From Acinetobacter pragensis (lineage in GTDB: Bacteria > Pseudomonadota > Gammaproteobacteria > Pseudomonadales > Moraxellaceae): DNA of 64,000 nt. The DNA lies in the NCBI RefSeq assembly GCF_001605895.1, contig NZ_LUAW01000017.1:1-64000 (forward strand). The letters are read 5' to 3'. Below, in pieces: positions 1 to 64,000 of this stretch. A program made the position numbers and the translations under genes. The notes below the pieces were generated by a model. The model was not told the DNA's origin and did not search any database. It saw only the letters and a program-made list of their open reading frames with translations. Position 1 is the first letter of the stretch, and each line of letters opens with the position of its first letter.

Positions 1-426
1 GACCAAGCTGAAAATCACCCCGTAGACTTTGACGGCTTCAGCAATTTGTTCTTTGCTGAAATTCAGGTCCTGATAAAAAACATTTGAGATGACACCCGCA
101 ATAATATCTGAAATTTGAGTGTTTGCAAGCGCGTTGCGCCACAGCGCCATCAAATGCTCTAAATCTTCGGGATGTATGAACTGAAGCCACTGCCCGTCAT
201 TTAGCGGGTTCTGCTGCAGCCCCGTAAACTGCATCATCGCGCTGTTGATATCTGAGGTTCCCTGACGGGTTTTCAGCCAAATCGGCAGATGAAAATGATC
301 AATTAAATCATGAAGCTGTACATTGGATATCGGCATTGGAAAAATAGCAGGTGGCTGAAATTGGGCTGCAATCTCAGTTTCAATTTGCGCGGGTGTTTGC
401 GCTTTGCTTTTCAATGACGATTTCAT
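1..426 (-). CDS. PAS-domain protein, C-terminus beyond the window edge
   Basis: An uninterrupted minus-strand frame of 142 codons begins with ATG at 426 and runs off the left edge, so the C-terminus and any output domain are missing. Residues of about 45-100 have the look of a PAS_3 fold: a short segment reading LPIWLKTRQG, then WLQFIHPEDLEHL, then a Trp-containing helix (LMALWRNAL). The IHPEDL-type segment followed by W-x-x-AL is typical of PAS sensor modules. No signal peptide or membrane segment is visible, so it is probably cytoplasmic. The ligand and output cannot be judged. It is transcribed divergently from rarA. Confidence 0.6.
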   Translation of the reverse strand, partial: MKSSLKSKAQTPAQIETEIAAQFQPPAIFPMPISNVQLHDLIDHFHLPIWLKTRQGTSDINSAMMQFTGLQQNPLNDGQWLQFIHPEDLEHLMALWRNALANTQISDIIAGVISNVFYQDLNFSKEQIAEAVKVYGVIFSLV

Positions 427-691
427 GACGTCCACCACTGAGTGACCACACAGCAAAGTATGGCATTAATCACATTTTTTAGTTTATAAAATTGGTTTTT
501 TGATCAAATTATTTCAATGATGCTTGGTCAATTAAACATATTTATCAGCCTTTGCATAGTGTGTTTATACTAAGGGTTAAACAGGAAATTTGAAGGCGCC
601 AGAGCATCTGCATGATGAATAAAGCGCGTGGATTTAAAATCCTGATGTTAGAATAGATCCCGACGTGTTTTAGCAGCCGTGAAATCAGAAG

Positions 692-1966
692 ATGTCAGAC
701 AGCAATATTCCACTACCCGAACGTATTCGACCCCGCGACCTGTCCGAAATTATTGGACAGGATCATTTACTGGGAGATCAGGCGCCGCTGCGTCAAATGA
801 TCGATCAGGGGCATTTGCCGTCCATTATTTTTTGGGGGCCGCCCGGTGTCGGAAAAACCACTATCGCCCTGCTGCTGGCGCAAGCGGTAGACCGGCCTTT
901 TGTCAGCTTATCCGCACTGAATACCGGGGTGAAGGAACTGCGGGAAGTAATTGCCGATGGCGGTGATTTATTGACGCCGGTCGTGTTTATTGACGAAATT
1001 CACCGCTTTAATAAATCGCAGCAGGATGCGCTGCTGAATGCGGTGGAAAAAGGCAAGATTACCCTGATTGGCGCAACTACGGAAAATCCGTCCTTTGAGG
1101 TCAACAGCGCGCTGCTGTCGCGCTGTCAGGTGTATACCCTGAATGCCTTGGACGCTGAATCGATTCAAACGTTGCTGACCCATGCGCTGCGCAGCGACAG
1201 CTTCTTAAAAGAACGGCATATTCAGATTGAAGAATTTGAAGCCCTGATTCAATTTGCAGCTGGGGATGCGCGTAAGGCGCTTAATTTATTGGACTTAATT
1301 GCCAGTACTTTTGAACCGGATCAGGAAAATACGATTACTAATGCCGTGGTGGTTAAAGTCGCGCAGCAGAATATTGCGCGCTATGACAAATCCGGTGAAC
1401 AGCATTATGACTTGGTTTCCGCTTTGATTAAATCCATTCGCGGCAGTGACCCCGATGCAGCGTTGTACTGGCTGGCGCGCATGCTGAAAGGCGGGGAAGA
1501 CCCGGTATTTATTGCGCGCCGCATGCTGATTGCTTCATCTGAGGATATCGGCAACTCCAACCCGAATGCGCTGCTGCTGGCGGGTGAATGCTTCCGCTCT
1601 GTACAGGTTATTGGCATGCCCGAAGCGCGGATTATACTGGGGCAATGCGCCGTATATTTGGCCACCAGCGCCAAAAGCAACAGCACGTATTTGGCCATTA
1701 ATCAGGCCATGAGCTTAGCGGAAAAAACCGCAAATTTGCCTGTGCCGCTGCATTTGCGCAATGCGCCGACCAAGCTGATGAAGGAACAGGGCTATGGCGC
1801 GGATTATCTGTATCCGCATAACTATCCAGAGCATTTTGTGCTGCAGGACTACCTGCCGCCAGAATTGAAAGGCACTAAGCTGTATGAGTCTGCCCGCAAT
1901 AAGCGGGAAGTGGAAGGCGAGCGCCTGCAGCAGCGCCGCTGGATGCAGGAACAGCAGCAGCAGTAA
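692..1966 (+). CDS. rarA: Replication-associated recombination protein A (AAA+ ATPase)
   Basis: This 424-residue protein matches RarA/MgsA, the clamp-loader-like AAA+ ATPase that acts at stalled replication forks. Walker A (GPPGVGKTT) lies at residues 49-57, Walker B ([10 protein letters not shown]) at about 97-106, and a sensor-1 GATTEN motif near 127-132. The C-terminal half (residues about 250-410) carries the RarA tetramerisation-type region with ILIG-like and YLPPEL-type segments. Length is normal for the family. The N-terminus [14 protein letters not shown] followed by DLSEIIGQ is typical, which supports the ATG at 692. It is a single gene; no partner gene is obvious downstream. Confidence 0.95.
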
Positions 1967-1972
1967 AAAAAA

Positions 1973-1993
1973 GCCCAGCTTAGGGGGCTGGGC
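1973..1993 (-). terminator. Hairpin just after rarA, terminator-like on the minus strand
   Basis: The arms GCCCAGC (1973-1979) and GCTGGGC (1987-1993) form a 7-bp stem. An A-run lies to the left (1965-1972), so a U-tract follows the hairpin only when it is read on the minus strand. It could stop minus-strand readthrough from purC into rarA, while also forming the end of the rarA message. Confidence 0.4.
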
Positions 1994-2111
1994 AAAATAG
2001 GATGTTCCTTGGGAGATACATCCTAGAGGGTATTAAAAATAGACATTGCAATCTGGTCGGCAAAGCATCAGCGGTGAAACTGCTCATGTTGCCTGGTATG
2101 AAAAATATTTT

Positions 2112-2127
2112 ATGTGATCTATCACAT
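2112..2127. promoter_or_regulatory. Palindrome in the rarA-purC gap, operator-like
   Basis: Two perfect 7-base arms, ATGTGAT and ATCACAT, are separated by 2 bases. The half-sites resemble CRP-type TGTGA/TCACA but the spacing is 4 rather than the usual 6 between the pentamers, so a standard CRP site is unlikely. Regulator unknown. Confidence 0.35.
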
Positions 2128-2203
2128 ATTGTAAAAACGATAGTTTTCATGTTAATAATCTGTTTTTTAGATTAATACATTGAGCTGATTTTTCTGAATG
2201 CAT

Positions 2204-2234
2204 AAAAAAACCGGGCTTAATGCCCGGTTTTTTT
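2204..2234. terminator. Bidirectional intrinsic terminator (purC 3' end)
   Basis: The arms A7-CCGGGC (2204-2216) and GCCCGG-T7 (2222-2234) flank a 5-base loop. There is a U-tract in either direction. It lies 29 bases beyond the purC stop codon. Confidence 0.9.
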
Positions 2235-2263
2235 TATCGCTAAGCGATCTAATAGAAGGTCAA

Positions 2264-2983
2264 TTAGATATCTGAAAGGTCAATGCCGATACGGGCAGCA
2301 ACTTCTTCATACGCTTCAACCACACCGCCTAAACCTTGGCGGAAACGGTCTTTGTCTAATTTTTTCTTGGTGTCTTTATCCCATAGGCGGCAGCCGTCTG
2401 GAGAGAATTCGTCACCGAGAACGATGCGGTCGTGGAATACGCCGAATTCAAGTTTGAAGTCAACAAGAAGCATATTGCCGGCAGCGAAAAGCTCTTTCAG
2501 CACTTCGTTCACTTTGTATGTCAATTCTTTCATTTGAGCCAGCTGTTCAGCTGTTGCCCAGCCTAAAGAAATCGCTTGAGATTCATTGACCATCGGGTCG
2601 CCCAGCGCGTCATCTTTAAAGAATAATTCAAATGTAGGCGGAACCAGCTCTTTGCCTTCTTCAACACCCAGGCGGCGGCATAATGAACCTGCAGCATAGT
2701 TGCGCACTACGCATTCAACAGGAATCATTGTTAATTTTTTCACTAAAACTTCAGTCGGAGAAAGAAGTTTTTCAAAGTGAGTTTCAATGCCGGCAGCAGC
2801 CAATTTTTCCATGATAAAGGCGTTAAAACGGTTGTTCACCTTACCTTTACGATCCAGCTGTTCGATTTTCTCGCCGTTGAATGCAGATGCATCGTCACGG
2901 AAGACTAGGATAAGGTGATCTGCGCTGTCTGTTTCATAAACAGATTTCGCTTTACCAGTATAGAGCAAGGTTTGTTTTAACAT
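2264..2983 (-). CDS. purC: Phosphoribosylaminoimidazole-succinocarboxamide (SAICAR) synthase
   Basis: PurC joins aspartate to CAIR in de novo purine synthesis. The 239-residue product has the family N-terminus ([18 protein letters not shown]), the segment VRNYAAGSL and the C-terminal [12 protein letters not shown] block. I place the start at the ATG at 2983; an in-frame TTG at 3001 would add six residues, but AAAAAGG just upstream of 2983 is the likely ribosome-binding site and is swallowed by the longer version. It lies downstream of dapA and bamC on the same strand, as in many gamma-proteobacteria. A hairpin plus T-run immediately upstream suggests transcription is not simply continuous with bamC. 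Confidence 0.96.
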
Positions 2984-2999
2984 GGAGGGAACCTTTTTC

Positions 3000-3026
3000 A
3001 AAAAAAATGCCTAGAAATGTCTAGGC
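3000..3026 (-). terminator. Terminator-like hairpin between bamC and purC
   Basis: The arms GCCTAGA (3009-3015) and TCTAGGC (3020-3026) have a 4-base loop. On the minus strand the hairpin is followed by a run of T residues ending just before the purC ribosome-binding site. The bamC stop codon (3021-3023) lies inside the right arm. It would work as a terminator or attenuator between the two genes. Confidence 0.65.
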
Positions 3027-3629
3027 TGGCCAATTTTGGTAAATCTGAGCTAACAGGTCTGCAGCTTTCTCTTTGTCTGCAAAACTGTTATCGGCATTGA
3101 ACACAGCAAGGCTGTTGCTGGACCCGGCAGATGAAAGTCTTAAAATATAGGTTTGCTGATCGACTTTAACGGTTACTTCGTAACGGTTTTTGCTCTGACC
3201 AACGACGGTATGATTAAGGCTGCTGAGGGTAGCAAGTGTGTATTGCCAAATTGTAGCAGAATTTCCATCGATTTTGAGCAATGGATTCTGATTTCCGTCT
3301 GTTACCAGCTGAGGGCGGCCGATAGAAGCCTCTTCGGACTGACCGGCATCAGAAATGGATTGTTCCTGAGTTTCGTCAGGGCGCGGCAGGGAAAAACGGT
3401 TGCCTTTCTGATTTTCCAGTTTAGGAGCATGCTCAATAGCAAGCTGATCAACCGTTGGAGCAGGATACAGCGGCGTTGCAGGACGAACCACTGAACCTTC
3501 AGGATATTGCAGCGGATTAAGCTCGGTGGTGTTTTTGTAGTCCAAAGTGCCGTTGTTAAAGGCTAAGGAACTGCAGCCGGCTAAACTGAATACTGAAAGC
3601 GCAAGGGTTAATCCTAAACGTAATTGCAT
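3021..3629 (-). CDS. bamC: Short BamC (NlpB)-like outer-membrane lipoprotein
   Basis: The 202-residue product begins with a lipoprotein signal peptide ending in lipobox LAGC (Cys19), so it should be lipidated and outer-membrane directed. It lies between dapA and purC, the usual place of bamC, whose product belongs to the BAM outer-membrane protein assembly machine. After a linker rich in Pro, Gln and Glu (residues about 40-115), one helix-grip-like domain (about 118-202) contains a W-x-x-TL helix and a YILRLSSAGSSNSLAVF strand pair. E. coli BamC is much longer (about 344 residues) with two such domains. I chose the ATG at 3629 because it starts the signal peptide; an earlier in-frame ATG at 3662 would spoil it. 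Identity rests on position and fold pattern. Confidence 0.7.
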   Translation of the reverse strand: MQLRLGLTLALSVFSLAGCSSLAFNNGTLDYKNTTELNPLQYPEGSVVRPATPLYPAPTVDQLAIEHAPKLENQKGNRFSLPRPDETQEQSISDAGQSEEASIGRPQLVTDGNQNPLLKIDGNSATIWQYTLATLSSLNHTVVGQSKNRYEVTVKVDQQTYILRLSSAGSSNSLAVFNADNSFADKEKAADLLAQIYQNWPA

Positions 3630-3642
3630 AATATTTTGCTCT

Positions 3643-4542
3643 TTATTGAATAACGCCCGCATCGGCTAATGCTTCATGAAGCGGTGCGCGGTATTGTTCT
3701 GCTAGCGGAGTTAACGGCAAGCGGATGCCTGCGCCGATTAAGCCCATGTCATGAAGTGCCCATTTCACAGGAATCGGGTTCGATTCACAAAATAGAATAT
3801 TGTGTAAATTTGCAACTTTGGCATTCAGCAGTTCCGCGCCAGCCGCATCGCCGGCAATGGCAGCTGCGCAGACTTCGCTCATTTCTTTCGGCGCAACATT
3901 GGCCGTGACTGAAATGTTGCCCTGCGCGCCTAAGCCCATTAATTGGTAAGCTGTTGCGTCATCACCTGAATACACGGTCATGTCTTTGCCTTTTAAGCCT
4001 TCAATCAGGGCTTGGCCGCGCGGCACATCGCCGGTAGCATCTTTAATGCCGACAATTTGCGCAATGTCAGCAAGGCGGATCACGGTTTCGTTTTCCATGT
4101 CGACGCCTGTACGGCCCGGAACATTGTAAAGGATCATCGGCATGTCCGCTGCTTCAGCAATTGCTTTATAGTGCTGGAACAAGCCTTCCTGAGTCGGTTT
4201 GTTATAATACGGCGTAACCAGCAAGGCTGCGTCTGCCCCTAGCTCTTTGGCTTCTTTAGTCAGCTCAATCGCTTCATGGGTAGAGTTTGCGCCAGTGCCG
4301 GCAATAATCGGGATGCGCTTGTTGGCCACACGGATGATTTCTTTGATCACTTGCGTATGTTCAGCCATGCTTAGCGTTGACGCTTCGCCTGTGGTGCCGA
4401 CGGCAACAATGCTGTTGGTGCCTTGGGCAATATGCCACTCAACCAGCTTCTCTAGACCCTTCCAATCTACGCTTCCATCTTCAAACATGGGGGTGACGAT
4501 TGCGACAATTGAGCCTTGAATGGTCTGTGCTTGCTGAGTCAT
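3643..4542 (-). CDS. dapA: 4-hydroxy-tetrahydrodipicolinate synthase
   Basis: DapA condenses pyruvate with aspartate semialdehyde at the start of the lysine and diaminopimelate pathway. The 299-residue product shows the active-site residues of the TIM-barrel family: Thr50/Thr51 (GTTGEAST), Tyr139 (ILYNVPGRT) and the Schiff-base Lys167 (GIKDATG), a constant offset of six from E. coli numbering. The frame is open upstream to 4686, but that extension is not protein-like and the ATG at 4542 (MTQQAQTIQGSIVAIVTP) fits the family start. The bamC start codon is 13 bases beyond the dapA stop, suggesting co-transcription. Confidence 0.97.
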   Translation of the reverse strand: MTQQAQTIQGSIVAIVTPMFEDGSVDWKGLEKLVEWHIAQGTNSIVAVGTTGEASTLSMAEHTQVIKEIIRVANKRIPIIAGTGANSTHEAIELTKEAKELGADAALLVTPYYNKPTQEGLFQHYKAIAEAADMPMILYNVPGRTGVDMENETVIRLADIAQIVGIKDATGDVPRGQALIEGLKGKDMTVYSGDDATAYQLMGLGAQGNISVTANVAPKEMSEVCAAAIAGDAAGAELLNAKVANLHNILFCESNPIPVKWALHDMGLIGAGIRLPLTPLAEQYRAPLHEALADAGVIQ

Positions 4543-5269
4543 TTTGAAAAAAATCCTATTTGTCCATCCGAAGCGAAGTTTGGGAAACATGAATTTGGAT
4601 GGGTTCGTATTTTGATTTATAGCAAAATCAATGCGCTTAATGGCAGTTGAATATTGCTTAGGCAAATTATGACTGATCGCAAGCATAAGAACAATATGCT
4701 TTAGTCAAAGCCATAAAATTCTTTATACAAAGCATATTTAAAACAATCAAGCAGATGAACGCAGAAGTTTACACAAAGACAGCAGGATCAAAAAAAATAT
4801 CGGCGCCGTCAATTTTAGCCGGCTTAGCGATGCCGTATGGCCCGAACTCGGGCGCTTCAATTATCTTGAATGCATGGAAATGATTGAAATCCGTGCTTTT
4901 TACTCTGATTTTAAGAGGAAAAACAGATGAGGATAGACCTGAAAGCTATCTTGTTTTTTGCTGCGCATGATTAAAATGATCAATAAAAACTATCTTAATA
5001 ATCTGTTTTAAATATAAAACAAAAAACATCGCTGGGCTGGATTCTGACTGCTGATGCTGATCTGAAAGCGGGATTTCTTGTTTTGGGATCAGTTTGCCTA
5101 TTTCAGTTATTGTTTTTATGACTTTATTGCCCTCTGTAAAAAATGATAACAATCCATCATTTAAAGTGAAACCTGAGTAAAAGGTTCAACTTATTGATAG
5201 TTATTTTAGAACGCGCGCTCATAGATGATGACTTTCTAATTTGAACACTGATTGAACAAGGATTCTCCA
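4543..5269. other. 727-base gap between dapA and the MFS gene, with a possible gene remnant
   Basis: This divergent gap is unusually long for the region. It holds AT-rich DNA next to dapA, a GC-richer island at about 4755-4900, then AT-rich DNA before the MFS gene. The island can be read as a 42-codon plus-strand frame (4755-4883, starting MNAEVYTKTAG) or as a minus-strand frame without a start that ends at a stop at 4769 (containing EAPEFGPYGIAKPAKIDG). Both look protein-like in composition; I recognise neither. A remnant of a lost gene is possible. A minus-strand frame at 4946-5152 is AT-rich and unconvincing. Confidence 0.4.
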
Positions 5270-6475
5270 ATGGAAAAATCAGACAATAAACACGCTATTG
5301 TCACGGTCGCCATCTGTTTCCTGATTGCGGTCATTGAAGGCTTGGATATTCAGGCGGCAGGCATTGCCGCTGCTGGTATCCGCGAGTACTTTGGCTTGGA
5401 CAAATCGCAATTGGGCGTGTTTTTTAGTGCAGGGATTCTGGGCTTATTGCCTGGCGCACTGATTGGTGGTCGTATTGCAGACCGGATTGGACGCAAAAAA
5501 GTCCTGATTTGGTCTACAGCCGTTTTTGCTTTATTTACGCTGTGCACGGTGTGGGTCAACAGCTTCAACAGTTTGCTGGCGGTACGCTTTTTGGCAGGCG
5601 CAGGCTTAGGCGCAGCCATGCCGATTCTGATTACGCTGGCTTCTGAAGCAGTAACGCCGCAAAACCGCGGCAGGGCTGTGGGCCTGATGTACTGCGGTAT
5701 GCCGGTTGGCGCGGCTATTCTGTCGCTCATTGCGACCACGGACTTTGGCGCAAACTGGAAAAATGTATTCTATTTAGGCGGTTTGTTGCCAATTATTGTA
5801 ATTCCGCTGATGATCTGGCTGCTGCCAGAGTCGCGTGAATTCTTGAAAACCCAAGACAAAGCGGCATCGGCAGAAGATGCGGCGCCAAAAGCGTCATTCA
5901 AGGATTTATTCAATACAGAAAACCGGATCCGCACTTTCTGCATCTGGGTGAGCTACTTCTTTACGCTGATGGTGGTGTACATCATGCTGAGCTGGCTGCC
6001 GTCATTGTTTACAGAGCTTGGCTTCAGCCGTAAAGACGGCGCAACAGCACAATTCTACTTCATGGTGAGCGCGACTGTCGGCACCATTATTTTAGGCATG
6101 CTGACAGACCGCTGGAAAAAAGCCTATGTGATTATTTTGATGTACGGCGGTATTTTGGCGGGCCTATTTGCGCTGAATGGCGCAGGGTCGTTAACGCAAA
6201 TGTACATGGCTTCGGCTTTGGTCGGCGCCTTTGTGATTGGCTGCCAAGGCGTGCTGTACGCATTCGGCGGCATTGTCTATCCGACAGAAGTGCGCGGCAC
6301 AGGGGTTGGCGTGGGTTCTGCTGTAGGCCGTATCGGCGCAATGCTTGGGCCTGCCATTGCCGGCCAGTTGCTGGCCGCAGGGTTTGGCGCAGCAGGGGTG
6401 ATTTCTGCAGCCATTCCATGCATCATTATTTCAGCCATCTTCATGCTGCTGCTGGTGCGCCGCATTCCGCAATAA
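5270..6475 (+). CDS. MFS transporter, aromatic acid:H+ symporter (AAHS) family, MhpT-like
   Basis: The 401-residue protein has about twelve hydrophobic segments and the AAHS signature near the N-terminus (EGLDIQAAGIAAAGI), with the cytoplasmic loop motif GGRIADRIGRKKVL after the second helix. The start region and the LMYCGMPVGAA segment are closest, from memory, to MhpT, the 3-phenylpropionate-type carrier, so an aromatic acid is the likely cargo, but no catabolic genes are nearby to name it. I use ATG 5270, preceded by AAGGA at a good distance, rather than the in-frame TTG at 5252. A strong terminator follows. Confidence 0.88.
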   Translation: MEKSDNKHAIVTVAICFLIAVIEGLDIQAAGIAAAGIREYFGLDKSQLGVFFSAGILGLLPGALIGGRIADRIGRKKVLIWSTAVFALFTLCTVWVNSFNSLLAVRFLAGAGLGAAMPILITLASEAVTPQNRGRAVGLMYCGMPVGAAILSLIATTDFGANWKNVFYLGGLLPIIVIPLMIWLLPESREFLKTQDKAASAEDAAPKASFKDLFNTENRIRTFCIWVSYFFTLMVVYIMLSWLPSLFTELGFSRKDGATAQFYFMVSATVGTIILGMLTDRWKKAYVIILMYGGILAGLFALNGAGSLTQMYMASALVGAFVIGCQGVLYAFGGIVYPTEVRGTGVGVGSAVGRIGAMLGPAIAGQLLAAGFGAAGVISAAIPCIIISAIFMLLLVRRIPQ

Positions 6476-6494
6476 CAGCAAACAATATAAAAAA

Positions 6495-6518
6495 AGCCTG
6501 CATCAGCGGGCTTTTTTT
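6495..6518 (+). terminator. Intrinsic terminator after the MFS gene
   Basis: A 7-bp stem (6495-6501 with 6506-6512, one G-U pair) has an ATCA loop and a T-run to 6518. Confidence 0.88.
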
Positions 6519-6675
6519 ATATGCGTAGACATGGGATATCGCTGTGCTTTCAGAGTAAATCATTTGCTTTTCGGCGGGATGAATATAGCGCCCGGGCCAT
6601 TTCATTTTTGAGGCTGAACCTGAATACTTGCGGTTTTTACGCTATGCTGACGTGCTGTAAGCAAGGAATAATAAA

Positions 6676-7329
6676 ATGGAACCGAGCCTTATGCAGAAGA
6701 CGAGTGCATTGATTATTGTCGATATTCAAAATGGATTTACCCCGGGCGGCAATTTAGCGGTCGCCAACGCTGATCAAATTATTCCTGCAGTCAATCAGCT
6801 GGCGCAGTATTTTGATCATGTGGTGCTGACGCAGGACTGGCATCCCGCCAATCATATTTCTTTTGCAGAGAATCATGCGGGGCGCAAGGCCTATGAAACG
6901 GTTCAGCTGGCTTATGGCGCACAAGTCCTGTGGCCGGCGCATTGCGTTCAAGGCACGCATGATGCCGCTTTGCACCGTGACTTGAATGTGCCGCACGCCC
7001 AGCTGATTATCCGTAAAGGTTTTCATGCAGAAATTGACAGTTATTCTGCCTTTCTCGAGGCCGATCATCAGACTTCGACCGGGCTTGCCGGCTATTTAAA
7101 AGAGCGCGGCATTAACACCGTCTTTATTACCGGTATTGCAACAGACTTCTGCGTAGCGTGGACAGCCATTGATGCCTGCAAGCTGGGCTTTCGGTCTTTT
7201 GTCATTGCGGATGCCTGCAAAGGCATTGATCTGCAGGGGTCATTGCAGCATGCGTGGCAAGAGATGCTGGCGCACGGCGTAAAGCGCATTTATACAAAAG
7301 ATATTGTCAAAGTGCATGAAACTGTTTAG
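6676..7329 (+). CDS. pncA: Nicotinamidase
   Basis: PncA hydrolyses nicotinamide to nicotinate in the NAD salvage route; pncB about 11 kb away would take the product further. The 217-residue protein is an isochorismatase-fold hydrolase with the full triad: Asp16 (IVDIQNGF), Lys114 (IIRKGFH) and Cys159 (ATDFCV). The metal-site segment DWHPANH is at 54-60. The start at 6676 is favoured by AAGGA nine bases upstream; the next ATG (6691) has no such site. No leader peptide is present, so it is cytoplasmic. Confidence 0.94.
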   Translation: MEPSLMQKTSALIIVDIQNGFTPGGNLAVANADQIIPAVNQLAQYFDHVVLTQDWHPANHISFAENHAGRKAYETVQLAYGAQVLWPAHCVQGTHDAALHRDLNVPHAQLIIRKGFHAEIDSYSAFLEADHQTSTGLAGYLKERGINTVFITGIATDFCVAWTAIDACKLGFRSFVIADACKGIDLQGSLQHAWQEMLAHGVKRIYTKDIVKVHETV

Positions 7330-7354
7330 TTTCGGCGCTGATAGCCGGTGATCC

Positions 7355-7380
7355 AAGGCATCATTTCCAGATGCCTTTTT
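7355..7380 (+). terminator. Intrinsic terminator after pncA
   Basis: The arms AAGGCATC (7355-7362) and GATGCCTT (7370-7377) are followed by T residues. The next gene starts 28 bases later, so this separates pncA from the carrier gene. Confidence 0.8.
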
Positions 7381-7408
7381 ATTTTGAATGCAGCAGAGGT
7401 CAAAACGA

Positions 7409-8368
7409 ATGGCAGCATTTCTAAACTTCAATCAATGGGTTCAAAAGACTTTCGCCTTTTGGGTGGTGCTGTTTTCAGGCCTTGCGCTCTGGATGCCGGA
7501 CGTGTTTGTTTGGCTGAAAGCGTATATTCCGTGGGTGCTCGGCATCATCATGTTCGGGATGGGCATGACCATGACTCCAGCGGATTTTAAAGGCGTCATG
7601 CGCAGTCCGAAGGCCGTGCTGATTGGTGTGGCGGCCCAGTTTCTGGTCATGCCGGGATTGGCCTATGTATTATGCAAAGCCTTTTCCTTACCGGCAGAAA
7701 TAGCGGTGGGGGTGATTCTGGTGGGCTGCTGCCCAGGCGGAACAGCATCAAATGTCATTACTTATATGGCCAAAGGCAATACTGCGCTGTCGGTGGCCTG
7801 CACTTCGGTTTCCACTCTTCTTGCACCGATTTTGACGCCTGCAATTTTTTATCTGCTGGCCAGCCAGTGGATTGAAATCAATGCGCTGTCAATGCTGGTG
7901 TCAATTTTGCAGGTTGTGCTGTTTCCGATCTTTTTAGGGCTGATTGCCCGCAGTGTATTTAAACGTCAAGCCGAATCTTATATTCAGGTCATGCCGCTGA
8001 TTTCAGTCCTGGGGATTGTGGCTATTGTCGCGGCCATTATTGCGGGCAGCAAAGCGCAGATTTTGGAATCCGGCCTGCTGATTTTAGGCGTGGTCATGCT
8101 GCATAACGGCTTGGGCTATTTACTGGGTTTTTGGGCCAGTAAACTGCTGCAGCTGCCGTATGCTGACTGCAAAGCCGTTGCAGTAGAAGTCGGCATGCAG
8201 AATTCAGGCTTGGGTGTGGCATTGGCGGCTGCGCATTTTGCGGCATCGCCTGTTACGGCGGTGCCGAGCGCTATTTTCAGCCTTTGGCATAATATTTCTG
8301 GCCCAGCTTTAGCCAGCTATTGGGCCAGCAGAGCGGAGCCTGCTGAAGAGCAATCTGAGCCTCTTTAA
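7409..8368 (+). CDS. Bile acid:sodium symporter (BASS) family transporter
   Basis: The 319-residue integral membrane protein has about nine to ten hydrophobic segments. The family hallmarks are GMGMTMTPADF near residue 53, CCPGGTASNVITYMAKGN (about 109-126) and the EVGMQNSGLGVALA segment near 267. Members move organic anions with sodium, for example bile acids, pantoate or keto-acids; the substrate here cannot be assigned. I use ATG 7409 because AGAGG sits nine bases before it; an in-frame ATG at 7388 lacks a site and overlaps the terminator tail of pncA. Confidence 0.88.
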   Translation: MAAFLNFNQWVQKTFAFWVVLFSGLALWMPDVFVWLKAYIPWVLGIIMFGMGMTMTPADFKGVMRSPKAVLIGVAAQFLVMPGLAYVLCKAFSLPAEIAVGVILVGCCPGGTASNVITYMAKGNTALSVACTSVSTLLAPILTPAIFYLLASQWIEINALSMLVSILQVVLFPIFLGLIARSVFKRQAESYIQVMPLISVLGIVAIVAAIIAGSKAQILESGLLILGVVMLHNGLGYLLGFWASKLLQLPYADCKAVAVEVGMQNSGLGVALAAAHFAASPVTAVPSAIFSLWHNISGPALASYWASRAEPAEEQSEPL

Positions 8369-8391
8369 TGCATCTGTTGATCATTATGTTG

Positions 8392-8416
8392 AAAAGAGCG
8401 CGCGTCGCTCTTTTTT
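8392..8416 (+). terminator. Intrinsic terminator after the BASS carrier
   Basis: The arms AAAAGAGCG (8392-8400) and CGCTCTTTT (8406-8414) form a 9-bp stem with a 5-base loop and T-run to 8416. Confidence 0.9.
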
Positions 8417-8466
8417 ATTGCGGCAGTCTCGCCGTTATTGCAATGAAAAATAACGCTTCGGGCGCG

Positions 8467-8500
8467 ATGTAACATGATTGTCATAATGTCTGCCTAACAT
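8467..8500 (+). promoter_or_regulatory. Probable PhoB box and -10 element before ppk
   Basis: Two seven-base half-sites in direct repeat, ATGTAAC (8467-8473) and TTGTCAT (8478-8484), are separated by four AT-rich bases (ATGA). That is the 11-base repeat arrangement of a Pho box (consensus half CTGTCAT). A -10-like TAACAT starts ten bases after the box (8495-8500), the spacing expected when PhoB replaces the -35. The second half-site matches 6 of 7 and the first 4 of 7. Confidence 0.6.
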
Positions 8501-8551
8501 GCCTCTCCGTAAGCTTTATAACAGACTGTTGAAAAACAGCATTGAGAGGGT

Positions 8552-10615
8552 ATGCAAAACTTTCAGCATTCATCGGAGACCTATTTCAATCGGGAATTGT
8601 CGCTGTTTGAATTTAACCGCCGTGTACTTGCACAGGCACAGGATACCCGCTTGCCGTTACTGGAACGACTGGGTTTTCTGATCATTTTTGCCCGCAACTT
8701 AGATGAATTTTTTGAAATCCGCATTGCGGGTTTAATGAAACAGCGTGATTTAAACGCCATTGCCCGTACGCCAGATGCATTGCCGACAGAAGTAGTCTTG
8801 CAGGCCTTGTCCGAAGCGGTACATGCTTCGGTTAAAGAACAGTATGAAATTTTGAATCGCGCCATATTGCCCGAACTGCTGGCCAATGGCATACAGTTCA
8901 TTCAATATCAGGATATTGAAGACAGGCATCTGGCTTGGATTGCCAAATTCTTTGCGAAAGAAGTGCAGCCGGTTCTTACCCCGATCAGTTTGGATCCATC
9001 CCATCCATTTCCGCGGCTGGTGAATAAAAGCCTGAATTTTATTGTCAGCCTTGAAGGCAAAGATGCTTTTGGCCGAGAAATCACTTTGGCGATTGTGCCT
9101 GCGCCGCGCTCCTTGCCCCGATTAATTCATTTGCCCGCTGCCGTTGCAGGATGCGCAGATGCCCAGATTTTCCTGACCGCAATTATTCAGCAGCATATCA
9201 GCGATTTATTTCCGGGCATGCGGGCGACCGGCTGTTATGCATTCCGCGTCACCCGCAATGCGGATCTCATCCTGTCCGAAGATGTGGATGATTTGGCGGT
9301 AGCGCTGAAGGATGAACTGTCATCGCGCCGTTTCGGCCGGGCAGTGCGGCTGGAAATTGAAGATGACTGTCCTGAAACGATTATTCGGTACTTGCTGAAT
9401 GAGTTTGACTTGACGGAACAGGAGCTGTACCGGACTGACGGGCCGATTAATCTGTCGCGCTTAAGCAGCAGTTTTGACCGCCCCGAGTTGAAGCACCCTC
9501 TCTTTACCCCAGTGATTCCCAAAATTTTCCGAAAACAGCAAAGTATCTTTGATATTTTAAAGACGCAGGATGTGCTGCTGCATCATCCTTTTGATTCTTT
9601 TCAGCCAGTCATCAGCCTGCTGAAAGAAGCCGCCAAAGATCCGAAAGTTTTGGCGATTAAACAGACGCTGTACCGCAGCGGGCCGGATTCAGAAATAGTG
9701 CAGGTGCTGGCGGAAGCCGCGCGCAATGGCAAAGAAGTCACGGCTGTGATTGAGTTGCGCGCGCGTTTTGATGAAGAATCCAATATCATTGTGGCGAATA
9801 TTCTGCAGGAAGCCGGCGCCGTGGTGGTGTATGGCATTGTCGGCTATAAAACCCACGCCAAAATGATTCTGATTGTGCGCCGTGAAAGCCATCAGCTGCT
9901 GCGCTACGTGCATTTAGGCACGGGCAATTACCATGCCGGCAATGCGCGGATGTATACCGATTACGGCCTCATGACCACACAGCCGGATATTTGTGAAGAT
10001 GTGCACCGCATGTTTCAGGAATTGACCGGCATGGGCAAAATGGCCAAATTGAAAGCCTTGCTGCACGCGCCATTTACTTTGCACAGTGAATTGCTGAAAT
10101 TGATTGAGCAGGAAATCGTCTTTGCTCAAGCAGGAAAAGCCGCCCGCATTATCATTAAAGTCAATGCGCTGACAGAGCCGCAGCTGATCGCAGCGCTGTA
10201 CCGCGCTTCCGAAGCCGGGGTGAAAGTGGATTTAATCATCCGCTCCATTTGCTGCCTGATTCCTCAAGTGAAAGGCATGTCAGAGCATATTCATGTACGC
10301 TCAATTGTCGGACGCTTTTTAGAACATACCCGCGTGTATTATTTTGAGCATGGCGGCGAGAAGAAATTGTATTGCGCCAGTGCGGACTGGATGGGGCGCA
10401 ATCTGTTTTCACGTGTGGAAACCTGTTTTCCGATTTTAGACAGCAGCCTGAAAAAACGGATTTTTAAAGATGGCCTAATGAATTATCTGCAGGACAATCA
10501 AAATGCATGGGAGCTGCAGTCAGACGGCCATTGGACAAAGGCAGCCTGCACTGATCCTGCTCAGGCGCATAGCGCCCAGCGGCTGCTGATTGAACAAAAA
10601 ATGCTGAAAGTCTAA
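8552..10615 (+). CDS. ppk: Polyphosphate kinase 1
   Basis: PPK1 polymerises inorganic polyphosphate from ATP. The 687-residue protein has the normal length and the four-domain layout. The two catalytic histidines fall at positions 435 (GYKTHAKM) and 592 ([10 protein letters not shown]), the same numbers as in E. coli. The N-terminal [16 protein letters not shown] segment and [10 protein letters not shown] helix are family-typical. The start at 8552 is the only reasonable one, though the GAGAGGG before it is very close to the ATG. A candidate Pho box upstream fits the known phosphate-starvation control of ppk in Acinetobacter. No ppx is adjacent. Confidence 0.97.
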
Positions 10616-10670
10616 GGTTTAAAGCATTTCGCAAAATGCAATGCATCTTGAGGATTGATTTTCGCTAATA

Positions 10671-10700
10671 AAAAAAGCCTGAACAATATCAGGCTTTTTT
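10671..10700. terminator. Bidirectional terminator between ppk and the YtjB-like gene
   Basis: Twelve-base arms, A6-GCCTGA (10671-10682) and TCAGGC-T6 (10689-10700), surround a 6-base loop. It serves both convergent genes. Confidence 0.93.
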
Positions 10701-10717
10701 TATTCTGCATCTGCAAT

Positions 10718-11989
10718 TCAAGAGGCTTTGGACTGCTTGGATTTTAAAATCTCAGTCCGGAAGCTTTGCGCTAGTTCAGCGGCGCCGCTATCCATGCCAT
10801 TCACCATGAAGGCGTGGCGGGTCAGCACATTGGTTGGATTCGGCAAGCTGACCAGCTGGAAATGCTCAGAAATTTCTTTCAGCTGCGTATTCGGCACATG
10901 CACTGCGCTTTCTTTTGCAGACAGCTGCTGCACCAAACGTTCAGCCGCCTGTACAGCAGACAGCTGCATGGCTTCAACTGCGCTGGATACGGCACTGCGG
11001 GTCTGCAGCACAAAGCGCTTTTCCTCACGGTAACGCTTGTACAGCACGTCAGACAGCAGCTGGAAGACAGCGCTGATCATGGTGAGGCACTGCAGCGCAT
11101 TCGGCGTATCAGCCGAAATGCTGATGGTTGCGCCTTTGTCATTGAATTTATGGACTGTGCAGATGTCTGAATTGTTCAGCTTGTAGTGCTGTACGCATAA
11201 TTCTACAGTTTTGTTCAGGAAAATTTGACACAAATTGAAATATGGCACAGAAACGGTCGTATTGACGGTATCCAGCAATTGCTTAGGATCATAGAACTGA
11301 ATATTCAATGCCAAATCGTTGCTGTCGACAATGACCGGCTTGCTTTCTTTGGCCTTGGCTTTGGCTTGCGCATTTTGCTGCGCTTGCGCAATCGCCACGG
11401 CGGCATTGTGCTTTTCCTGTTCTAGCGCCTGCGTCAGCGTTTGAATTTCATGCTTTAAGCGCGATTCATTGTTGATGCGCGCCAGATATTCGGTGCGGCT
11501 TGGACGGGCAATGGCGCGGTAAGCCAGCCACAGCAGTCCATGAATAAACAGCGATGCTAAAATGGCCAGCCATTGGGTGCGTAAAATTTCGCCAATGCTT
11601 GGTTTGATTAAGGTGATTTCAATGGTGCCGACTTTCTTTTCATTCAGCAGCGCATCGCGGACAAAAACTTCACCTTCGCGGGTTTTGGTCAAGCCGCCCG
11701 TCGCCATCACTTGATTATCGGCATTTAAAATGCGGATAGAGGCCACGCTTGGATTGGTCGCGTAGCGGTCCGCCAGCAACGCCAGCGATACGGTATTCGC
11801 GGGTTCCATTTCAGAAATGCTGTCTGTCACCAGCTGGCTGGTCATGAGCTGGCCCTGACTGGCGCGGTTTTCATTCAGCTGGTGAGTTGTTGCCAATACC
11901 AATAAAAAGGTATGAAAAGCAAAACTTATAATCAGTAGGCTAGCAAATAGCCCTTGTCTAGGCGCATTCAACGTAAACTTCCAAGGCAA
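10718..11989 (-). CDS. Membrane protein resembling the YtjB/SMP (AhpA) family
   Basis: The 423-residue product has a first membrane segment at about 14-33, a periplasmic region of about 100 residues (INADNQVMATGG type), a second segment near 138-158, then a charged Gln/Ala-rich stretch predicted to be coiled coil (about 175-210) and a cytoplasmic C-terminal domain. This two-helix plan, and the position divergent from serB, match E. coli ytjB (smp) and its Pseudomonas counterpart. Function is poorly known. The start is a TTG at 11989, directly after an in-frame stop; no ATG precedes the first membrane helix, so a non-ATG start is required. No convincing ribosome-binding site is seen. Confidence 0.65.
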   Translation of the reverse strand: MPWKFTLNAPRQGLFASLLIISFAFHTFLLVLATTHQLNENRASQGQLMTSQLVTDSISEMEPANTVSLALLADRYATNPSVASIRILNADNQVMATGGLTKTREGEVFVRDALLNEKKVGTIEITLIKPSIGEILRTQWLAILASLFIHGLLWLAYRAIARPSRTEYLARINNESRLKHEIQTLTQALEQEKHNAAVAIAQAQQNAQAKAKAKESKPVIVDSNDLALNIQFYDPKQLLDTVNTTVSVPYFNLCQIFLNKTVELCVQHYKLNNSDICTVHKFNDKGATISISADTPNALQCLTMISAVFQLLSDVLYKRYREEKRFVLQTRSAVSSAVEAMQLSAVQAAERLVQQLSAKESAVHVPNTQLKEISEHFQLVSLPNPTNVLTRHAFMVNGMDSGAAELAQSFRTEILKSKQSKAS

Positions 11990-12048
11990 TTCAGTTCATT
12001 TTCGATTATGATTCTCACAACAGTTGCAGCTCTGATCCGAGTCACTTC

Positions 12049-13269
12049 ATGCGAGAAATCATTCTTATTTCATTTTTAGGACCTGACCAGCCTAATCAAT
12101 TCACACGATTAATGCAGGTTCTTTCCACTCATTCCTTACAAATTCTAGATGTTGGACAAGCCGTCATCCATAACCAGCTGACTTTAGGTATTGTTGTGTC
12201 GTCTGATGATCAAACTGCGACAGCATTAGCCATGAAGGAAATTCTGATTCTAGCACATGATATCGGCTTAACTGTGCGCTTTAAACCGATCTCTGCAGCA
12301 GAATATGACCAATGGGTGAGTGAGGGGGGGCGTACACGCTATATCGTGACGGCTTTGGCGCCAGAACTGACTGCTTCGCATTTACAGGCCGTTACAAAAA
12401 TCGTCTCAGGCCAAGGCTTCAATATTGAAACCGTGACCCGTTTATCCGACCGTCCGCACTTGAACAGCCAGCAAAATGGCCCGAAACGCGCCTGCGTGCA
12501 GTTCGGCCTGAAAGGTCAGATGCTGGATGCCGCGGCAATGCGTGCCGCGTGCCTGCGCCTGTCTGCGGAACTGAGTGTGGATGTGGCTGTACAGGAAGAC
12601 AATGCTTACCGCCGCAACCGCCGTTTGGTGTGCTTTGACATGGATTCAACCCTGATTGAGCAGGAAGTGATTGATGAATTGGCCATTGAAGCAGGCGTCG
12701 GCCAGCAGGTGGCGGAAATTACAGAACGCGCCATGCAGGGCGAGCTGGATTTTCAGCAAAGCTTCCGCGCGCGCGTTGCGCTGCTCAAAGGCATGGATGC
12801 GTCTGTGCTGCCGAAAATTGCAGAGCGCCTGACCATTACAGAAGGAGCAGAACGCCTGATTTCAACACTGAAATCATTAGGTTACCGTACCGCTATTCTG
12901 TCTGGCGGTTTTCAGTATTTTGCAGAATACCTGCAAGAAAAACTGGGCTTGGACGAAGTGCATGCCAATGTGCTGGATGTTCAGGATGGTGTCGTAACCG
13001 GTGAAGTCAAAGGCCATATTGTCGATGGCGCGCGCAAAGCTTTGCTGCTGACCCATATTGCTGAAGAAATGGGGATTTCTTTAGAGCAGGCGATAGCAGT
13101 CGGCGATGGCGCCAATGATCTGCCGATGCTGTCTATTGCTGGTCTGGGCGTAGCGTTCCGCGCTAAGCCTTTGGTGCGCCAGAACGCCAATCAGGCGATT
13201 TCCAGTGTGGGACTGGACGGTGTGCTGTACTTATTGGGCGTGCACGACAAAGACTTAAACCGTGCATAA
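12049..13269 (+). CDS. serB: Phosphoserine phosphatase with N-terminal ACT domains
   Basis: SerB performs the last step of serine synthesis. The 406-residue protein is the long form: residues about 1-180 form two ACT-like regulatory modules (start REIILISFLGPDQP), followed by a HAD phosphatase domain. The nucleophile motif is CFDMDSTLI with Asp197 and Asp199, the SGGFQYF motif II follows near 290, and GDGANDLPML near 350 carries the metal ligands. It starts 59 bases from the divergent YtjB-like gene, so the promoters share this short gap. A strong terminator follows. Confidence 0.95.
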   Translation: MREIILISFLGPDQPNQFTRLMQVLSTHSLQILDVGQAVIHNQLTLGIVVSSDDQTATALAMKEILILAHDIGLTVRFKPISAAEYDQWVSEGGRTRYIVTALAPELTASHLQAVTKIVSGQGFNIETVTRLSDRPHLNSQQNGPKRACVQFGLKGQMLDAAAMRAACLRLSAELSVDVAVQEDNAYRRNRRLVCFDMDSTLIEQEVIDELAIEAGVGQQVAEITERAMQGELDFQQSFRARVALLKGMDASVLPKIAERLTITEGAERLISTLKSLGYRTAILSGGFQYFAEYLQEKLGLDEVHANVLDVQDGVVTGEVKGHIVDGARKALLLTHIAEEMGISLEQAIAVGDGANDLPMLSIAGLGVAFRAKPLVRQNANQAISSVGLDGVLYLLGVHDKDLNRA

Positions 13270-13285
13270 AAATGACGGTTTGATG

Positions 13286-13315
13286 AAAATGCGGCGCTGG
13301 CGCCGCATTTTTTTT
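13286..13315 (+). terminator. Intrinsic terminator after serB
   Basis: Eleven-base arms (13286-13296 and 13301-13311) with a CTGG loop and a T-run to 13315. Confidence 0.95.
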
Positions 13316-13678
13316 GTCAATTCAACGCTAAAGCCGACCAGCGGTAATTTAAAATTGCTGAGAAAAACAACGATTAAGCCCATCTGAAAAAATATTTTTT
13401 TAATGTATAAAAGCCGTGTTTTTTTTGTAATGACACGCCAAGCGGGATGGAATCATTGTTCCAGAAAAACCGGAAAACTAAAAAATGTAATGACAAAATA
13501 ATATTGCGACAAGGTATGTCGCTTACCCAAAATACAAGACTTTTTTTATACAAAAAACTCCTCATAATGCATGCATAGAGATTGAGATCAACAATATTCC
13601 ATTGATTCATTTAACGGTATTAGTTGGCAGAAGAATGCAGCAATTGAATGCCGCTTCTGCCGTATGACGGAGGTTTTT
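13316..13678. other. Gap between serB and a small membrane-protein gene
   Basis: No convincing gene is present; a minus-strand frame at 13374-13610 is AT-driven. The gap holds a ten-base direct repeat, TGTAATGACA, at 13426-13435 and 13486-13495, exactly 60 bases apart. A palindrome GCGACA-N5-TGTCGC lies at 13506-13522. These could be regulator sites for the downstream gene. Confidence 0.4.
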
Positions 13679-14014
13679 ATGGTAACAGCGAATTTAGCGA
13701 CCATCATCGGCATCGGTTTAATTGCCACTGCGTTGATTGCTGTTTTCTTCTCGCCTTATCGTCGCTGGTTGAGTTTTATGCTGGCCGGGATGCTGGTTTG
13801 GGGACTTATTGAAGTCATTCGTTTTGGCACGCAAACAGTGTTTGAATTGCCCATGACCTACAGCTATCTGACCGCAATGACGTCTGCGATGGTGGTGTTT
13901 AGTTTGGTTTTACTGCGCGAAGACCGCCGTGCAGAGCGCGCGGTAGCTAGTCGCCGCTATATAGAGCATACCCCTGTGTATGAAGATGAACAGCAGCAGT
14001 GCTCTAGCCGTTAA
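13679..14014 (+). CDS. Small hypothetical inner-membrane protein, three helices
   Basis: The 111-residue product has three hydrophobic stretches (about 5-25, 32-53 and 63-86) followed by a charged, cytoplasmic-type tail with an Arg-rich start (REDRRAERA) and a Gln-rich end. I do not recognise a family. I chose ATG 13679, with GGAGG six bases upstream, over the ATG at 13664, which would place that site inside the gene. It stands alone between two strong terminators, so it is a monocistronic unit. Confidence 0.7.
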   Translation: MVTANLATIIGIGLIATALIAVFFSPYRRWLSFMLAGMLVWGLIEVIRFGTQTVFELPMTYSYLTAMTSAMVVFSLVLLREDRRAERAVASRRYIEHTPVYEDEQQQCSSR

Positions 14015-14027
14015 TCTATAATTAGAT

Positions 14028-14063
14028 CCATAAAAAATGCGCTTTGGGGCGCATTTTTTATGG
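14028..14063. terminator. Very strong terminator, 15-bp stem
   Basis: The arms CCATAAAAAATGCGC (14028-14042) and its complement (14049-14063) pair perfectly around a six-base loop, with internal A- and T-runs that allow termination on either strand. Confidence 0.93.
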
Positions 14064-14165
14064 GCTGCCGTTTGATAATTGTTATACAAAGGCTTGCCTC
14101 TGAAAATAGAAGTTATGGTAGGATGAAGCAGTCAATTTTCCAACAATTACAATAGGCTCAAAGTC

Positions 14166-14645
14166 ATGAAACTATCGTCAATCCCTGTCGTAAAGCTGCC
14201 GCTGGTTGATGTCAGCACGGATCCGCTGGATTTGCTGGTCGCTGGTTTAGCGCTGCGCATGAAACAGCTTGCGCGCACCAGTCCAAAATTTATTGAATTG
14301 GTTCATGAGCGCCAGTTCCGCATTCAAATTGGGACTGACTTGGGCGTAGCGCGTCAAATTATTGTAAATAATGGGCAAATTGACACAGTTTCGGGCGATG
14401 CAGAAAAAGCGGATTTTATTTTGCAGTTTGCTGACAGTGAGCAGGGCGTAAAAACTTTGATGAAAGGCGACCCGACGGCGTTCATGACGGGCATGCAAAA
14501 CGGCAGCATCAAAATGGAAGGCGACTTTGGCTTATTGGTCTGGTTCAATCGCGTAGCGAAATTGATTCCGCCGAAACTGCCAAAACCGGTGAAAGAAAAA
14601 ATTAAGATTGCCCGCCAATTCCTGAAAGAAAAAACCGGCCGCTAA
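14166..14645 (+). CDS. SCP2 sterol-binding-domain-like protein
   Basis: The 159-residue soluble protein reads as a single SCP2-like domain: an N-terminal helix region, a strand pair (FRIQIGTDLGVARQIIVNNGQI), then ADFILQFADSEQGVKTLMKGDPTAFMTGMQNGSIKMEGD in pieces, the acceptor pattern of this lipid-binding fold in which a D-x-x-x-x-F-x-x-G-x-x-x-G run precedes the last strands. The C-terminus is Lys-rich. Related domains in UbiJ and UbiT help ubiquinone synthesis, but no ubi gene is near, so the role is unknown. It is monocistronic, with a terminator at each side. Confidence 0.7.
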   Translation: MKLSSIPVVKLPLVDVSTDPLDLLVAGLALRMKQLARTSPKFIELVHERQFRIQIGTDLGVARQIIVNNGQIDTVSGDAEKADFILQFADSEQGVKTLMKGDPTAFMTGMQNGSIKMEGDFGLLVWFNRVAKLIPPKLPKPVKEKIKIARQFLKEKTGR

Positions 14646-14676
14646 TTTTGAAAGCCAGCCTTAAAAGATAGATGTT

Positions 14677-14713
14677 AAAAAACCGATTTCAGACATGCTG
14701 CAATCGGTTTTTT
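14677..14713. terminator. Intrinsic terminator after the SCP2-like gene
   Basis: Twelve-base arms A6-CCGATT (14677-14688) and AATCGG-T6 (14702-14713) around a 13-base loop. Confidence 0.9.
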
Positions 14714-15086
14714 ATGGTGTTTATTTAAGGCAAACTGCAATCCAGCAAATGCTGTGCAAGCATTCAGCATCTGCATGATATTGCCTCAGCTCTTTCCTGT
14801 CAGCCGCTCCGGCTAAAATTCATGCCGTGCTGGACACGCAGAGCCAGCTGCACTTTAAATGCAGCCCAGCGGCGATTTAGCTTCAGCGCTATTCATTCAG
14901 CCTGTATTAAATTCTGCCCAGCAAAAAATTACTGCGCCGTACGGTATCCGCTTAAGTTTACGCGTCTGTTGCCTTGGCGAATACTTTTGAAGAGAAGGGA
15001 TCATGGCGGCATGGTGATTCAAATCAATTCGAATGTGAACCAGATGCCGTATTCAATTTACAGCACAGGTTGAGCTGCCAAATAAA
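14714..15086. other. Gap of about 370 bases before dtd, no supported gene
   Basis: The DNA is not especially AT-rich. One plus-strand frame (14822-15073) exists but its product is rich in Cys, Arg and Ser with no start site or family look. I see no terminator for dtd. It may hold decayed coding sequence, but I cannot show it. Confidence 0.3.
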
Positions 15087-15527
15087 TTATTCAACTTCCA
15101 GATTAAATGTCACAGGGCCGTCATTGACCAAATGGACTTTCATGTCAGCGGCAAAAATACCGGTTTGCACATTTTTAAATTGTGACTCAGCGTAGCTGAC
15201 CAGCTGCTCATACAGGGCTTTGGCATCGCTGGGCGGCATTGCTGGGCCAAAATCAGGACGCAGGCCTTTTTGCGTTTGCGCCATCAGCGTGAATTGAGAG
15301 ACCAGCAGCAGCCCGCCGCCGGCTTGACTGACATTCCAGCCCATTTTGCCTTGTTCATCATCAAAAAAACGGTATTTTAAAATTTTATCAATCAGCTTTT
15401 TGCCCTTTTCCAATGAGTCATCTTTTCCTAAGCCGAGGAATACTAAAATTCCGTGCTGAATTTCTCCGGTGATTTCACCGTCGACAACCACTTTGGCTTC
15501 TAGAACACGCTGAAGGAGGGCACGCAT
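15087..15527 (-). CDS. dtd: D-aminoacyl-tRNA deacylase
   Basis: Dtd removes D-amino acids wrongly attached to tRNA. The 146-residue protein has the family length and starts MRALLQRVLEAKVVVDG. The two signature motifs are present: SQFTL near residue 78 and NDGPVTF near the C-terminus, which supplies the Gly-cisPro chirality filter. The frame extends upstream to 15581 but that extension is hydrophobic and unlike Dtd, so ATG 15527 is the start. It is divergent from katB with about 225 bases between. Confidence 0.95.
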   Translation of the reverse strand: MRALLQRVLEAKVVVDGEITGEIQHGILVFLGLGKDDSLEKGKKLIDKILKYRFFDDEQGKMGWNVSQAGGGLLLVSQFTLMAQTQKGLRPDFGPAMPPSDAKALYEQLVSYAESQFKNVQTGIFAADMKVHLVNDGPVTFNLEVE

Positions 15528-15688
15528 ATGGGACTCAAATGATGACAAAAAACGCAGGCATTGTAGCAAAAAAATCATCAAGCCTTATCCCCAAAGTGTT
15601 GAATAAATAATCATAAGCTGCTGAAAACAGGCGGTAATATTTTAAACAATTTAAAAATACGATTGATTTTATAAGAATAATCTGTTTT

Positions 15689-15704
15689 ATCAATTTTAAT
15701 TGAT
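15689..15704. promoter_or_regulatory. Palindrome upstream of katB, operator candidate
   Basis: The arms ATCAATT and AATTGAT are separated by TT, 49 bases before the katB start. The surrounding 60 bases are very AT-rich. An OxyR or other LysR-type site would be expected for katB, but the OxyR consensus tetrads are not clearly met, so the regulator is open. Confidence 0.35.
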
Positions 15705-15752
15705 TCTGTATTGTTGCTGGTGCAGGAAAGGTATGAATTGAGAGATTTGAAG

Positions 15753-17267
15753 ATGTTTAAGCGTTCTATATTGGTTGCCATGCTCACAGCAGCAACTGCC
15801 GCACAAGCGGCGCCATTAACCAAAGATAACGGTGCGCCAGTAGGCGACAATCAAAATTCCATCACAGCCGGTGAAGCTGGCCCAACATTGCTGCAAGATG
15901 TTCAGCTGGTTCAAAAGCTGCAGCGTTTTGGCCGTGAGCGCATTCCTGAGCGGGTTGTGCATGCGCGCGGTACAGGCGCTTATGGCGAATTTGTTGCTAC
16001 CAAAGATTTATCAGATATTACTTTAGCGTCATTATTTAAAGCCGGTACAAAAACGCCGGTGTTTGTCCGCATGTCGACGGTTATTCATCCGAAAGGCTCT
16101 CCAGAAACTTTGCGTGACCCGCATGGTTTTGCGATTAAATTCTACACGCAAGAAGGCAACTGGGACCTAGTGGGCAACCAAACCCCGGTTTTCTTTATTC
16201 GTGACGCAATCAAATTCCCTGATTTCATCCATGCCATGAAGCCAAGCCCGATCAATAATGTTCAAGATCCGAACCGGGTATTTGACTTCTTGTCGAGCCA
16301 GCCATGGGCCACCAATATGCTGACCTATGTATACGGCAAGCAGGGTGTTCCGACCAGCTACCGCGAACAAGACGGTTTTGGCGTTCACGCATACAAACTG
16401 TATAACAGCAAGGGCGAATATAAATACGTGAAATTCAATTTCCGTTCTAAGCAAGGTGTTAAAGGCTTGAACGTGAAAGAAGCGGCGGAACAGTTAGGCA
16501 AAGACTTCAATCATTTAACCAATGATCTTTACAACAATATCAATGCCGGCAACTTCCCTAAATGGGATCTGTACATTCAGGTTCTAGATCCTAAAGATTT
16601 AGGCAAATTTGACTTTGATCCATTGGACCCGACAAAAATTTGGCCAACAGATGCCGCTCCAGAAGTGAAAGTCGGGACTTTAACGCTGAACCGCATGCCG
16701 AAGAATTTCTTCCAGGAAACTGAGCAGTCTGCATTTGCCCCGGGCAACTTGGTTCCAGGTATCGAGCCGTCTGAAGACCGTTTGCTGCAAGGCCGAATTT
16801 TCTCTTATTCAGATACGCAAATGTACCGTTTAGGCGCGAACCATCAGCAAATTCCTGTAAACCGCGCATTGGTGAATGTGAACAACAATAACCAAGACGG
16901 CTATATGAATACGGGCGCACGCGATTCAGATGTGAATTATGAACCAAGCCGCAAAGAGCCAAAACCGGCAACAGAAAAAGCCCGCGCAGTGAAAACGCCT
17001 GTGTCCGGTTATGTACAGCAAATCGGCACAAAAGAGCAAAACTTTAAGCAAGCCGGCGAGCTTTACCGTTCATACACGGCAAAAGAGAAAGATGACTTGA
17101 TCATGAACTTGGCGGCCGATCTTGGCGGCGTTAAAGATTCAGAAACTAAGCACATCATGCTGTCTTATTTTTATAAAGCGGACGCTGACTACGGTATGCG
17201 TTTAACGCAAGCCGTGAAAGGCGACATCGCAGCGGTGAAAGCCAAAGCAGCTCAACTGAAAGACTGA
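15753..17267 (+). CDS. katB: Periplasmic catalase KatB
   Basis: This 504-residue haem catalase disproportionates hydrogen peroxide. A signal peptide (MFKRSILVAM then an Ala-rich end) is followed by the mature start PLTKDNGAPVGDNQNS, very like Pseudomonas KatB. The active-site His70 (VVHARGTGAYG) and Asn142 (LVGNQTPVFF) and the proximal haem ligand Tyr352 (RIFSYSDTQMYR) are all present. The frame is open from 15711, but the signal peptide begins at ATG 15753. The next gene encodes an exported ankyrin protein, which matches the katB-ankB pair of Pseudomonas aeruginosa, where AnkB supports KatB activity. Confidence 0.95.
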   Translation: MFKRSILVAMLTAATAAQAAPLTKDNGAPVGDNQNSITAGEAGPTLLQDVQLVQKLQRFGRERIPERVVHARGTGAYGEFVATKDLSDITLASLFKAGTKTPVFVRMSTVIHPKGSPETLRDPHGFAIKFYTQEGNWDLVGNQTPVFFIRDAIKFPDFIHAMKPSPINNVQDPNRVFDFLSSQPWATNMLTYVYGKQGVPTSYREQDGFGVHAYKLYNSKGEYKYVKFNFRSKQGVKGLNVKEAAEQLGKDFNHLTNDLYNNINAGNFPKWDLYIQVLDPKDLGKFDFDPLDPTKIWPTDAAPEVKVGTLTLNRMPKNFFQETEQSAFAPGNLVPGIEPSEDRLLQGRIFSYSDTQMYRLGANHQQIPVNRALVNVNNNNQDGYMNTGARDSDVNYEPSRKEPKPATEKARAVKTPVSGYVQQIGTKEQNFKQAGELYRSYTAKEKDDLIMNLAADLGGVKDSETKHIMLSYFYKADADYGMRLTQAVKGDIAAVKAKAAQLKD

Positions 17268-17325
17268 TTGCGGTCGGTCTGAACAAGATTGGTGACTAGG
17301 ATGTAAAACATCACCAACAGAAAGC

Positions 17326-17374
17326 CCTGTAAAACTCTTTTCCTTTCCTGCAATCCTAGGGTGAGTTTTACAGG
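17326..17374 (+). repeat. Inverted repeat in the katB-ankB intergenic region
   Basis: The arms CCTGTAAAACTC (17326-17337) and GAGTTTTACAGG (17363-17374) pair perfectly over 12 bases with a 25-base loop. A smaller palindrome (TTGGTGA...TCACCAA) lies just before it, near 17289-17316. No T-run follows, so it is more likely a processing, stability or operator element than a terminator. Confidence 0.6.
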
Positions 17375-17453
17375 CACTTATCCCGCTCAATGATGAATGT
17401 TTTTAGAACCATTCTTGAGCAATGTATACCGTCGATTTTTGTTGGAGTTCATC

Positions 17454-17984
17454 ATGAAAGCACTGCATCAAGCCGTTTTTGCCAGTATTTTGGCCTTCAG
17501 TTCCGCATTCGCAACGGCTGCTGAGCATCAAGATATCTCCCCCGCGCAAAGCGGCGCAAGCGTTCAGATGAACTCACAGCAAGAATTGACCAGCCTGTTT
17601 ATGGCCGCCGCAAAAACCGGCAATCAGGACGTGCTGCATGAGTTCCTGAAAAACGGCTTCCCTGTCGATGCGCGCAATGCGCAAGGGTATACGGCCTTAA
17701 TGATGGCGGCGTATTACGGTCAGTCAGAATCCGTCAGCACACTGCTCGGCTATGGTGCAGACCGCTGCCTGCGCGACGACAAGGGCAATACGGCGCTAAT
17801 GGGCGCACTGTTAAAAATGGAATTTTCTATTGCGAAACAGCTGCGTAAAGTCGATTGCGACGCCAATGCAAAAGCGCCGGGACAGAAAACTGCGGCGGAG
17901 TTCGCGCAGGTGATCGGTCAGGAAAAACAGCTGCAGCAGATTATCGAGGCTGTGGAAAAGAATCCGTCCGAGGCGGAGAAATAA
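17454..17984 (+). CDS. ankB: Exported ankyrin-repeat protein AnkB
   Basis: The 176-residue product has a signal peptide (about residues 1-23, ending ATAAEHQ) and then ankyrin repeats: TSLFMAAAKTGNQDVLHEFLKNG, DARNAQGYTALMMAAYYGQSESV and RDDKGNTALMGALLK in order, given here in pieces. It follows katB at 186 bases and should act in the periplasm as a partner for the catalase, as described for Pseudomonas AnkB. I use ATG 17454, with GGAG seven bases upstream, since the signal peptide starts there. Confidence 0.88.
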   Translation: MKALHQAVFASILAFSSAFATAAEHQDISPAQSGASVQMNSQQELTSLFMAAAKTGNQDVLHEFLKNGFPVDARNAQGYTALMMAAYYGQSESVSTLLGYGADRCLRDDKGNTALMGALLKMEFSIAKQLRKVDCDANAKAPGQKTAAEFAQVIGQEKQLQQIIEAVEKNPSEAEK

Positions 17985-18047
17985 CAGCTGCGCCTAACTG
18001 AAACTTTGGTCTAGAATTCGGCCGGCTGTACGTAAAACTAGCAATAT

Positions 18048-18063
18048 CATATTGGAAAATATG
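18048..18063. promoter_or_regulatory. Palindrome upstream of pncB
   Basis: The arms CATATT and AATATG are separated by GGAA, 37 bases before the pncB start, overlapping a TTTAAT that could serve as a -10. A repressor site for NAD salvage is possible; the regulator is unknown. Confidence 0.3.
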
Positions 18064-18099
18064 CTTTAATGCCAAAAGCACAGCGAAATTCACATAGAT

Positions 18100-19308
18100 A
18101 TGGCTCCAATCATTCAATCCTTGCTTGATACTGACTTATACAAATTCACCATGCTTCAGGTGGTGCTGCATAAATTTCCGCAAACCTACAGTGTTTATCA
18201 TTTCCGTTGCCGCAATTTAGAAGACACGGTTTATCCGCTGACGGATATTCTGGCGGATTTGAATGAACAGCTCGACCATCTGTGCCAATTAAAATTCAAA
18301 GAAGATGAATTGCTGTATTTGCGCAGCCTGCGTTTTATTAAAAGCGACTTTGTCGATTATCTGGAACTTTTCCAGCTGAAGCGCCGCTTTATTAAAGCAG
18401 GCATAGACAGCGAGGGGCGTTTGGACATCTGGGTGGAAGGCCCCATGGTGCAGGCCATGATGTTTGAAATTTTTGTGCTGGCGATTGTCAATGAACTGTA
18501 TTTCCGCCGGATCCGTACAGATGATGTGCTGGCTGAAGGTGAGCGCCGCCTTTTGGCTAAAATTGCGCTGCTGAAAAAATATGAAGCGGAACAGAACCCC
18601 AATGATCCGCCTTTTTTAGTTTCCGATTTCGGAACGCGACGCCGCTACAGTTTTGAGTGGCAAAAGCATGTGATTGAAGAGTTTAATCAGGCCTCGCCTT
18701 ATATTTTCCGCGGCACCAGCAATGTTTTGATTGCGAAAGATTTGAACATTACGCCGATCGGCACCATGGCGCATGAATTTCTACAAGCCTTTCAGGCGCT
18801 GGATGTGCGGTTGCGCAATTTTCAAAAAGCGGCGCTGGAAACTTGGGTGCAGGAATACCGGGGCGATCTGGGCATTGCATTGACGGATGTTGTCGGGATG
18901 GATGCTTTCCTGTGCGATTTTGACCTGTATTTTGCCAAACTGTTTGATGGCCTGCGGCATGACAGCGGCAATCCTTATGAATGGGGCGATAAAGCCTATG
19001 CGCATTATAAAAAACTGAAAATTGACAGCAAAACGAAAATGCTGACTTTCAGTGACGGCTTGAATTTAGAAAAAGCCTGGGATCTGCATAATTATTTCAA
19101 AGACCGTTTTCAGGTCAGCTTCGGCATTGGCACCAACTTGACCAATGATATGGGGCAGACCCCGTTGAACATTGTGCTGAAACTGGTGGAATGCAACGGC
19201 CAGTCTGTCGCTAAAATTTCTGACAGCCCAGGAAAAACCATGACCGATAACGATACCTTTTTGGCTTATTTGCGTCAGGTCTTCGCGATTCAGGAAGAGC
19301 AGGCGTAA
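18100..19308 (+). CDS. pncB: Nicotinate phosphoribosyltransferase
   Basis: PncB converts nicotinate and PRPP to nicotinate mononucleotide, the step after PncA in NAD salvage. The 402-residue protein begins [12 protein letters not shown], the family signature, and carries [11 protein letters not shown] near 170 and the GTMAHEF motif near 224, whose His is the residue phosphorylated during catalysis. The LRHDSGNP block near 288 binds the phosphoribosyl group. Length is usual. It is a single gene closed by a terminator. Confidence 0.96.
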
Positions 19309-19323
19309 ATTGCCAAAGCTTAT

Positions 19324-19353
19324 AAAAAAGCTGAACCTGTGTTCAGCTTTTTT
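19324..19353. terminator. Intrinsic terminator after pncB
   Basis: Thirteen-base arms A6-GCTGAAC (19324-19336) and GTTCAGC-T6 (19341-19353) with a CTGT loop. Confidence 0.94.
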
Positions 19354-19456
19354 AATATCTATGATTTTGCTAAAGGAATGCAAAATTTCAGAATAGCCGT
19401 GAAATACAGTTATGTTAAGATCGATGGCAAGTGGATGGATAAATAATCGAATAACG

Positions 19457-20305
19457 ATGACTGATGCTGCATTGAATTTAGATTTGCTGATAGAGGCAGA
19501 AGACTTGGTTCCTTATTTGGGACATGAAAAATTAAGAATCATCGATTTATGCCGCAGTTCTGTATATGAACAGCTGCATATTCCGCATGCCGTTCATCTT
19601 AAGCCCGGCCTGTTGGTGCGTCAGGAAGAGCAGGCGACCGGCCTGCTGCCCGATCAGGAGGGTTTGGAAAAGCTGATCCGTCATTTGAATATCAGCCCTG
19701 AACATCATGTGGTGGTGTATGACGATGAAGGCGGCGCTTGGGCAGGGCGGCTGATTTGGAACTTGCATTGCTTGGGATTTGAAAAGGTCAGTTTGCTGAA
19801 TGGCGGCATTCATGCATGGCTGGGAGCGGGGCTGCCGACATCTTCCGAAGTGGACACGCTGCAGCCGGTCGAAAACCTGCTGCAGGTAAATTTAGCGCAT
19901 CAGCCTCTGCATCATATAAATTATGATCAGCTTCTGGAAAAGGTGCGTCAAAACGCAGTGCAAGTCTGGGATTGCCGCACAGAAGATGAATATACAGGCC
20001 TGCGTTTGGCTGCGCGACGCGGCGGTCACGTTCCCGGAGCGCTTCATTTTGAATGGAGTACTGCCCTAAACCGGCAAAATCATTTAAAATTGCATCCCTT
20101 AGAACGCACGCAACAGCGCTTAGAACAACTGGGATTCAATATCAATGAACCCGTGGTGGTCTACTGTCAGTCACACCACCGCTCAGGGCTTGCCTATATT
20201 TTAGGGCGGCTGCTGGGCTGGAATATTCAAGCTTATGATGGTGCGTGGAGTGAATGGGGCAATCGCCTCGATAGTCCTGTCATAACCGGAGAGTTGCCGT
20301 CTTGA
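19457..20305 (+). CDS. rhdA: Thiosulfate sulfurtransferase (two-domain rhodanese)
   Basis: The 282-residue protein has two rhodanese modules. The N-terminal one (about 10-130) is inactive-like with a [17 protein letters not shown] segment; the C-terminal one holds the active Cys237 in the loop CQSHHRSG, close to the CQTHHR loop of Pseudomonas and Azotobacter Rhd[12 protein letters not shown] and GGHVPGA motifs precede it. It probably transfers sulfane sulfur to thiophilic acceptors. The stop overlaps the start of psd, a pair also seen in Pseudomonas. The start is uncertain: ATG 19457 fits the domain edge, an in-frame ATG at 19412 is possible, and neither has a good ribosome-binding site. Confidence 0.88.
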
Positions 20306-21153
20306 GCATCAAATCACGATTAAAAAAACAAATTTTCATTCAAGCCCAGCGTGTTGTGCCGCAGCATAAGCTGTCCCGAGTGGTAGGCAAAGTGGCGGCC
20401 AGTGAAAACCCGCTGCTGAAAAATGCGGTGATCAGCGCTTTTAAAGCGCAATACGGCATTGATATGTCCATTGCGGAACAAAGCAACGCTTTGAAATTCA
20501 AATCATTTAATGAATTTTTTACCCGTTCTTTAAAAGATGGCGTGCGTGAAATTGATACAGATGCAAGCAGCATAGTCTCTCCAGCCGATGGCGCAATTTC
20601 TCAGTTAGGCAAAATTGAAGCCGGCGACATTTTCCAAGCCAAAGGGCAAAGCTTTTCAGTGGAGAAACTGATTGCAGATCCTCAGCTGGCGCAGCCGTTT
20701 AAGAATGGCCAATTTGCCACTGTATATCTTTCGCCGAAAGACTATCACCGCGTGCATATGCCGTTTGCGGGTACCTTGACTGAGACCCTGTATGTTCCAG
20801 GCGAATTATTTTCTGTCAATCAGACCACAGCAGAGAATATTCCGGGCTTATTTGCGCGCAATGAACGCATGGTGTGCTTATTTGATACTGAACTGGGGCG
20901 TATGGCCGTAGTTCTCGTCGGTGCAATGATTGTGGCAGGCATTGAAACTGTTGCGACAGGCAAAGTGAAGCCGACAGGCCGTTTAGAATTGAATCAGCAC
21001 AATTTATTTTTGGAAAAAGGCGCAGAATTAGGCCGTTTCTATTTGGGCTCGACTGCTGTGGTGTTATTTGAAGAGAATAAAATGCAGTGGGATGCTGAAT
21101 TTAAAGCCAATTCGGCCGTGGTGATGGGCAAGGCTTTGGGACATACCATCTAA
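20302..21153 (+). CDS. psd: Phosphatidylserine decarboxylase proenzyme
   Basis: Psd makes phosphatidylethanolamine at the inner membrane. The 283-residue proenzyme contains the self-cleavage motif LGST near residue 250, where the Ser becomes the pyruvoyl group, and the [10 protein letters not shown] and [13 protein letters not shown] blocks typical of the family. The start is a TTG (20302) that overlaps the rhdA stop by four bases; GGAGAG lies eight bases upstream, which supports it and suggests translational coupling. Confidence 0.95.
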
Positions 21154-21157
21154 ATTT

Positions 21158-21280
21158 CTCTTTCCTTTTAGGAGAGAGCTAGGATGAGGTTCTTTTTCTT
21201 TCGCTGATGTTCTGGCAACTGCTGTTTAGCTTCCCAAAGAGAAGATAATCTGCCAGAAAATCCCCCTTTAGCAAAGGGGG
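21158..21280. repeat. Possible dispersed palindromic element after psd
   Basis: The left end is a hairpin, CTCTTTCCT (21158-21166) with AGGAGAGAG (21170-21178), followed by GCTAGGATGAGGTT-like sequence. The right end is a perfect hairpin, CCCCCTTT (21262-21269) with AAAGGGGG (21273-21280). Purine-rich hairpins of this kind recur as short intergenic repeats in Acinetobacter-like genomes, but only one copy is in this window. Confidence 0.45.
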
Positions 21281-21295
21281 GAGAACCATGGATAT

Positions 21296-21323
21296 AAAAA
21301 AAGCGCCATCAGGCGCTTTTTTT
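21296..21323. terminator. Bidirectional terminator between psd and the SPOR gene
   Basis: Twelve-base arms A7-GCGCC (21296-21307) and GGCGC-T7 (21312-21323) with an ATCA loop. Confidence 0.94.
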
Positions 21324-21339
21324 TATGAAGAATACAGCG

Positions 21340-21939
21340 TTAGCGTTTCACCACAATCGAGTCGATACCGCTGTGCTGCAGCGTCTGCTGTGCGATGACC
21401 GCCGCTTCTTGTGAGTCATATGGGCCTGAAACCACCCGGTACCATACTTTTCCATTTTCAGTGGTCTGCACCACATCTGCAGATAAGCCATTCAGAATGA
21501 TTTCCGCACGGCGCGCATCAGCCTGATCCGGATCATCATAGCTGCGCACTTGCAGGATGTAGTTGGAGATATGAGCCGGCGCGCTGGCTTGCAAGCCCGG
21601 TTCACCTGTGTTTTCAGCAGGCTCTTCTTTTGGCGCTTCCACAATCACCACGGTTCCTTCGTTTTTCGCTTCAGGAATGGCTTGTTCTGGAATAGGTGTC
21701 ACTTGCTGCTGCGGCAGCAGATCATAAAAACGGTAGTCTTTATTGGTCTCTTCCGGCGCATGTTCGGACGTAACCTGATTTTTAGGTTTCACTGGTTCCC
21801 AAGGTTTCCAGAGCATGAGCGCTACAACAAAACTTAGAATGATCAATATAATTGCCAAAGTTCCCAGCCATGCAGGAATTAAAGGCTTTTTCGGCTTATT
21901 TGGCCGTTCTGATACACCGCGCTGCGTTTTTCCAAACAC
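21340..21939 (-). CDS. SPOR-domain inner-membrane protein (FtsN-like)
   Basis: The 199-residue protein has a short basic cytoplasmic N-terminus, one membrane helix (about 24-44), a Pro/Glu-rich periplasmic linker and a C-terminal SPOR domain (about 122-199, starting SNYILQVRSY and ending GIDSIVVKR). SPOR domains bind denuded glycan strands at the septum, and the layout equals FtsN, so a role in division is likely though the protein is short. The start is GTG at 21939, with GAGG nine bases upstream. It lies downstream of argS on the same strand, separated by about 143 bases. Confidence 0.82.
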   Translation of the reverse strand: MFGKTQRGVSERPNKPKKPLIPAWLGTLAIILIILSFVVALMLWKPWEPVKPKNQVTSEHAPEETNKDYRFYDLLPQQQVTPIPEQAIPEAKNEGTVVIVEAPKEEPAENTGEPGLQASAPAHISNYILQVRSYDDPDQADARRAEIILNGLSADVVQTTENGKVWYRVVSGPYDSQEAAVIAQQTLQHSGIDSIVVKR

Positions 21940-22082
21940 GTGGGAACCTCATTATTCTAATAAATGCCGCCAAGGGCATGGTCTTTTCAACTCAATCGTA
22001 AAAATCACCATGTTTTACAAAACAGATCAACAGACCTGTTTTGCAAAAGAACACTTCATTTTCAGCTTGTATCAAAACTGGA

Positions 22083-23888
22083 TTACATTGATTCTGGTGC
22101 AGAAACACCCAGCAATTCTAAACCATTGCGAATCACTTGCTGTACGTTTACTGAAAGCACGAGCCGAGCTTGAGATAACGCGGTATTTTGCTCATCTAAA
22201 ATTTTGACATCTTCCTGAGCATACCAGCCATGGAAAGAGGCAGCCAGTTCTTTCAAGTAATTGCCAATTTGATGCGGCTCATAGTTATTGGCTGCGCGTG
22301 TAACAATTTCAGGATACGCGGCCAGTTTTGCCAAAATTTCAGTTTCAGTTTCTGATACGAGCAGAGACACGTCATAGCTGGCCATTTGGCTGCGGTCAAA
22401 TGCTATGTTTTTTTCAGGCGCGCGAATATCAACCATGCGGTTGACGCGTGCATGCGCATATTGAATATAGTACACAGCATTGTCTTTGCTTTGCGACACA
22501 GCCAAGTCCAAGTCAAAATCAATGTGCTGTTCAGACTTGCGCATAACATAATAGAAGCGCGCAGCATCGTTGCCGACTTCTTTACGCAAGTCACGCAAGG
22601 TCACGAACTGCCCTGAACGGGATGACATTTGCACCATTTCGCCGCCGCGCCATAGGCTGACGAACTGCACCAAAAGCACAGTCAGCTTTTTAGAGTCATA
22701 GCCCATGGCATCAATGGCCGCTTTTACGCGGGCAATATAGCCGTGGTGGTCTGAACCCCAGATATCGACGATATCAGTGTAGCCGCGCTGCAATTTGTTC
22801 AGGTGGTAAGCAATATCAGAAGCGAAATAAGTGGTTTGTCCGTTACGGCGTTTTACCACACGGTCTTTTTCATCGCCAAATTCTGTGGATTTAAACCAGA
22901 TGTTGCCGTCTTTTTCATACAGGAAGCCGCGCTGATCTAACGTCTGCAACGCTTCTTCAATTTTTTCGGTCAGCTCAGCTTCGCTGAACCATTGGTTAAA
23001 CGTCACACCGAATTCGCCAAGGTCATCTTTAATGTCATCAAGAATGGCTTTCAGCGCCGCTTGATGGAACACACGGTAGCCTGCGCCCAAGTGGTTGTGC
23101 GAATTATAAATTAAACCGTCAATGTGTTTTTCTTTATCGCCTGACAGTACGACTTTATTGCCTTCTGCATCTAATTCTGCAGCGTACTGAATATCGTCAG
23201 GCACATCTTTGTAGATATCCGCCACTGGACGCACGTATGCATCGCCGTCTTGATCAATAATGCTTTGTGCGATTTCTTTTACATAGTCGCCTTGGTAGGC
23301 ATTTTTCGGGAACACCAATTCTTGACCGGTTAATTCCAAATAGCGCAGGTATGTGGATGTAGCCAAAATGTCCATTTGACGGCCAGCATCGTTGACATAG
23401 TATTCACGGTCAACTTTTGCGCCAGTCGCTTCCAGAAGGTTAGCAACTGTCATGCCGTAAGCTGCGCCGCGGCCGTGGCCGACATGCAGGCTTGAAGTGG
23501 GGTTGGCCGATACGAATTCAACTTGAACGCGCTTGCCTGCATTGGCTTGAGTACGGCCAAACTGATCTTTTTGCGCTTGAATCTGTTCCAGCACAGCAAA
23601 ACGCTGGTTAGCGTTTAAGAAAAAGTTGATAAAGCCGGGGCCTGCAATTTCCGCTTTGCTGATGTCTGCAACTTCAGGCAGAGTGGCAAGAATTTTTTCC
23701 GCTAAATCACGCGGTTTCATACCGGCAGCCTTAGACCCAATCATGGCAATATTTGAAGCAAAGTCACCATGGCTTCGGTCTTTGGTACGCGTCAAAGTGC
23801 TGGTGTTTTTCCAGTCAGATGGGAGTACGCCTTCCGCTTGAAGGGATTGAACTGCATGGTCGAGAGCTGCTTGTATTGCCGTATTCAT
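22083..23888 (-). CDS. argS: Arginyl-tRNA synthetase
   Basis: ArgS charges tRNA-Arg. The 601-residue class I synthetase carries the HIGH-equivalent HVGH at 135-138 (in NPTSSLHVGHGRG), a KMSKS-equivalent MSSRSG near residue 410, and the GSDHHGYIARVKA segment. The additional N-terminal domain (residues 1-110) and the C-terminal anticodon-binding domain with NAVYYIQYAHARV are family-typical. The frame is open to 23960, but the start MNTAIQAALDHAV at 23888 is the conserved N-terminus. Confidence 0.96.
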   Translation of the reverse strand: MNTAIQAALDHAVQSLQAEGVLPSDWKNTSTLTRTKDRSHGDFASNIAMIGSKAAGMKPRDLAEKILATLPEVADISKAEIAGPGFINFFLNANQRFAVLEQIQAQKDQFGRTQANAGKRVQVEFVSANPTSSLHVGHGRGAAYGMTVANLLEATGAKVDREYYVNDAGRQMDILATSTYLRYLELTGQELVFPKNAYQGDYVKEIAQSIIDQDGDAYVRPVADIYKDVPDDIQYAAELDAEGNKVVLSGDKEKHIDGLIYNSHNHLGAGYRVFHQAALKAILDDIKDDLGEFGVTFNQWFSEAELTEKIEEALQTLDQRGFLYEKDGNIWFKSTEFGDEKDRVVKRRNGQTTYFASDIAYHLNKLQRGYTDIVDIWGSDHHGYIARVKAAIDAMGYDSKKLTVLLVQFVSLWRGGEMVQMSSRSGQFVTLRDLRKEVGNDAARFYYVMRKSEQHIDFDLDLAVSQSKDNAVYYIQYAHARVNRMVDIRAPEKNIAFDRSQMASYDVSLLVSETETEILAKLAAYPEIVTRAANNYEPHQIGNYLKELAASFHGWYAQEDVKILDEQNTALSQARLVLSVNVQQVIRNGLELLGVSAPESM

Positions 23889-24065
23889 AATCAGTCGAAG
23901 AATAAATGTCGCAGAAAAACAGCAAATATAGCAAATTTCAGACCCTTTAGGTGAACCCATTTGCTGTGAATAAATAATATTCGATGAAAAATAAAAGATT
24001 GTTTATATCGAATTGAAACGATATATATGCATACTGAATAAACCAGTGTTTCAGACCCGGCAGAC

Positions 24066-24353
24066 ATGACTCAACAGATACCTCCTGAAAGCCCCAAAAT
24101 TATGGGGAAAATTCCCAAACTTCCTGCGCGCTGGGCCGGCATTGTGGTGCCATTTATTCTGTCTTGCCTAATGAGCGGCATTATCTCTTTTGTGAACATG
24201 CTGCGCAATTTGGGCTGGTTTGACGGCTTTATTTCGCTGTGGCTGCACAGCTGGATGGTTTCCTGGGCTATTGCATTTCCGATTGTCGTGACCTTGCTGC
24301 CGTTTGTACGCAAATTTGCCGGCCTGCTGGTGGATATGCGGCCGCCTAAATAA
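24066..24353 (+). CDS. DUF2798 family small membrane protein
   Basis: The 95-residue protein has two membrane helices (about 24-45 and 60-82) with the DUF2798 pattern: a basic K-x-P-x-R start, FILSCLMSGIISFVNM, a G-W-x-x-G-F turn and W-x-x-SWAIAFPIV. Function is unknown in the family. It is a monocistronic gene divergent from argS. About 230 bases of featureless DNA follow it. Confidence 0.8.
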   Translation: MTQQIPPESPKIMGKIPKLPARWAGIVVPFILSCLMSGIISFVNMLRNLGWFDGFISLWLHSWMVSWAIAFPIVVTLLPFVRKFAGLLVDMRPPK

Positions 24354-24585
24354 ATGTTGCAGAGCTGCTGCGATTAAAATTTCCAGCAGCTGATAGGCTT
24401 TATTCAGTCATGCTGCTGGATTGTTTTGAAATGCATCGCATGTCAGGTGCCATTATTTTTGATGCGGCTGATTTGAACAGGCATTGATTTTTATCGTTTT
24501 GATGGGTGCAGCGCTTTAAGCCAGTACCTTATGCCGTCGCTGACGCGGGTTTGATGGCGTTGTGCAGGCATAAAGCTGTGCTGTT

Positions 24586-25899
24586 TTAAAGCACATTTTC
24601 AACAAAGGCGCGGATAATCCCCAGAATCAGGCCGATAAATGCGCCAACCACCACGCCATTGACGCGGATCATGTGCAAGTCGCCGCCGACTTCATTTTCA
24701 ATCTTGTCAATCATTACACTAGAATCCCATTCATGAATGCGCTGACTGATAAAGCGGATGACTTTTTCACTGTATTGATCGGACAGGTTGATGGCGACAT
24801 CACTGAGCTTTTCATTCAGCAATTGGCGCACGGCAACATTGGAGACAATATTTTCTCCGACTTGCTGGATTGCGACCCGCAAGTTTTGCGCGACGCCGGA
24901 ATCCGGTTTTTGCAAATCAGCTTTAATGGCGTCGCATAAAATCACCACCGCGCCGCTGATAAAATTCAGCACTTGCGGGCTGTCCAGCAGGGCATCCTTG
25001 GTTTGGTTCAGGCGCATGCTGGCCGTACTCCGGCTGTCCGCCAGCTCCAGCATCAGGTTTTGCCCAGCTGTTTCTATCTGGATGCGCCATGGGTGTTCAG
25101 GGTCTGCCAGCATGGACTCAACACGCTCAATCATCGAGTCAATGGTGCGCTGCTGCACATCAATGCCGATCCAGCTGGCGCCTTTGGCCAGTTTCCAAAC
25201 CCCCAGTTCTTTAAACAGCTGGCGGGTCAAGTCACGCGCCTGTTCAGGATGATGCGTCATCCATTCGTGCGCCAAATCCAGTCCGCGCTGCAGCACATCC
25301 TGATGAAAATCATTTTCCAGCACAGCCCGCAGCATTTCGCTGGCCAAATGATTCACCTGCGTGTTTTTAACCCATTGCACGCTGTTGCTTTGAATAAAGC
25401 GCCCAATTTGCTCCTGTCCGACAAATTCAAAAATTTTGGGTACAGTTTGCTGAATGACATCAGTGACTTGCTTGTTATTGTGCGGATTGGCCAGCCATTT
25501 TCCGACCGCCAGCGATAAATCAATATCCTGCAGGCTACGTTCCACGACCTGAGGCGAGAGAAAATTTTCCTGCACAAAACGGCCCATCGATTCTGCAATT
25601 CGGGCTTTATTGCGCGGAATAATTTCGGTGTGGTCACGCAGGAATTTCGGAATCGGCATTTTCCCGAATGGGTTGCGGAACAGCACGGTAATGGCGTACC
25701 AGTCTGCTAATCCCCCGACGACGCCCGCCTCCGCAGACAGCATTAGAATATGAATCAGCCAGACATATTCCGGCAGCAGCTTAGCGGCCACCATCAGCGC
25801 AAGCCAAGCCAGTACCGCCATCATTAAGGCAATAGTGGCAAAGCGTTTGCTGCGCTGCAGATTCGGCGACACTGCGGTCTGCTCTTGATCCATGTGCAT
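24586..25899 (-). CDS. DUF445 family membrane protein (YjiN-like)
   Basis: The 437-residue protein has two N-terminal hydrophobic segments (about 20-42 and 47-68, containing AEAGVVGGLADWYAITVLF, the DUF445 signature), a long helical middle region and a C-terminal membrane helix (about 412-433). The motif GKMPIPKFLRDHTEIIPRNK is also typical. The role is unknown. It lies 16 bases after a lipoprotein gene on the same strand, so the two are probably co-transcribed. Confidence 0.85.
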   Translation of the reverse strand: MHMDQEQTAVSPNLQRSKRFATIALMMAVLAWLALMVAAKLLPEYVWLIHILMLSAEAGVVGGLADWYAITVLFRNPFGKMPIPKFLRDHTEIIPRNKARIAESMGRFVQENFLSPQVVERSLQDIDLSLAVGKWLANPHNNKQVTDVIQQTVPKIFEFVGQEQIGRFIQSNSVQWVKNTQVNHLASEMLRAVLENDFHQDVLQRGLDLAHEWMTHHPEQARDLTRQLFKELGVWKLAKGASWIGIDVQQRTIDSMIERVESMLADPEHPWRIQIETAGQNLMLELADSRSTASMRLNQTKDALLDSPQVLNFISGAVVILCDAIKADLQKPDSGVAQNLRVAIQQVGENIVSNVAVRQLLNEKLSDVAINLSDQYSEKVIRFISQRIHEWDSSVMIDKIENEVGGDLHMIRVNGVVVGAFIGLILGIIRAFVENVL

Positions 25900-25915
25900 T
25901 GCGGGTTAGGCGCTC

Positions 25916-26476
25916 CTATTTAGACTGTGCCGGCGCAGGGGCGGGCGGCAAGATTTCACCCGTGCTGCTCAGGCCGTATTTAGGCCCCAGCGACTGCAGA
26001 ATCAGGCGGGCATCAAAAGCGTCCTTGGGCGCTGTTTTTTCATTTTTAAAACATTCAATGGTATAGGCCACTTGCGTCGGGTCTAAAGTCACAACACGCG
26101 GCATATCATAGAACGGGTCAGGCCAGAAGCCGGGATAGCGGCGGTAATAGCCATATGGATAAGGCGATGGGGTTGGGTAAACCACAGCCTGTCTTGGCGG
26201 CTGCTGCGTGCGGTTGCTTGGATCATCTAAAACTTTAAAAAACTGAAAGCCTTGCTGCACAGTGGCTTGCGCCGCTTTGACCAAGGTGATTTCTTCCGCT
26301 GTGCCGTAGCTCATATTGGGGCTGGCTTTGAAGCTGATGCGGAAAGTCTGTGCATTCAGCGGTGTTGTGCTGAATTGCCCAAGCTGATCAAACGTTAGCG
26401 GTTTGGATGGAGTGGTGGCACAGCCGGCAAGAGTTAAGCTGGCGCCAAGGGCGGCAGCCAATACAATATTTTTCAT
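25916..26476 (-). CDS. Lipoprotein, CC0125/CC1285-like
   Basis: The 186-residue protein has a lipoprotein signal (LTLAGC, Cys19). The core TAEEITLVKAAQATVQQGFQFF (given in part) and the Pro/Tyr-rich insert around 100-120 resemble the CC0125/CC1285 lipoprotein family, which has no known function. The last residues are Pro/Ala-rich. AGGAGG six bases before ATG 26476 is the strongest ribosome-binding site in this part of the window. It leads the probable operon with the DUF445 gene. Confidence 0.75.
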   Translation of the reverse strand: MKNIVLAAALGASLTLAGCATTPSKPLTFDQLGQFSTTPLNAQTFRISFKASPNMSYGTAEEITLVKAAQATVQQGFQFFKVLDDPSNRTQQPPRQAVVYPTPSPYPYGYYRRYPGFWPDPFYDMPRVVTLDPTQVAYTIECFKNEKTAPKDAFDARLILQSLGPKYGLSSTGEILPPAPAPAQSK

Positions 26477-26527
26477 GCTTAACCTCCTAAAAATGGTGGC
26501 TGAATGGGAGAGAGGCAGCCTGCTGAT

Positions 26528-27067
26528 TTAGAAACTGGAATCGGGCTGCGTTAAAAATTCTGCTTCTTCTGCTGTGGACACCCGGCCTAATACAGCATTG
26601 CGGTGCGGATAGCGCCCAAAACGGTCAATAATGACTTTATGTTTTTTTTCAAAATCCAAATTCATTGGATTGCCGAGATCTTCGAATAATTTTAACGCAT
26701 ATTGATGAATCAGGGGAGATTCACTGTGCATGAACGGCATATATAAAAATGAGCGCTGATCTGGCCGCAGCTGCTGATCAAGGCCCTGACTGACCGCTTC
26801 CTGCGCTAAAGCCAGCGCCAGCGCATCCTGTGCAAAAGCTAAGGGCGATTCGCGGTATAGGTTGCGCGAAAACTGATCCAGTACAATAATTTCGGCTAAA
26901 CGGCCTTCGGCACTGCTGCGCCAGTTCCAAAGTTCAGATTTCTGGGCGCTGAGAAGCGTGCTTTTAAAGCGTTTTTCAAGGGTTTGGTCAAAGGCGTCAC
27001 TTTTTGAAAACCAGTTTTTCTGGTTTTCAGGCGCAAACCAAAAGTCTAAAATATCTTGATAATTCAT
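26528..27067 (-). CDS. DUF924 family protein
   Basis: The 179-residue soluble protein fits DUF924 (YgfB-unrelated, TPR-like helices): it starts with ILDFWFAPEN, has the conserved EIIVLDQFSRNLYR near residue 60-73, FLYMPFMHSES near 108 and the closing RFGRYPHRNAVLGR block. The biochemical role is unknown. It sits upstream of the lipoprotein-DUF445 pair with a 51-base gap and may be read with them. Confidence 0.85.
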   Translation of the reverse strand: MNYQDILDFWFAPENQKNWFSKSDAFDQTLEKRFKSTLLSAQKSELWNWRSSAEGRLAEIIVLDQFSRNLYRESPLAFAQDALALALAQEAVSQGLDQQLRPDQRSFLYMPFMHSESPLIHQYALKLFEDLGNPMNLDFEKKHKVIIDRFGRYPHRNAVLGRVSTAEEAEFLTQPDSSF

Positions 27068-27170
27068 ATATTTTACGTGCTGTTAGCATTTATTCTTCAA
27101 TAAGATCACAAATTTTGAATGTCATATAGTGCAACTTTGTGATAAAAAATTGCAAAAATAAAATCGTAGA

Positions 27171-27197
27171 TTGCCTGAAAAATATGCAGGGTATAAT
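27171..27197 (+). promoter_or_regulatory. Candidate sigma-70 promoter for gshA-dsbB
   Basis: TTGCCT (27171-27176) and a perfect TATAAT (27192-27197) are separated by 15 bases, slightly short. The -10 is about 78 bases before the gshA start. Confidence 0.4.
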
Positions 27198-27274
27198 GTG
27201 CAGCAGATAAATCACGTTATACTGCATAAATAAATGATTTTATTTTAGTAGTTCTTCCATTAAGCGAGATTGCA

Positions 27275-28852
27275 ATGAGTCAGCCCGAATCGACCTCTCA
27301 AGATATTTTACCGGCTTGGGTGGATTCTACGCATTTAAACGGCATGCTGCGCGGCATAGAGCGTGAGAGCCTGCGTATGCAGAGCAGCGGTTTTCTGTCT
27401 CAGGCCGATCATCCGGAGACGCTGGGTTCGGCATTGACGCATCCGTACATCACGACGGATTATTCAGAAGCTTTAATGGAATTTATTACCCCGCCAAAAG
27501 ACAGTATCGGCAAGGCTTTAGACTATTTAAAAGATATTCATGCCGTGGTGCACGGCCATTTGAAAGATGATGAGAAACTGTGGCCGCTGTCTATGCCGTG
27601 CATGCTGGATGATCAGGAAGAAAGCATCCGCTTGGCGCAGTACGGCACATCGAATATTGGCCGGTTTAAAACCCTGTACCGCCATGGCTTGGGGGTGCGT
27701 TACGGGCGGCGCATGCAGACAATTTCCGGCGTGCATTATAATTTATCTTTTCCAGATCATTTTTTTGCAGCGCTGCAAGCAGCGGAGACAGATGAAGGGC
27801 TGAAAACGCTCAGCCTGCAGGACTACTGCAGCCACCGCTATTTTGGCCTGATCCGCAATTTTATCCGCTTGACGCCTTTGGTGATGTTTGTGCTTGGCGC
27901 CAGCCCCTCCGTATGCAAATGCTTTATGACTGGCCGTGAGCATCATTTGCTGCCTTTGCTGAAAGGTACGCTGTATTTGCCTTATGCGACTGCGCTGCGC
28001 ATGGGCCGTTTTGGCTATCAGAACTCTGCGCAAAAGCAGCTGGGCATTCATTACAATAATCTCAGCGGCTATTTAGACGGGCTGCAAAAAGCGGTGCACA
28101 CGCCGTACGCGCCATTCAGCCGTTTGGGTTTAAATGACGCGCTGGGTGAGCCGATTCAAATCAATGACCATGTGCTGCAGATTGAAAATGAATATTACAG
28201 TCTGGTGCGGCCTAAGCAGGTGCCGCTGGACGGAGAGACACCGTCTGAAGCATTGCAGAAACGCGGGGTCGGCTATGTTGAACTGCGCGCTGTGGATGTG
28301 AATCCTTACAGCCCGATCGGCATTGATGAGCAGGCTGCAGGCTTCCTTGAAGTGCTGGCCTTGTACTGCCTGCTGCAGGACAGTCCGGATTTGCTGGACG
28401 ATGAACAGGAAATCATTGAGCAGAATCAAGCTGAAGTGGTGAACCGCGGCCGCGCGCCGAATGCATCGATTAATGAAAATGGCCAAAGCTATCCAATTGA
28501 AGAATGGTGCCGCCGCTATTTAACAGAAATGCAGCCATTGGCCGCTTTACTGGACAGCGCATATGAGACACATTTGTACCGCGATGCGCTGGACGTCATG
28601 CAATTGCGTGTGGACGATGTGGATGAAACCCTTTCTGCCAAAATGATTGAAGATACTTTGGCGCAGGGCGGCACCTGGAGTTTTGGCAGCTTTATGGCGC
28701 AGCAGCATGCAGAAGCGTATGAACAGCATCCGCTGAGCACCGAAACGCAGCATTATTTTGCAGAGGCGGCGCAAGCCTCCTTGCAGCGCCTGCACGAACT
28801 GGAGCAGGATACCGCCATCAGTTTTGAACAGTATTTAACCCATTTTAGATAA
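27275..28852 (+). CDS. gshA: Glutamate-cysteine ligase
   Basis: GshA makes gamma-glutamylcysteine, the first step of glutathione synthesis; gshB lies about 20 kb on. The 525-residue protein is the gamma-proteobacterial type: GIERESLRM near residue 27, the TTDYSEALMEFIT block near 60, and the GVHYNLSFP motif near 150. Length matches E. coli. The start ATG 27275 directly precedes a typical short acidic leader. dsbB follows after 18 bases, forming a two-gene unit. Confidence 0.95.
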   Translation: MSQPESTSQDILPAWVDSTHLNGMLRGIERESLRMQSSGFLSQADHPETLGSALTHPYITTDYSEALMEFITPPKDSIGKALDYLKDIHAVVHGHLKDDEKLWPLSMPCMLDDQEESIRLAQYGTSNIGRFKTLYRHGLGVRYGRRMQTISGVHYNLSFPDHFFAALQAAETDEGLKTLSLQDYCSHRYFGLIRNFIRLTPLVMFVLGASPSVCKCFMTGREHHLLPLLKGTLYLPYATALRMGRFGYQNSAQKQLGIHYNNLSGYLDGLQKAVHTPYAPFSRLGLNDALGEPIQINDHVLQIENEYYSLVRPKQVPLDGETPSEALQKRGVGYVELRAVDVNPYSPIGIDEQAAGFLEVLALYCLLQDSPDLLDDEQEIIEQNQAEVVNRGRAPNASINENGQSYPIEEWCRRYLTEMQPLAALLDSAYETHLYRDALDVMQLRVDDVDETLSAKMIEDTLAQGGTWSFGSFMAQQHAEAYEQHPLSTETQHYFAEAAQASLQRLHELEQDTAISFEQYLTHFR

Positions 28853-28870
28853 AAATTAAGAGGATATGCC

Positions 28871-29398
28871 ATGCAATGGAGTTATCGCTTCGTGAGTGGT
28901 TTTTTGTTTTTGGCCAGTGTCATCGGCATGGCTTTTGCGCTGTATTTAGAACATGGTCAGGGCTTGGAGCCATGTCCGCTATGCGTGTTTCAGCGGATCG
29001 GTCTTATTGGGCTGGGCTTAATGTCGCTGATCGCGTTTCTGCATAATCCTGTTTCCAACGGCTTTAAGCGCTTTTATGCTTTTTTAGGCACGCTGGCTAT
29101 TCTGTGGTCTGCCGGTGTGGCGGCCCGCCATGTCTGGCTGCAAAGCCTGCCGCCGGATGAAGTGCCGAGCTGCGGCCCTGGTCTGGACTATTGGCTGGAT
29201 ACGTTGCCATTAAAATCGGTGTTCCAGCAAGTGCTGACCGGTTCTGGTGAATGCGCCAGAGTCGATTGGACTTTCTTGGGGCAATCTTTACCGGTATGGT
29301 CGCTGGCGTTTTTCTGTGTGCTGGCGCTGATCAGCCTGTGTCAGCTCTTCCGTAAATATCAAACTGCGCCCGTGAAGCGCCTAAGAGATAAATACTGA
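28871..29398 (+). CDS. dsbB: Disulfide bond formation protein B
   Basis: DsbB reoxidises DsbA and passes electrons to quinone. The 175-residue inner-membrane protein has four helices and the two Cys pairs of the family: CPLC (residues 36-39) in the first periplasmic loop, and Cys102 (PSCGPGLDYW) and Cys125 (SGECARVDW) in the second. AGAGG eight bases before ATG 28871 is a good site. It follows gshA by 18 bases, linking cytoplasmic glutathione and periplasmic disulfide chemistry in one transcript. Confidence 0.94.
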   Translation: MQWSYRFVSGFLFLASVIGMAFALYLEHGQGLEPCPLCVFQRIGLIGLGLMSLIAFLHNPVSNGFKRFYAFLGTLAILWSAGVAARHVWLQSLPPDEVPSCGPGLDYWLDTLPLKSVFQQVLTGSGECARVDWTFLGQSLPVWSLAFFCVLALISLCQLFRKYQTAPVKRLRDKY

Positions 29399-29430
29399 TT
29401 TTGAGCTGAAATGCTCAAATCAAAAAATTA

Positions 29431-29460
29431 AAAAAGCCCTCTGTAATAGAGGGCTTTTTT
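29431..29460. terminator. Bidirectional terminator between dsbB and the hydrolase gene
   Basis: The arms GCCCTCT (29436-29442) and AGAGGGC (29448-29454) are flanked by an A-run and a T-run. Confidence 0.93.
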
Positions 29461-29481
29461 AATAAGGCTTGATGAATGAGT

Positions 29482-30813
29482 TTAAGTCAGGGCAATGCCT
29501 TCAAAATGTTTTAAATCCATCAGGTATTCATGAATCTCATTGCACTTGAGATCATCGGCATTGGGGTAAAACCAATGCACAATTTGTTCTGCAACCTGCG
29601 GATGGTGCTGAAGTTCAAAATGATTCAAACCGTAAAAAATCGCTTTATGTGCATCAGGCACTTTCAGCTGATAGCGCGGGTTCGGGTGTTCGCCTAAAGC
29701 GCTTTTAACACTGACCAAATAGTCGCCAATGACTTGCAGGGTGCGGTTTTTCCGGTTTTCAAATTCAATGGTGCCTGCAACCAGATAGGTGTTGATATGC
29801 GATGGAATGGGCGCCGGCTTGCGGTTGTCATCCATTAAGCCAATCCTGACTTGATTATGTTCCCAGTCATCATCGCGCACGCTGCCGTAGCGCAGGTCTA
29901 AAATGCCGTTGCTGCGGATATTGGCAATATGGCCCACAATTTTACCCAGCGGAATGCGGCGCAAATGCTTTTGCAGCGCAAAGCCGATGCGTTCCAGCAC
30001 TGCGCCATGGTGCGGTGAGCCCAAGCAGACTAAGTTTTCAACCCGATGAACCCAGCCGTACATATTCTGTTTGCCGTAAAATAAAGCGCTGCGTGAAACC
30101 AATCCGCCCATGCTGTGGCCAATCAGGTCAATGCTGGTAATTCCTGGATTGCGCCGAACGATATCTTCCAGCGTGTTGGATAAACTGCGCCCATTGGCGG
30201 AGATGCGGCGCCCAGTATTGTAGTTCAGGTACAGCATGGTGTTATGGTCGCGCTGCGCCAGCAGTTTTTCGCCAATGCCGCCGTATTTTCGGGTGGACCA
30301 GTCTAAATGATTCATGCATAAGCCGTGCACCAGCAGAGTGATGCGGCCTGTGAGTTCACCTTTCTGCACGGCGCCATAGTGGTCATAAACGACCATGGGC
30401 AAGGCCATCGGGTTGTGATATTTCAATAAATAATCGCCTAGCACGCCATTCAGTGCGCCCACTAAAAAATGCAGGTAAGGGGTCAGGGGCTTGTCATGCA
30501 GGCGCGGAAATTTTTCAATGATGCTGCGCAGCCCGGGCGCCAGCAAGTAGTTGCCGTAATTGAAAAAAGTTTCATAGGTCAGTTGGTATATTTTTTCAAC
30601 ATATGGAATTTTATGGAATTTTTTAGATTTTTGTTCGCTCATGCCAAAAATGCTTATCAGCAGTTCACGCTGAATATTTTGAATCAGGTCATGCACGACA
30701 TCACTGAAACGCATAGTGACCAGCTGTGCCAGACCTTCTAATACATCTGCCTGACTGGGCGGAGTACGGTCCCATTTACAATAAGTTTCGTGCAGTGGCG
30801 TTAAACTAGGCAT
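29482..30813 (-). CDS. Alpha/beta-fold hydrolase, lipase/PGAP1-like
   Basis: The 443-residue protein has a long helical N-terminal part (residues 1-155) and then an alpha/beta hydrolase: strand TLLVHGLCMNHLDW, nucleophile Ser234 in GHSMGG, and the closing His in the NHFELQHHP segment near residue 398. There is no signal peptide, so it is probably cytoplasmic or membrane-bound. The motif is that of triacylglycerol lipase-like esterases, but the substrate is unknown. It ends at a terminator shared with dsbB. Confidence 0.78.
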   Translation of the reverse strand: MPSLTPLHETYCKWDRTPPSQADVLEGLAQLVTMRFSDVVHDLIQNIQRELLISIFGMSEQKSKKFHKIPYVEKIYQLTYETFFNYGNYLLAPGLRSIIEKFPRLHDKPLTPYLHFLVGALNGVLGDYLLKYHNPMALPMVVYDHYGAVQKGELTGRITLLVHGLCMNHLDWSTRKYGGIGEKLLAQRDHNTMLYLNYNTGRRISANGRSLSNTLEDIVRRNPGITSIDLIGHSMGGLVSRSALFYGKQNMYGWVHRVENLVCLGSPHHGAVLERIGFALQKHLRRIPLGKIVGHIANIRSNGILDLRYGSVRDDDWEHNQVRIGLMDDNRKPAPIPSHINTYLVAGTIEFENRKNRTLQVIGDYLVSVKSALGEHPNPRYQLKVPDAHKAIFYGLNHFELQHHPQVAEQIVHWFYPNADDLKCNEIHEYLMDLKHFEGIALT

Positions 30814-31054
30814 TGGCTGCTATCCTATTTTTGCCCTGCCCAGATATGCGGTGATTGCTGCTGAGACAGGGAAGGCCTTTTCTTGTTGCTATTTTGTCAT
30901 TCATCTCGAATTAATTTTAAAATACAGAGATTTGCAGCGTGGTTGTATTTTTTTTGTCTGACAATTCTTGAGATTGCGTATATTTTAACAAAATGTGACA
31001 TATATCGCATTATTCAGCGGTTTCTTCCGTTTGGCGATGAACAAGGACTATGGC

Positions 31055-31681
31055 ATGAATCTTATTTATTTACATGGCTTTCAAAGCAGTAATTTATCCA
31101 TTAAAGGTCAAATGCTGCAGCGTTATTGTCTGGAATCGGCAGAGCCTAAAAGGCGCGGCATTCAGGTGCATCTGCCGGATTTGAATCAGCCGCCGTTAGC
31201 GGTAATGCAGCGGATGACGGCCCTGATTGACCGCTTGGGCGCTGAGAATACTGCACTTGTCGGCAGCAGTCTGGGCGGGTTCTATGCGCTGCAGCTGGCG
31301 GTGAAACATGATCTTCCTGCAGTGCTGATCAATCCGGCAATGCGGCCGTGGGCACTGTTCAGCACACTGTTTTCAGCTCAGCAGCTGCCGTATTCGGTAA
31401 CAGCGCAATGGTCGCTGGATGAGGGGCAATTAAAGGATTTGGAAAATCTAGGTGTCGCCGCAGCCTGCTCATCAGCAGCAGTGTTAGCGCTGCTGCAGCA
31501 AGGCGATGAGGTGCTGGATTATGCTGAAGCCCTGACATTTTTCAGCCAGCCTGAAAGCAATGCAGTCACCATTTGTGAAACTGGCGGAAATCACGGCATG
31601 GATGATTTTTCAGCTAAAATTCCAATGATTCTGCAATTTCTTTCCGATCAGGTGGTCGCGGTTAAAAAACAGAAAATGTGA
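31055..31681 (+). CDS. yqiA: YqiA-like esterase upstream of parE
   Basis: The 208-residue alpha/beta hydrolase begins MNLIYLHGFQSS, has the nucleophile elbow GSSLGG (Ser72) and ends with a catalytic NHGMDDF segment near residue 188, as in the YqiA/YcfP family. In E. coli yqiA precedes parE in the same way, which supports the name. AAGGA nine bases before ATG 31055 decides the start; an upstream in-frame ATG at 30995 would add a non-conserved leader. The gap to parE is about 264 bases, so a separate parE promoter is possible. Confidence 0.85.
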   Translation: MNLIYLHGFQSSNLSIKGQMLQRYCLESAEPKRRGIQVHLPDLNQPPLAVMQRMTALIDRLGAENTALVGSSLGGFYALQLAVKHDLPAVLINPAMRPWALFSTLFSAQQLPYSVTAQWSLDEGQLKDLENLGVAAACSSAAVLALLQQGDEVLDYAEALTFFSQPESNAVTICETGGNHGMDDFSAKIPMILQFLSDQVVAVKKQKM

Positions 31682-31945
31682 GCCGCTTGGTATCAGGCCG
31701 CTTTTGACAGCAAAAATAAATGGCGCTTGCTCTGTTCAAATGCGGCTAAATCCCGTAAAAAAGAGCAAAAGAAGGCGGCTGATTCAATGGTTGCGTCATA
31801 AATTGACGCTTAAATCCGGTAAAAGCAGGCCAAATAGCCAAAGACACCGCGCCAGAAAATCGATGGATATGCTTTTTTGCTAAAAAGAATATACTGTAGC
31901 GCTTGAGATTAATATTTTAACCAATTATGCAGGGAATTTTGCAAC

Positions 31946-33826
31946 GTGACGCAATATACGGCTCAATCACTTGAAGTATTATCTGGCTTAGACCCGGTCC
32001 GCCGCCGGCCGGGCATGTATACCGATACCACCCGTCCAAACCATTTGGCGCAGGAAGTGATTGATAACGCTGTGGATGAGGCGCTTGCCGGCCATGCAAA
32101 TAAAATTACGGTCACCGTTTACAAAGACGGTTCGCTGGCGGTAGAAGATAACGGCCGCGGCATGCCGGTTGATATTCACCCTGAATATGGCCAAAGCGGT
32201 ATTGAAATTATTCTAACCAAACTGCATGCAGGCGGTAAATTCAGCACAGACAACTATCAGTTTTCCGGCGGTTTGCATGGGGTCGGCATTTCTGTGGTCA
32301 ATGCGCTGTCGACGCGTGTAGAAGTGGAAGTGCAGCGTCAGGGCAATCTTTACAAAATGGCCTTTGAACAGGGTGAACCTGTTGGGCCATTGGAAGTGCT
32401 GGAAGGCAAATGCGCCAAACGCGCCACAGGGACCTCTGTGCATTTTTGGCCTGAAACCAAATATTTTGATTCACCTAAATTTGCATTAAAAGCATTAAAG
32501 CACAACTTAAAAGCCAAAGCCGTTTTAGCGGCAGGCCTGCAGATCATTTATATTGATGAAATCAATAATGAAAAGATTGAATGGCAGTTTGAAAATGGCC
32601 TTGTTGACTATTTGATGGATGAGCTGCAGGACCGTGAAATTCTGCCGATGCCTGCTTTTGTCGCTGTCGGAGATGCTGACCGCGCCAGTGCTGAGTTTGC
32701 CATTTGCTGGAATGTCGAAGGCGGTGATCAGGTTCAAGAAAGCTATGTCAATTTGATTCCAACCGCGCAAGGCGGCACGCATGTCAATGGCTTGCGTTCA
32801 GGCGTCACCGATGCCATCCGTGAATTCTGTGAACTGCGCAATCTGCTGCCCCGCAATATGAAGCTGTCCGCAGAAGATGTGTGGGACGGCGTGAATTATA
32901 TTCTGTCACTGAAATTTCAAGAACCGCAGTTCTCCGGTCAAACCAAAGAGCGCTTATCGAGCCGTGAAGCTTCAGGCGTGGTGCTGAATATTGCCAAAGA
33001 CGCTTTTGCCCTATGGCTGAATCAAAATTCAGATATTGCCATGCAGCTGGCTGAAATGGCCATCGCGAAAGCAGGGCGGCGCCTAAAAGCGGCTAAAAAA
33101 GTTGAACGTAAAAAAATTGTGGCTGGCCCGACTTTACCCGGTAAATTGTCAGATTGCGTTGGGCATACACTGGAAGAATCTGAATTATTTATTGTGGAAG
33201 GCGACTCTGCTGGCGGTTCGGCCAAGCAGGCGCGGGACAAGAATTTTCAGGCCATCATGCCGATCCGCGGGAAAATCCTCAATACTTGGGAGGTCTCTTC
33301 GGATGAAGTGCTGACTTCGCAGGAAGTGCATAATATTGCGATTGCGATCGGTGTTGATCCGGGCAGTGATGATTTGTCTGAATTGCGCTATGGCAAAATC
33401 TGTATTTTGGCCGATGCCGATTCGGATGGCCTGCATATCGCAACGCTACTGTGCGCGTTATTCGTCAAGCATTTTCCTGCCTTGGTCGAAGAAGGGCATT
33501 TATTTGTGGCCATGCCGCCGCTGTATCGGATTGATGACAATAAAGATGTGCATTATGCCTTGGACGATAATGAACTCGAAGGCATTTTGAAAAAATGCAA
33601 AACCAAAAATCCGCAAATTACCCGCTTTAAAGGCTTAGGTGAAATGAACGCCAGTCAATTGCGCGAAACCACGTTAGACCCGAATACGCGCCGTTTGGTT
33701 CAGCTGGATTTGGATGATGTGCATTTTACCGCGGGCTTGCTGGATAAACTGCTGGCAAAAAAACGTTCCGGCGACCGTAAGCATTGGCTGGAGCAGAAAG
33801 GGAATTTAGCCGAATTAACGGTTTAA
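31946..33826 (+). CDS. parE: DNA topoisomerase IV subunit B
   Basis: ParE supplies the ATPase and Toprim parts of topoisomerase IV, which decatenates daughter chromosomes. The 626-residue protein has the GHKL ATPase motifs (EVIDNAVDEALAG near 34-46, then LHAGGKF and GLHGVG), the transducer region, and the Toprim motif EGDSAGGSAKQ near 418 with DADSDGLHI near 490. The start is a GTG at 31946, with AGGGAA about ten bases upstream; the N-terminus TQYTAQSLEVLSGLDPV is family-typical. parC is not in the window. Confidence 0.96.
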   Translation: MTQYTAQSLEVLSGLDPVRRRPGMYTDTTRPNHLAQEVIDNAVDEALAGHANKITVTVYKDGSLAVEDNGRGMPVDIHPEYGQSGIEIILTKLHAGGKFSTDNYQFSGGLHGVGISVVNALSTRVEVEVQRQGNLYKMAFEQGEPVGPLEVLEGKCAKRATGTSVHFWPETKYFDSPKFALKALKHNLKAKAVLAAGLQIIYIDEINNEKIEWQFENGLVDYLMDELQDREILPMPAFVAVGDADRASAEFAICWNVEGGDQVQESYVNLIPTAQGGTHVNGLRSGVTDAIREFCELRNLLPRNMKLSAEDVWDGVNYILSLKFQEPQFSGQTKERLSSREASGVVLNIAKDAFALWLNQNSDIAMQLAEMAIAKAGRRLKAAKKVERKKIVAGPTLPGKLSDCVGHTLEESELFIVEGDSAGGSAKQARDKNFQAIMPIRGKILNTWEVSSDEVLTSQEVHNIAIAIGVDPGSDDLSELRYGKICILADADSDGLHIATLLCALFVKHFPALVEEGHLFVAMPPLYRIDDNKDVHYALDDNELEGILKKCKTKNPQITRFKGLGEMNASQLRETTLDPNTRRLVQLDLDDVHFTAGLLDKLLAKKRSGDRKHWLEQKGNLAELTV

Positions 33827-33843
33827 ATTAGGAACATTGTGTC

Positions 33844-33875
33844 AAAAAAAAGCTGCATTGATTGCGGCTTTTTTT
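33844..33875 (+). terminator. Intrinsic terminator after parE
   Basis: A-run plus GCTGCA pairs with TGCGGC plus T-run around a short loop, with one G-U pair. The tail is a long run of T. Confidence 0.88.
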
Positions 33876-34091
33876 TTGCGGGCTTGCCGAGGAACGGCTT
33901 TGTCTAAGTACGGAATTGACAGCGCCTGCTAATTGCAGGCCGGATTCATTGTCCCGCGGGAAAAGAATGGATTATTTACATGAAACGGAGCGTTTCTGTG
34001 CGGATTGAGTTGCGTATATATACAATTTCTCAGCATATTTTTGATTGAATCGCGTTAATCTGAAGTGAAGATCATGACAAGAAGATAAACC

Positions 34092-34583
34092 ATGGAAGCA
34101 AGCTTATATTTAATTCATCCGAATGACTTAGAAACTTTGATTCTAGAGGCTGGTAATTCACAGGCTGTGCTTGAGTCGCCATTTATCCAGCAGTCACTTT
34201 ATTTAGGCGATACTTGGGATACAGTAAACCGCGCCTTGAATCCCGAAGAGCAGACTGCTGAACATGCGCTGCAATATGTGATTCAGGCCGAGCATCCGCT
34301 GTCTGAACGGATTGATCATCCGGAAGCGGTGCGCTACAACACAGTGGTGCGGACGGCTGAAATACAGCAGCAGCTGCGCAGTTTGAGTGTTGATGAGCTT
34401 AAAAAGCGCTATCAGTTTGATATTGTGCATACGGCGCCAGAAGCCTTGGCGCAGGAAATCCGGCTCGCGGAGCTGAAGCTGATTTATGTGCAGCTGCAAG
34501 ATTTGTACCGGACTGCGGCCAGACAGAATTTTGCGGTATTAAGCGTTATACAGAGCAAAATTAGGCCAGAAAAATTAATTTAA
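34092..34583 (+). CDS. DUF1877-like protein
   Basis: The 163-residue soluble protein starts SLYLIHPNDLETLI, has a SLYLGDTWDTVNRAL segment at about 47-60, the VRYNTVVRTAEIQQ block (about 92-105), and a closing helix QLQDLYRTAARQNFAVLSVI. These follow the DUF1877 (YfbM) pattern of a D-x-x-W-x-x-L helix, a Y-(L/N)-x-P-x-EV block and a terminal helix-strand. Function unknown. Its last nine bases overlap the end of the convergent acetyltransferase gene. Confidence 0.6.
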   Translation: MEASLYLIHPNDLETLILEAGNSQAVLESPFIQQSLYLGDTWDTVNRALNPEEQTAEHALQYVIQAEHPLSERIDHPEAVRYNTVVRTAEIQQQLRSLSVDELKKRYQFDIVHTAPEALAQEIRLAELKLIYVQLQDLYRTAARQNFAVLSVIQSKIRPEKLI

Positions 34584-35078
34584 AATCAGCTGCATGAGCA
34601 CGAGATCGCGCCATTCGCCAAACTTTTTACCGACTTGCGGCATATAGCCTGTTTGCACAAAGCCAAATTGCTGATGCAGTGCAATTGACGCCGTATTGCC
34701 GTGGTCAATGCCTGCCACCATGACATGCTTGCCCTGCTGTTTGGCCGCGTCAATCAAATGCTGCAGCAGGTGCTTGCCTAAGCCTTGCCGCGCGTAATCC
34801 GGTGAAATATACAGTGAATGCTCAACGGTATGGCGATAACCTGAAAAATTGCGAAAAGGCGCGTAGTCGGCATAGCCTGCAATTTTGCATGTTTCCAGAT
34901 CTTCAATCACAAAAAAAGGCCAATGGTTTTGTTTGAACTCCTGCAGTTTGCGCTGAAAAGATTCAAGGCTGAAAGCCTGATCATTCCAGGTTGCAAACCC
35001 TTGCAGGACTTCAGGATTGTAAATTGCCAAGATATGGGGCAGATCCTGTTCTGTTGCGGTGCGGATTGTGAAAGGCAT
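34575..35078 (-). CDS. GNAT N-acetyltransferase, phosphinothricin acetyltransferase-like
   Basis: The 167-residue protein has the GNAT fold: IRTATEQDLPHILAIYNPEV at the N-terminus, EHSLYISPDYARQGLGKHLL (motif A, acetyl-CoA pyrophosphate loop ARQGLGK), and GFVQTGYMPQVGKKFGEW near the C-terminus, the last being typical of the Pat/MddA subgroup that acetylates phosphinothricin or methionine sulfoximine. I use ATG 35078: the open frame continues to 35123 but that ATG lies directly on the terminator of the porin gene. The 3' end overlaps the convergent DUF1877-like gene. Confidence 0.82.
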   Translation of the reverse strand: MPFTIRTATEQDLPHILAIYNPEVLQGFATWNDQAFSLESFQRKLQEFKQNHWPFFVIEDLETCKIAGYADYAPFRNFSGYRHTVEHSLYISPDYARQGLGKHLLQHLIDAAKQQGKHVMVAGIDHGNTASIALHQQFGFVQTGYMPQVGKKFGEWRDLVLMQLILN

Positions 35079-35125
35079 AATCGCAGTCAGATGAAAAATA
35101 ATAGGATTAGATAGCTCAGGCATAA

Positions 35126-35154
35126 AAAAAGCAAGGCTGAAAACCTTGCTTTTT
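35126..35154. terminator. Terminator downstream of the Tsx-like porin gene
   Basis: The arms A5-GCAAGG (35126-35136) and CCTTGC-T5 (35144-35154) with a 7-base loop. Confidence 0.9.
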
Positions 35155-35170
35155 GAATTCCGGATGGAAT

Positions 35171-35908
35171 TTAGAAGTGGTATTTCACTAAAGCGCTGAC
35201 ATCATTTTGGTCTACGCCTGAAATCCCGTACTTGTTGTTCCAAACTGAGTGTTCCACACCAAGATATAATCGGGTTTTTGGAGAAATATGCTTGCCCACA
35301 TTCCATTTCCATTGAGTCGTCCAGTTCAATTCACTGGCATGATCACCTTTTTCCGCAGTAGACCAGTCCAGGAAGCCGTCGACTAAGAAATCTTCAGAGC
35401 CTAGTTTAAATGGCACACCGTATGTGATGGTCATTTGGTAGTCATCTTTTTGCACATCGTTGTCTGCGCGGTAGAAGTTTACGCTGGCATACTGTGTATA
35501 CGGAATATCAAGGTCAAAACCTACACCGTACAAGAAGTTATTGAATTCCTGATTTGTCCGGTACCCGGCATTGTGTTCCCAAGTGGTTGCAATTAATACA
35601 TCCTTAATTGGGCCTGCAGAAAGTTTTTTTCCAGAGACTTCACCTAAACTTAAACGCGGCGATAATTCTAAATATGTAGAATGATCGTCATTGCCGTCCA
35701 CTTGCTGGTCAACGAAGAAAAATACATCGGAGTATTTAAGTTTAGCCGCATATTCTGCAGTTACTGTGGTGCGGTCTTCGGTTCCGACTTCATAGTTGTC
35801 GCCGTACAGGCCAGTTAAGCTGAAGTCTTGCCATACGATTGGCGAAGCCTGAGTGAGCGCAGCAGCTGAAGCCAGTGCACATGCAGTTGCGAATTGTGTA
35901 AGTTTCAT
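35171..35908 (-). CDS. Tsx/OmpK-like nucleoside-specific porin
   Basis: The 245-residue product has a signal peptide (residues 1-22, ALTQAS cleavage) and a beta-barrel pattern ending in the C-terminal Phe (ALVKYHF) typical of outer-membrane proteins. Segments WQDFSLTGLYGDNYE at the mature start, TTWEHNAGYRTN and FLDWSTAEKGDH follow the Tsx/OmpK family. It may admit nucleosides. The frame extends upstream to 35998, but the signal peptide starts at ATG 35908; a GGGGGAGA lies about 11 bases upstream. It is monocistronic. Confidence 0.82.
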   Translation of the reverse strand: MKLTQFATACALASAAALTQASPIVWQDFSLTGLYGDNYEVGTEDRTTVTAEYAAKLKYSDVFFFVDQQVDGNDDHSTYLELSPRLSLGEVSGKKLSAGPIKDVLIATTWEHNAGYRTNQEFNNFLYGVGFDLDIPYTQYASVNFYRADNDVQKDDYQMTITYGVPFKLGSEDFLVDGFLDWSTAEKGDHASELNWTTQWKWNVGKHISPKTRLYLGVEHSVWNNKYGISGVDQNDVSALVKYHF

Positions 35909-36394
35909 TAAAAAATATCTCCCCCGAGAAGCATTGAAAGCATACAGATTCTTTAGCAAAAATAAAGCCAAAAATGACTGGAGGTCTAAAAAGTTCAATT
36001 TTAATTTTTTAATTTTGAATGCTTGATATAGGTAAATGTTTATTTTTTAACTTTTTCTTAAATTAATTGAATTCTCAGCTGCACAGCTTTTAGCAGAGAA
36101 GCGGTGCAAATCCTGCACCAAATGGCGTGCAGCCAAAGGAAAGCCATAAGCCTTATAAGGATTTCAAAAAAACATAAAATAGCACTTGCAAATTTTTCAC
36201 TTAGGCCCGATATTCGAAGTATAAGGACACAGTTCTGCAGACTATAAAAGTGTTCATCATTCAATGTGGAGGACGCCGTTCCAAACTGAATTGAAGATGT
36301 TCTGGCTGTATTAAAACAGCGAGTGTGAGTGTGCCAAGATAAGAAAGTTTTGCACAAAATTTTATAGATAATCCAGAAAGTTGAGGATGATATT
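35909..36394. other. Gap of 486 bases between the porin and HPF genes
   Basis: Very AT-rich near the porin start, becoming mixed toward the hpf gene. It must contain both divergent promoters. One minus-strand frame (36058-36426) overlaps the hpf start and is not protein-like. I see no clear sigma-70 or sigma-54 element. Confidence 0.4.
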
Positions 36395-36754
36395 ATGAAC
36401 ATAGAAATCCGTACAGATAAAAACATCCAAAATAATGAGCGTTTAATCGAATACGTTCGTGCAGAACTGAATCAGGAATTTCAGCGCCATAGTGAACGAA
36501 TTACTCACTTTTCGGTGCATTTAAGTGACGAAAATGGGGACAAGGGCGGCAGCGACGACATTAAATGCATGATCGAAGCGCGTCCAGCTGGTCTGAAGCC
36601 AGTAGTTGTGAACCATAAAGGCCATAATGTGGACACTGCTATTCATGGCGCAATTGAGCGTTTAAAACGAAGTTTAGAGCATGTCTTTGAGAAAAAAGAA
36701 AATCCGCGTGCAACTCAGCCGGCGTTTGCTGATGCAGATGACGAAGAGGCTTAA
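36395..36754 (+). CDS. HPF/RaiA-family ribosome-associated protein
   Basis: The 119-residue product has the single HPF/RaiA domain: MNIEIRTDKNI start, the FSVHLSDENG strand, IKCMIEARPAG, the VVNHKGHNVDTAIHGAIERL helix, and a short acidic C-terminal tail (DADDEEA). These proteins bind the 30S decoding site and silence ribosomes in stationary phase. GAGGA before ATG 36395 is well placed. It is not next to rpoN as in many gamma-proteobacteria; it is a single gene closed by a terminator. Confidence 0.85.
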   Translation: MNIEIRTDKNIQNNERLIEYVRAELNQEFQRHSERITHFSVHLSDENGDKGGSDDIKCMIEARPAGLKPVVVNHKGHNVDTAIHGAIERLKRSLEHVFEKKENPRATQPAFADADDEEA

Positions 36755-36786
36755 CAGGATTTGTTTTTTAGAAGAACTTAAAAAAG

Positions 36787-36807
36787 AGCCCTGCGGGGCT
36801 TTTTTTA
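36787..36807 (+). terminator. Intrinsic terminator after the HPF gene
   Basis: A short GC stem AGCCC (36787-36791) with GGGCT (36796-36800), a TGCG loop, preceded by A-run and followed by T-run. Confidence 0.85.
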
Positions 36808-36945
36808 TGCGTTGAAGAATTGTAAGCCGCTGTGCCTATTTAAAGAAAATTCAGCTTGTTTTACATTAAGTCAAAACAAAAGGCGCTTTATTCGGCATAA
36901 TAGTCATTATTCTATCGCCATTAATCATTTGAAGTGAGCTTTCCC

Positions 36946-37488
36946 ATGTTAACAGCCCAGCAGCAAGTTTTTGTGCAAGCTTTAGAAGAGCAGAACCTGA
37001 CACAGGTTAAGCAGCTATTAGCGGAAGGCTTGAATCCGAATTTTATCGACTTTGATAAAGGCCCTGCGATTTCTGTCTGGTCTGACGGCTTATTCAAATG
37101 GTGGGAAGAAATTTGCGAAGCGTATGAAGCGGGCGCGCCATTGTCTGAAACTCAGAAGCAGGAACGTCTGGCTGTGCATATGGATATTTTAGACGCGCTG
37201 ATTTCAGCTAAAGTGAATTTGCATTTATGGGATGCAGAGGAGCTATATGGCCCATTATGGGATGCTGCCAGCGCTGCGTGCGTGCCTGCTGTAAAACGCC
37301 TGCTGGAAGAACAGGTGAACACGAACAGCAAAGACAGCGACGGCTTAACGATTCTGTCATCCATCAGCGATTTATTTTTCGACTGCGATTTCGATGAGAT
37401 TAACTGGTCTGAATCACTGGATGAAGAAAAACAGACTTTAGAATTGCTGCGCAGCCATGGCGCCAAAATGACCAAAGAATTGGCATAA
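36946..37488 (+). CDS. Ankyrin-repeat-like protein
   Basis: The 180-residue cytoplasmic protein shows ankyrin-type helices: VFVQALEEQNLTQVKQLLAEGLNPN at the N-terminus (in parts), then MDILDALISAKVNLHLWD and PLWDAASAACVPAVKRLLEEQVN, and a final LELLRSHGAKMTKEL helix. There is no leader. I chose ATG 36946; a GTG at 36934 in frame is possible, since GAAG precedes both. An outer-membrane protein gene starts 14 bases later, so they are likely co-transcribed. Confidence 0.65.
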   Translation: MLTAQQQVFVQALEEQNLTQVKQLLAEGLNPNFIDFDKGPAISVWSDGLFKWWEEICEAYEAGAPLSETQKQERLAVHMDILDALISAKVNLHLWDAEELYGPLWDAASAACVPAVKRLLEEQVNTNSKDSDGLTILSSISDLFFDCDFDEINWSESLDEEKQTLELLRSHGAKMTKELA

Positions 37489-37502
37489 TTAACGGGACTT
37501 TC

Positions 37503-38285
37503 ATGACGACGATGAATACAACAATCAAAATATTTGCAATTTCCGCGCTGACAGTCGTCAGTACATGCAGTCTGGCTGCAGATTTTTCGTTTGACCGTCC
37601 GGGTACAGGTTTTGGCACAGGCATCACGCCGGTGGGCAAGCTGGCATGGGAACAAGGGCTGCCTAGCGCGGCTTATCAGGAAAGTACCGATGCCGCCGGA
37701 CAAAAGTCAAAAAATATGACTTTGAACGGTGACATGCTGCTGCGCACAGGCTTGGCCAAAGATTTAGAACTGCAATTGGGCTGGCAGGGCCCTGCATGGT
37801 TTAAAACTAAAACTGGCGGACGCAGTGTAGAAAACGATGGTTTGGGCGATGTCAGCATTGGCCTGAAAAAAGCCATTGATTTGGACGATGAACAGCTGTC
37901 TATGGCCATTTTAGCTGAAGCCATTTTGGCTACCGGCAATGAAGGCTTCAGCAATGATGATGATATTTACAGCCTGAGCTCGGCAGTTTCCTATCAATAC
38001 AGTGAATTGCTGAATACTTCGATTACGATGCGTTATGAAGTTCAAAACAGCGACTGGGCGGTTTCCGCTATTCCAACGATTGAATATCAAATTGCTGGGA
38101 AATTATCCGGCTATTCTGAATTCGTATTCCGCAAAGCTGAAAGCGAAGATCAGGAATATGCGTTGGGCACCGGTTTAATGTATGCGGTCAATGACCGGAT
38201 GCAGCTGGATGCCAGTGTGGGCGTCGACTTGAACGGCAAAAATAAAAGCTACCGGTCTGGATTAGGTGTTGCATACCTATTTTAA
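37503..38285 (+). CDS. Outer-membrane beta-barrel protein, phenol-MetA-pathway transporter-like
   Basis: The 260-residue product has a signal peptide (cleavage near TCSLAAD, about residue 26) and a beta-barrel pattern with alternating strands and a C-terminal Phe (LGVAYLF). The mature start FSFDRPGTGFGTGITPVGKL and the DGLGDVSIGLKK block resemble the PF13557 family of putative outer-membrane transporters. Function is not established. Two starts (37503 and 37512) are possible; no good ribosome-binding site is visible. dsbD follows about 42 bases on. Confidence 0.72.
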   Translation: MTTMNTTIKIFAISALTVVSTCSLAADFSFDRPGTGFGTGITPVGKLAWEQGLPSAAYQESTDAAGQKSKNMTLNGDMLLRTGLAKDLELQLGWQGPAWFKTKTGGRSVENDGLGDVSIGLKKAIDLDDEQLSMAILAEAILATGNEGFSNDDDIYSLSSAVSYQYSELLNTSITMRYEVQNSDWAVSAIPTIEYQIAGKLSGYSEFVFRKAESEDQEYALGTGLMYAVNDRMQLDASVGVDLNGKNKSYRSGLGVAYLF

Positions 38286-38327
38286 GGCGGTACAGGTTTT
38301 AGATAATCTCAGGATGAGTCTATTTGC

Positions 38328-40115
38328 ATGAATAAATTGGCTTATGGCGCAGCTTTTGCCGTGCTGGTTTGCAGCGCAGGCCTGCAGGCGGAACCGGCAC
38401 TGCTTTCTCCTGAGAAAGCTTTTCCATTGACGGTAATTTCCAGCTCTGAGCAGCAGGCTGAGCTGAGCTGGAGCATTCCGCCCAATTATTATCTTTATCA
38501 GCACAAAATTACTGTACAGCAGGGCACCCAGCCGCTGGCGCTGAATTTACCGCCTGCTGAAAGCCTGCATGACGATAATTTTGGTCAAGTGCAGGTCTAT
38601 TATCAGCAGCTGCAGCTGCATATTCCGACTCAAGCCTCACAGCAGTATCATGTGACATGGCAAGGCTGTGCAAAAGACCGCGTTTGCTATCCGCCGCAAA
38701 GCATCGACTTTCAAACCGATGCCAATGGCTTAGTCAGCCTGCAAAATCAGGGCAAGAGCCGTCAGCTGCTGGATTTAGCCAGCAGCAGTAATGCGCAAAA
38801 CAGCGCATTGCCTGTTTCTGAGGCCCCCGCGGCAGCGCAGGAAAATAGGGCTGCCGCTGATGATTCAGGAGCAGCAGCCCAAGATCAAATGTGGTCAGAA
38901 AAGTTAGCGGAAAGCTCATTGGCATATGGTTTGCTGCTGTTCTTCGGTTTAGGAATGCTCTTGGCGTTCACGCCCTGCTCTTTGCCGATGCTGCCGATTT
39001 TGACCTCACTGATTGTCCGTGACAGCAAAGGCTTAAAAGCGTGGATGATTGCACTGACCTTTGTCTGCAGTATGGCTATGGTCTATGCGGTTTTGGGGCT
39101 GATAGCATCATCTGCGGGCTTGAATTTTCAGCGCTGGCTGCAGCAGCCGTCTACATTAATTGCTTTTAGCCTGCTGTTTGTGGTTTTTGCGCTGAATTTA
39201 TTCGGGCTGTTTGAAATTAAATTGCCGCGTGCGCTGGTGCAGCGCTTGGATCATGTGCAGTCGATGCAAAAAGGCGGCAGTCTGGTCGGCGCCGGCATTA
39301 TGGGCATGATTTCAGCCTTGCTGGTGGGGCCATGCATGACGGCGCCGCTGGCTGGCGCGCTGCTGTTTATTTCACAAACCCAAAGCCAGTGGCAGGGCGC
39401 ACTGCTGCTGTTTACTTTGGGTTTTGGCATGGGGACGCCGCTGTTGCTGGCCAGTGTGCTGGGTTCGCGCGTTTTGCCTAAGGCAGGCATGTGGATGAAC
39501 CAGATCAAGGTGCTGTTCGCCTTTATTATGCTGGGGCTGGCGCTGTATTTTGTCCGCCCGCTGATCAGTGAAGCCTGGATGCAATGGCTGTCTTTGGCGC
39601 TGGAACTCAGTTTTGTCGGCTATCTTCTCCGGTGTATTTTCCGGCGCAGTGCGCCGCTGAAATGGCTGTATATTCTGGCTCTGGGGCTGGCCGTACCATA
39701 TATGGCGTACAGCCAGTATCAGCAAAGCCAGCGTTTTTTTGCTGAGCAGGCATCTGCGCAGGCGCTTTGGCATCAGGCGAAGACCGCGGCTGAGTTTCAG
39801 CAGATGCTGAGTCAAATTCCGGCAGGCCAAAAGGCGATTATTGATGTCTATGCCGACTGGTGTGTGGCTTGCCAGCCCATAGAACACCGTATTTTAAAGT
39901 CCGCGCGAGTGCAGCAGGCTTTGGCGCCTTATTATTTAATCAAGCTGGATTTGAGTCATTATGATGAGGCGCATCAGGTTTTGCTGAATCAGTGGGATAT
40001 TTTAGGCCCGCCAACTTATTTATTTTTAAATGAGCAGCATCAGGAAGTCCGCGGGCTGCGCCTGACTGGCGCTTTTACAGAAGAAGAATTGCTGCAGCAG
40101 CTGAGCCGGTTTTGA
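38328..40115 (+). CDS. dsbD: Thiol:disulfide interchange protein DsbD
   Basis: DsbD carries electrons from cytoplasmic thioredoxin to periplasmic DsbC-type proteins and cytochrome c maturation. The 595-residue protein has a signal peptide, an N-terminal immunoglobulin-like domain with Cys114 and Cys120, a central eight-helix domain with Cys217 (FTPCSLPML) and Cys336 (VGPCMTAPL), and a C-terminal thioredoxin domain with WCVAC (Cys512, Cys515). All six redox cysteines are present and length is normal. The GST gene starts 36 bases after its stop. Confidence 0.95.
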   Translation: MNKLAYGAAFAVLVCSAGLQAEPALLSPEKAFPLTVISSSEQQAELSWSIPPNYYLYQHKITVQQGTQPLALNLPPAESLHDDNFGQVQVYYQQLQLHIPTQASQQYHVTWQGCAKDRVCYPPQSIDFQTDANGLVSLQNQGKSRQLLDLASSSNAQNSALPVSEAPAAAQENRAAADDSGAAAQDQMWSEKLAESSLAYGLLLFFGLGMLLAFTPCSLPMLPILTSLIVRDSKGLKAWMIALTFVCSMAMVYAVLGLIASSAGLNFQRWLQQPSTLIAFSLLFVVFALNLFGLFEIKLPRALVQRLDHVQSMQKGGSLVGAGIMGMISALLVGPCMTAPLAGALLFISQTQSQWQGALLLFTLGFGMGTPLLLASVLGSRVLPKAGMWMNQIKVLFAFIMLGLALYFVRPLISEAWMQWLSLALELSFVGYLLRCIFRRSAPLKWLYILALGLAVPYMAYSQYQQSQRFFAEQASAQALWHQAKTAAEFQQMLSQIPAGQKAIIDVYADWCVACQPIEHRILKSARVQQALAPYYLIKLDLSHYDEAHQVLLNQWDILGPPTYLFLNEQHQEVRGLRLTGAFTEEELLQQLSRF

Positions 40116-40151
40116 CTCTTGCCGCTGTCTTAGCTAATCAGGAGTATGGCG

Positions 40152-40817
40152 ATGCAGCTGTTAATCGCAAATAAAAATTATTCCAGCTGGTCCATGCGCC
40201 CTTGGCTGGTGCTGAAGGCCTTCAATCTGCCTTTTGATGAAGTCATGATCGTCTTTTCGGATGAACCCTATGCGGGCGAGTTCAAACAAAAAGTGCTGGC
40301 GGTCAATCCGAATGGCAAGGTTCCTATTTTGCTGGATCAAGAGCAGATGGTCTGGGATTCGCTGGCCATTTGTGAATATTTGGCGGAGAAATTTCCGCAG
40401 CATGCGCTGTGGCCTGCCGATTTGGCGCTGCGGGTTCGGGCGCGCTGTATTTCGGCAGAAATGCATAGCGGTTTCATGAGCTTGCGCAGCCAATGCGGTA
40501 TGAATATTCATGCCGATTTAAAGGCATTGGGCGCAAAATTATGGGCAGAGGATGAAAGCCTGCGCAAGGATATGGCGCGCATTGAGCAAATTTGGACGGC
40601 GCGTCCACGCTTAGATGGCTTTCTGTGCGGAGAATTTTCAATTGCAGATGCCTTTTATGCGCCAGTCGTCATGCGTTTGAATACGTATGGACTGCCGGTC
40701 AGTGATTCTGCACAGCGCTATATGGCGCTGATGATAGCGCATCCAGCCGTGCAGCAATGGATGCAAGAGGCTGTGGCTGAACCGATGCGGGTCGCGTATT
40801 TGGAAGCCAATCCCTGA
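40152..40817 (+). CDS. Glutathione S-transferase family protein
   Basis: The 221-residue cytosolic protein has the thioredoxin-like N-terminal domain (LLIANKNYSSWSMRPWL, and NPNGKVPILLD, the cis-Pro loop, with DSLAICEYLAEKFP for glutathione binding) and an all-helical C-terminal domain. It uses Ser rather than Tyr at the N-terminal active position (SSWSMR). I use ATG 40152, because AGGAG lies seven bases upstream; ATG 40146 would be only one base from that site. Substrate unknown. It follows dsbD. Confidence 0.87.
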   Translation: MQLLIANKNYSSWSMRPWLVLKAFNLPFDEVMIVFSDEPYAGEFKQKVLAVNPNGKVPILLDQEQMVWDSLAICEYLAEKFPQHALWPADLALRVRARCISAEMHSGFMSLRSQCGMNIHADLKALGAKLWAEDESLRKDMARIEQIWTARPRLDGFLCGEFSIADAFYAPVVMRLNTYGLPVSDSAQRYMALMIAHPAVQQWMQEAVAEPMRVAYLEANP

Positions 40818-40826
40818 CCGGGAGCC

Positions 40827-42014
40827 TTATCGCGCTGGTTCTGAAGCTGAAAAATAGATTTCAACTGAATTTCGGCCGTTGGCTTTGGCTTGATACAGGG
40901 CTTTGTCAGCCTGACTGAGCAACTGCTGCGGCCGGAATTCAGTTTCAGAAACGGCAATGCCGAAACTGGCGGTAATGTGAATGCGCTGTCCTTCATCGGC
41001 AAACAGTTCAACCTGCTCAATCGCTGAACGGCAGCGCTCTGCAACCTGCTGCGCCTGTTCTAAACTGGATTGATGCAAAATTAAAATAAATTCTTCACCG
41101 CCGAACCGTCCAACTACATCAGTGCCGCGCACCAGCTGGCTAAGAATTTCGCTGACTTTCACTAAGGCTTCATCGCCCTTATGATGCCCGAACTGATCAT
41201 TGATATGTTTGAAGTGATCCAGATCCAGCAGCACCAGCGCATAGTCTTCTTGGTCGGGATCACTTAATCGGTCGAGGCACTGATTGATGCTGCGGCGGTT
41301 GAATAAATTGGTCAGCGGGTCCATTTGACTCAGCTGCTGAATTAAGCGCTCGCGGTGGCGCCATTGGCTCAGCAGAATTTCAAACAGGGCGAGGCAAGTG
41401 CATAAGATTGGCGTGATAAAAAACAGCATCGACAGCAGCCAAAAATGATTGCTGTAATAGGGGCCGTTGATTTGAAATAGCGGGCCATAGCTTAAATTGC
41501 CTGTATAGCTGAGATAAGCGCTGCCAATTAAATATAAGGTGGCCGGGATAAATGCGCTGTATACGATCACGCGCGGAAGCAGCACTAGGCCCACTGTAAC
41601 TAAGCTGACGTAGGAAATCATGGTGGCGGGGCTGAGTACACCTACCAGATAGCCGTCACGGCAAAGCGAAATCACAAACAGCCCGACCGATAAATAGGGC
41701 AGCGCCAGTTTGACCCAGCGTTTATGCTGCCAAGCAAAGCAGGGCCAGATCAGCAGAAGCAGCAGCACGAAAAAAATGCTGTTCAATATGAGCTGAGATT
41801 GAACTGAAGGGACATTGACCCATTGCCAAACGCTAGGGGTCAGCAATACAAAGGACTTCCAGATGATCCAGGTCAGATGAACGGCCGCCCCTAAAAAAAG
41901 CATGAGTGCGCATTTTTTGAGGATATTCCAGTTCATGACGACTTCATCTTCGAGCATATATTTCAGAATTTTTTGCTCAGAGACGGCTTCGCCTTTTGGA
42001 GGAACTATCTTCAT
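40827..42014 (-). CDS. Membrane diguanylate cyclase with GGDEF domain
   Basis: The 395-residue protein has about six membrane segments (residues 35-215) and a C-terminal GGDEF domain (about 228-390). The active-site motif is GGEEF (305-309), a functional variant, and the inhibitory I-site RGTD (296-299) lies five residues upstream. DLDHFKHINDQFGH is present. It should make cyclic di-GMP under feedback control from a membrane-sensed signal. The start is ATG 42014; internal ATGs at residues 20 and 27 are alternatives. It ends only ten bases from the convergent GST gene. Confidence 0.9.
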   Translation of the reverse strand: MKIVPPKGEAVSEQKILKYMLEDEVVMNWNILKKCALMLFLGAAVHLTWIIWKSFVLLTPSVWQWVNVPSVQSQLILNSIFFVLLLLLIWPCFAWQHKRWVKLALPYLSVGLFVISLCRDGYLVGVLSPATMISYVSLVTVGLVLLPRVIVYSAFIPATLYLIGSAYLSYTGNLSYGPLFQINGPYYSNHFWLLSMLFFITPILCTCLALFEILLSQWRHRERLIQQLSQMDPLTNLFNRRSINQCLDRLSDPDQEDYALVLLDLDHFKHINDQFGHHKGDEALVKVSEILSQLVRGTDVVGRFGGEEFILILHQSSLEQAQQVAERCRSAIEQVELFADEGQRIHITASFGIAVSETEFRPQQLLSQADKALYQAKANGRNSVEIYFSASEPAR

Positions 42015-42267
42015 GCGTTTATATTCACCTTTATCATAATTATATTTTTTTCTTAAAGTTTATGTAGATAGGCTGTTTTAAAATCTAAAATAGCATGCTT
42101 TAAAACATTTGGTAATGGCTATTTTTCAATCAAGACTTAGACCGGAAAGGCAAAATGCCCAAATTGTTCTGAATATGAAACAGTGTGTATTAATGCAGAG
42201 GATTATTTCATTCCTGAATTTTTTGTAGACTAGCCTCAATTCATAAATTATAGAAACGGGTTTGATC

Positions 42268-42834
42268 ATGAAAGTTCTGCATATCGATTCCAGCATCATG
42301 GGTGACGCTTCAGTATCCCGCCAGCTTAGCCAAGCCATTGTTGCGCAGCTGAAAGACAAGCATGCGGATGCGCAAGTGGATTATTTGGATTTGGCGCAGC
42401 AGCCGATTCCGCATTTGACCGCTGAAATTTTGATGGGCAAAGATGCAGAACAGGCCGCTTTGGGTGAGCAGATTATTCAGCAGTATCTGGATGCCGATGT
42501 CGTGGTTGTTGGCGCAGCCATGTATAACTTCGGCTTATCTTCTGCTTTAAAAGCTTGGATTGACCGTATCAGTGTGGCAGGCAAAACCTTTAAATATACT
42601 GAAAATGGCCCTGTTGGCCTAGCGGGCGGTAAAAAAGCCTATATCGCCAGCAGCCGCGGCGGTGTTTACGGTGAAAACAGCCCTGTCGATTTTCAGGAAG
42701 GCATGCTGAAAACCGTATTTGGCTTTACTGGCGTGAATGATGTTGAAATTATCCGTGCAGAAGGCGTCAATATGGGCGCTGAGCTGAAAGACAAAGCCAT
42801 GGCGGATGCAATGTCTAAAATTCAAGCAATTTAG
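42268..42834 (+). CDS. azoR: FMN-dependent NADH-azoreductase
   Basis: The 188-residue flavodoxin-like protein begins MKVLHIDSSIMGDASVSR, the FMN phosphate-binding start, with the AMYNFGLSSALKAWIDRI block near 90-107 and SSRGGVYG near 130-137. It reduces quinones and azo dyes with NADH as a two-electron carrier, usually against quinone stress. I use ATG 42268; an in-frame TTG two codons upstream is not needed. It stands alone before a UUCG-loop terminator. Confidence 0.92.
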   Translation: MKVLHIDSSIMGDASVSRQLSQAIVAQLKDKHADAQVDYLDLAQQPIPHLTAEILMGKDAEQAALGEQIIQQYLDADVVVVGAAMYNFGLSSALKAWIDRISVAGKTFKYTENGPVGLAGGKKAYIASSRGGVYGENSPVDFQEGMLKTVFGFTGVNDVEIIRAEGVNMGAELKDKAMADAMSKIQAI

Positions 42835-42883
42835 AATATTTCCTCGGCTGAAGCCTCTCCCTTCAATGGATTCAGCTTTTTAT

Positions 42884-42908
42884 GGTCAGCTTCGGCTGAC
42901 CTTTTTTT
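42884..42908 (+). terminator. Terminator with UUCG tetraloop after azoR
   Basis: The arms GGTCAGC and GCTGACC (42884-42890 and 42895-42901) close a TTCG loop; seven T follow. Confidence 0.94.
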
Positions 42909-42961
42909 ATACTTGGATTCTCAGATGATGCGGCACAAACTGTTGCCTTGCCCATAGCGGC

Positions 42962-43873
42962 TCAGTCCCGGTCTAGGCGGTGGGCAAAATCAGACAGATC
43001 CGCCAAAGCGCGCTGGCCTTCTTCAAACCATGCGCTGAACATTTGAAAATTGTGCCACATCCCCGTATAGATTTTAAATTCAACATCTACACCGGCCTCA
43101 TCCGCCTTGTCTTTAAAGCGCTGCGCATCATCCAGCAGAATTTCCTTCGAGCCGACTTGAATATGAATGGGCGGCAATCCGGCTAAATCGGCAAAAAACG
43201 GAGAAACAAAGGGATCTGCCCGGTCTACAGATTTTGGCACATAATAATCGATGCCTGCTTCAAGCGCTTCAATACTCAGCAGGGCATCATGCTTTTGGTT
43301 AAAGCGCAGTGATTCGCTGCTTAAGGTCAAATCTAAAAAGGGTGACATTAAAATCAGCCCACTGACTTGCGGGAGCTGTTCTTTTTGAATCCGCAGCGCC
43401 AGCGCCAAGGCTAAATTAGCGCCGCAGGAATCGCCTGACAAAATGATATCTTTGGCCTGTATGCCTTGGTCCAGCAGCTGGCAGTAAACATCAAACAGCG
43501 CATCCAGCCCTTCTGGATATTGATATTCGGGTGACAGCGGATAATCCAAATGCAGCACCTGCATTTGTGTGCGCGCGGCCACTTGCGTCAAGAATGCGCG
43601 GTGGGTGTTCATTGAGCCGAGAAAAAATGCACCGCCGTGAATATGGAAAATCAGCTGCGTGGACGCATTTTGCGGTTTCAGCTCTTCCGCACGCAGGCCT
43701 GCAAGGCGCAGCGGACGCACCTGAATATCGGAATTTTGCGGAATCATGCGGCAGAGCTGTTCCAGTGCAAAACGCAGCGTGCCGGGCGGCAGGTTGAACT
43801 GGCTGGGCGCGCGGATTGCCGCTTTCAGAAAACGTTCTGTAAATAATTGTTTCGTCAGTGGAGAGATCTTCAT
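42962..43873 (-). CDS. HSL-type (GDSxG) esterase
   Basis: The 303-residue alpha/beta hydrolase has the oxyanion motif HIHGGAFFLGS (about residues 77-87), the nucleophile Ser149 in GDSCG, Asp near 244 (DPFVSPF) and His near 272 (GMWHNFQMF), as in the hormone-sensitive-lipase family. The fourth motif position is Cys where most members have Ala. It probably hydrolyses short acyl esters in the cytoplasm; no leader is present. The substrate is unknown. Confidence 0.85.
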   Translation of the reverse strand: MKISPLTKQLFTERFLKAAIRAPSQFNLPPGTLRFALEQLCRMIPQNSDIQVRPLRLAGLRAEELKPQNASTQLIFHIHGGAFFLGSMNTHRAFLTQVAARTQMQVLHLDYPLSPEYQYPEGLDALFDVYCQLLDQGIQAKDIILSGDSCGANLALALALRIQKEQLPQVSGLILMSPFLDLTLSSESLRFNQKHDALLSIEALEAGIDYYVPKSVDRADPFVSPFFADLAGLPPIHIQVGSKEILLDDAQRFKDKADEAGVDVEFKIYTGMWHNFQMFSAWFEEGQRALADLSDFAHRLDRD

Positions 43874-44028
43874 GCTGTTTCCATCTTTTTATCTTTTTTG
43901 GCCTGAGTTTGCTTATTTACCAACACAAGTTACAAGGTTACACTAAATGGTCACATTCAAAAATTGCAAATTTGTTGTGAGTTTTTAATAATTAAGCTGT
44001 CTATACCAGACCAGGGAAATAAACAAAA

Positions 44029-44466
44029 ATGAAAAAAATTGCGCTAGCATTAGGATTACTTGGGTTGACTGCATTGGCAAACGCTGCAGACCCTTTAAAT
44101 GGCACATCTTGGAAGACAATTGATGATAAAACCAAGCAGCCGAAAGCTATTGTAAAATTTACTGAGCAAAAGAATGGAACATTGACTGCCAGCATTCAGC
44201 AGATTTTGACCAAGGGCGAAGAAAATGCCTGCACCAAATGTGAAGGCCCGTATCACAACAAATCACTGAAAGGCTTGCGTATTGTCAGCGGCCTTAAAAA
44301 TACCGGTGGTACAAGCTATGCAGATGGGACTATTTTAGATCCGCAGTCTGGCAAAACTTACCGCTTGAAAGGTGAGATTGCTGATGGCGGCAAAAAACTT
44401 GAGTTGCGCGGCTTTATTGGCGTCTCTGTGCTTGGCCGTAACCAAACTTGGATTCGCGCGAACTGA
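44029..44466 (+). CDS. DUF2147 family exported protein
   Basis: The 145-residue product has a signal peptide (MKKIALALGLLG... cleaved near NAAD, residue 21) and a DUF2147 domain: NGTSWKTIDDKTKQPKAIVKF, a Cys pair in ENACTKCEGPYHNK, GLRIVSGLKNTGGTSYADG and ILDPQSGKTYRLKGE, ending LGRNQTWIR. It is a lipocalin-like periplasmic protein of unknown role. Its 155-base upstream gap is AT-rich. Confidence 0.87.
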   Translation: MKKIALALGLLGLTALANAADPLNGTSWKTIDDKTKQPKAIVKFTEQKNGTLTASIQQILTKGEENACTKCEGPYHNKSLKGLRIVSGLKNTGGTSYADGTILDPQSGKTYRLKGEIADGGKKLELRGFIGVSVLGRNQTWIRAN

Positions 44467-44517
44467 TTTTGCCCGAGCCGGTCTTGCCTGATCCAAAAGG
44501 CAATTCCAGAGAAATTC

Positions 44518-44550
44518 AAAAAACCTGACTGTATGCAGTCAGGTTTTTTT
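44518..44550. terminator. Bidirectional terminator between the DUF2147 and ArsC-like genes
   Basis: The arms A6-CCTGACTG (44518-44531) and CAGTCAGG-T6 (44536-44549) surround a TATG loop. Confidence 0.94.
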
Positions 44551-44584
44551 ATACGCGGCCGTCGGGTGTAAGCATCTTTAAATT

Positions 44585-44932
44585 TTATTTTAAATTACGG
44601 TAAGCGCCTTCATCAAAACCGACAATCAGGCCTTGCTGGGTTTGCAGTACCGGGCGTTTAAGCATGCTGCTGTGCGCTGTCAGGGTTTCAATTAAATGCG
44701 CCTCACTAGCAAGCGCTGCCTGCTGTTCAGCTTCATCAAGCTTTTTCCAAGTGGTGCCTTTTTTATTCAAAATAATGTCCGCGCCTTTGGCATCCAGCCA
44801 CGTTTTTACTGTTTCAGCATCGATCCCCTGTTTTTTATAGTCATGAAATTCATAAGCAAGGCCTAATTCATTCAGCAGGTCGAAGGCTTTTTTCATGGTG
44901 CTGCAGTTCTTGATGCCGTAAATCTTGAGCAT
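44585..44932 (-). CDS. ArsC/Spx-family protein, YffB-like
   Basis: The 115-residue thioredoxin-fold protein starts MLKIYGIKNCSTMKKAFDLL with a single active Cys10 (KNCSTMKKA), unlike the CxxC of true thioredoxins, and has YEFHDYKKQGID and SSMLKRPVLQ, the family motif MLKRPV near the C-terminus. This matches the YffB group of ArsC-like proteins, which bind glutathione and whose role is not settled. I use ATG 44932, nine bases after AGGAT; the longer frame to 44965 is not conserved. Confidence 0.87.
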   Translation of the reverse strand: MLKIYGIKNCSTMKKAFDLLNELGLAYEFHDYKKQGIDAETVKTWLDAKGADIILNKKGTTWKKLDEAEQQAALASEAHLIETLTAHSSMLKRPVLQTQQGLIVGFDEGAYRNLK

Positions 44933-45202
44933 TGGGATATATCCTAAACGTAATAAGTTATGCAATGTTCAACAGATTAACTAAAAATGCGTGAAAGCTC
45001 TATGCCTGTGTCCGCCGCTTTTATCATTTTAATTTTTTTTAGCATGCGTGCCGCTGCTGTAATGAAATCGACATAAAGCCGCTCTAGACTGAGAGCCAAG
45101 AAGAACAGATCAGCAAATATTGAAAAAAATCGAAGATTAAAATCAAGCGTCTGCAACGCACAGCATAAAAAAAGAAAAATAATAAAATACAACAATACGC
45201 TG

Positions 45203-45218
45203 TGCAGAGATCTCTGCA
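45203..45218. promoter_or_regulatory. Perfect 16-base palindrome in the ArsC-crc gap
   Basis: TGCAGAGATCTCTGCA reads the same on both strands. Neither neighbouring gene starts close by, so its target is unclear. Confidence 0.3.
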
Positions 45219-45276
45219 GGTATTTGCCGAGTAACTGCTTAAAATGCAGGAAAATTGATGAGGGGAAAAAGAGAAA

Positions 45277-45307
45277 ACCCGCATTTAATCATCCTGATCA
45301 TGCGGGT
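45277..45307 (-). terminator. Hairpin downstream of crc, possible terminator
   Basis: The arms ACCCGCAT (45277-45284) and ATGCGGGT (45300-45307) with a 15-base loop. On the minus strand a T-rich tract follows, so it could end the crc message about 230 bases past the stop. Confidence 0.5.
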
Positions 45308-45535
45308 CTCAGTACAACGTCCATTGTCACATCCATGAAAAACAAGCTAAATCTTTTAGTCTGTTTTTGTTTTCTTCCTACGGCGTCCTATCCTTTTGTG
45401 TCATCCTGACATGTCCCTGTGCCGTGCGACAATAATGCGCTGCATTCAAAGTGAGATAAATCTGCTAAAACGGCAGTGCTTGTGAGAAATTGACCTTGAT
45501 TCAGTGAACATGTGTTTACTTAATCTGCAAAAAAT

Positions 45536-46354
45536 TTACAATTTATAGTCAATAATTACCGGTGCATGGTCGCTGAACCACTCATCTTTGAATACCCATG
45601 CATTAACCGTGCGCTCTTTCCAGTCTGGGGAACAGGCATGATAATCAATCCGCCATCCGACGTTTTTGGCTCGGGCTTGACCGCGGTTGGACCACCAAGA
45701 ATACAATTCTGCTTCTTTGCGCACTTCGCGGAAAGTATCAACATAGCCCAAGTCATCATAAATGTGATCCAGCCATGCGCGTTCATGCGGCAGGCAGCCG
45801 GAAGATTTCTGATTGCCTGACCAGTTTTTAATATCAATGCGCTTGTGCACGATATTGTAGTCGCCGCAAACAATGATGGATTTGTCTTCGTCGCGCCATT
45901 GTTTCAGAATTTTTGTGTATTCTTCTAAGAAGTGGTCTTTGCGCGCCTGCGCTTCATCGCCGGAAGAGCCGGATGGCAAATAAAGCGAGCAGATGTGCGC
46001 CGATTTGCCTAAGCCTAAATCGAACTCCGCAGCAATAAAACGGCCTTGCGAATCCGCCAGTTCAAAGCCTAAGCCGTCTTTGACTGAGAGGAAGGGCAGG
46101 CGGCTGTAAATGGCGGTGCCGGCATAGCCTGCGCGCTCTGCGGGGAACAGATGCGTATGCCAGCCTTCCGGTTTGAATTTATCGGTCCATTGCACGTGAG
46201 TAATGCGGCTTTCCTGCATGCAGATCACATCGGCATCGGACTGTTCCAGCCACTCCAGCAAGCCTTTGGTCACAGAAGAGCGCAAGCCGTTGACGTTAAT
46301 TGAAACGACTCTTAGAATTTTTTGATCACTTGGATAGCTACTCTTTGGTATCAT
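45536..46354 (-). CDS. crc: Crc-type catabolite repression protein, exonuclease III family
   Basis: The 272-residue protein belongs to the exonuclease III fold. Position divergent from pyrE, and segments GLGFELADSQGRFIAAEF, LPSGSSGDEA and ERAWLDHIYDDLGYVD are very like Pseudomonas Crc, the catabolite repression co-factor that works with Hfq. Unlike Pseudomonas Crc it retains exonuclease III catalytic residues: Glu48 (MQESR), Asp165 and Asn167 (CGDYN), Asp237, Asp262 and His263 (SDHAP). I use ATG 46354; the frame is open to 46405 but overlaps pyrE. It could be Crc, an active exonuclease, or both. Confidence 0.8.
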   Translation of the reverse strand: MIPKSSYPSDQKILRVVSINVNGLRSSVTKGLLEWLEQSDADVICMQESRITHVQWTDKFKPEGWHTHLFPAERAGYAGTAIYSRLPFLSVKDGLGFELADSQGRFIAAEFDLGLGKSAHICSLYLPSGSSGDEAQARKDHFLEEYTKILKQWRDEDKSIIVCGDYNIVHKRIDIKNWSGNQKSSGCLPHERAWLDHIYDDLGYVDTFREVRKEAELYSWWSNRGQARAKNVGWRIDYHACSPDWKERTVNAWVFKDEWFSDHAPVIIDYKL

Positions 46355-46393
46355 GCTCAGGTTTAACCTCAACTTAAAAAAATGGAGCACCCC

Positions 46394-47044
46394 ATGACAG
46401 CGCAAGCGGCATTCAACCCTCAGGCTTTTATCGAACTCGCATTATCACGCGGCGTGCTTAAATTTGGTGAGTTTACTTTAAAATCGGGCCGTGTGAGTCC
46501 TTATTTTTTTAACGCAGGCCTGCTGAATGATGGTGAAGCCTTGTCATTGCTGGCTTCGGGCTATGCAGATAAATTAACGCAATGCGCAAATGTCGAAGTG
46601 GTTTTTGGCCCTGCCTATAAAGGCATTCCTTTTGTGGCTGCAACGGCTGTGGCTTTGTCGCAAAATCATGGCGTGAGCGTGCCATGGGGCTTTAACCGGA
46701 AAGAAGCTAAAGATCATGGCGAAGGCGGCGTGTTAGTCGGCGCATCTGTTGAAGGTAAAAAAGTCTGGATTATTGATGATGTCATCACGGCAGGAACTGC
46801 AATTCGTGAAGTTGTGACTATTCTGAAAAATGCCGGCGCGCAAATTGCTGGCGTTTTGGTGGCTTTAGACCGTCAGGAAAAAGGCCAAGGTGATCTGTCT
46901 GCCATTCAAGAAGTGCAAAAAGAATTGGAAATTCCAGTTCATGCGCTGATTACAATGAAAGACCTAATGGATTTTCTGGATGCGAAAGGTGAAAAAGAAG
47001 CCTTAGCGAAAATGGAAGCCTACCGTGTGAAATACGGAATTTAA
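46394..47044 (+). CDS. pyrE: Orotate phosphoribosyltransferase
   Basis: PyrE makes OMP from orotate and PRPP. The 216-residue protein has the PRPP motif [13 protein letters not shown] near residue 122-134, the GPAYKGIPF block near 71 and [14 protein letters not shown] near 96. I use ATG 46394, six bases after GGAG; an in-frame ATG at 46382 would use that site itself. Only 39 bases separate it from the divergent crc start. Confidence 0.95.
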
Positions 47045-47074
47045 TTTTAAGATCAGCTTTGAATTTTAAAAAAG

Positions 47075-47097
47075 CCCCATTCATGATGGGGGTTTTT
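47075..47097 (+). terminator. Intrinsic terminator after pyrE
   Basis: The stem CCCCAT (47075-47080) with ATGGGG (47086-47091), TCATG loop, flanked by A- and T-runs. Confidence 0.85.
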
Positions 47098-47219
47098 ATT
47101 GAAAAAATAACAGCATGTGATCGTTTGTATTTTAAATTTTATTGATGAAAATTGAGTTTAAGTAATTATTTATTATTAAATAATTACTAATTGATGCAAT
47201 GTAAATTTTTCGCATAAAA

Positions 47220-47240
47220 AAAAGCACCTTTCGGTGCTTT
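47220..47240. terminator. Terminator downstream of the cold-shock gene
   Basis: The arms AAAGCACC and GGTGCTTT (47221-47228 and 47233-47240) around TTTC; an A-run on the left gives the U-tract in the cold-shock direction. Confidence 0.88.
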
Positions 47241-47259
47241 TATTCGTGTCTCTAAAAAC

Positions 47260-47469
47260 TTAGAGAGGAACGATGTTTACAGCGTTCGGGCCTTTTTGAC
47301 CTTCAACTACGCTGAAAGAAACTTTTTGGCCTTCAAACAAAGTTTTGAAGCCTGTGCTGTTGATTTCTTTGAAATGAGCAAAAACGTCTGGACCTGATTC
47401 TTGTTGAATAAAGCCAAAACCTTTAGTTTCGTTGAACCATTTAACGGTGCCAGTAACAGTATTAGACAT
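47260..47469 (-). CDS. Cold-shock domain protein
   Basis: The 69-residue single cold-shock domain binds single-stranded RNA and DNA. RNP1 is KGFGFI (residues 16-21) and RNP2 is VFAHF (29-33), in which the second Val of the usual VFVHF is Ala. The start [14 protein letters not shown] is canonical. Whether it is cold-induced cannot be seen from the coding part, but a long AT-rich leader lies upstream. Confidence 0.92.
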
Positions 47470-47790
47470 AATCTATAACCTAGTAAATTTTAGTAATTTT
47501 AGTCACGCAAATGACTATGGAATAACTCGAAAATACAACAAGAATTGAAACAACGATCTGAAAAAACGGCGGATTATGAAATAAAACTGCGGTACTTTAA
47601 AGAGGCTTAATGGAACAATACTTTTTTCCAGTTAGGCATATCATACACTAAATTAAAAACATTAATGCTTTTATTTTTCAATAATTTAATATTGCTATAA
47701 ATAATAGCTGCTTAGCATTGCAATTGTTTCTATCTGAGATGATTGAATGGTCTGGCTGATTGAAAATAAAGGCCTGATTGGCCGCCGCTT
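47470..47790. other. Leader and promoter region of the cold-shock gene
   Basis: About 320 bases lie between the cold-shock start and the DUF3565 stop. The first 150 bases upstream of the start are transcribed-leader-like and contain an imperfect stem (AGTCATTTGCGTGACT near 47499-47514). No classical E. coli cold box is visible. No protein frame is supported. Confidence 0.4.
47769..47783 (-). terminator. Small hairpin after the DUF3565 gene
   Basis: The arms GGCC (47771-47774 and 47780-47783) are followed on the minus strand by a T-rich tail, TTTATTTT. Confidence 0.5.
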
Positions 47791-47988
47791 TTATAGCGGC
47801 GCTGTTTCTGCACATGCCTTGCAGGGCAGTGAAAATCCTAATTTTTCTTGGCGGCCTTGCTTAGTCATGACCCACGGGCGATTTTGCCAAGGAGGAGTGT
47901 GGCGCACATGCTGCGTATGACCGCAAGCCAGCTCTGCAACCCAATGGCTTTCATCATCTTGGTGAAAACCAATAATGGCTTGCTGCAT
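47791..47988 (-). CDS. DUF3565 family small protein
   Basis: The 65-residue protein contains the whole DUF3565 pattern: IIGFHQDDESHWVAELACGH, QHVRHTPPWQNRPW and a closing CKAC motif. The Cys/His residues (Cys21, His23 and the final Cys pair) suggest a small metal-binding fold, as is usual in this family of unknown role. GAGGAA six bases before ATG 47988 decides the start; the frame is open further upstream. Confidence 0.88.
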   Translation of the reverse strand: MQQAIIGFHQDDESHWVAELACGHTQHVRHTPPWQNRPWVMTKQGRQEKLGFSLPCKACAETAPL

Positions 47989-48029
47989 ATTGAATTCCTC
48001 AGCGCGCGATGTAAAAAACTGCATAAATA

Positions 48030-48257
48030 ATGAAAAAAGCTGGCCCATTTCCGCACCATTGGGCTAAAGCCCGAAGCAATCCAAGCTGGAGCCGTAGCCG
48101 CGTCTACACTTTATCTCATAAAGGCTGGAATGCCAAAAAAAATCGGCAATGGCTGCAGGCTAAAAATTCCGATTTTTTGCATCTTTTTGAAGGCTTATTA
48201 GAGGGTGGTTATGCTCAAAATACAGAAAAATTTTTTGAAAATAAACAGAACGCATAA
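48030..48257 (+). CDS. Small hypothetical basic protein
   Basis: The frame encodes 75 residues with codon use like its neighbours, ending before gshB. The sequence is Trp- and Arg-rich (SWSRSRVYTLSHKGWN) and then helical (FLHLFEGLLEGG). I do not recognise a family. It is divergent from the DUF3565 gene with 41 bases between the start codons and no visible ribosome-binding site, so the start is uncertain. It may be real but is only weakly supported. Confidence 0.45.
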   Translation: MKKAGPFPHHWAKARSNPSWSRSRVYTLSHKGWNAKKNRQWLQAKNSDFLHLFEGLLEGGYAQNTEKFFENKQNA

Positions 48258-48375
48258 ATTTGTATTTCATCTCTATACATGCAGAATTGAAGATAAGCAT
48301 CGTAAAAAATCAGAAAACATCTGCACCAATCTCCGCTATACTTTTCACCAATCAAAATCTTTATGAGCGTTCCAG

Positions 48376-49320
48376 ATGCGTGTACTTGTTGTGATGGATC
48401 CCATCGAAAATGTAAACCTGAAAAAAGATACTTCTATGGCCATGCTTTGGGCAGCTTCCCGCCGCGGCCATGAATTGGGCTATGCATTGCAGCAGGACTT
48501 GTATATCGATCAAGGCAAGGCTTTTGGCCTGATTTCTCCACTGAAGGTTTTTGAAGACTACAATCATTACTATGAGCTGGGCGAAAAGAAAAAAGAATCA
48601 ATTGCGGCTTATGATGTCGTGCTGATGCGTAAAGACCCGCCATTTGACATGAACTTTGTTTACGCCACCTATATTTTAGAGCAGGCGGAACGCGAGGGCG
48701 CATGGATCATCAACAAGCCGCAAAGCCTGCGGGACTGCAATGAAAAATTGTTTGCGACACAGTTTCCTGAACTTCAGGTGCCGACGCTGGTGACGTCCCA
48801 GCAAAGCCTGATCCGCGAATTTATCAAGGAACATGGCGATGTGATTGTGAAGCCGCTGGACGGCATGGGCGGCATGGGAATTTTTCGTTTATTTCAAGAC
48901 GGCGTGAACATCGGCTCGACCATTGAAATTCTGACCAATAACGGCACGCAGCCGATTATGGCGCAGCGCTATATTCCAGAAATTGTGGATGGCGATAAAC
49001 GCATTCTCATGATCAATGGCGAAGCTGTGCCGTACTGTCTGGCGCGCATTCCTCAAAATGGCGAAGTGCGGGGCAATTTAGCGGCAGGCGGCTTGGGTGA
49101 AGCGCGTCCATTGACCGAAAATGACAAGGCGATTGCGGCCAAGGTTGGGCCATTCCTGCGTGAAAAAGGCTTGGTTTTTGTGGGCTTGGACGTGATTGGC
49201 AACTATGTGACTGAAATTAATGTGACCAGCCCAACCTGCGTGCGTGAAATTGATGCGCAATTTGGCACCTCAATTGCCGATGATTTGTTTGATGTCTTGG
49301 AAAATGGGCTGAAAGCTTAA
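48376..49320 (+). CDS. gshB: Glutathione synthetase
   Basis: GshB completes glutathione synthesis by adding glycine to the GshA product. The 314-residue ATP-grasp enzyme starts RVLVVMDPIENVNLKKDTSM, and has VVLMRKDPPFDMNFVYAT near 83-100, the glycine-rich VKPLDGMGGMGIF loop near 157-169 and the closing EINVTSPTCVREI block. Length and motifs are complete. gshA is about 20 kb away, so the two steps are not in one operon. Confidence 0.96.
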   Translation: MRVLVVMDPIENVNLKKDTSMAMLWAASRRGHELGYALQQDLYIDQGKAFGLISPLKVFEDYNHYYELGEKKKESIAAYDVVLMRKDPPFDMNFVYATYILEQAEREGAWIINKPQSLRDCNEKLFATQFPELQVPTLVTSQQSLIREFIKEHGDVIVKPLDGMGGMGIFRLFQDGVNIGSTIEILTNNGTQPIMAQRYIPEIVDGDKRILMINGEAVPYCLARIPQNGEVRGNLAAGGLGEARPLTENDKAIAAKVGPFLREKGLVFVGLDVIGNYVTEINVTSPTCVREIDAQFGTSIADDLFDVLENGLKA

Positions 49321-49620
49321 TCTTTAAATGGCATAAAAAAGAGCGCTTCGGGGCTTTTTTTTATGCCTGAAGTTTTTTGGAGGTCCTGCGACGCAGTCCC
49401 AAGATGGGAGATTTAGGCATTTAAGGTTTAAAAATGTATAAAATTTGACAATTTAGCCCGATTAATAATAAAACTAGTTTAAACTTCAAAATCTGCAGAA
49501 AAAAACAATGGTGCAGCCCGTGAAATAAAGCAAATAAACTTTCACGGCAATGCGTTTGTGATTACAATTGTCTGCTTATAACGATTTACTCTAGCCTTAT
49601 TTAAATTGAAGAATTAGACC
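49321..49620. other. Gap before murG with a gshB terminator
   Basis: About 10-50 bases after gshB there is a hairpin with GGCATAAAAAAG on one side and TTTTTTATGCC on the other and a TTCG loop, one internal mismatch, followed by T; it should end gshB (about 49326-49365). The rest is AT-rich with a promoter candidate at 49445. Confidence 0.6.
49445..49473 (+). promoter_or_regulatory. Candidate promoter for the murG-ftsZ cluster
   Basis: A perfect TTGACA (49445-49450) is followed after 17 bases by ATAAAA (49468-49473), with TAATAA overlapping it. The distance to murG is about 150 bases. Confidence 0.4.
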
Positions 49621-50718
49621 GTGACCGATGCACAGCTAAAACAGCCTAAACATGTAATGATGATGGCCGCAGGTACGGGCGGACATGTGTTCCCCGCGTT
49701 GGCCGTGGCAAAAGAATTGCAGCAAAAAGGCATTGCCGTGTCTTGGCTGGCAACGCCGGCAGGCATGGAAAACCGGCTGCTGAAGAATCATAATATTCCA
49801 ATTTATCAGATTGATATTCAAGGCGTGCGCGGCAACGGCATGGTGCGCAAAATTTTGGCGCCTTTTAAAATTTTAAAAGCCACACTCAGCGCTATGCGCT
49901 ATATGAAAAAGCTGAAAGTTGATGCTGTTGCCGGTTTTGGCGGTTATGTGGCCGGGCCGGGCGGTTTGGCTGCCCGCGCCTTGGGCATTCCCGTGATTGT
50001 TCACGAACAGAATGCTGTCGCAGGCTTTACCAATACCCAGCTGTCACGTATTGCCAAGGTGGTCTGTGAAGCCTTCCCGAATACGTTTCCTGCGCAATCC
50101 AAAGTTGTGGCGACCGGCAATCCGGTGCGCAAGGAAATTACTGAAATTTTAAATCCGTCCTGGCGCTATCAAGAGCGGGAAAAAGCGGGGCAGCCGCTGC
50201 GGATTTTAATTGTCGGCGGTTCTTTGGGCGCACGTGCATTGAATGAATGTGTGCCGGAAGCGCTGAAACAGCTGAATGTGCCGCTGAATGTATTTCATCA
50301 GTGCGGTCAAAACAATGCCGAAGCGACGCAGGCGCGTTATGCGGATGCGCCCGCAACCTTAAATGCTGAAGTGTCGCCGTTTATTGAAGATATGGCGCAA
50401 GCCTATGCGGAAGCAGACTTGATTATTTGCCGTGCAGGCGCGCTGACAGTGACGGAAATCGCCACTGCAGGCCTTGCCGCAGTATTTGTGCCATTGCCAA
50501 GCGCAGTGGATGATCACCAGACAGCAAATGCCAAATTCCTGGCCGACATCAATGCTGCGAAAATTTGCCCGCAGGCCCAGATGACGCCAGAAAGCTTAAC
50601 AGCGCTGCTGCAGCCGCTGATGAACCGCCAGCTATTACAGGAAATGGCGGTGAAAGCGCGCCAGCAGGCACAGCCCGATGCAGCACAGCATGTGGCCCGT
50701 TTAATTCAAGAATTGTAA
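49621..50718 (+). CDS. murG: UDP-GlcNAc:lipid I N-acetylglucosaminyltransferase
   Basis: MurG makes lipid II on the inner face of the membrane. The 365-residue GT-B enzyme has the N-terminal glycine loop GTGGH (residues 18-22), the GFGGYVAGPGGLAAR block near 105-119, HEQNAVAGFTN, the second loop VGGSLGARALN near 197 and the UDP-binding ICRAGALTVTEIA segment near 266. The start is GTG at 49621. It opens the visible mur-fts group, with murC 12 bases on. Confidence 0.96.
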   Translation: MTDAQLKQPKHVMMMAAGTGGHVFPALAVAKELQQKGIAVSWLATPAGMENRLLKNHNIPIYQIDIQGVRGNGMVRKILAPFKILKATLSAMRYMKKLKVDAVAGFGGYVAGPGGLAARALGIPVIVHEQNAVAGFTNTQLSRIAKVVCEAFPNTFPAQSKVVATGNPVRKEITEILNPSWRYQEREKAGQPLRILIVGGSLGARALNECVPEALKQLNVPLNVFHQCGQNNAEATQARYADAPATLNAEVSPFIEDMAQAYAEADLIICRAGALTVTEIATAGLAAVFVPLPSAVDDHQTANAKFLADINAAKICPQAQMTPESLTALLQPLMNRQLLQEMAVKARQQAQPDAAQHVARLIQEL

Positions 50719-50730
50719 TCAGAGTAATTT

Positions 50731-52179
50731 ATGTCTCCTTCAACTCCTGCTGAGCAAGCGAAAAAATTAATTAAAGTGCCTGAAATGCGCCGGATCAAAC
50801 ACATTCATTTTGTGGGGATTGGCGGTGCAGGCATGTGCGGTATTGCAGAAGTCTTAAAGAACCAAGGCTATAAAGTGTCAGGTTCAGACATTAAGCCGTC
50901 TAAAACCACTGCGCAGCTGGAAGAAAACGGCATTAAAGTGTATATCGGCCATGCAGCGGAAAATATTCAAGGTGCAAACGTCATTGTTGTTTCTACTGCG
51001 ATTGATCAGGAAAACCCTGAAATTAAAGCAGCTATTGAAACACGTACACCTGTGGTGCGCCGTGCAGAAATGCTGGGTGAACTGATGCGCTACCGCCATG
51101 GTATTGCGGTTGCGGGTACGCATGGCAAAACCACAACGACCAGTTTAGTGACTTGCATGCTGGCGGAAGAAAACCTCGATCCAACCTACGTGATCGGCGG
51201 CTTATTGAACCGTACCGGCGTGAATGCGGCATTGGGCGCTAGCCGCTATATCGTCGCGGAAGCTGATGAGTCAGACGCATCATTTTTATTCTTGGAGCCG
51301 ATGGCCGCGATTGTCACCAATATTGATGCCGATCATATGGATACCTATGGCGGCAGCTTCGATGTTTTAAAAGATACTTTTGTGCAATTTCTGCAAAAGC
51401 TGCCATTCTATGGTTTGGCTGTGGTTTGCGGCGATGATGCCAATATCCGTGAAATCATGCCGCGCATTGGCCGTCCATTGCTGACATATGGTTTCAATGA
51501 AGACAATGATGTCCGCGCTGTGGATGTTGAGCATCAAGGCATGCAGTCGCACTTTACGGTATTGCGTAAAGACCGCGAGCCATTGCGTGTCACCATTAAT
51601 ATGCCGGGCGCGCATAACATTCTGAACTCATTGGCTGCAATAGGCATTGCGACAGATGAAGGTGTTTCAGATGCCGCGATTGCGCGTGCATTGGAAGGCT
51701 TCAGCGGTGTTGGACGCCGTTTTCAGGTGCAAGGCCAGTTTGCGCTTGAGCAGGGGGATGTCAAGCTGGTGGATGATTATGGCCACCATCCAAAAGAAGT
51801 GGAGGCAACCATTAAGGCTGCCCGCGCGAGCCATCCGGACCGTCGCTTGGTGATGATGTTCCAGCCGCACCGTTTCAGCCGTACCCGCGACTGTTTTGAC
51901 GATTTTGTTGATGTATTGTCACAAGTCGATCAATTGCTTCTGCTGGAAGTTTATTCTGCAGGTGAAAAGCCGATTGTGGGCGCAGACAGCCGCGCGCTGG
52001 CGCGCAGTATCCGCCTGCGCGGAGAAGTAGAGCCAATTCTGATTGATCCTGTAGAAGGCAATATTCAGAATGTAATGAAAAAAGTGCTGCAGCCAGGTGA
52101 CTTGTTATTAACGCAGGGCGCAGGTAATGTTGGAGCTATCTCTATTGAGCTGGCTCATAACAGCCTATATTTAAAATAA
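50731..52179 (+). CDS. murC: UDP-N-acetylmuramate-L-alanine ligase
   Basis: MurC adds L-alanine to UDP-MurNAc. The 482-residue Mur ligase has the Rossmann start [15 protein letters not shown] (residues about 26-40), the ATP P-loop [10 protein letters not shown] (129-138), the EADESDASF carbamylated-lysine region near 175 and the NDYGHHP-type [14 protein letters not shown] motif near 349. The sequence is complete. It is part of the cell-wall and division cluster. Confidence 0.96.
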
Positions 52180-52241
52180 GCATTTCATTTGGATGCATTA
52201 TTTGATTTGATCGACCAGTTTTAAAGTTTAAGGATATAAAC

Positions 52242-53171
52242 GTGTCAAATGCTTCAAAGTTCGGCAAAGTTGCCGTGTTGCTTGGCGGTAAGTCTGCTGA
52301 GCGAGAGGTTTCTCTAGATAGCGGTAAAGCGGTACTTGAAGCATTGGTCCGCTCAGGGGTTAACGCCGAAGGTTTTGATCCGCAAGAGCGCTGTGTAACG
52401 GAACTGGTGGGTTATGACCGCGCATTTATTGTGCTGCATGGCCGCGGTGGTGAAGATGGTCAAATTCAGGGCGCGCTGGAATGGCTGAATATCCCCTATA
52501 CCGGGACAGGCGTTCAAGGCTCCGCCATTGGCATGGATAAAGTTAAAACCAAGCAAATTTGGCAAGGTTCTGAGCTTCCTACTGCGCCATACCGCATTAT
52601 TGCAAAAGATACGAATTTAGATGACGTGATTGCCAGCCTTGGTTTACCGCTCATTATTAAGCCTGTGCATGAAGGCTCCAGTGTGGGCATGAGCAAGGTT
52701 GAAAAAGCTGAAGACCTAGCGGGCGCTGTTGAAAAAGCAACGCTGCACGATGCTGTGGTCATGGCGGAAAAATGGATTACAGGCCGCGAATACACCATTT
52801 CATTCTTAAATGGCCAGCCTTTGCCTGTTATCCGTTTGCAGCCGCCTGCGGATGTCGCGTTTTATGATTATGAAACAAAATATAATCGTAATGATGTGGA
52901 ATACGGCATTCCTTGCGGTTTGGCGGCAGACGTTGAAAAGCAGCTGCAAGCGTTGTGTTTGCGTGCTTTTCAGGCCGTTGGCGCCAGCGGCTGGGGACGC
53001 ATTGATGCGATGCAGGATGAAAATGGTGATTTTTGGCTGCTGGAAGTGAATACCGTGCCGGGGATGACCAGCCATTCATTGGTGCCGAAAGCGGCCAAAA
53101 CTGTAGGTTTGGATTTTGATCAATTGTGTGTCGCGATTTTAGAGCAGACACTGACAGGTGCGGCTCACTAA
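52242..53171 (+). CDS. ddl: D-alanine-D-alanine ligase
   Basis: Ddl joins two D-Ala units for the pentapeptide stem. The 309-residue ATP-grasp enzyme begins KVAVLLGGKSAEREVSLDSG, and has VLHGRGGEDGQIQG, PLIIKPVHEGSSVGMSKV and LEVNTVPGMT with the catalytic and Mg-binding residues. The start is GTG at 52242 with AAGGA eight bases upstream. The stop lies three bases before the ftsQ start, so the two are coupled. Confidence 0.96.
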   Translation: MSNASKFGKVAVLLGGKSAEREVSLDSGKAVLEALVRSGVNAEGFDPQERCVTELVGYDRAFIVLHGRGGEDGQIQGALEWLNIPYTGTGVQGSAIGMDKVKTKQIWQGSELPTAPYRIIAKDTNLDDVIASLGLPLIIKPVHEGSSVGMSKVEKAEDLAGAVEKATLHDAVVMAEKWITGREYTISFLNGQPLPVIRLQPPADVAFYDYETKYNRNDVEYGIPCGLAADVEKQLQALCLRAFQAVGASGWGRIDAMQDENGDFWLLEVNTVPGMTSHSLVPKAAKTVGLDFDQLCVAILEQTLTGAAH

Positions 53172-53174
53172 GAT

Positions 53175-54029
53175 ATGGCTCAACTCCCTGCATCCATGCG
53201 CCGCAAGCGCGCCGCAGTTACCTCAATACATGACAAGCCTCCCACCCGTAAAGAGAAGCTTGCGAATGCAGGCGGCTGGCTTTTGCTGCTGATTGCGGCA
53301 TTTGTATTGGCGGCAGGGGTGTTCGGTCTGTATCGGGTGATGACGGACGCGCAAATCGCCTCGCTGGATGTAGTCGGCACGCGGTCGGATGCCGAGCAGA
53401 AACAGGTACTGGCGCATGTCGCTCCAGCGGTGACGGAAAATTATTTTACCTCAGATTTAAAAACCATACGCGACCGCGCCTTAGAAATGTCTTGGGTCGA
53501 TCGCGTTGTTGTATCGCGTGCCTGGCCAAATGCCATTCGTGTGCGGGTGATGCCTCGCAATGCAATTGCACGTTGGGGAACAGGGCGATTGCTGAGCGAC
53601 AGCGGAGATGTGTTCACAGAGGTGACCCCTCGGAATTATCAGAATTTGCCGCTGCTGCATGGGCCGGTCAGCCATTCAAAAATGATGATGCGCCGCTACA
53701 ACGAAATTAATCAATTATTCCTGCCGGTCGGCATTCGATTAAAAGAATTATATTTAACAGAACGCATGACTTGGTTTATGCAGTTTGATTCAGGCCTGCG
53801 CATTATTGTTGATCAGGATCAAACCATGAGTAAGCTTCAACGCTTGAGTCATCTGGCCAGCGCGGATTTAAAGCCGGTTTGGCCTAATATTTCAGCAATA
53901 GACTTGCGCTATAGAAATGGTTTGGCGATTCAGTGGAAAAACTCTGCGCCGCCTAAAATATTAAATGGTCATTTTGTTGTAACGATTAATGACACAGGCA
54001 TTGCGGATGGAATAGCGGTAAAGCCATAA
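53175..54029 (+). CDS. ftsQ: Cell division protein FtsQ
   Basis: The 284-residue bitopic protein has a basic cytoplasmic N-terminus, one membrane helix (about 33-53), a POTRA domain (QIASLDVVGTRSDAEQKQV, DLKTIRDRALEMSWVDRVVVSRAWPNAIRVRV given in parts) and a beta domain near LLSDSGDVFTEV. It scaffolds FtsB and FtsL at the septum. Order ddl-ftsQ-ftsA-ftsZ is the standard division cluster. Confidence 0.94.
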   Translation: MAQLPASMRRKRAAVTSIHDKPPTRKEKLANAGGWLLLLIAAFVLAAGVFGLYRVMTDAQIASLDVVGTRSDAEQKQVLAHVAPAVTENYFTSDLKTIRDRALEMSWVDRVVVSRAWPNAIRVRVMPRNAIARWGTGRLLSDSGDVFTEVTPRNYQNLPLLHGPVSHSKMMMRRYNEINQLFLPVGIRLKELYLTERMTWFMQFDSGLRIIVDQDQTMSKLQRLSHLASADLKPVWPNISAIDLRYRNGLAIQWKNSAPPKILNGHFVVTINDTGIADGIAVKP

Positions 54030-54097
54030 TGTTTGGCTTTACGCATAGAGGCTTTGAGCCATAAATTAAACGAACAAGTGAATGGTAGTAGTAAATA

Positions 54098-55360
54098 ATG
54101 AATGAAGCTGTTCCCTCAGTTGTTGCGATTGACATTGGGACACATAAAGTTTCAGTTTTGATTGGTAAGGTCCATGCACCGGATAATATTCAGGTGATTG
54201 GCATGGCGACCGCTCGTAACCGAGGCATGAATAAAGGCAAAATTGTCAGTCTCGATAAGGTGATTACCGCAATTAAAAATGCAGTGCAGGAAGCGGAAGA
54301 CATGGCGGAATGCCGTGTGCATTCTGCATGGATTTCCATTCCTAGCGCCGAATTGAAAAGTTTTTATGCCTCTGGGCGTACACCTGTAGAAAATACGGAC
54401 CATACAATAACAACCAATGAAGTGGTGCGTGCATTAGAACTGGCCAAAGCCAGCCATTTAACATCGGATCATTACCTGGTCAGCGCAGTGCCGCTTGGGT
54501 TTGAGCTGGATGATGCGCCAGAATGGGTGTTTAACCCGATCCGCATGTCTGCGCACAGCATGACTGGGCACTATCATTTGATGATGCTGCCGATCAGCAC
54601 CATGCAGAATTTGGACCGTGCATTGAAAGGCGCCAATATCGGTGTTGAGCGCATGGTGATTTCCAGCTTGGCGACAGCTGAAGCCTGCCTGCTGAAAGAT
54701 GAGCGCGAATATGGCGTCTGCTTGCTGGATATCGGCGCGGGTACCACTAATGTGGCTGTATATTTGGATGGCCGTTTGGCCATGACGCACACGCTGCAGC
54801 GTGGCGGTGAGCATGTCACCCGCGATATCGCGGCGGTGCTGCAAACCACGACTGAAGAAGCGGAACGCATTAAGCTGCTGTACGGCTGTGTAGATCTCAA
54901 AGTTGTTAAGCCGGATCATATGATTCAGTTCCAAGGCATTGATGGCCCGCAAACCATCAGCCGCATTGAGCTGACGGAAATCATTATCGCCCGCTATGAT
55001 GAAATACTGGGCTTGGTGCGGGAAGTGCTGGAACGCAATGGCGCGATTCACGGCCTGTATCATGGTGTGGTATTGACGGGAGATGCTGGGCAAATTGAAG
55101 GGATGGTCAGTTTTGCGCGCAAAACACTGGGTGTTTCTGCACATTTGGGCAATCCGCCGGTGCAGGTGCATGCCGATGAACAGAATCAGGCTGCGCTGCG
55201 CCGTTCGCAATATGCAACAGCAGCTGGCCTGCTGATGTTTAGCCAAAGCGATACGCAGGATACGATTGTAGAGCAGGATGATCCTGAGCGCTTATCAATG
55301 ACGCAACGCGTCAAGCGTGCTTGGTCAGGCTTGAATGAAACACTGAAATCCATCTTTTAA
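54098..55360 (+). CDS. ftsA: Cell division protein FtsA
   Basis: The 420-residue actin-like ATPase anchors FtsZ to the membrane. The start VVAIDIGTHKVSVLIG is phosphate-1, the 1C subdomain covers about 85-165, LLDIGAGTTNVAVY near 209 is phosphate-2, and VVLTGDAGQIEG is the adenosine motif. The C-terminus VKRAWSGLNETLKSIF is the conserved amphipathic membrane-targeting helix. It precedes ftsZ by 157 bases. Confidence 0.96.
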   Translation: MNEAVPSVVAIDIGTHKVSVLIGKVHAPDNIQVIGMATARNRGMNKGKIVSLDKVITAIKNAVQEAEDMAECRVHSAWISIPSAELKSFYASGRTPVENTDHTITTNEVVRALELAKASHLTSDHYLVSAVPLGFELDDAPEWVFNPIRMSAHSMTGHYHLMMLPISTMQNLDRALKGANIGVERMVISSLATAEACLLKDEREYGVCLLDIGAGTTNVAVYLDGRLAMTHTLQRGGEHVTRDIAAVLQTTTEEAERIKLLYGCVDLKVVKPDHMIQFQGIDGPQTISRIELTEIIIARYDEILGLVREVLERNGAIHGLYHGVVLTGDAGQIEGMVSFARKTLGVSAHLGNPPVQVHADEQNQAALRRSQYATAAGLLMFSQSDTQDTIVEQDDPERLSMTQRVKRAWSGLNETLKSIF

Positions 55361-55412
55361 GTGGAATTTTTTGGGAATATTGTTGGGAAGTTGTACGGAA
55401 TATCGCTTGAAC

Positions 55413-55442
55413 TTGACAAGCTCAGGCCGGAACCGCATTCTA
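55413..55442 (+). promoter_or_regulatory. Candidate promoter in the ftsA-ftsZ gap
   Basis: A perfect TTGACA (55413-55418) is followed after 17-18 bases by ATTCTA or CATTCT, a weak -10. It lies within the unusually long 157-base gap and may add transcription for ftsZ. Confidence 0.35.
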
Positions 55443-55517
55443 AAAACAATTTTATTAAGATCAAGGCAGTATACGGGCTGATGTGACTGCCGATTAAGAT
55501 TAGGAATTTTACAGGTC

Positions 55518-56714
55518 ATGGCCTCATTTGAATTTTTAGAAGATGATCAAAGCGACAGCATTGGTCAAGCCCGTTTCACTGTATTCGGTGTAGGCGGCGC
55601 AGGTGGAAACGCTGTGCAGCACATGCTTGAATCAGATATTCAGGGTGTGAAGTTTGTTTGCGCAAATACCGATAAGCAAGCGCTGGACCGCATGAATGCG
55701 CAGTTCAAAATCCAGCTGGGCGAGCAGGGCACACGCGGCTTAGGCGCAGGCGCCAATCCTCAAGTTGGACAGGCGGCCGCAGAAGAAAGCCGTGAACTGA
55801 TCCGCCAGCATTTGGAAGGTACAGACATGGTGTTTGTGACTGCCGGCATGGGCGGCGGCACAGGCACAGGCGCAGCGCCAGTGGTTGCTGAAATTGCGAA
55901 AGAGATGGGTATTTTGACTGTAGGCGTGGTGACTACGCCCTTCAACTTTGAAGGCAAGCGCCGCCAGCAGTCCGCAGAAAAAGGCATTGAGGCTTTAGAG
56001 CAGCATGTTGATTCCCTGATTATTATTCCGAACCAGCGTTTGCTGAAAGTGTTCCGCGATATTTCAATGAAAGATGCTTATAAAAAAGCAGATGACGTTC
56101 TATTGAATGCAGTGCGCAGTATTTTTGATTTGGTGGTCCGTCCAGGGCATATCAACCTTGACTTTGCTGACTTGAAAACGGCAATGAGCACACGCGGTTA
56201 CGCGATGATGGGTGCAGGTTCTGGCCGCGGCGAAAACCGTGCGCGCCAGGCTGCAGAACAAGCCATCCGCAGTCCATTGCTGGATAACGTGACCATCATG
56301 AATGCTAAAGGCATTTTGATTAACGTGACGGGCGGCGATGATGTGACTTTCGGTGAAATTGAAGAAATCACCGATGTGGTCAATCAAATTGTCGATTTGG
56401 ATGAAGGGCAAGTGTTCTATGGCACAGTCTTTGATCCCGATGCGCGTGATGAAATCAGCGTGACGGTGATTGCGACAGGCCTGACCCGAAATTCTGCAGA
56501 TTCTGCAGAACCTGTGAAGCGTCCAAGCGTGCAGGCGGTCCGCCAGCAGACTGCGGCGCAGGCGGCGGTTGATGAAGATGATGTACCTGCAATTCAGCGC
56601 CAGCAGGCGGATGGCACTAACGGCATGCCGGTTCAGTCGGCTCCTGCGGTTTCCAGCCCGCGCCCGACACCTATGAGCATTCAGGATTATTTAAAAAATC
56701 AACAGCGCAAGTAA
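55518..56714 (+). CDS. ftsZ: Cell division protein FtsZ
   Basis: FtsZ is the tubulin homologue that forms the division ring. The 398-residue protein has GVGGAGGNAV (24-33), the tubulin signature GGGTGTGAA (112-120), the synergy loop NLDFADLKTAM near 212 and, after a variable Gln/Ala-rich linker (about 325-385), the conserved C-terminal peptide MSIQDYLKNQQRK that binds FtsA and ZipA. The sequence is complete. Confidence 0.98.
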   Translation: MASFEFLEDDQSDSIGQARFTVFGVGGAGGNAVQHMLESDIQGVKFVCANTDKQALDRMNAQFKIQLGEQGTRGLGAGANPQVGQAAAEESRELIRQHLEGTDMVFVTAGMGGGTGTGAAPVVAEIAKEMGILTVGVVTTPFNFEGKRRQQSAEKGIEALEQHVDSLIIIPNQRLLKVFRDISMKDAYKKADDVLLNAVRSIFDLVVRPGHINLDFADLKTAMSTRGYAMMGAGSGRGENRARQAAEQAIRSPLLDNVTIMNAKGILINVTGGDDVTFGEIEEITDVVNQIVDLDEGQVFYGTVFDPDARDEISVTVIATGLTRNSADSAEPVKRPSVQAVRQQTAAQAAVDEDDVPAIQRQQADGTNGMPVQSAPAVSSPRPTPMSIQDYLKNQQRK

Positions 56715-56749
56715 CTATCAGTGCGTTGATTTTTAATAAAAAAATATAA

Positions 56750-56779
56750 AAAGGTGGCAGTAATGCTGCCTTTTTTGTT
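56750..56779 (+). terminator. Probable terminator after ftsZ
   Basis: An A-run with GGCAG pairs with CTGCC and a long T-run around TAATG. The stem is short (5 bp plus A-T pairs with a bulge), so termination may be partial. Confidence 0.6.
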
Positions 56780-56839
56780 TTTTATCAATGGCTAAATATG
56801 CTAACGTATAGCGGTTTTATCTACCGATGAATGAGAAGC

Positions 56840-57742
56840 ATGTTGAAACAGCGTACCCTGCAGCGCGTCGTGAAAGCGAGCGGAATTGGTCTTCATAGTG
56901 GGCAGAAAGTCATGATTAACTTTGTGCCGCATCATGCAGACGGGGGAATTGTGTTTCGCCGCATCGATTTGGAACCGAAAGTGGATATTCCAGCAGATGC
57001 CATGCTGATCCAGGAAGCATTCATGTGCTCAAATTTAGTTCAGGAAAATGCCAAAGTTGGCACCATTGAACATATTATGAGTGCAATCGCAGGCTTAGGT
57101 ATTGATAACTTGATTATTGAAGTGTCTGCGTCAGAAGTGCCGATTATGGATGGCAGCGCAGGGCCGTTTATTTATTTGCTGATGCAGGGCGGCTTGGCTG
57201 AGCAGGACGCGCCAAAAAAATTCATTAAAATATTGAAGCCTGTGGCTGCCTATATTGACGATAAAAAAGCTGTCTTCAGTCCGCATGAGGGCTTTCAGCT
57301 GAATTTTACCATTGATTTTGACCATCCGGCCTTTAAAAAAGAAGACCAGTCAGCAACGATTGATTTTTCGACAGAAACTTTTGTTTATGAAGTCAGTGAA
57401 GCGCGGACTTTTGGCTTTATGAAGGATTTGGACTATCTGAAGTCTAATAATCTGGCGTTAGGCGCCAGCTTGGATAACGCGGTTGGCTTGGATGACACCG
57501 GTGTGGTGAATGAGGAGGGGCTGCGGTTTGCTGATGAGTTTGTCCGGCATAAAATACTGGATGCAATTGGTGACTTGTATTTATTGGGACACCAGATTAT
57601 TGCTAAATATGATGCCTATAAATCGGGACATGCGCTGAATAATCAGCTGCTGCGCAATGTGAAAAGTGATCCAAGCAGTTATGAAATTGTAACATTTGAT
57701 GACGTAAACGCTTGCCCAATTTCTTATGTCAGTGTGACATAA
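56840..57742 (+). CDS. lpxC: UDP-3-O-acyl-N-acetylglucosamine deacetylase
   Basis: LpxC catalyses the committed step of lipid A synthesis. The product from ATG 56840 has 300 residues, the size of Acinetobacter LpxC; a longer start at 56831 is less likely. The zinc ligands are His78 (GTIEHIMSA), His237 and Asp241 ([12 protein letters not shown]), with Glu77 and His264 (KSGHALNN) as catalytic residues. It follows ftsZ as in many gamma-proteobacteria. Confidence 0.97.
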
Positions 57743-57838
57743 GTCATTGTCTTTTAAATGTTGCGTTATAATATAACAAAATAAAATGATAAATATGTCA
57801 CAAAATATTTTTCAGGCTGAGTGCTGATCCGGCGCCGG

Positions 57839-58279
57839 TTACTTTTTATTGCTTGCCAAACGTAGCATTGCTTGGCTAAGCTTAGGGTCGCTCACAAAGT
57901 CAGCAGCATTGCGCAGAAGATCCTGTGTTTCTGCACTGAGCGGTTCCGAAGCTTTTTCAAGGGACGGTTGCGTTTGAGATGGAACTCTTAGGCGAACTTG
58001 AATCTTGTTTAATTCCTTCAATTCATGTATTTGTGAAAGCTGATCAATGTATTGCTTTTGAAGATAAGCCAGCTGGCTCACCAGCGCCTGATTTTCGCCA
58101 GTAAGCATCAGCACACCATTTTGATAACAAACGACTTGCCATTGTTCCGGCTGGGGCAATAAAGGTTGAACGAGTTTCGTAAGTTTCTGCCAGGCAGCGA
58201 CTTGCGTTGAGAGAAACGAAAAGTTTCCTGTTTTTATGTGTTTTCTTGTTTGTTGAAAGACGTTCAGGGGTTCAGACAT
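57839..58279 (-). CDS. dciA: DciA-like helicase loader (DUF721)
   Basis: The 146-residue protein has the DUF721 pattern: an N-terminal helix, WQVVCYQNGVLMLTGENQALVSQLAYLQ (KH-like core, given in part) and ELKELNKIQVRLRVP, followed by an extended, likely disordered C-terminal part ending in a short helix. DciA recruits DnaB in bacteria without DnaC, which includes Acinetobacter. Placement beside lpxC resembles Pseudomonas. It is divergent from the M23 peptidase gene by 109 bases. Confidence 0.8.
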   Translation of the reverse strand: MSEPLNVFQQTRKHIKTGNFSFLSTQVAAWQKLTKLVQPLLPQPEQWQVVCYQNGVLMLTGENQALVSQLAYLQKQYIDQLSQIHELKELNKIQVRLRVPSQTQPSLEKASEPLSAETQDLLRNAADFVSDPKLSQAMLRLASNKK

Positions 58280-58388
58280 TCATATTTCCTTCATGTTTAT
58301 GTCCTAATCTTATGCGCTTCTTTTAGTAGATATCAAGGAAGAGATCACTCAAGGAATTCGATTAAGAACAGTTTTAACGAGGTTTTTT

Positions 58389-59078
58389 ATGCATTTGCGC
58401 CGTATTTTATTGGCATTTTCATTCGCCGCTTCAGCAGCTTCAGTTGCCTTTGCGGACTTGGTTGATGTAAATCAGGACGGTTCTACAGACCGTATTGAAC
58501 AATTAACCCGCACTTTGTCTCAAGGTGCATATTCTGAATCCAACGATATTGATATTCCTGCTGAAACAAAATTGAATGTACAGCTACGGGAAAAGAGCAT
58601 TGAACTGAATAATGCGTCAATTGCGAAGAAATACGGTTCAAGCAGCTCAAAGTCTTATACATCATCATCAAGCAACCCATATTCATGGCTGGTGGCGCAT
58701 CCGCTTCCTGATTTGAAGCGCGTCAGCTCTAACTATGGCGGCCGCACAATGGGTGGCCGTGCAGAAAACCACTCCGGCTTGGATATGTCAGCGCCAAGCG
58801 GCACGCCAATCTATGCGACAGGCCCAGGCATTGTCACTAAATCAGGCTGGGGCACAGGTTATGGCCAATATGTTGAAATTAATCATGGCAACGGTTATCT
58901 GACCCGTTATGCGCATGCGTCCCGTTTAATTGCGCGTGTCGGCGACCGGGTTGAAGCTGGTGAGCAGATTGCCAATGTCGGCTGTACTGGCCGCTGCACA
59001 GGCCCGCATTTGCACTATGAAGTTGTAAAAGATGGCCAGCGCAAGAATCCATCGACTTATTTAGCGATGCTGCCATAA
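58389..59078 (+). CDS. M23 (LytM-type) peptidase
   Basis: The 229-residue exported protein has a signal peptide (cleaved near VAFAD, residue 22), a Ser-rich linker (about 78-95) and a LytM domain. The zinc ligands and catalytic His are in NHSGLDMSAPSG (H-x-x-x-D) and GPHLHYEVVKDG (H-x-H). It is probably a periplasmic peptidoglycan endopeptidase. The gene is next to dciA as in Pseudomonas. Confidence 0.92.
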   Translation: MHLRRILLAFSFAASAASVAFADLVDVNQDGSTDRIEQLTRTLSQGAYSESNDIDIPAETKLNVQLREKSIELNNASIAKKYGSSSSKSYTSSSSNPYSWLVAHPLPDLKRVSSNYGGRTMGGRAENHSGLDMSAPSGTPIYATGPGIVTKSGWGTGYGQYVEINHGNGYLTRYAHASRLIARVGDRVEAGEQIANVGCTGRCTGPHLHYEVVKDGQRKNPSTYLAMLP

Positions 59079-59159
59079 GAAGCAAGAAGCTCGTTATTCC
59101 AAAACATTTAACGCAAAACGCATAGCATCATAATAAAACCTCAAAAACTGTTTTTTAAT

Positions 59160-59200
59160 AAGGTCATTGTCCAAGCCAGCGCTTGAGCAGTGGCCTTTTT
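59160..59200 (+). terminator. Long-loop hairpin after the M23 peptidase gene
   Basis: AAGGTCA (59160-59166) pairs with TGGCCTT (59191-59197, one G-U pair); an inner CAAGC/GCTTG pair extends it; T residues follow. Confidence 0.65.
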
Positions 59201-59425
59201 TACATTTTAGATCTACACATTTAAGACTATCATTTTATAGAATAGAAATCGGTTAATATTTGCTCATTATTGGCTGAAATTTGCTAATTTGTGTAACTAA
59301 TAGTCAATGTCTATTTATTTACTAAATATTAGTCCATTATCGTATTCATCTGCAGCCATAACTGAGCTGGAGCAAAATATGATACATATAGAAGTATAAA
59401 ATTAGGCACACAGGATAGGTGAAAC
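59201..59425. other. Regulatory gap upstream of aceE
   Basis: AT-rich DNA with two near-direct repeats, TAATAGTCAAT (59298-59308) and TATTAGTCCAT (59337-59347), which could be regulator half-sites. The PdhR TTGGTNNNACCAA operator seen in enterics is absent. No gene is supported. Confidence 0.4.
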
Positions 59426-62128
59426 ATGGCGTTCTACGGCGATACAGATGCGCAGGAAACCCAGGAATGGCAAGAAGCATTTGATTCAGTTTTACAGCAT
59501 ATGGGAACGGAGCGCGCAGCTTTTCTGCTTGAAAAACTGTATCAGCGCGCAATTGCTAAGCACGTTTCTATTCAGCGTCTAAATACTCCTTACCGCAATA
59601 CCATTTCAGTTGAAGAGCAGCCGGCAATGCCGGGCGATCAGGATATGGAGCGTCGAATCCGCGCGCTGATCCGCTGGAATGCCTTGGCTATGGTGCTGCG
59701 CGCCAATAAAACAGGCGATGATTTAGGCGGCCACTTAGCCAGCTTCGCATCTTCTGCAACACTTTACGATGTGGGCTTTAACCACTTCTTCCGCGCCAAC
59801 AGCGACAGCTTTGGCGGCGACATGATCTATTATCAAGGCCACTGTGCGCCGGGTATCTATGCGCGTTCATTCCTTGAAGGCCGCTTAACAGAAGAGCATT
59901 TAAACAATTTCCGCCGTGAAGTCGGCGGCATTGGCCTGCCAAGCTATCCGCATCCGTATTTGATGCCGGATTACTGGCAGTTCCCGACTGTGTCGATGGG
60001 TCTCGGCCCGATTATGTCCATTTATCAGGCGCACATTCAAAAGTACCTGATGAACCGCGGCTTGATTAAAGAAGAAGACCGTAAAGTCTGGGCTTATCTG
60101 GGCGATGGTGAAATGGATGAGCCGGAAAGTCTGGGCGCTATTTCATTGGCTGGCCGTGAAAAGCTGGACAACCTGATTTGGGTGGTGAACTGCAACTTGC
60201 AGCGTCTGGATGGTCCAGTGCGCGGTAACGGTAAAATTATTCAGGAACTGGAATCTTTGTTCCGCGGTGCGGGCTGGCGTGTCATTAAAGTCGTGTGGGG
60301 CCGCCATTGGGATCCGCTGCTGGCGAAGGATACGACTGGCGCACTTCAAGCGGTTATGGAAGAAGCGGTAGATGGGGACTTCCAGCGCTACCAAGTGAAA
60401 GGCGGCGCATATGCGCGTGAGAAATTCTTTGGTAAATATCCAGAAGCGAAAGAGCTGGTTAAAGATTTAAGCGATGAAGATATTGATAATCTGAACCGCG
60501 GCGGCCATGACCCGTACAAAGTCTTTGCTGCCTATGCAGAAGCATGCACAGCCAAAGGCCAGCCAACGGTAATTCTGGCGAAAACCGTGAAGGGCTACGG
60601 TTTGTCTGAAGAAATTGAAGCGGTCAACAAAACGCACCAAATCAAGAAAATGCAAATCAATTCTTTGAAATACGTGCGTGACCGTTTCAATCTGCCATTC
60701 TCTGATGAACAGCTTGAAGAAGTGCCTTTCTACCGTCCAAGCGAAAACTCGCCTGAACTGAAATACATGAAAGCGCGCCGTGAAGCGCTGGGCGGCTACT
60801 TGCCTGCACGCCGTAAAGAAAGTGAAATTCTGGCTATTCCAGAGCTTTCGGTATTTGACGGTGTGCTCAAAGGCAGCGGCGGTAAAGAACAGTCAACGAC
60901 GATGGTGATGGTGCGTTTAATTTCTGCATTATTGAAAGAAAAAGCCATTAAAGACCGCGTTGTACCTATTGTTCCGGATGAAGCGCGTACTTTTGGTTTA
61001 GAAGGCATGTTCCGTCAGCTGGGGATTTACGCAGCGCACGGTCAAAAATACACGCCGGAAGACCAAGAACAGTTGATGCATTACCGTGAAGCCAAAGATG
61101 GCCACATGCTTCAGGAAGGCATTAACGAAGCGGGCGCAATGAGCGCATGGGCCGCGCTGGCAACCAGCTATTCCACCAATAATCTGCCAATGATCCCGAT
61201 GTACATGTACTACTCCATGTTCGGTTTTCAGCGTATTGGCGATATTGCATGGGCAGCGGGCGATGCGCAGGCGCAGGGTTTCTTGCTGGGCGCAACAGCG
61301 GGCCGTACAACATTGAATGGCGAAGGCTTGCAGCATCAGGATGGCCACTCGCATATCCTTGCCAACACAATTCCAAACTGCGTGTCTTATGACCCATGTT
61401 TCGGCTATGAATTGGCGGTAATTGTGCATGACGGTTTGCAGCGCATGTATGTCAATCAAGAGCGCGTGTTCTATTACTTGACAGTGATGAATGAGAACTA
61501 TGAACACCCTGAAATGCCGCAAGGCGCTGAAGAAGGCATCAAGCGCGGTATGTATTTACTGCAGGAAGATGAAAAAGCCACTGTTCAGCTGATGGGTTCA
61601 GGCGTGATTCTGCGTGAAGTGATTAAAGCTGCGCAAATTCTGCGTGATGAATATCAAATTCATTCAAATGTATTCAGCGTAACCAGCTTCAATGAATTGG
61701 CGCGTGACGGCATGGCGTGTGAAGAATACAACCGCCTGCATCCAATGGCTGAAACTGCAAAAGAAGCATGGATATCGCAGCAGCTTCGCGGCACGAATGG
61801 TATTGTGGTATCGGCTACAGATCATATGCGCGCATATAGTGAACAAATCCGCGGCTATCTTCCAGACAGCCGTCCATTTGTTGCCTTAGGCACAGATGGC
61901 TATGGCCGCTCAGATACCCGCGCGAACTTGCGCAGCTACTTTGGTGTGGATGCTGCCCATATTGTGGTTGCAACACTGAAAAAATTGGCGGATGAAGGCG
62001 AAGTTGATGCGCGTTTAGTCAAAGATGCAATTTCCAGCTTTGAATTGGATACAGACCGTCCAGTGGCTTGGCTGCCGCAAGCGCATCCTGAACTGCACGC
62101 TGTTGCAGACTACAAAGAGGAGAACTGA
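59426..62128 (+). CDS. aceE: Pyruvate dehydrogenase E1 component (homodimeric type)
   Basis: AceE decarboxylates pyruvate with thiamine diphosphate and passes acetyl to E2. The 900-residue protein is the homodimeric E1: GDGEMDEPES (226-235) followed by NCNLQRLDGPVRG is the thiamine diphosphate motif, and an N-terminal DTDAQETQEW segment is the part that contacts E2. GEGLQHQDGHS lies near residue 632. AGGTGAAAC precedes the ATG. aceF starts two bases after its stop. Confidence 0.97.
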   Translation: MAFYGDTDAQETQEWQEAFDSVLQHMGTERAAFLLEKLYQRAIAKHVSIQRLNTPYRNTISVEEQPAMPGDQDMERRIRALIRWNALAMVLRANKTGDDLGGHLASFASSATLYDVGFNHFFRANSDSFGGDMIYYQGHCAPGIYARSFLEGRLTEEHLNNFRREVGGIGLPSYPHPYLMPDYWQFPTVSMGLGPIMSIYQAHIQKYLMNRGLIKEEDRKVWAYLGDGEMDEPESLGAISLAGREKLDNLIWVVNCNLQRLDGPVRGNGKIIQELESLFRGAGWRVIKVVWGRHWDPLLAKDTTGALQAVMEEAVDGDFQRYQVKGGAYAREKFFGKYPEAKELVKDLSDEDIDNLNRGGHDPYKVFAAYAEACTAKGQPTVILAKTVKGYGLSEEIEAVNKTHQIKKMQINSLKYVRDRFNLPFSDEQLEEVPFYRPSENSPELKYMKARREALGGYLPARRKESEILAIPELSVFDGVLKGSGGKEQSTTMVMVRLISALLKEKAIKDRVVPIVPDEARTFGLEGMFRQLGIYAAHGQKYTPEDQEQLMHYREAKDGHMLQEGINEAGAMSAWAALATSYSTNNLPMIPMYMYYSMFGFQRIGDIAWAAGDAQAQGFLLGATAGRTTLNGEGLQHQDGHSHILANTIPNCVSYDPCFGYELAVIVHDGLQRMYVNQERVFYYLTVMNENYEHPEMPQGAEEGIKRGMYLLQEDEKATVQLMGSGVILREVIKAAQILRDEYQIHSNVFSVTSFNELARDGMACEEYNRLHPMAETAKEAWISQQLRGTNGIVVSATDHMRAYSEQIRGYLPDSRPFVALGTDGYGRSDTRANLRSYFGVDAAHIVVATLKKLADEGEVDARLVKDAISSFELDTDRPVAWLPQAHPELHAVADYKEEN

Positions 62129-62130
62129 TC

Positions 62131-64000
62131 ATGCAAATTATGACTCCTGATATCGGTGTAGATAAAGCAACAGTGGCAGAAATTTTGGTCAGTGTCGGCG
62201 ATACGGTGGCGGTAGATGACAGTTTGGTGTTGCTGGAATCAGACAAAGCTTCTGTGGAAGTTCCGAGTACAGCAGCTGGTGTAGTGAAAAGCATTTCCGT
62301 TGCATTGGGTGATGAAGTGCATGAAGGCACAGTGCTGATTGAGCTGGAAGCAGAAGGTGCAGCGCCGGCAGCAGAAGCGCCAAAAGCGGAAGCTGCTCCA
62401 GCGCCTCAGCCTGAAGCCTCATCTGTTGAGCCTGCTCCAGCACAGCAGGCAGCGCCAACTTCTGCTTCTGCGGTTGTTGATGTGCAAGTGCCGGATATTG
62501 GTGTAGAAAAGGCGACAGTAGCTGAAATTTTGGTGAAAGTAGGCGATGCTGTTGCTGTCGATGACAGTTTGGTTCTGCTTGAGTCTGACAAGGCATCTGT
62601 AGAAGTGCCGAGTACAGTAGCAGGAACCATTGAAGCGATTGAAATTCAGGCTGGCGACAGCGTGAAAGAAGGCGTGGTGATTCTGAAAGTCAAAACTGCC
62701 GGTACAGCGCCGGCAGCAGAGGCGCCGAAAGCAGAAGCTGCGTCTGCCTCAGCATCCGTGAAAACTGAAGCAGCTTCGCAAGCAGCGCCTGTACAAACCG
62801 GCGCGATGGAAATTGCTGTGCCTGATTTGGGCGTAGACAAGGCCGCTGTGGCGGAAATCTTGGTAGCGGTCGGCGATACCGTTGAGAAAGACCAAAGTAT
62901 TGTTGTGGTGGAATCTGACAAAGCGACTGTGGAAGTGCCAAGCACTGCGGCAGGCGTGATTAAGGCAATTCATGTCACGCTTGGGCAAAATGTTAGTGAA
63001 GGCATTGCGTTAGTGACAATAGAAGGCCAAGCGCCCGCTCAAGTGGCAGTAACTGCCGCAGCAGAGGCGCCAAAAGCGGAAGTTAAAGCGCAGCCTGCAT
63101 CAGCAGCAGTTCAGCCTGCTGCTGAACCTGTGCAGCAGCAGGGTGCGGATAAGCTGACCAAAGCGCAGAATGAAGCCAATGCGAAAGTTTATGCAGGCCC
63201 TGCTGTGCGTAAACTGGCACGTGAATTGGGTGTGGTTTTATCGGATGTGAAAGCATCTGGGGCGCATGCGCGTGTCATGAAGGAAGATCTGAAGGCATAT
63301 GTCAAGACTCGCCTCTCTGCGCCGCAGTCTGCACCTGCAGCATCTTCTGCTGTTCAGTCGGCAGGCCTGCCTAAACTTCCAGACTTTACTGCCTTTGGCG
63401 GAACTGAAGAGAAAGTGTTGACACGCCTGCAGCAAGTTTCCATTCCGCAGCTGTCTTTAAATAACTTTATTCCACAAGTCACACAGTTTGATTTGGCGGA
63501 CATTACCGAGCTTGAAGCATGGCGCAATGACCTTAAGGGCGGCTTTAAGAAAGACGGCATCAGCCTGACGATTATGGCCTTTATTATTAAAGCCGTATCG
63601 CATTTGCTGAAAGAAGAGCGCGAGTTTGCCGGCCACTTGTCGGATGACGGCAAGTCTGTACTGCTGCGCAACGAAATCCATATGGGGATTGCGGTGGCGA
63701 CACCCGATGGATTGACTGTGCCTGTCTTGCGTAATCCGGATCAAAAAACGATTAAGCAGATTGCGGTAGAGCTGGGTGTGATGGGCCAAAAAGCGCGTGA
63801 TAAGAAATTGTCGCCAAAAGATTTGCAAGGCGCGAACTTTACCATTTCCAGCTTAGGCGCGATTGGCGGCACAGCATTTACGCCATTGGTTAACTGGCCT
63901 CAAGTGGCAATTTTGGGTATTTCACCGGCAACGATGCAGCCGGTATGGAATGGTCAAGGCTTTGAGCCGAAGCTGATGCTTCCATTGACCCTGTCCTACG
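62131..64000 (+). CDS. aceF: Pyruvate dehydrogenase E2, three lipoyl domains (runs off the window)
   Basis: The visible part is 623 codons and the frame remains open at the right edge. Three lipoyl domains lie at about 1-75, 117-190 and 226-300, each with the lipoyl-lysine motif E-S-D-K-A (first Lys39). Ala/Pro-rich linkers join them. An E3-binding domain follows near 353-393 (YAGPAVRKLARELGV), then the catalytic acyltransferase domain from about 427. The catalytic His (DHR-x-x-DG) would lie beyond the edge. It transfers acetyl to CoA as the E2 of AceE. GAGGAGAA upstream is a good site. Confidence 0.96.
   Translation, partial: MQIMTPDIGVDKATVAEILVSVGDTVAVDDSLVLLESDKASVEVPSTAAGVVKSISVALGDEVHEGTVLIELEAEGAAPAAEAPKAEAAPAPQPEASSVEPAPAQQAAPTSASAVVDVQVPDIGVEKATVAEILVKVGDAVAVDDSLVLLESDKASVEVPSTVAGTIEAIEIQAGDSVKEGVVILKVKTAGTAPAAEAPKAEAASASASVKTEAASQAAPVQTGAMEIAVPDLGVDKAAVAEILVAVGDTVEKDQSIVVVESDKATVEVPSTAAGVIKAIHVTLGQNVSEGIALVTIEGQAPAQVAVTAAAEAPKAEVKAQPASAAVQPAAEPVQQQGADKLTKAQNEANAKVYAGPAVRKLARELGVVLSDVKASGAHARVMKEDLKAYVKTRLSAPQSAPAASSAVQSAGLPKLPDFTAFGGTEEKVLTRLQQVSIPQLSLNNFIPQVTQFDLADITELEAWRNDLKGGFKKDGISLTIMAFIIKAVSHLLKEEREFAGHLSDDGKSVLLRNEIHMGIAVATPDGLTVPVLRNPDQKTIKQIAVELGVMGQKARDKKLSPKDLQGANFTISSLGAIGGTAFTPLVNWPQVAILGISPATMQPVWNGQGFEPKLMLPLTLSY

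Follow-up and report, generated by a model that had tools for sequence, protein, structure and literature searches.

A candidate PhoB-activated promoter upstream of the second ppk1 paralogue of Acinetobacter pragensis

Polyphosphate accumulation is well known in Acinetobacter, and the control of its ppk by phosphate has been cited as though each cell had one such gene. Published work already covers both a phosphate-controlled ppk in the genus and the paired PPK1s of A. baumannii. The question raised by the 64,000-nucleotide stretch of A. pragensis DNA analysed here (the window) is whether the short segment preceding its ppk1 gene is a promoter of the phosphate regulon and, if so, to which of the ppk1 paralogues it belongs. 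The original prediction had placed there a Pho box with a correctly spaced -10, made up of two direct half-sites 11 bases apart and a TAACAT hexamer ten bases downstream, and this description is borne out in all its parts. The half-sites (Table 1) are direct repeats with starts 11 bp apart and TGAT between them, and the nine bases ATGTCTGCC separate the second one from the hexamer, which thus begins on the tenth base past the half-site; the same 9-nt spacing is found at pstS and is conserved in two clades of ppk genes, A1 and A2. TAACAT agrees with TATAAT at 4 of 6 positions. In class-II Pho promoters of the E. coli phoA type, the -35 zone is covered by a pair of direct 7-bp half-sites at an 11-bp distance, and a -10 follows about 9 nt downstream; the site shares this layout in both half-site spacing and -10 distance, its first half-site, TGTAACA, departing from the TGTCATA of E. 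coli.

Table 1. Features of the ppk1 promoter region and its surroundings in the window.
Feature	Position	Strand	Basis
Upstream PhoB half-site TGTAACA	8468..8474	+	Sequence reading; mean column identity 0.96 over 16 distinct A1 promoters
Downstream PhoB half-site TGTCATA	8479..8485	+	Sequence reading; 0.98 by the same measure in A1
-10 hexamer TAACAT, 9 nt past the second half-site	8495..8500	+	Sequence reading; gap of 9 kept in A1 and A2
Predicted transcription start region, 5' leader of ~45 nt	8506..8508	+	Predicted from the -10 position alone
Putative ribosome-binding-like GAGAGG	8544..8549	+	By eye
ppk1, polyphosphate kinase 1, clade A1 paralogue (PPK1A-like)	8552..10615	+	NCBIfam and tree
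Bile acid:sodium symporter/PanS-like transporter gene, upstream neighbour	7388..8368	+	Two NCBIfam matches, both under cut-off
Terminator-like hairpin, 10-bp stem, 5-nt loop, 3' of the upstream gene	8391..8415	+	Weak

The gene downstream of the site encodes 687 amino acids from an ATG at 8552 and matches NF003918 with 1068 bits (cut-off 691) and TIGR03705 with 895 bits (cut-off 466), its predicted product being a full PPK1 by full-length match above curated cut-offs. The upstream gene may end at the hairpin listed in Table 1, which folds at -11.2 kcal/mol (z -0.89, equalled by 43 of 200 shuffles) and is absent from the output of the terminator scan. The promoter scan returned no sigma-70 promoter-like site in 8300-8700, so a classic sigma-70 promoter for ppk1 was set aside; a riboswitch or other RNA in the leader was likewise discarded, since nothing in 8200-8800 matched Rfam at the gathering score. 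Between ppk1 and serB the window also holds, on the minus strand (10718-11989), a gene for a 423-aa protein, membrane-anchored as judged by eye and with no NCBIfam match at E 0.001; in A. celticus (L059) a 423-aa counterpart adjoins ppk.

The strength of the box was assessed with a main matrix made from the genus pstS boxes and three phoB-type boxes, ppk boxes being excluded. The site scores 21.1 bits, the runner-up in the window 16.1. In a Markov-1 control none of 19.66 million positions reached the score of the site and 2 came within 1 bit of it (at least 20.1), equivalent to about 0.75 chance sites per genome, so that the score alone is indecisive genome-wide. Matrices built from pstS boxes only or from phoB-type boxes only both place the site first among 127,966 window positions, and a matrix of six E. 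coli boxes ranks it only 21st among them, which tells against a naive reading from E. coli; the site therefore follows the Acinetobacter form. A composite of two half-sites, 9 nt and a -10, in which 13 or more of the 14 half-site letters had to agree and whose letter sets were picked after the pstS, phoB and ppk boxes were known, has this site as its sole match in the window and none in 300 Markov windows. On the matrix and Markov controls and the composite search together, a chance match within the window was rejected. Two weaker Pho-like composites, each with 11 of 14 letters and a -10 at gap 9, lie at 27144 and 57802 on the minus strand.

At the scale of the 3.7-Mb genome, the pattern TGTAAYWNNNNTGTCATA, wide enough to take in both pstS and phoB, has three exact matches, namely the ppk site, pstS and phoB, and at one mismatch or fewer it has 12, against 5 for the reversed control. 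The looser pattern TGTNACANNNNTGTNATA, with up to two mismatches, gave 124+136 genome matches against 164+150 for its reversed control and, showing no enrichment, was dropped as evidence. The 64 matches to the E. coli consensus at 3 mismatches (36 in the control) served solely to find candidate sites.

The closest relative of the site is the promoter of pstS. Among the 30 pstS loci read, one further pstS match without a locus being left out, 29 carry the box (L228 is the exception), and 28 of these place a -10 at gap 9. The pstS promoters resemble the window site in having a TGTAAC-type first and a TGTCATA second half-site with the -10 at gap 9; they differ from it in that many loci have more in-phase half-sites upstream and in their CAAAAT-type -10 (22 of 29), whereas the window ppk has a single pair of half-sites and TAACAT. 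Because 21 of the 29 box-bearing pstS loci have, in addition, a hexamer resembling a -10 at gap 3, and six phoB promoters have by eye no clear -10 at gap 9, the spacing rule is neither fully independent nor universal. In the A. pragensis genome the pstS match precedes a PstS-like gene (159.5 bits, cut-off 206.6) and the phoB match lies upstream of the sole gene that passes the PhoB cut-off (333.5 bits), followed by a PhoR-like gene which runs off the end of the locus and has scores under the cut-offs. The DNA-binding domain of this PhoB aligns over 102 residues with that of E. coli PhoB (1gxp), and what we take to be the recognition helix differs little between the two. Across the genus, TGTAAYANNNNTGTCATA is present in 132 of 149 genomes, with 15 matches in the reversed control. 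Its commonest form among the matches listed, TGTAATAAGCCTGTCATA, is the phoB box of this genome, and six examples of it precede the same gene start. The spacer of this phoB box is also retained in most genomes among the matches listed, variants existing, and six phoB-type loci (L180, L181, L182, L186, L187, L189) show a short inverted repeat such as AACGGTTCACCGTT at the expected place of the -10.

These data bear on the idea that some other response regulator of the OmpR family, with a similar taste for direct repeats, binds the site, so that ppk would answer a different signal. The genome does offer candidates, 19 of its 20 matches to the PhoB model lying under the cut-off; however, just one passes it, and an equal box stands before pstS and phoB, genes that are diagnostic of the phosphate regulon. 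We consider control by another regulator very improbable.

Pho-type sites were also seen at other genes. The sequence TGTAACACAATTGTCATG stands upstream of the exopolyphosphatase gene ppx (L006, G000:C11:89471-89488), where the box scores 14.0 bits and no clear -10 at gap 9 is visible by eye; boxes with 13 or 14 of 14 letters occur at 7 of 30 ppx loci, and some members of the genus may therefore place polyphosphate breakdown under Pho control. Given so few strong boxes and the lack of a clear gap-9 hexamer here, ppx was not taken as an equally clear Pho target. A gene for a PitA-like phosphate transporter (361.8 bits, cut-off 800; L126) carries TTGTCATATAATTGTCAC near its putative start (G000:C67:5267-5284), with 20.6 bits in register. 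In A. baumannii, olsB has a predicted Pho box and aminolipid formation depends on phoR (PMC11828411); this is likewise a predicted Acinetobacter Pho box, on another gene.

Conservation of the site was followed in ppk relatives drawn from the best 80 of 557 matches and a few from further searches, a set biased to near kin. A tree of 83 rows separates four clades: A1 with 19 members including the window gene, A2 with 18, A3 with 12 and B with 34. Left out of it were L082, whose protein is truncated, and L217, L218, L220, L211 and L210; L219, sharing a genome with L069, was not counted again in A2, hence the 17 promoters considered there. Most upstream windows were taken from the point where the tblastn match begins, which makes the distance to the ATG overlong in A2, A3 and B. 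A -10-like hexamer (at least 4 of 6 positions of TATAAT) lies exactly 9 nt past the best box in 19/19 A1 and 17/17 A2 promoters. The box exceeds 15 bits in all 19 of A1 and in 14 of the 17 of A2 (lowest 13.1), a level reached by 1 of 380 shuffled upstream regions for A1 and 2 of 340 for A2, and the 36 boxes of both clades are all above the 95th percentile of the shuffles. Over the 16 distinct A1 promoters mean column identity is 0.92 in the -10, next to the half-site values given in Table 1; it falls to 0.67 and 0.69 in the 4-nt and 9-nt spacers, and the flanks have 0.48 (upstream) and 0.62 (downstream). Across A1 and A2 it is 0.95-0.98 in the half-sites and 0.57-0.69 in the two spacers. At L060, the one A2 locus examined for its neighbours, bioB replaces the upstream gene of the window, so the box seems to travel with ppk.

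The two remaining clades lack the strict box. None of the 12 A3 promoters is above 15 bits; 7 lie above the 95th percentile of the shuffles, and repeats of a looser kind, followed by a -10 at gap 9, are visible. In clade B none of 34 is above 15 bits and 23 exceed that percentile; 28 of the 34 have CATACT at gap 9 as the end of their best composite, and what these promoters carry is, as we read them, a degraded repeat. Gap 9 gives the best composite score in all four clades, its lead being smallest in A3 (15.2 vs 14.3 at gap 12) and B (14.8 vs 13.7 at gap 6).

PhoB is able to repress as well as to activate. It could accordingly bind the site and repress ppk or alter its expression little, for instance by competing with another activator; yet the box covers the -35 zone and keeps a 9-nt distance to the -10, exactly as at the genus pstS, where activation is expected, and we judge repression or indifference to be likewise very improbable. 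The least probable of the three alternatives is an ordinary constitutive promoter overlain by a chance repeat, since, for all that loose Pho patterns are common in a single genome, that about 0.75 chance sites of at least 20 bits are expected per genome and that a -10 is present, no sigma-70 site was found in 8300-8700 and the half-sites and their spacing are selectively conserved before 36 genes.

We thus read 8468-8500 as a probable class-II promoter through which PhoB activates the second ppk1 paralogue, with a probability of roughly 0.88. This assignment, made from sequence comparison, is strongly supported by a box with the 9-nt spacing of pstS and by a footprint conserved in two ppk clades, and also by a putative PhoB that passes its cut-off and whose DNA-binding domain resembles that of E. 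coli, and by the promoter scan, which found no sigma-70 site. In low phosphate, PhoR would phosphorylate PhoB, a dimer of which would bind the two direct half-sites in place of the missing -35 and recruit sigma-70 RNA polymerase to the TAACAT hexamer; ppk1 would then be transcribed from around 8506-8508 when phosphate is scarce, both this start and the direction of the response being predicted.

How does the PhoB-activated promoter proposed here relate to the published phosphate control of ppk? Two PPK1s in one cell, as in this genome, have been described in A. baumannii AB5075; that paper gives PPK1A and PPK1B as about 67% identical and attributes the earlier work to PPK1B (PMC8576328). In the same study, phase variants, phosphate-starved ones included, showed no significant difference in ppk1A by qRT-PCR (PMC8576328), a comparison that says little on starvation itself; the A. 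baumannii ppk1A is probably a member of clade A3, in which the strict box is lacking. The related A. nosocomialis has its second copy in A3 and no strict box there, whereas the window copy falls in A1 and, by its placement in the tree, appears to be PPK1A-like. The other ppk1 of A. pragensis lies on contig C67 (G000:C67:22382-24394, L149) in clade B, with mtgA upstream, a different regulator-like gene downstream and a degraded Pho-like repeat followed by CATACT at gap 9. On the main matrix this copy reaches 5.4 bits and its A. baylyi counterpart in clade B 2.4, as against the 21.1 of the window site. Among 149 genus genomes, matches to the PPK1 model number one in 64, two in 67, three in 14, four in 3 and none in 1, some of them maybe fragments.

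In A. baylyi the clade-B ppk1 is flanked by mtgA, which passes the TIGR02070 cut-off, and by an OxyR-like gene (under cut-off), beyond which are esterase-like and reductase-like genes; the second ppk1 of this species is in clade A3. The ppk of Acinetobacter sp. ADP1 is reportedly induced by phosphate starvation, and its gene order, as we presume it to be, fits the mtgA-ppk-oxyR-like locus of A. baylyi. This order, together with the attribution to PPK1B in the A. baumannii study, makes clade B the most likely seat of the published control, and the Pi-inducible gene is probably the A. baylyi counterpart of the mtgA-linked copy. The window gene, in clade A1 and with other neighbours, was not found to be orthologous to the ADP1 gene, which is also a ppk1 and whose presumed clade B mostly has the direct repeat with CATACT at gap 9, the differences being in clade, locus and the weakness of the box. 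Since the A. baylyi ppk1 flanked by mtgA and the oxyR-like gene is in another clade, existing reports on Acinetobacter ppk probably concern another paralogue than the window gene. The statement of the original prediction that Pho-type control of ppk is reported for Acinetobacter is therefore correct insofar as such a report exists, and probably misdirected as to the gene, the paralogue concerned being most likely that of clade B, on C67 here.

The titles and abstract openings surveyed, with few subscription papers among them, describe no Pho box on a PPK1A-type gene and no promoter comparison of both ppk copies, and the parts seen of PMC9430702, PMC3163519 and PMC4415409 contain nothing on either. 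The site itself is solid but ordinary, with a modest twist in the paralogue that it serves. One gain is a native Acinetobacter PhoB-box matrix, which finds the window site far better than the E. coli matrix does. It is tempting to speculate, at slightly less than even odds, on a split of phosphate control by promoter strength after duplication, in which the PPK1A-like genes of A1 and A2 would hold the strong PhoB promoter and would act as starvation-dedicated polyphosphate synthases, the core PPK1B would retain a degraded box, and the second copy of A3 (A. nosocomialis, A. calcoaceticus, A. baylyi) would have been rewired. Should many species carry their strongest Pho promoter on the paralogue that has been studied less, the starvation-inducible enzyme may have escaped earlier experiments that followed the expression or the knockout of one ppk.
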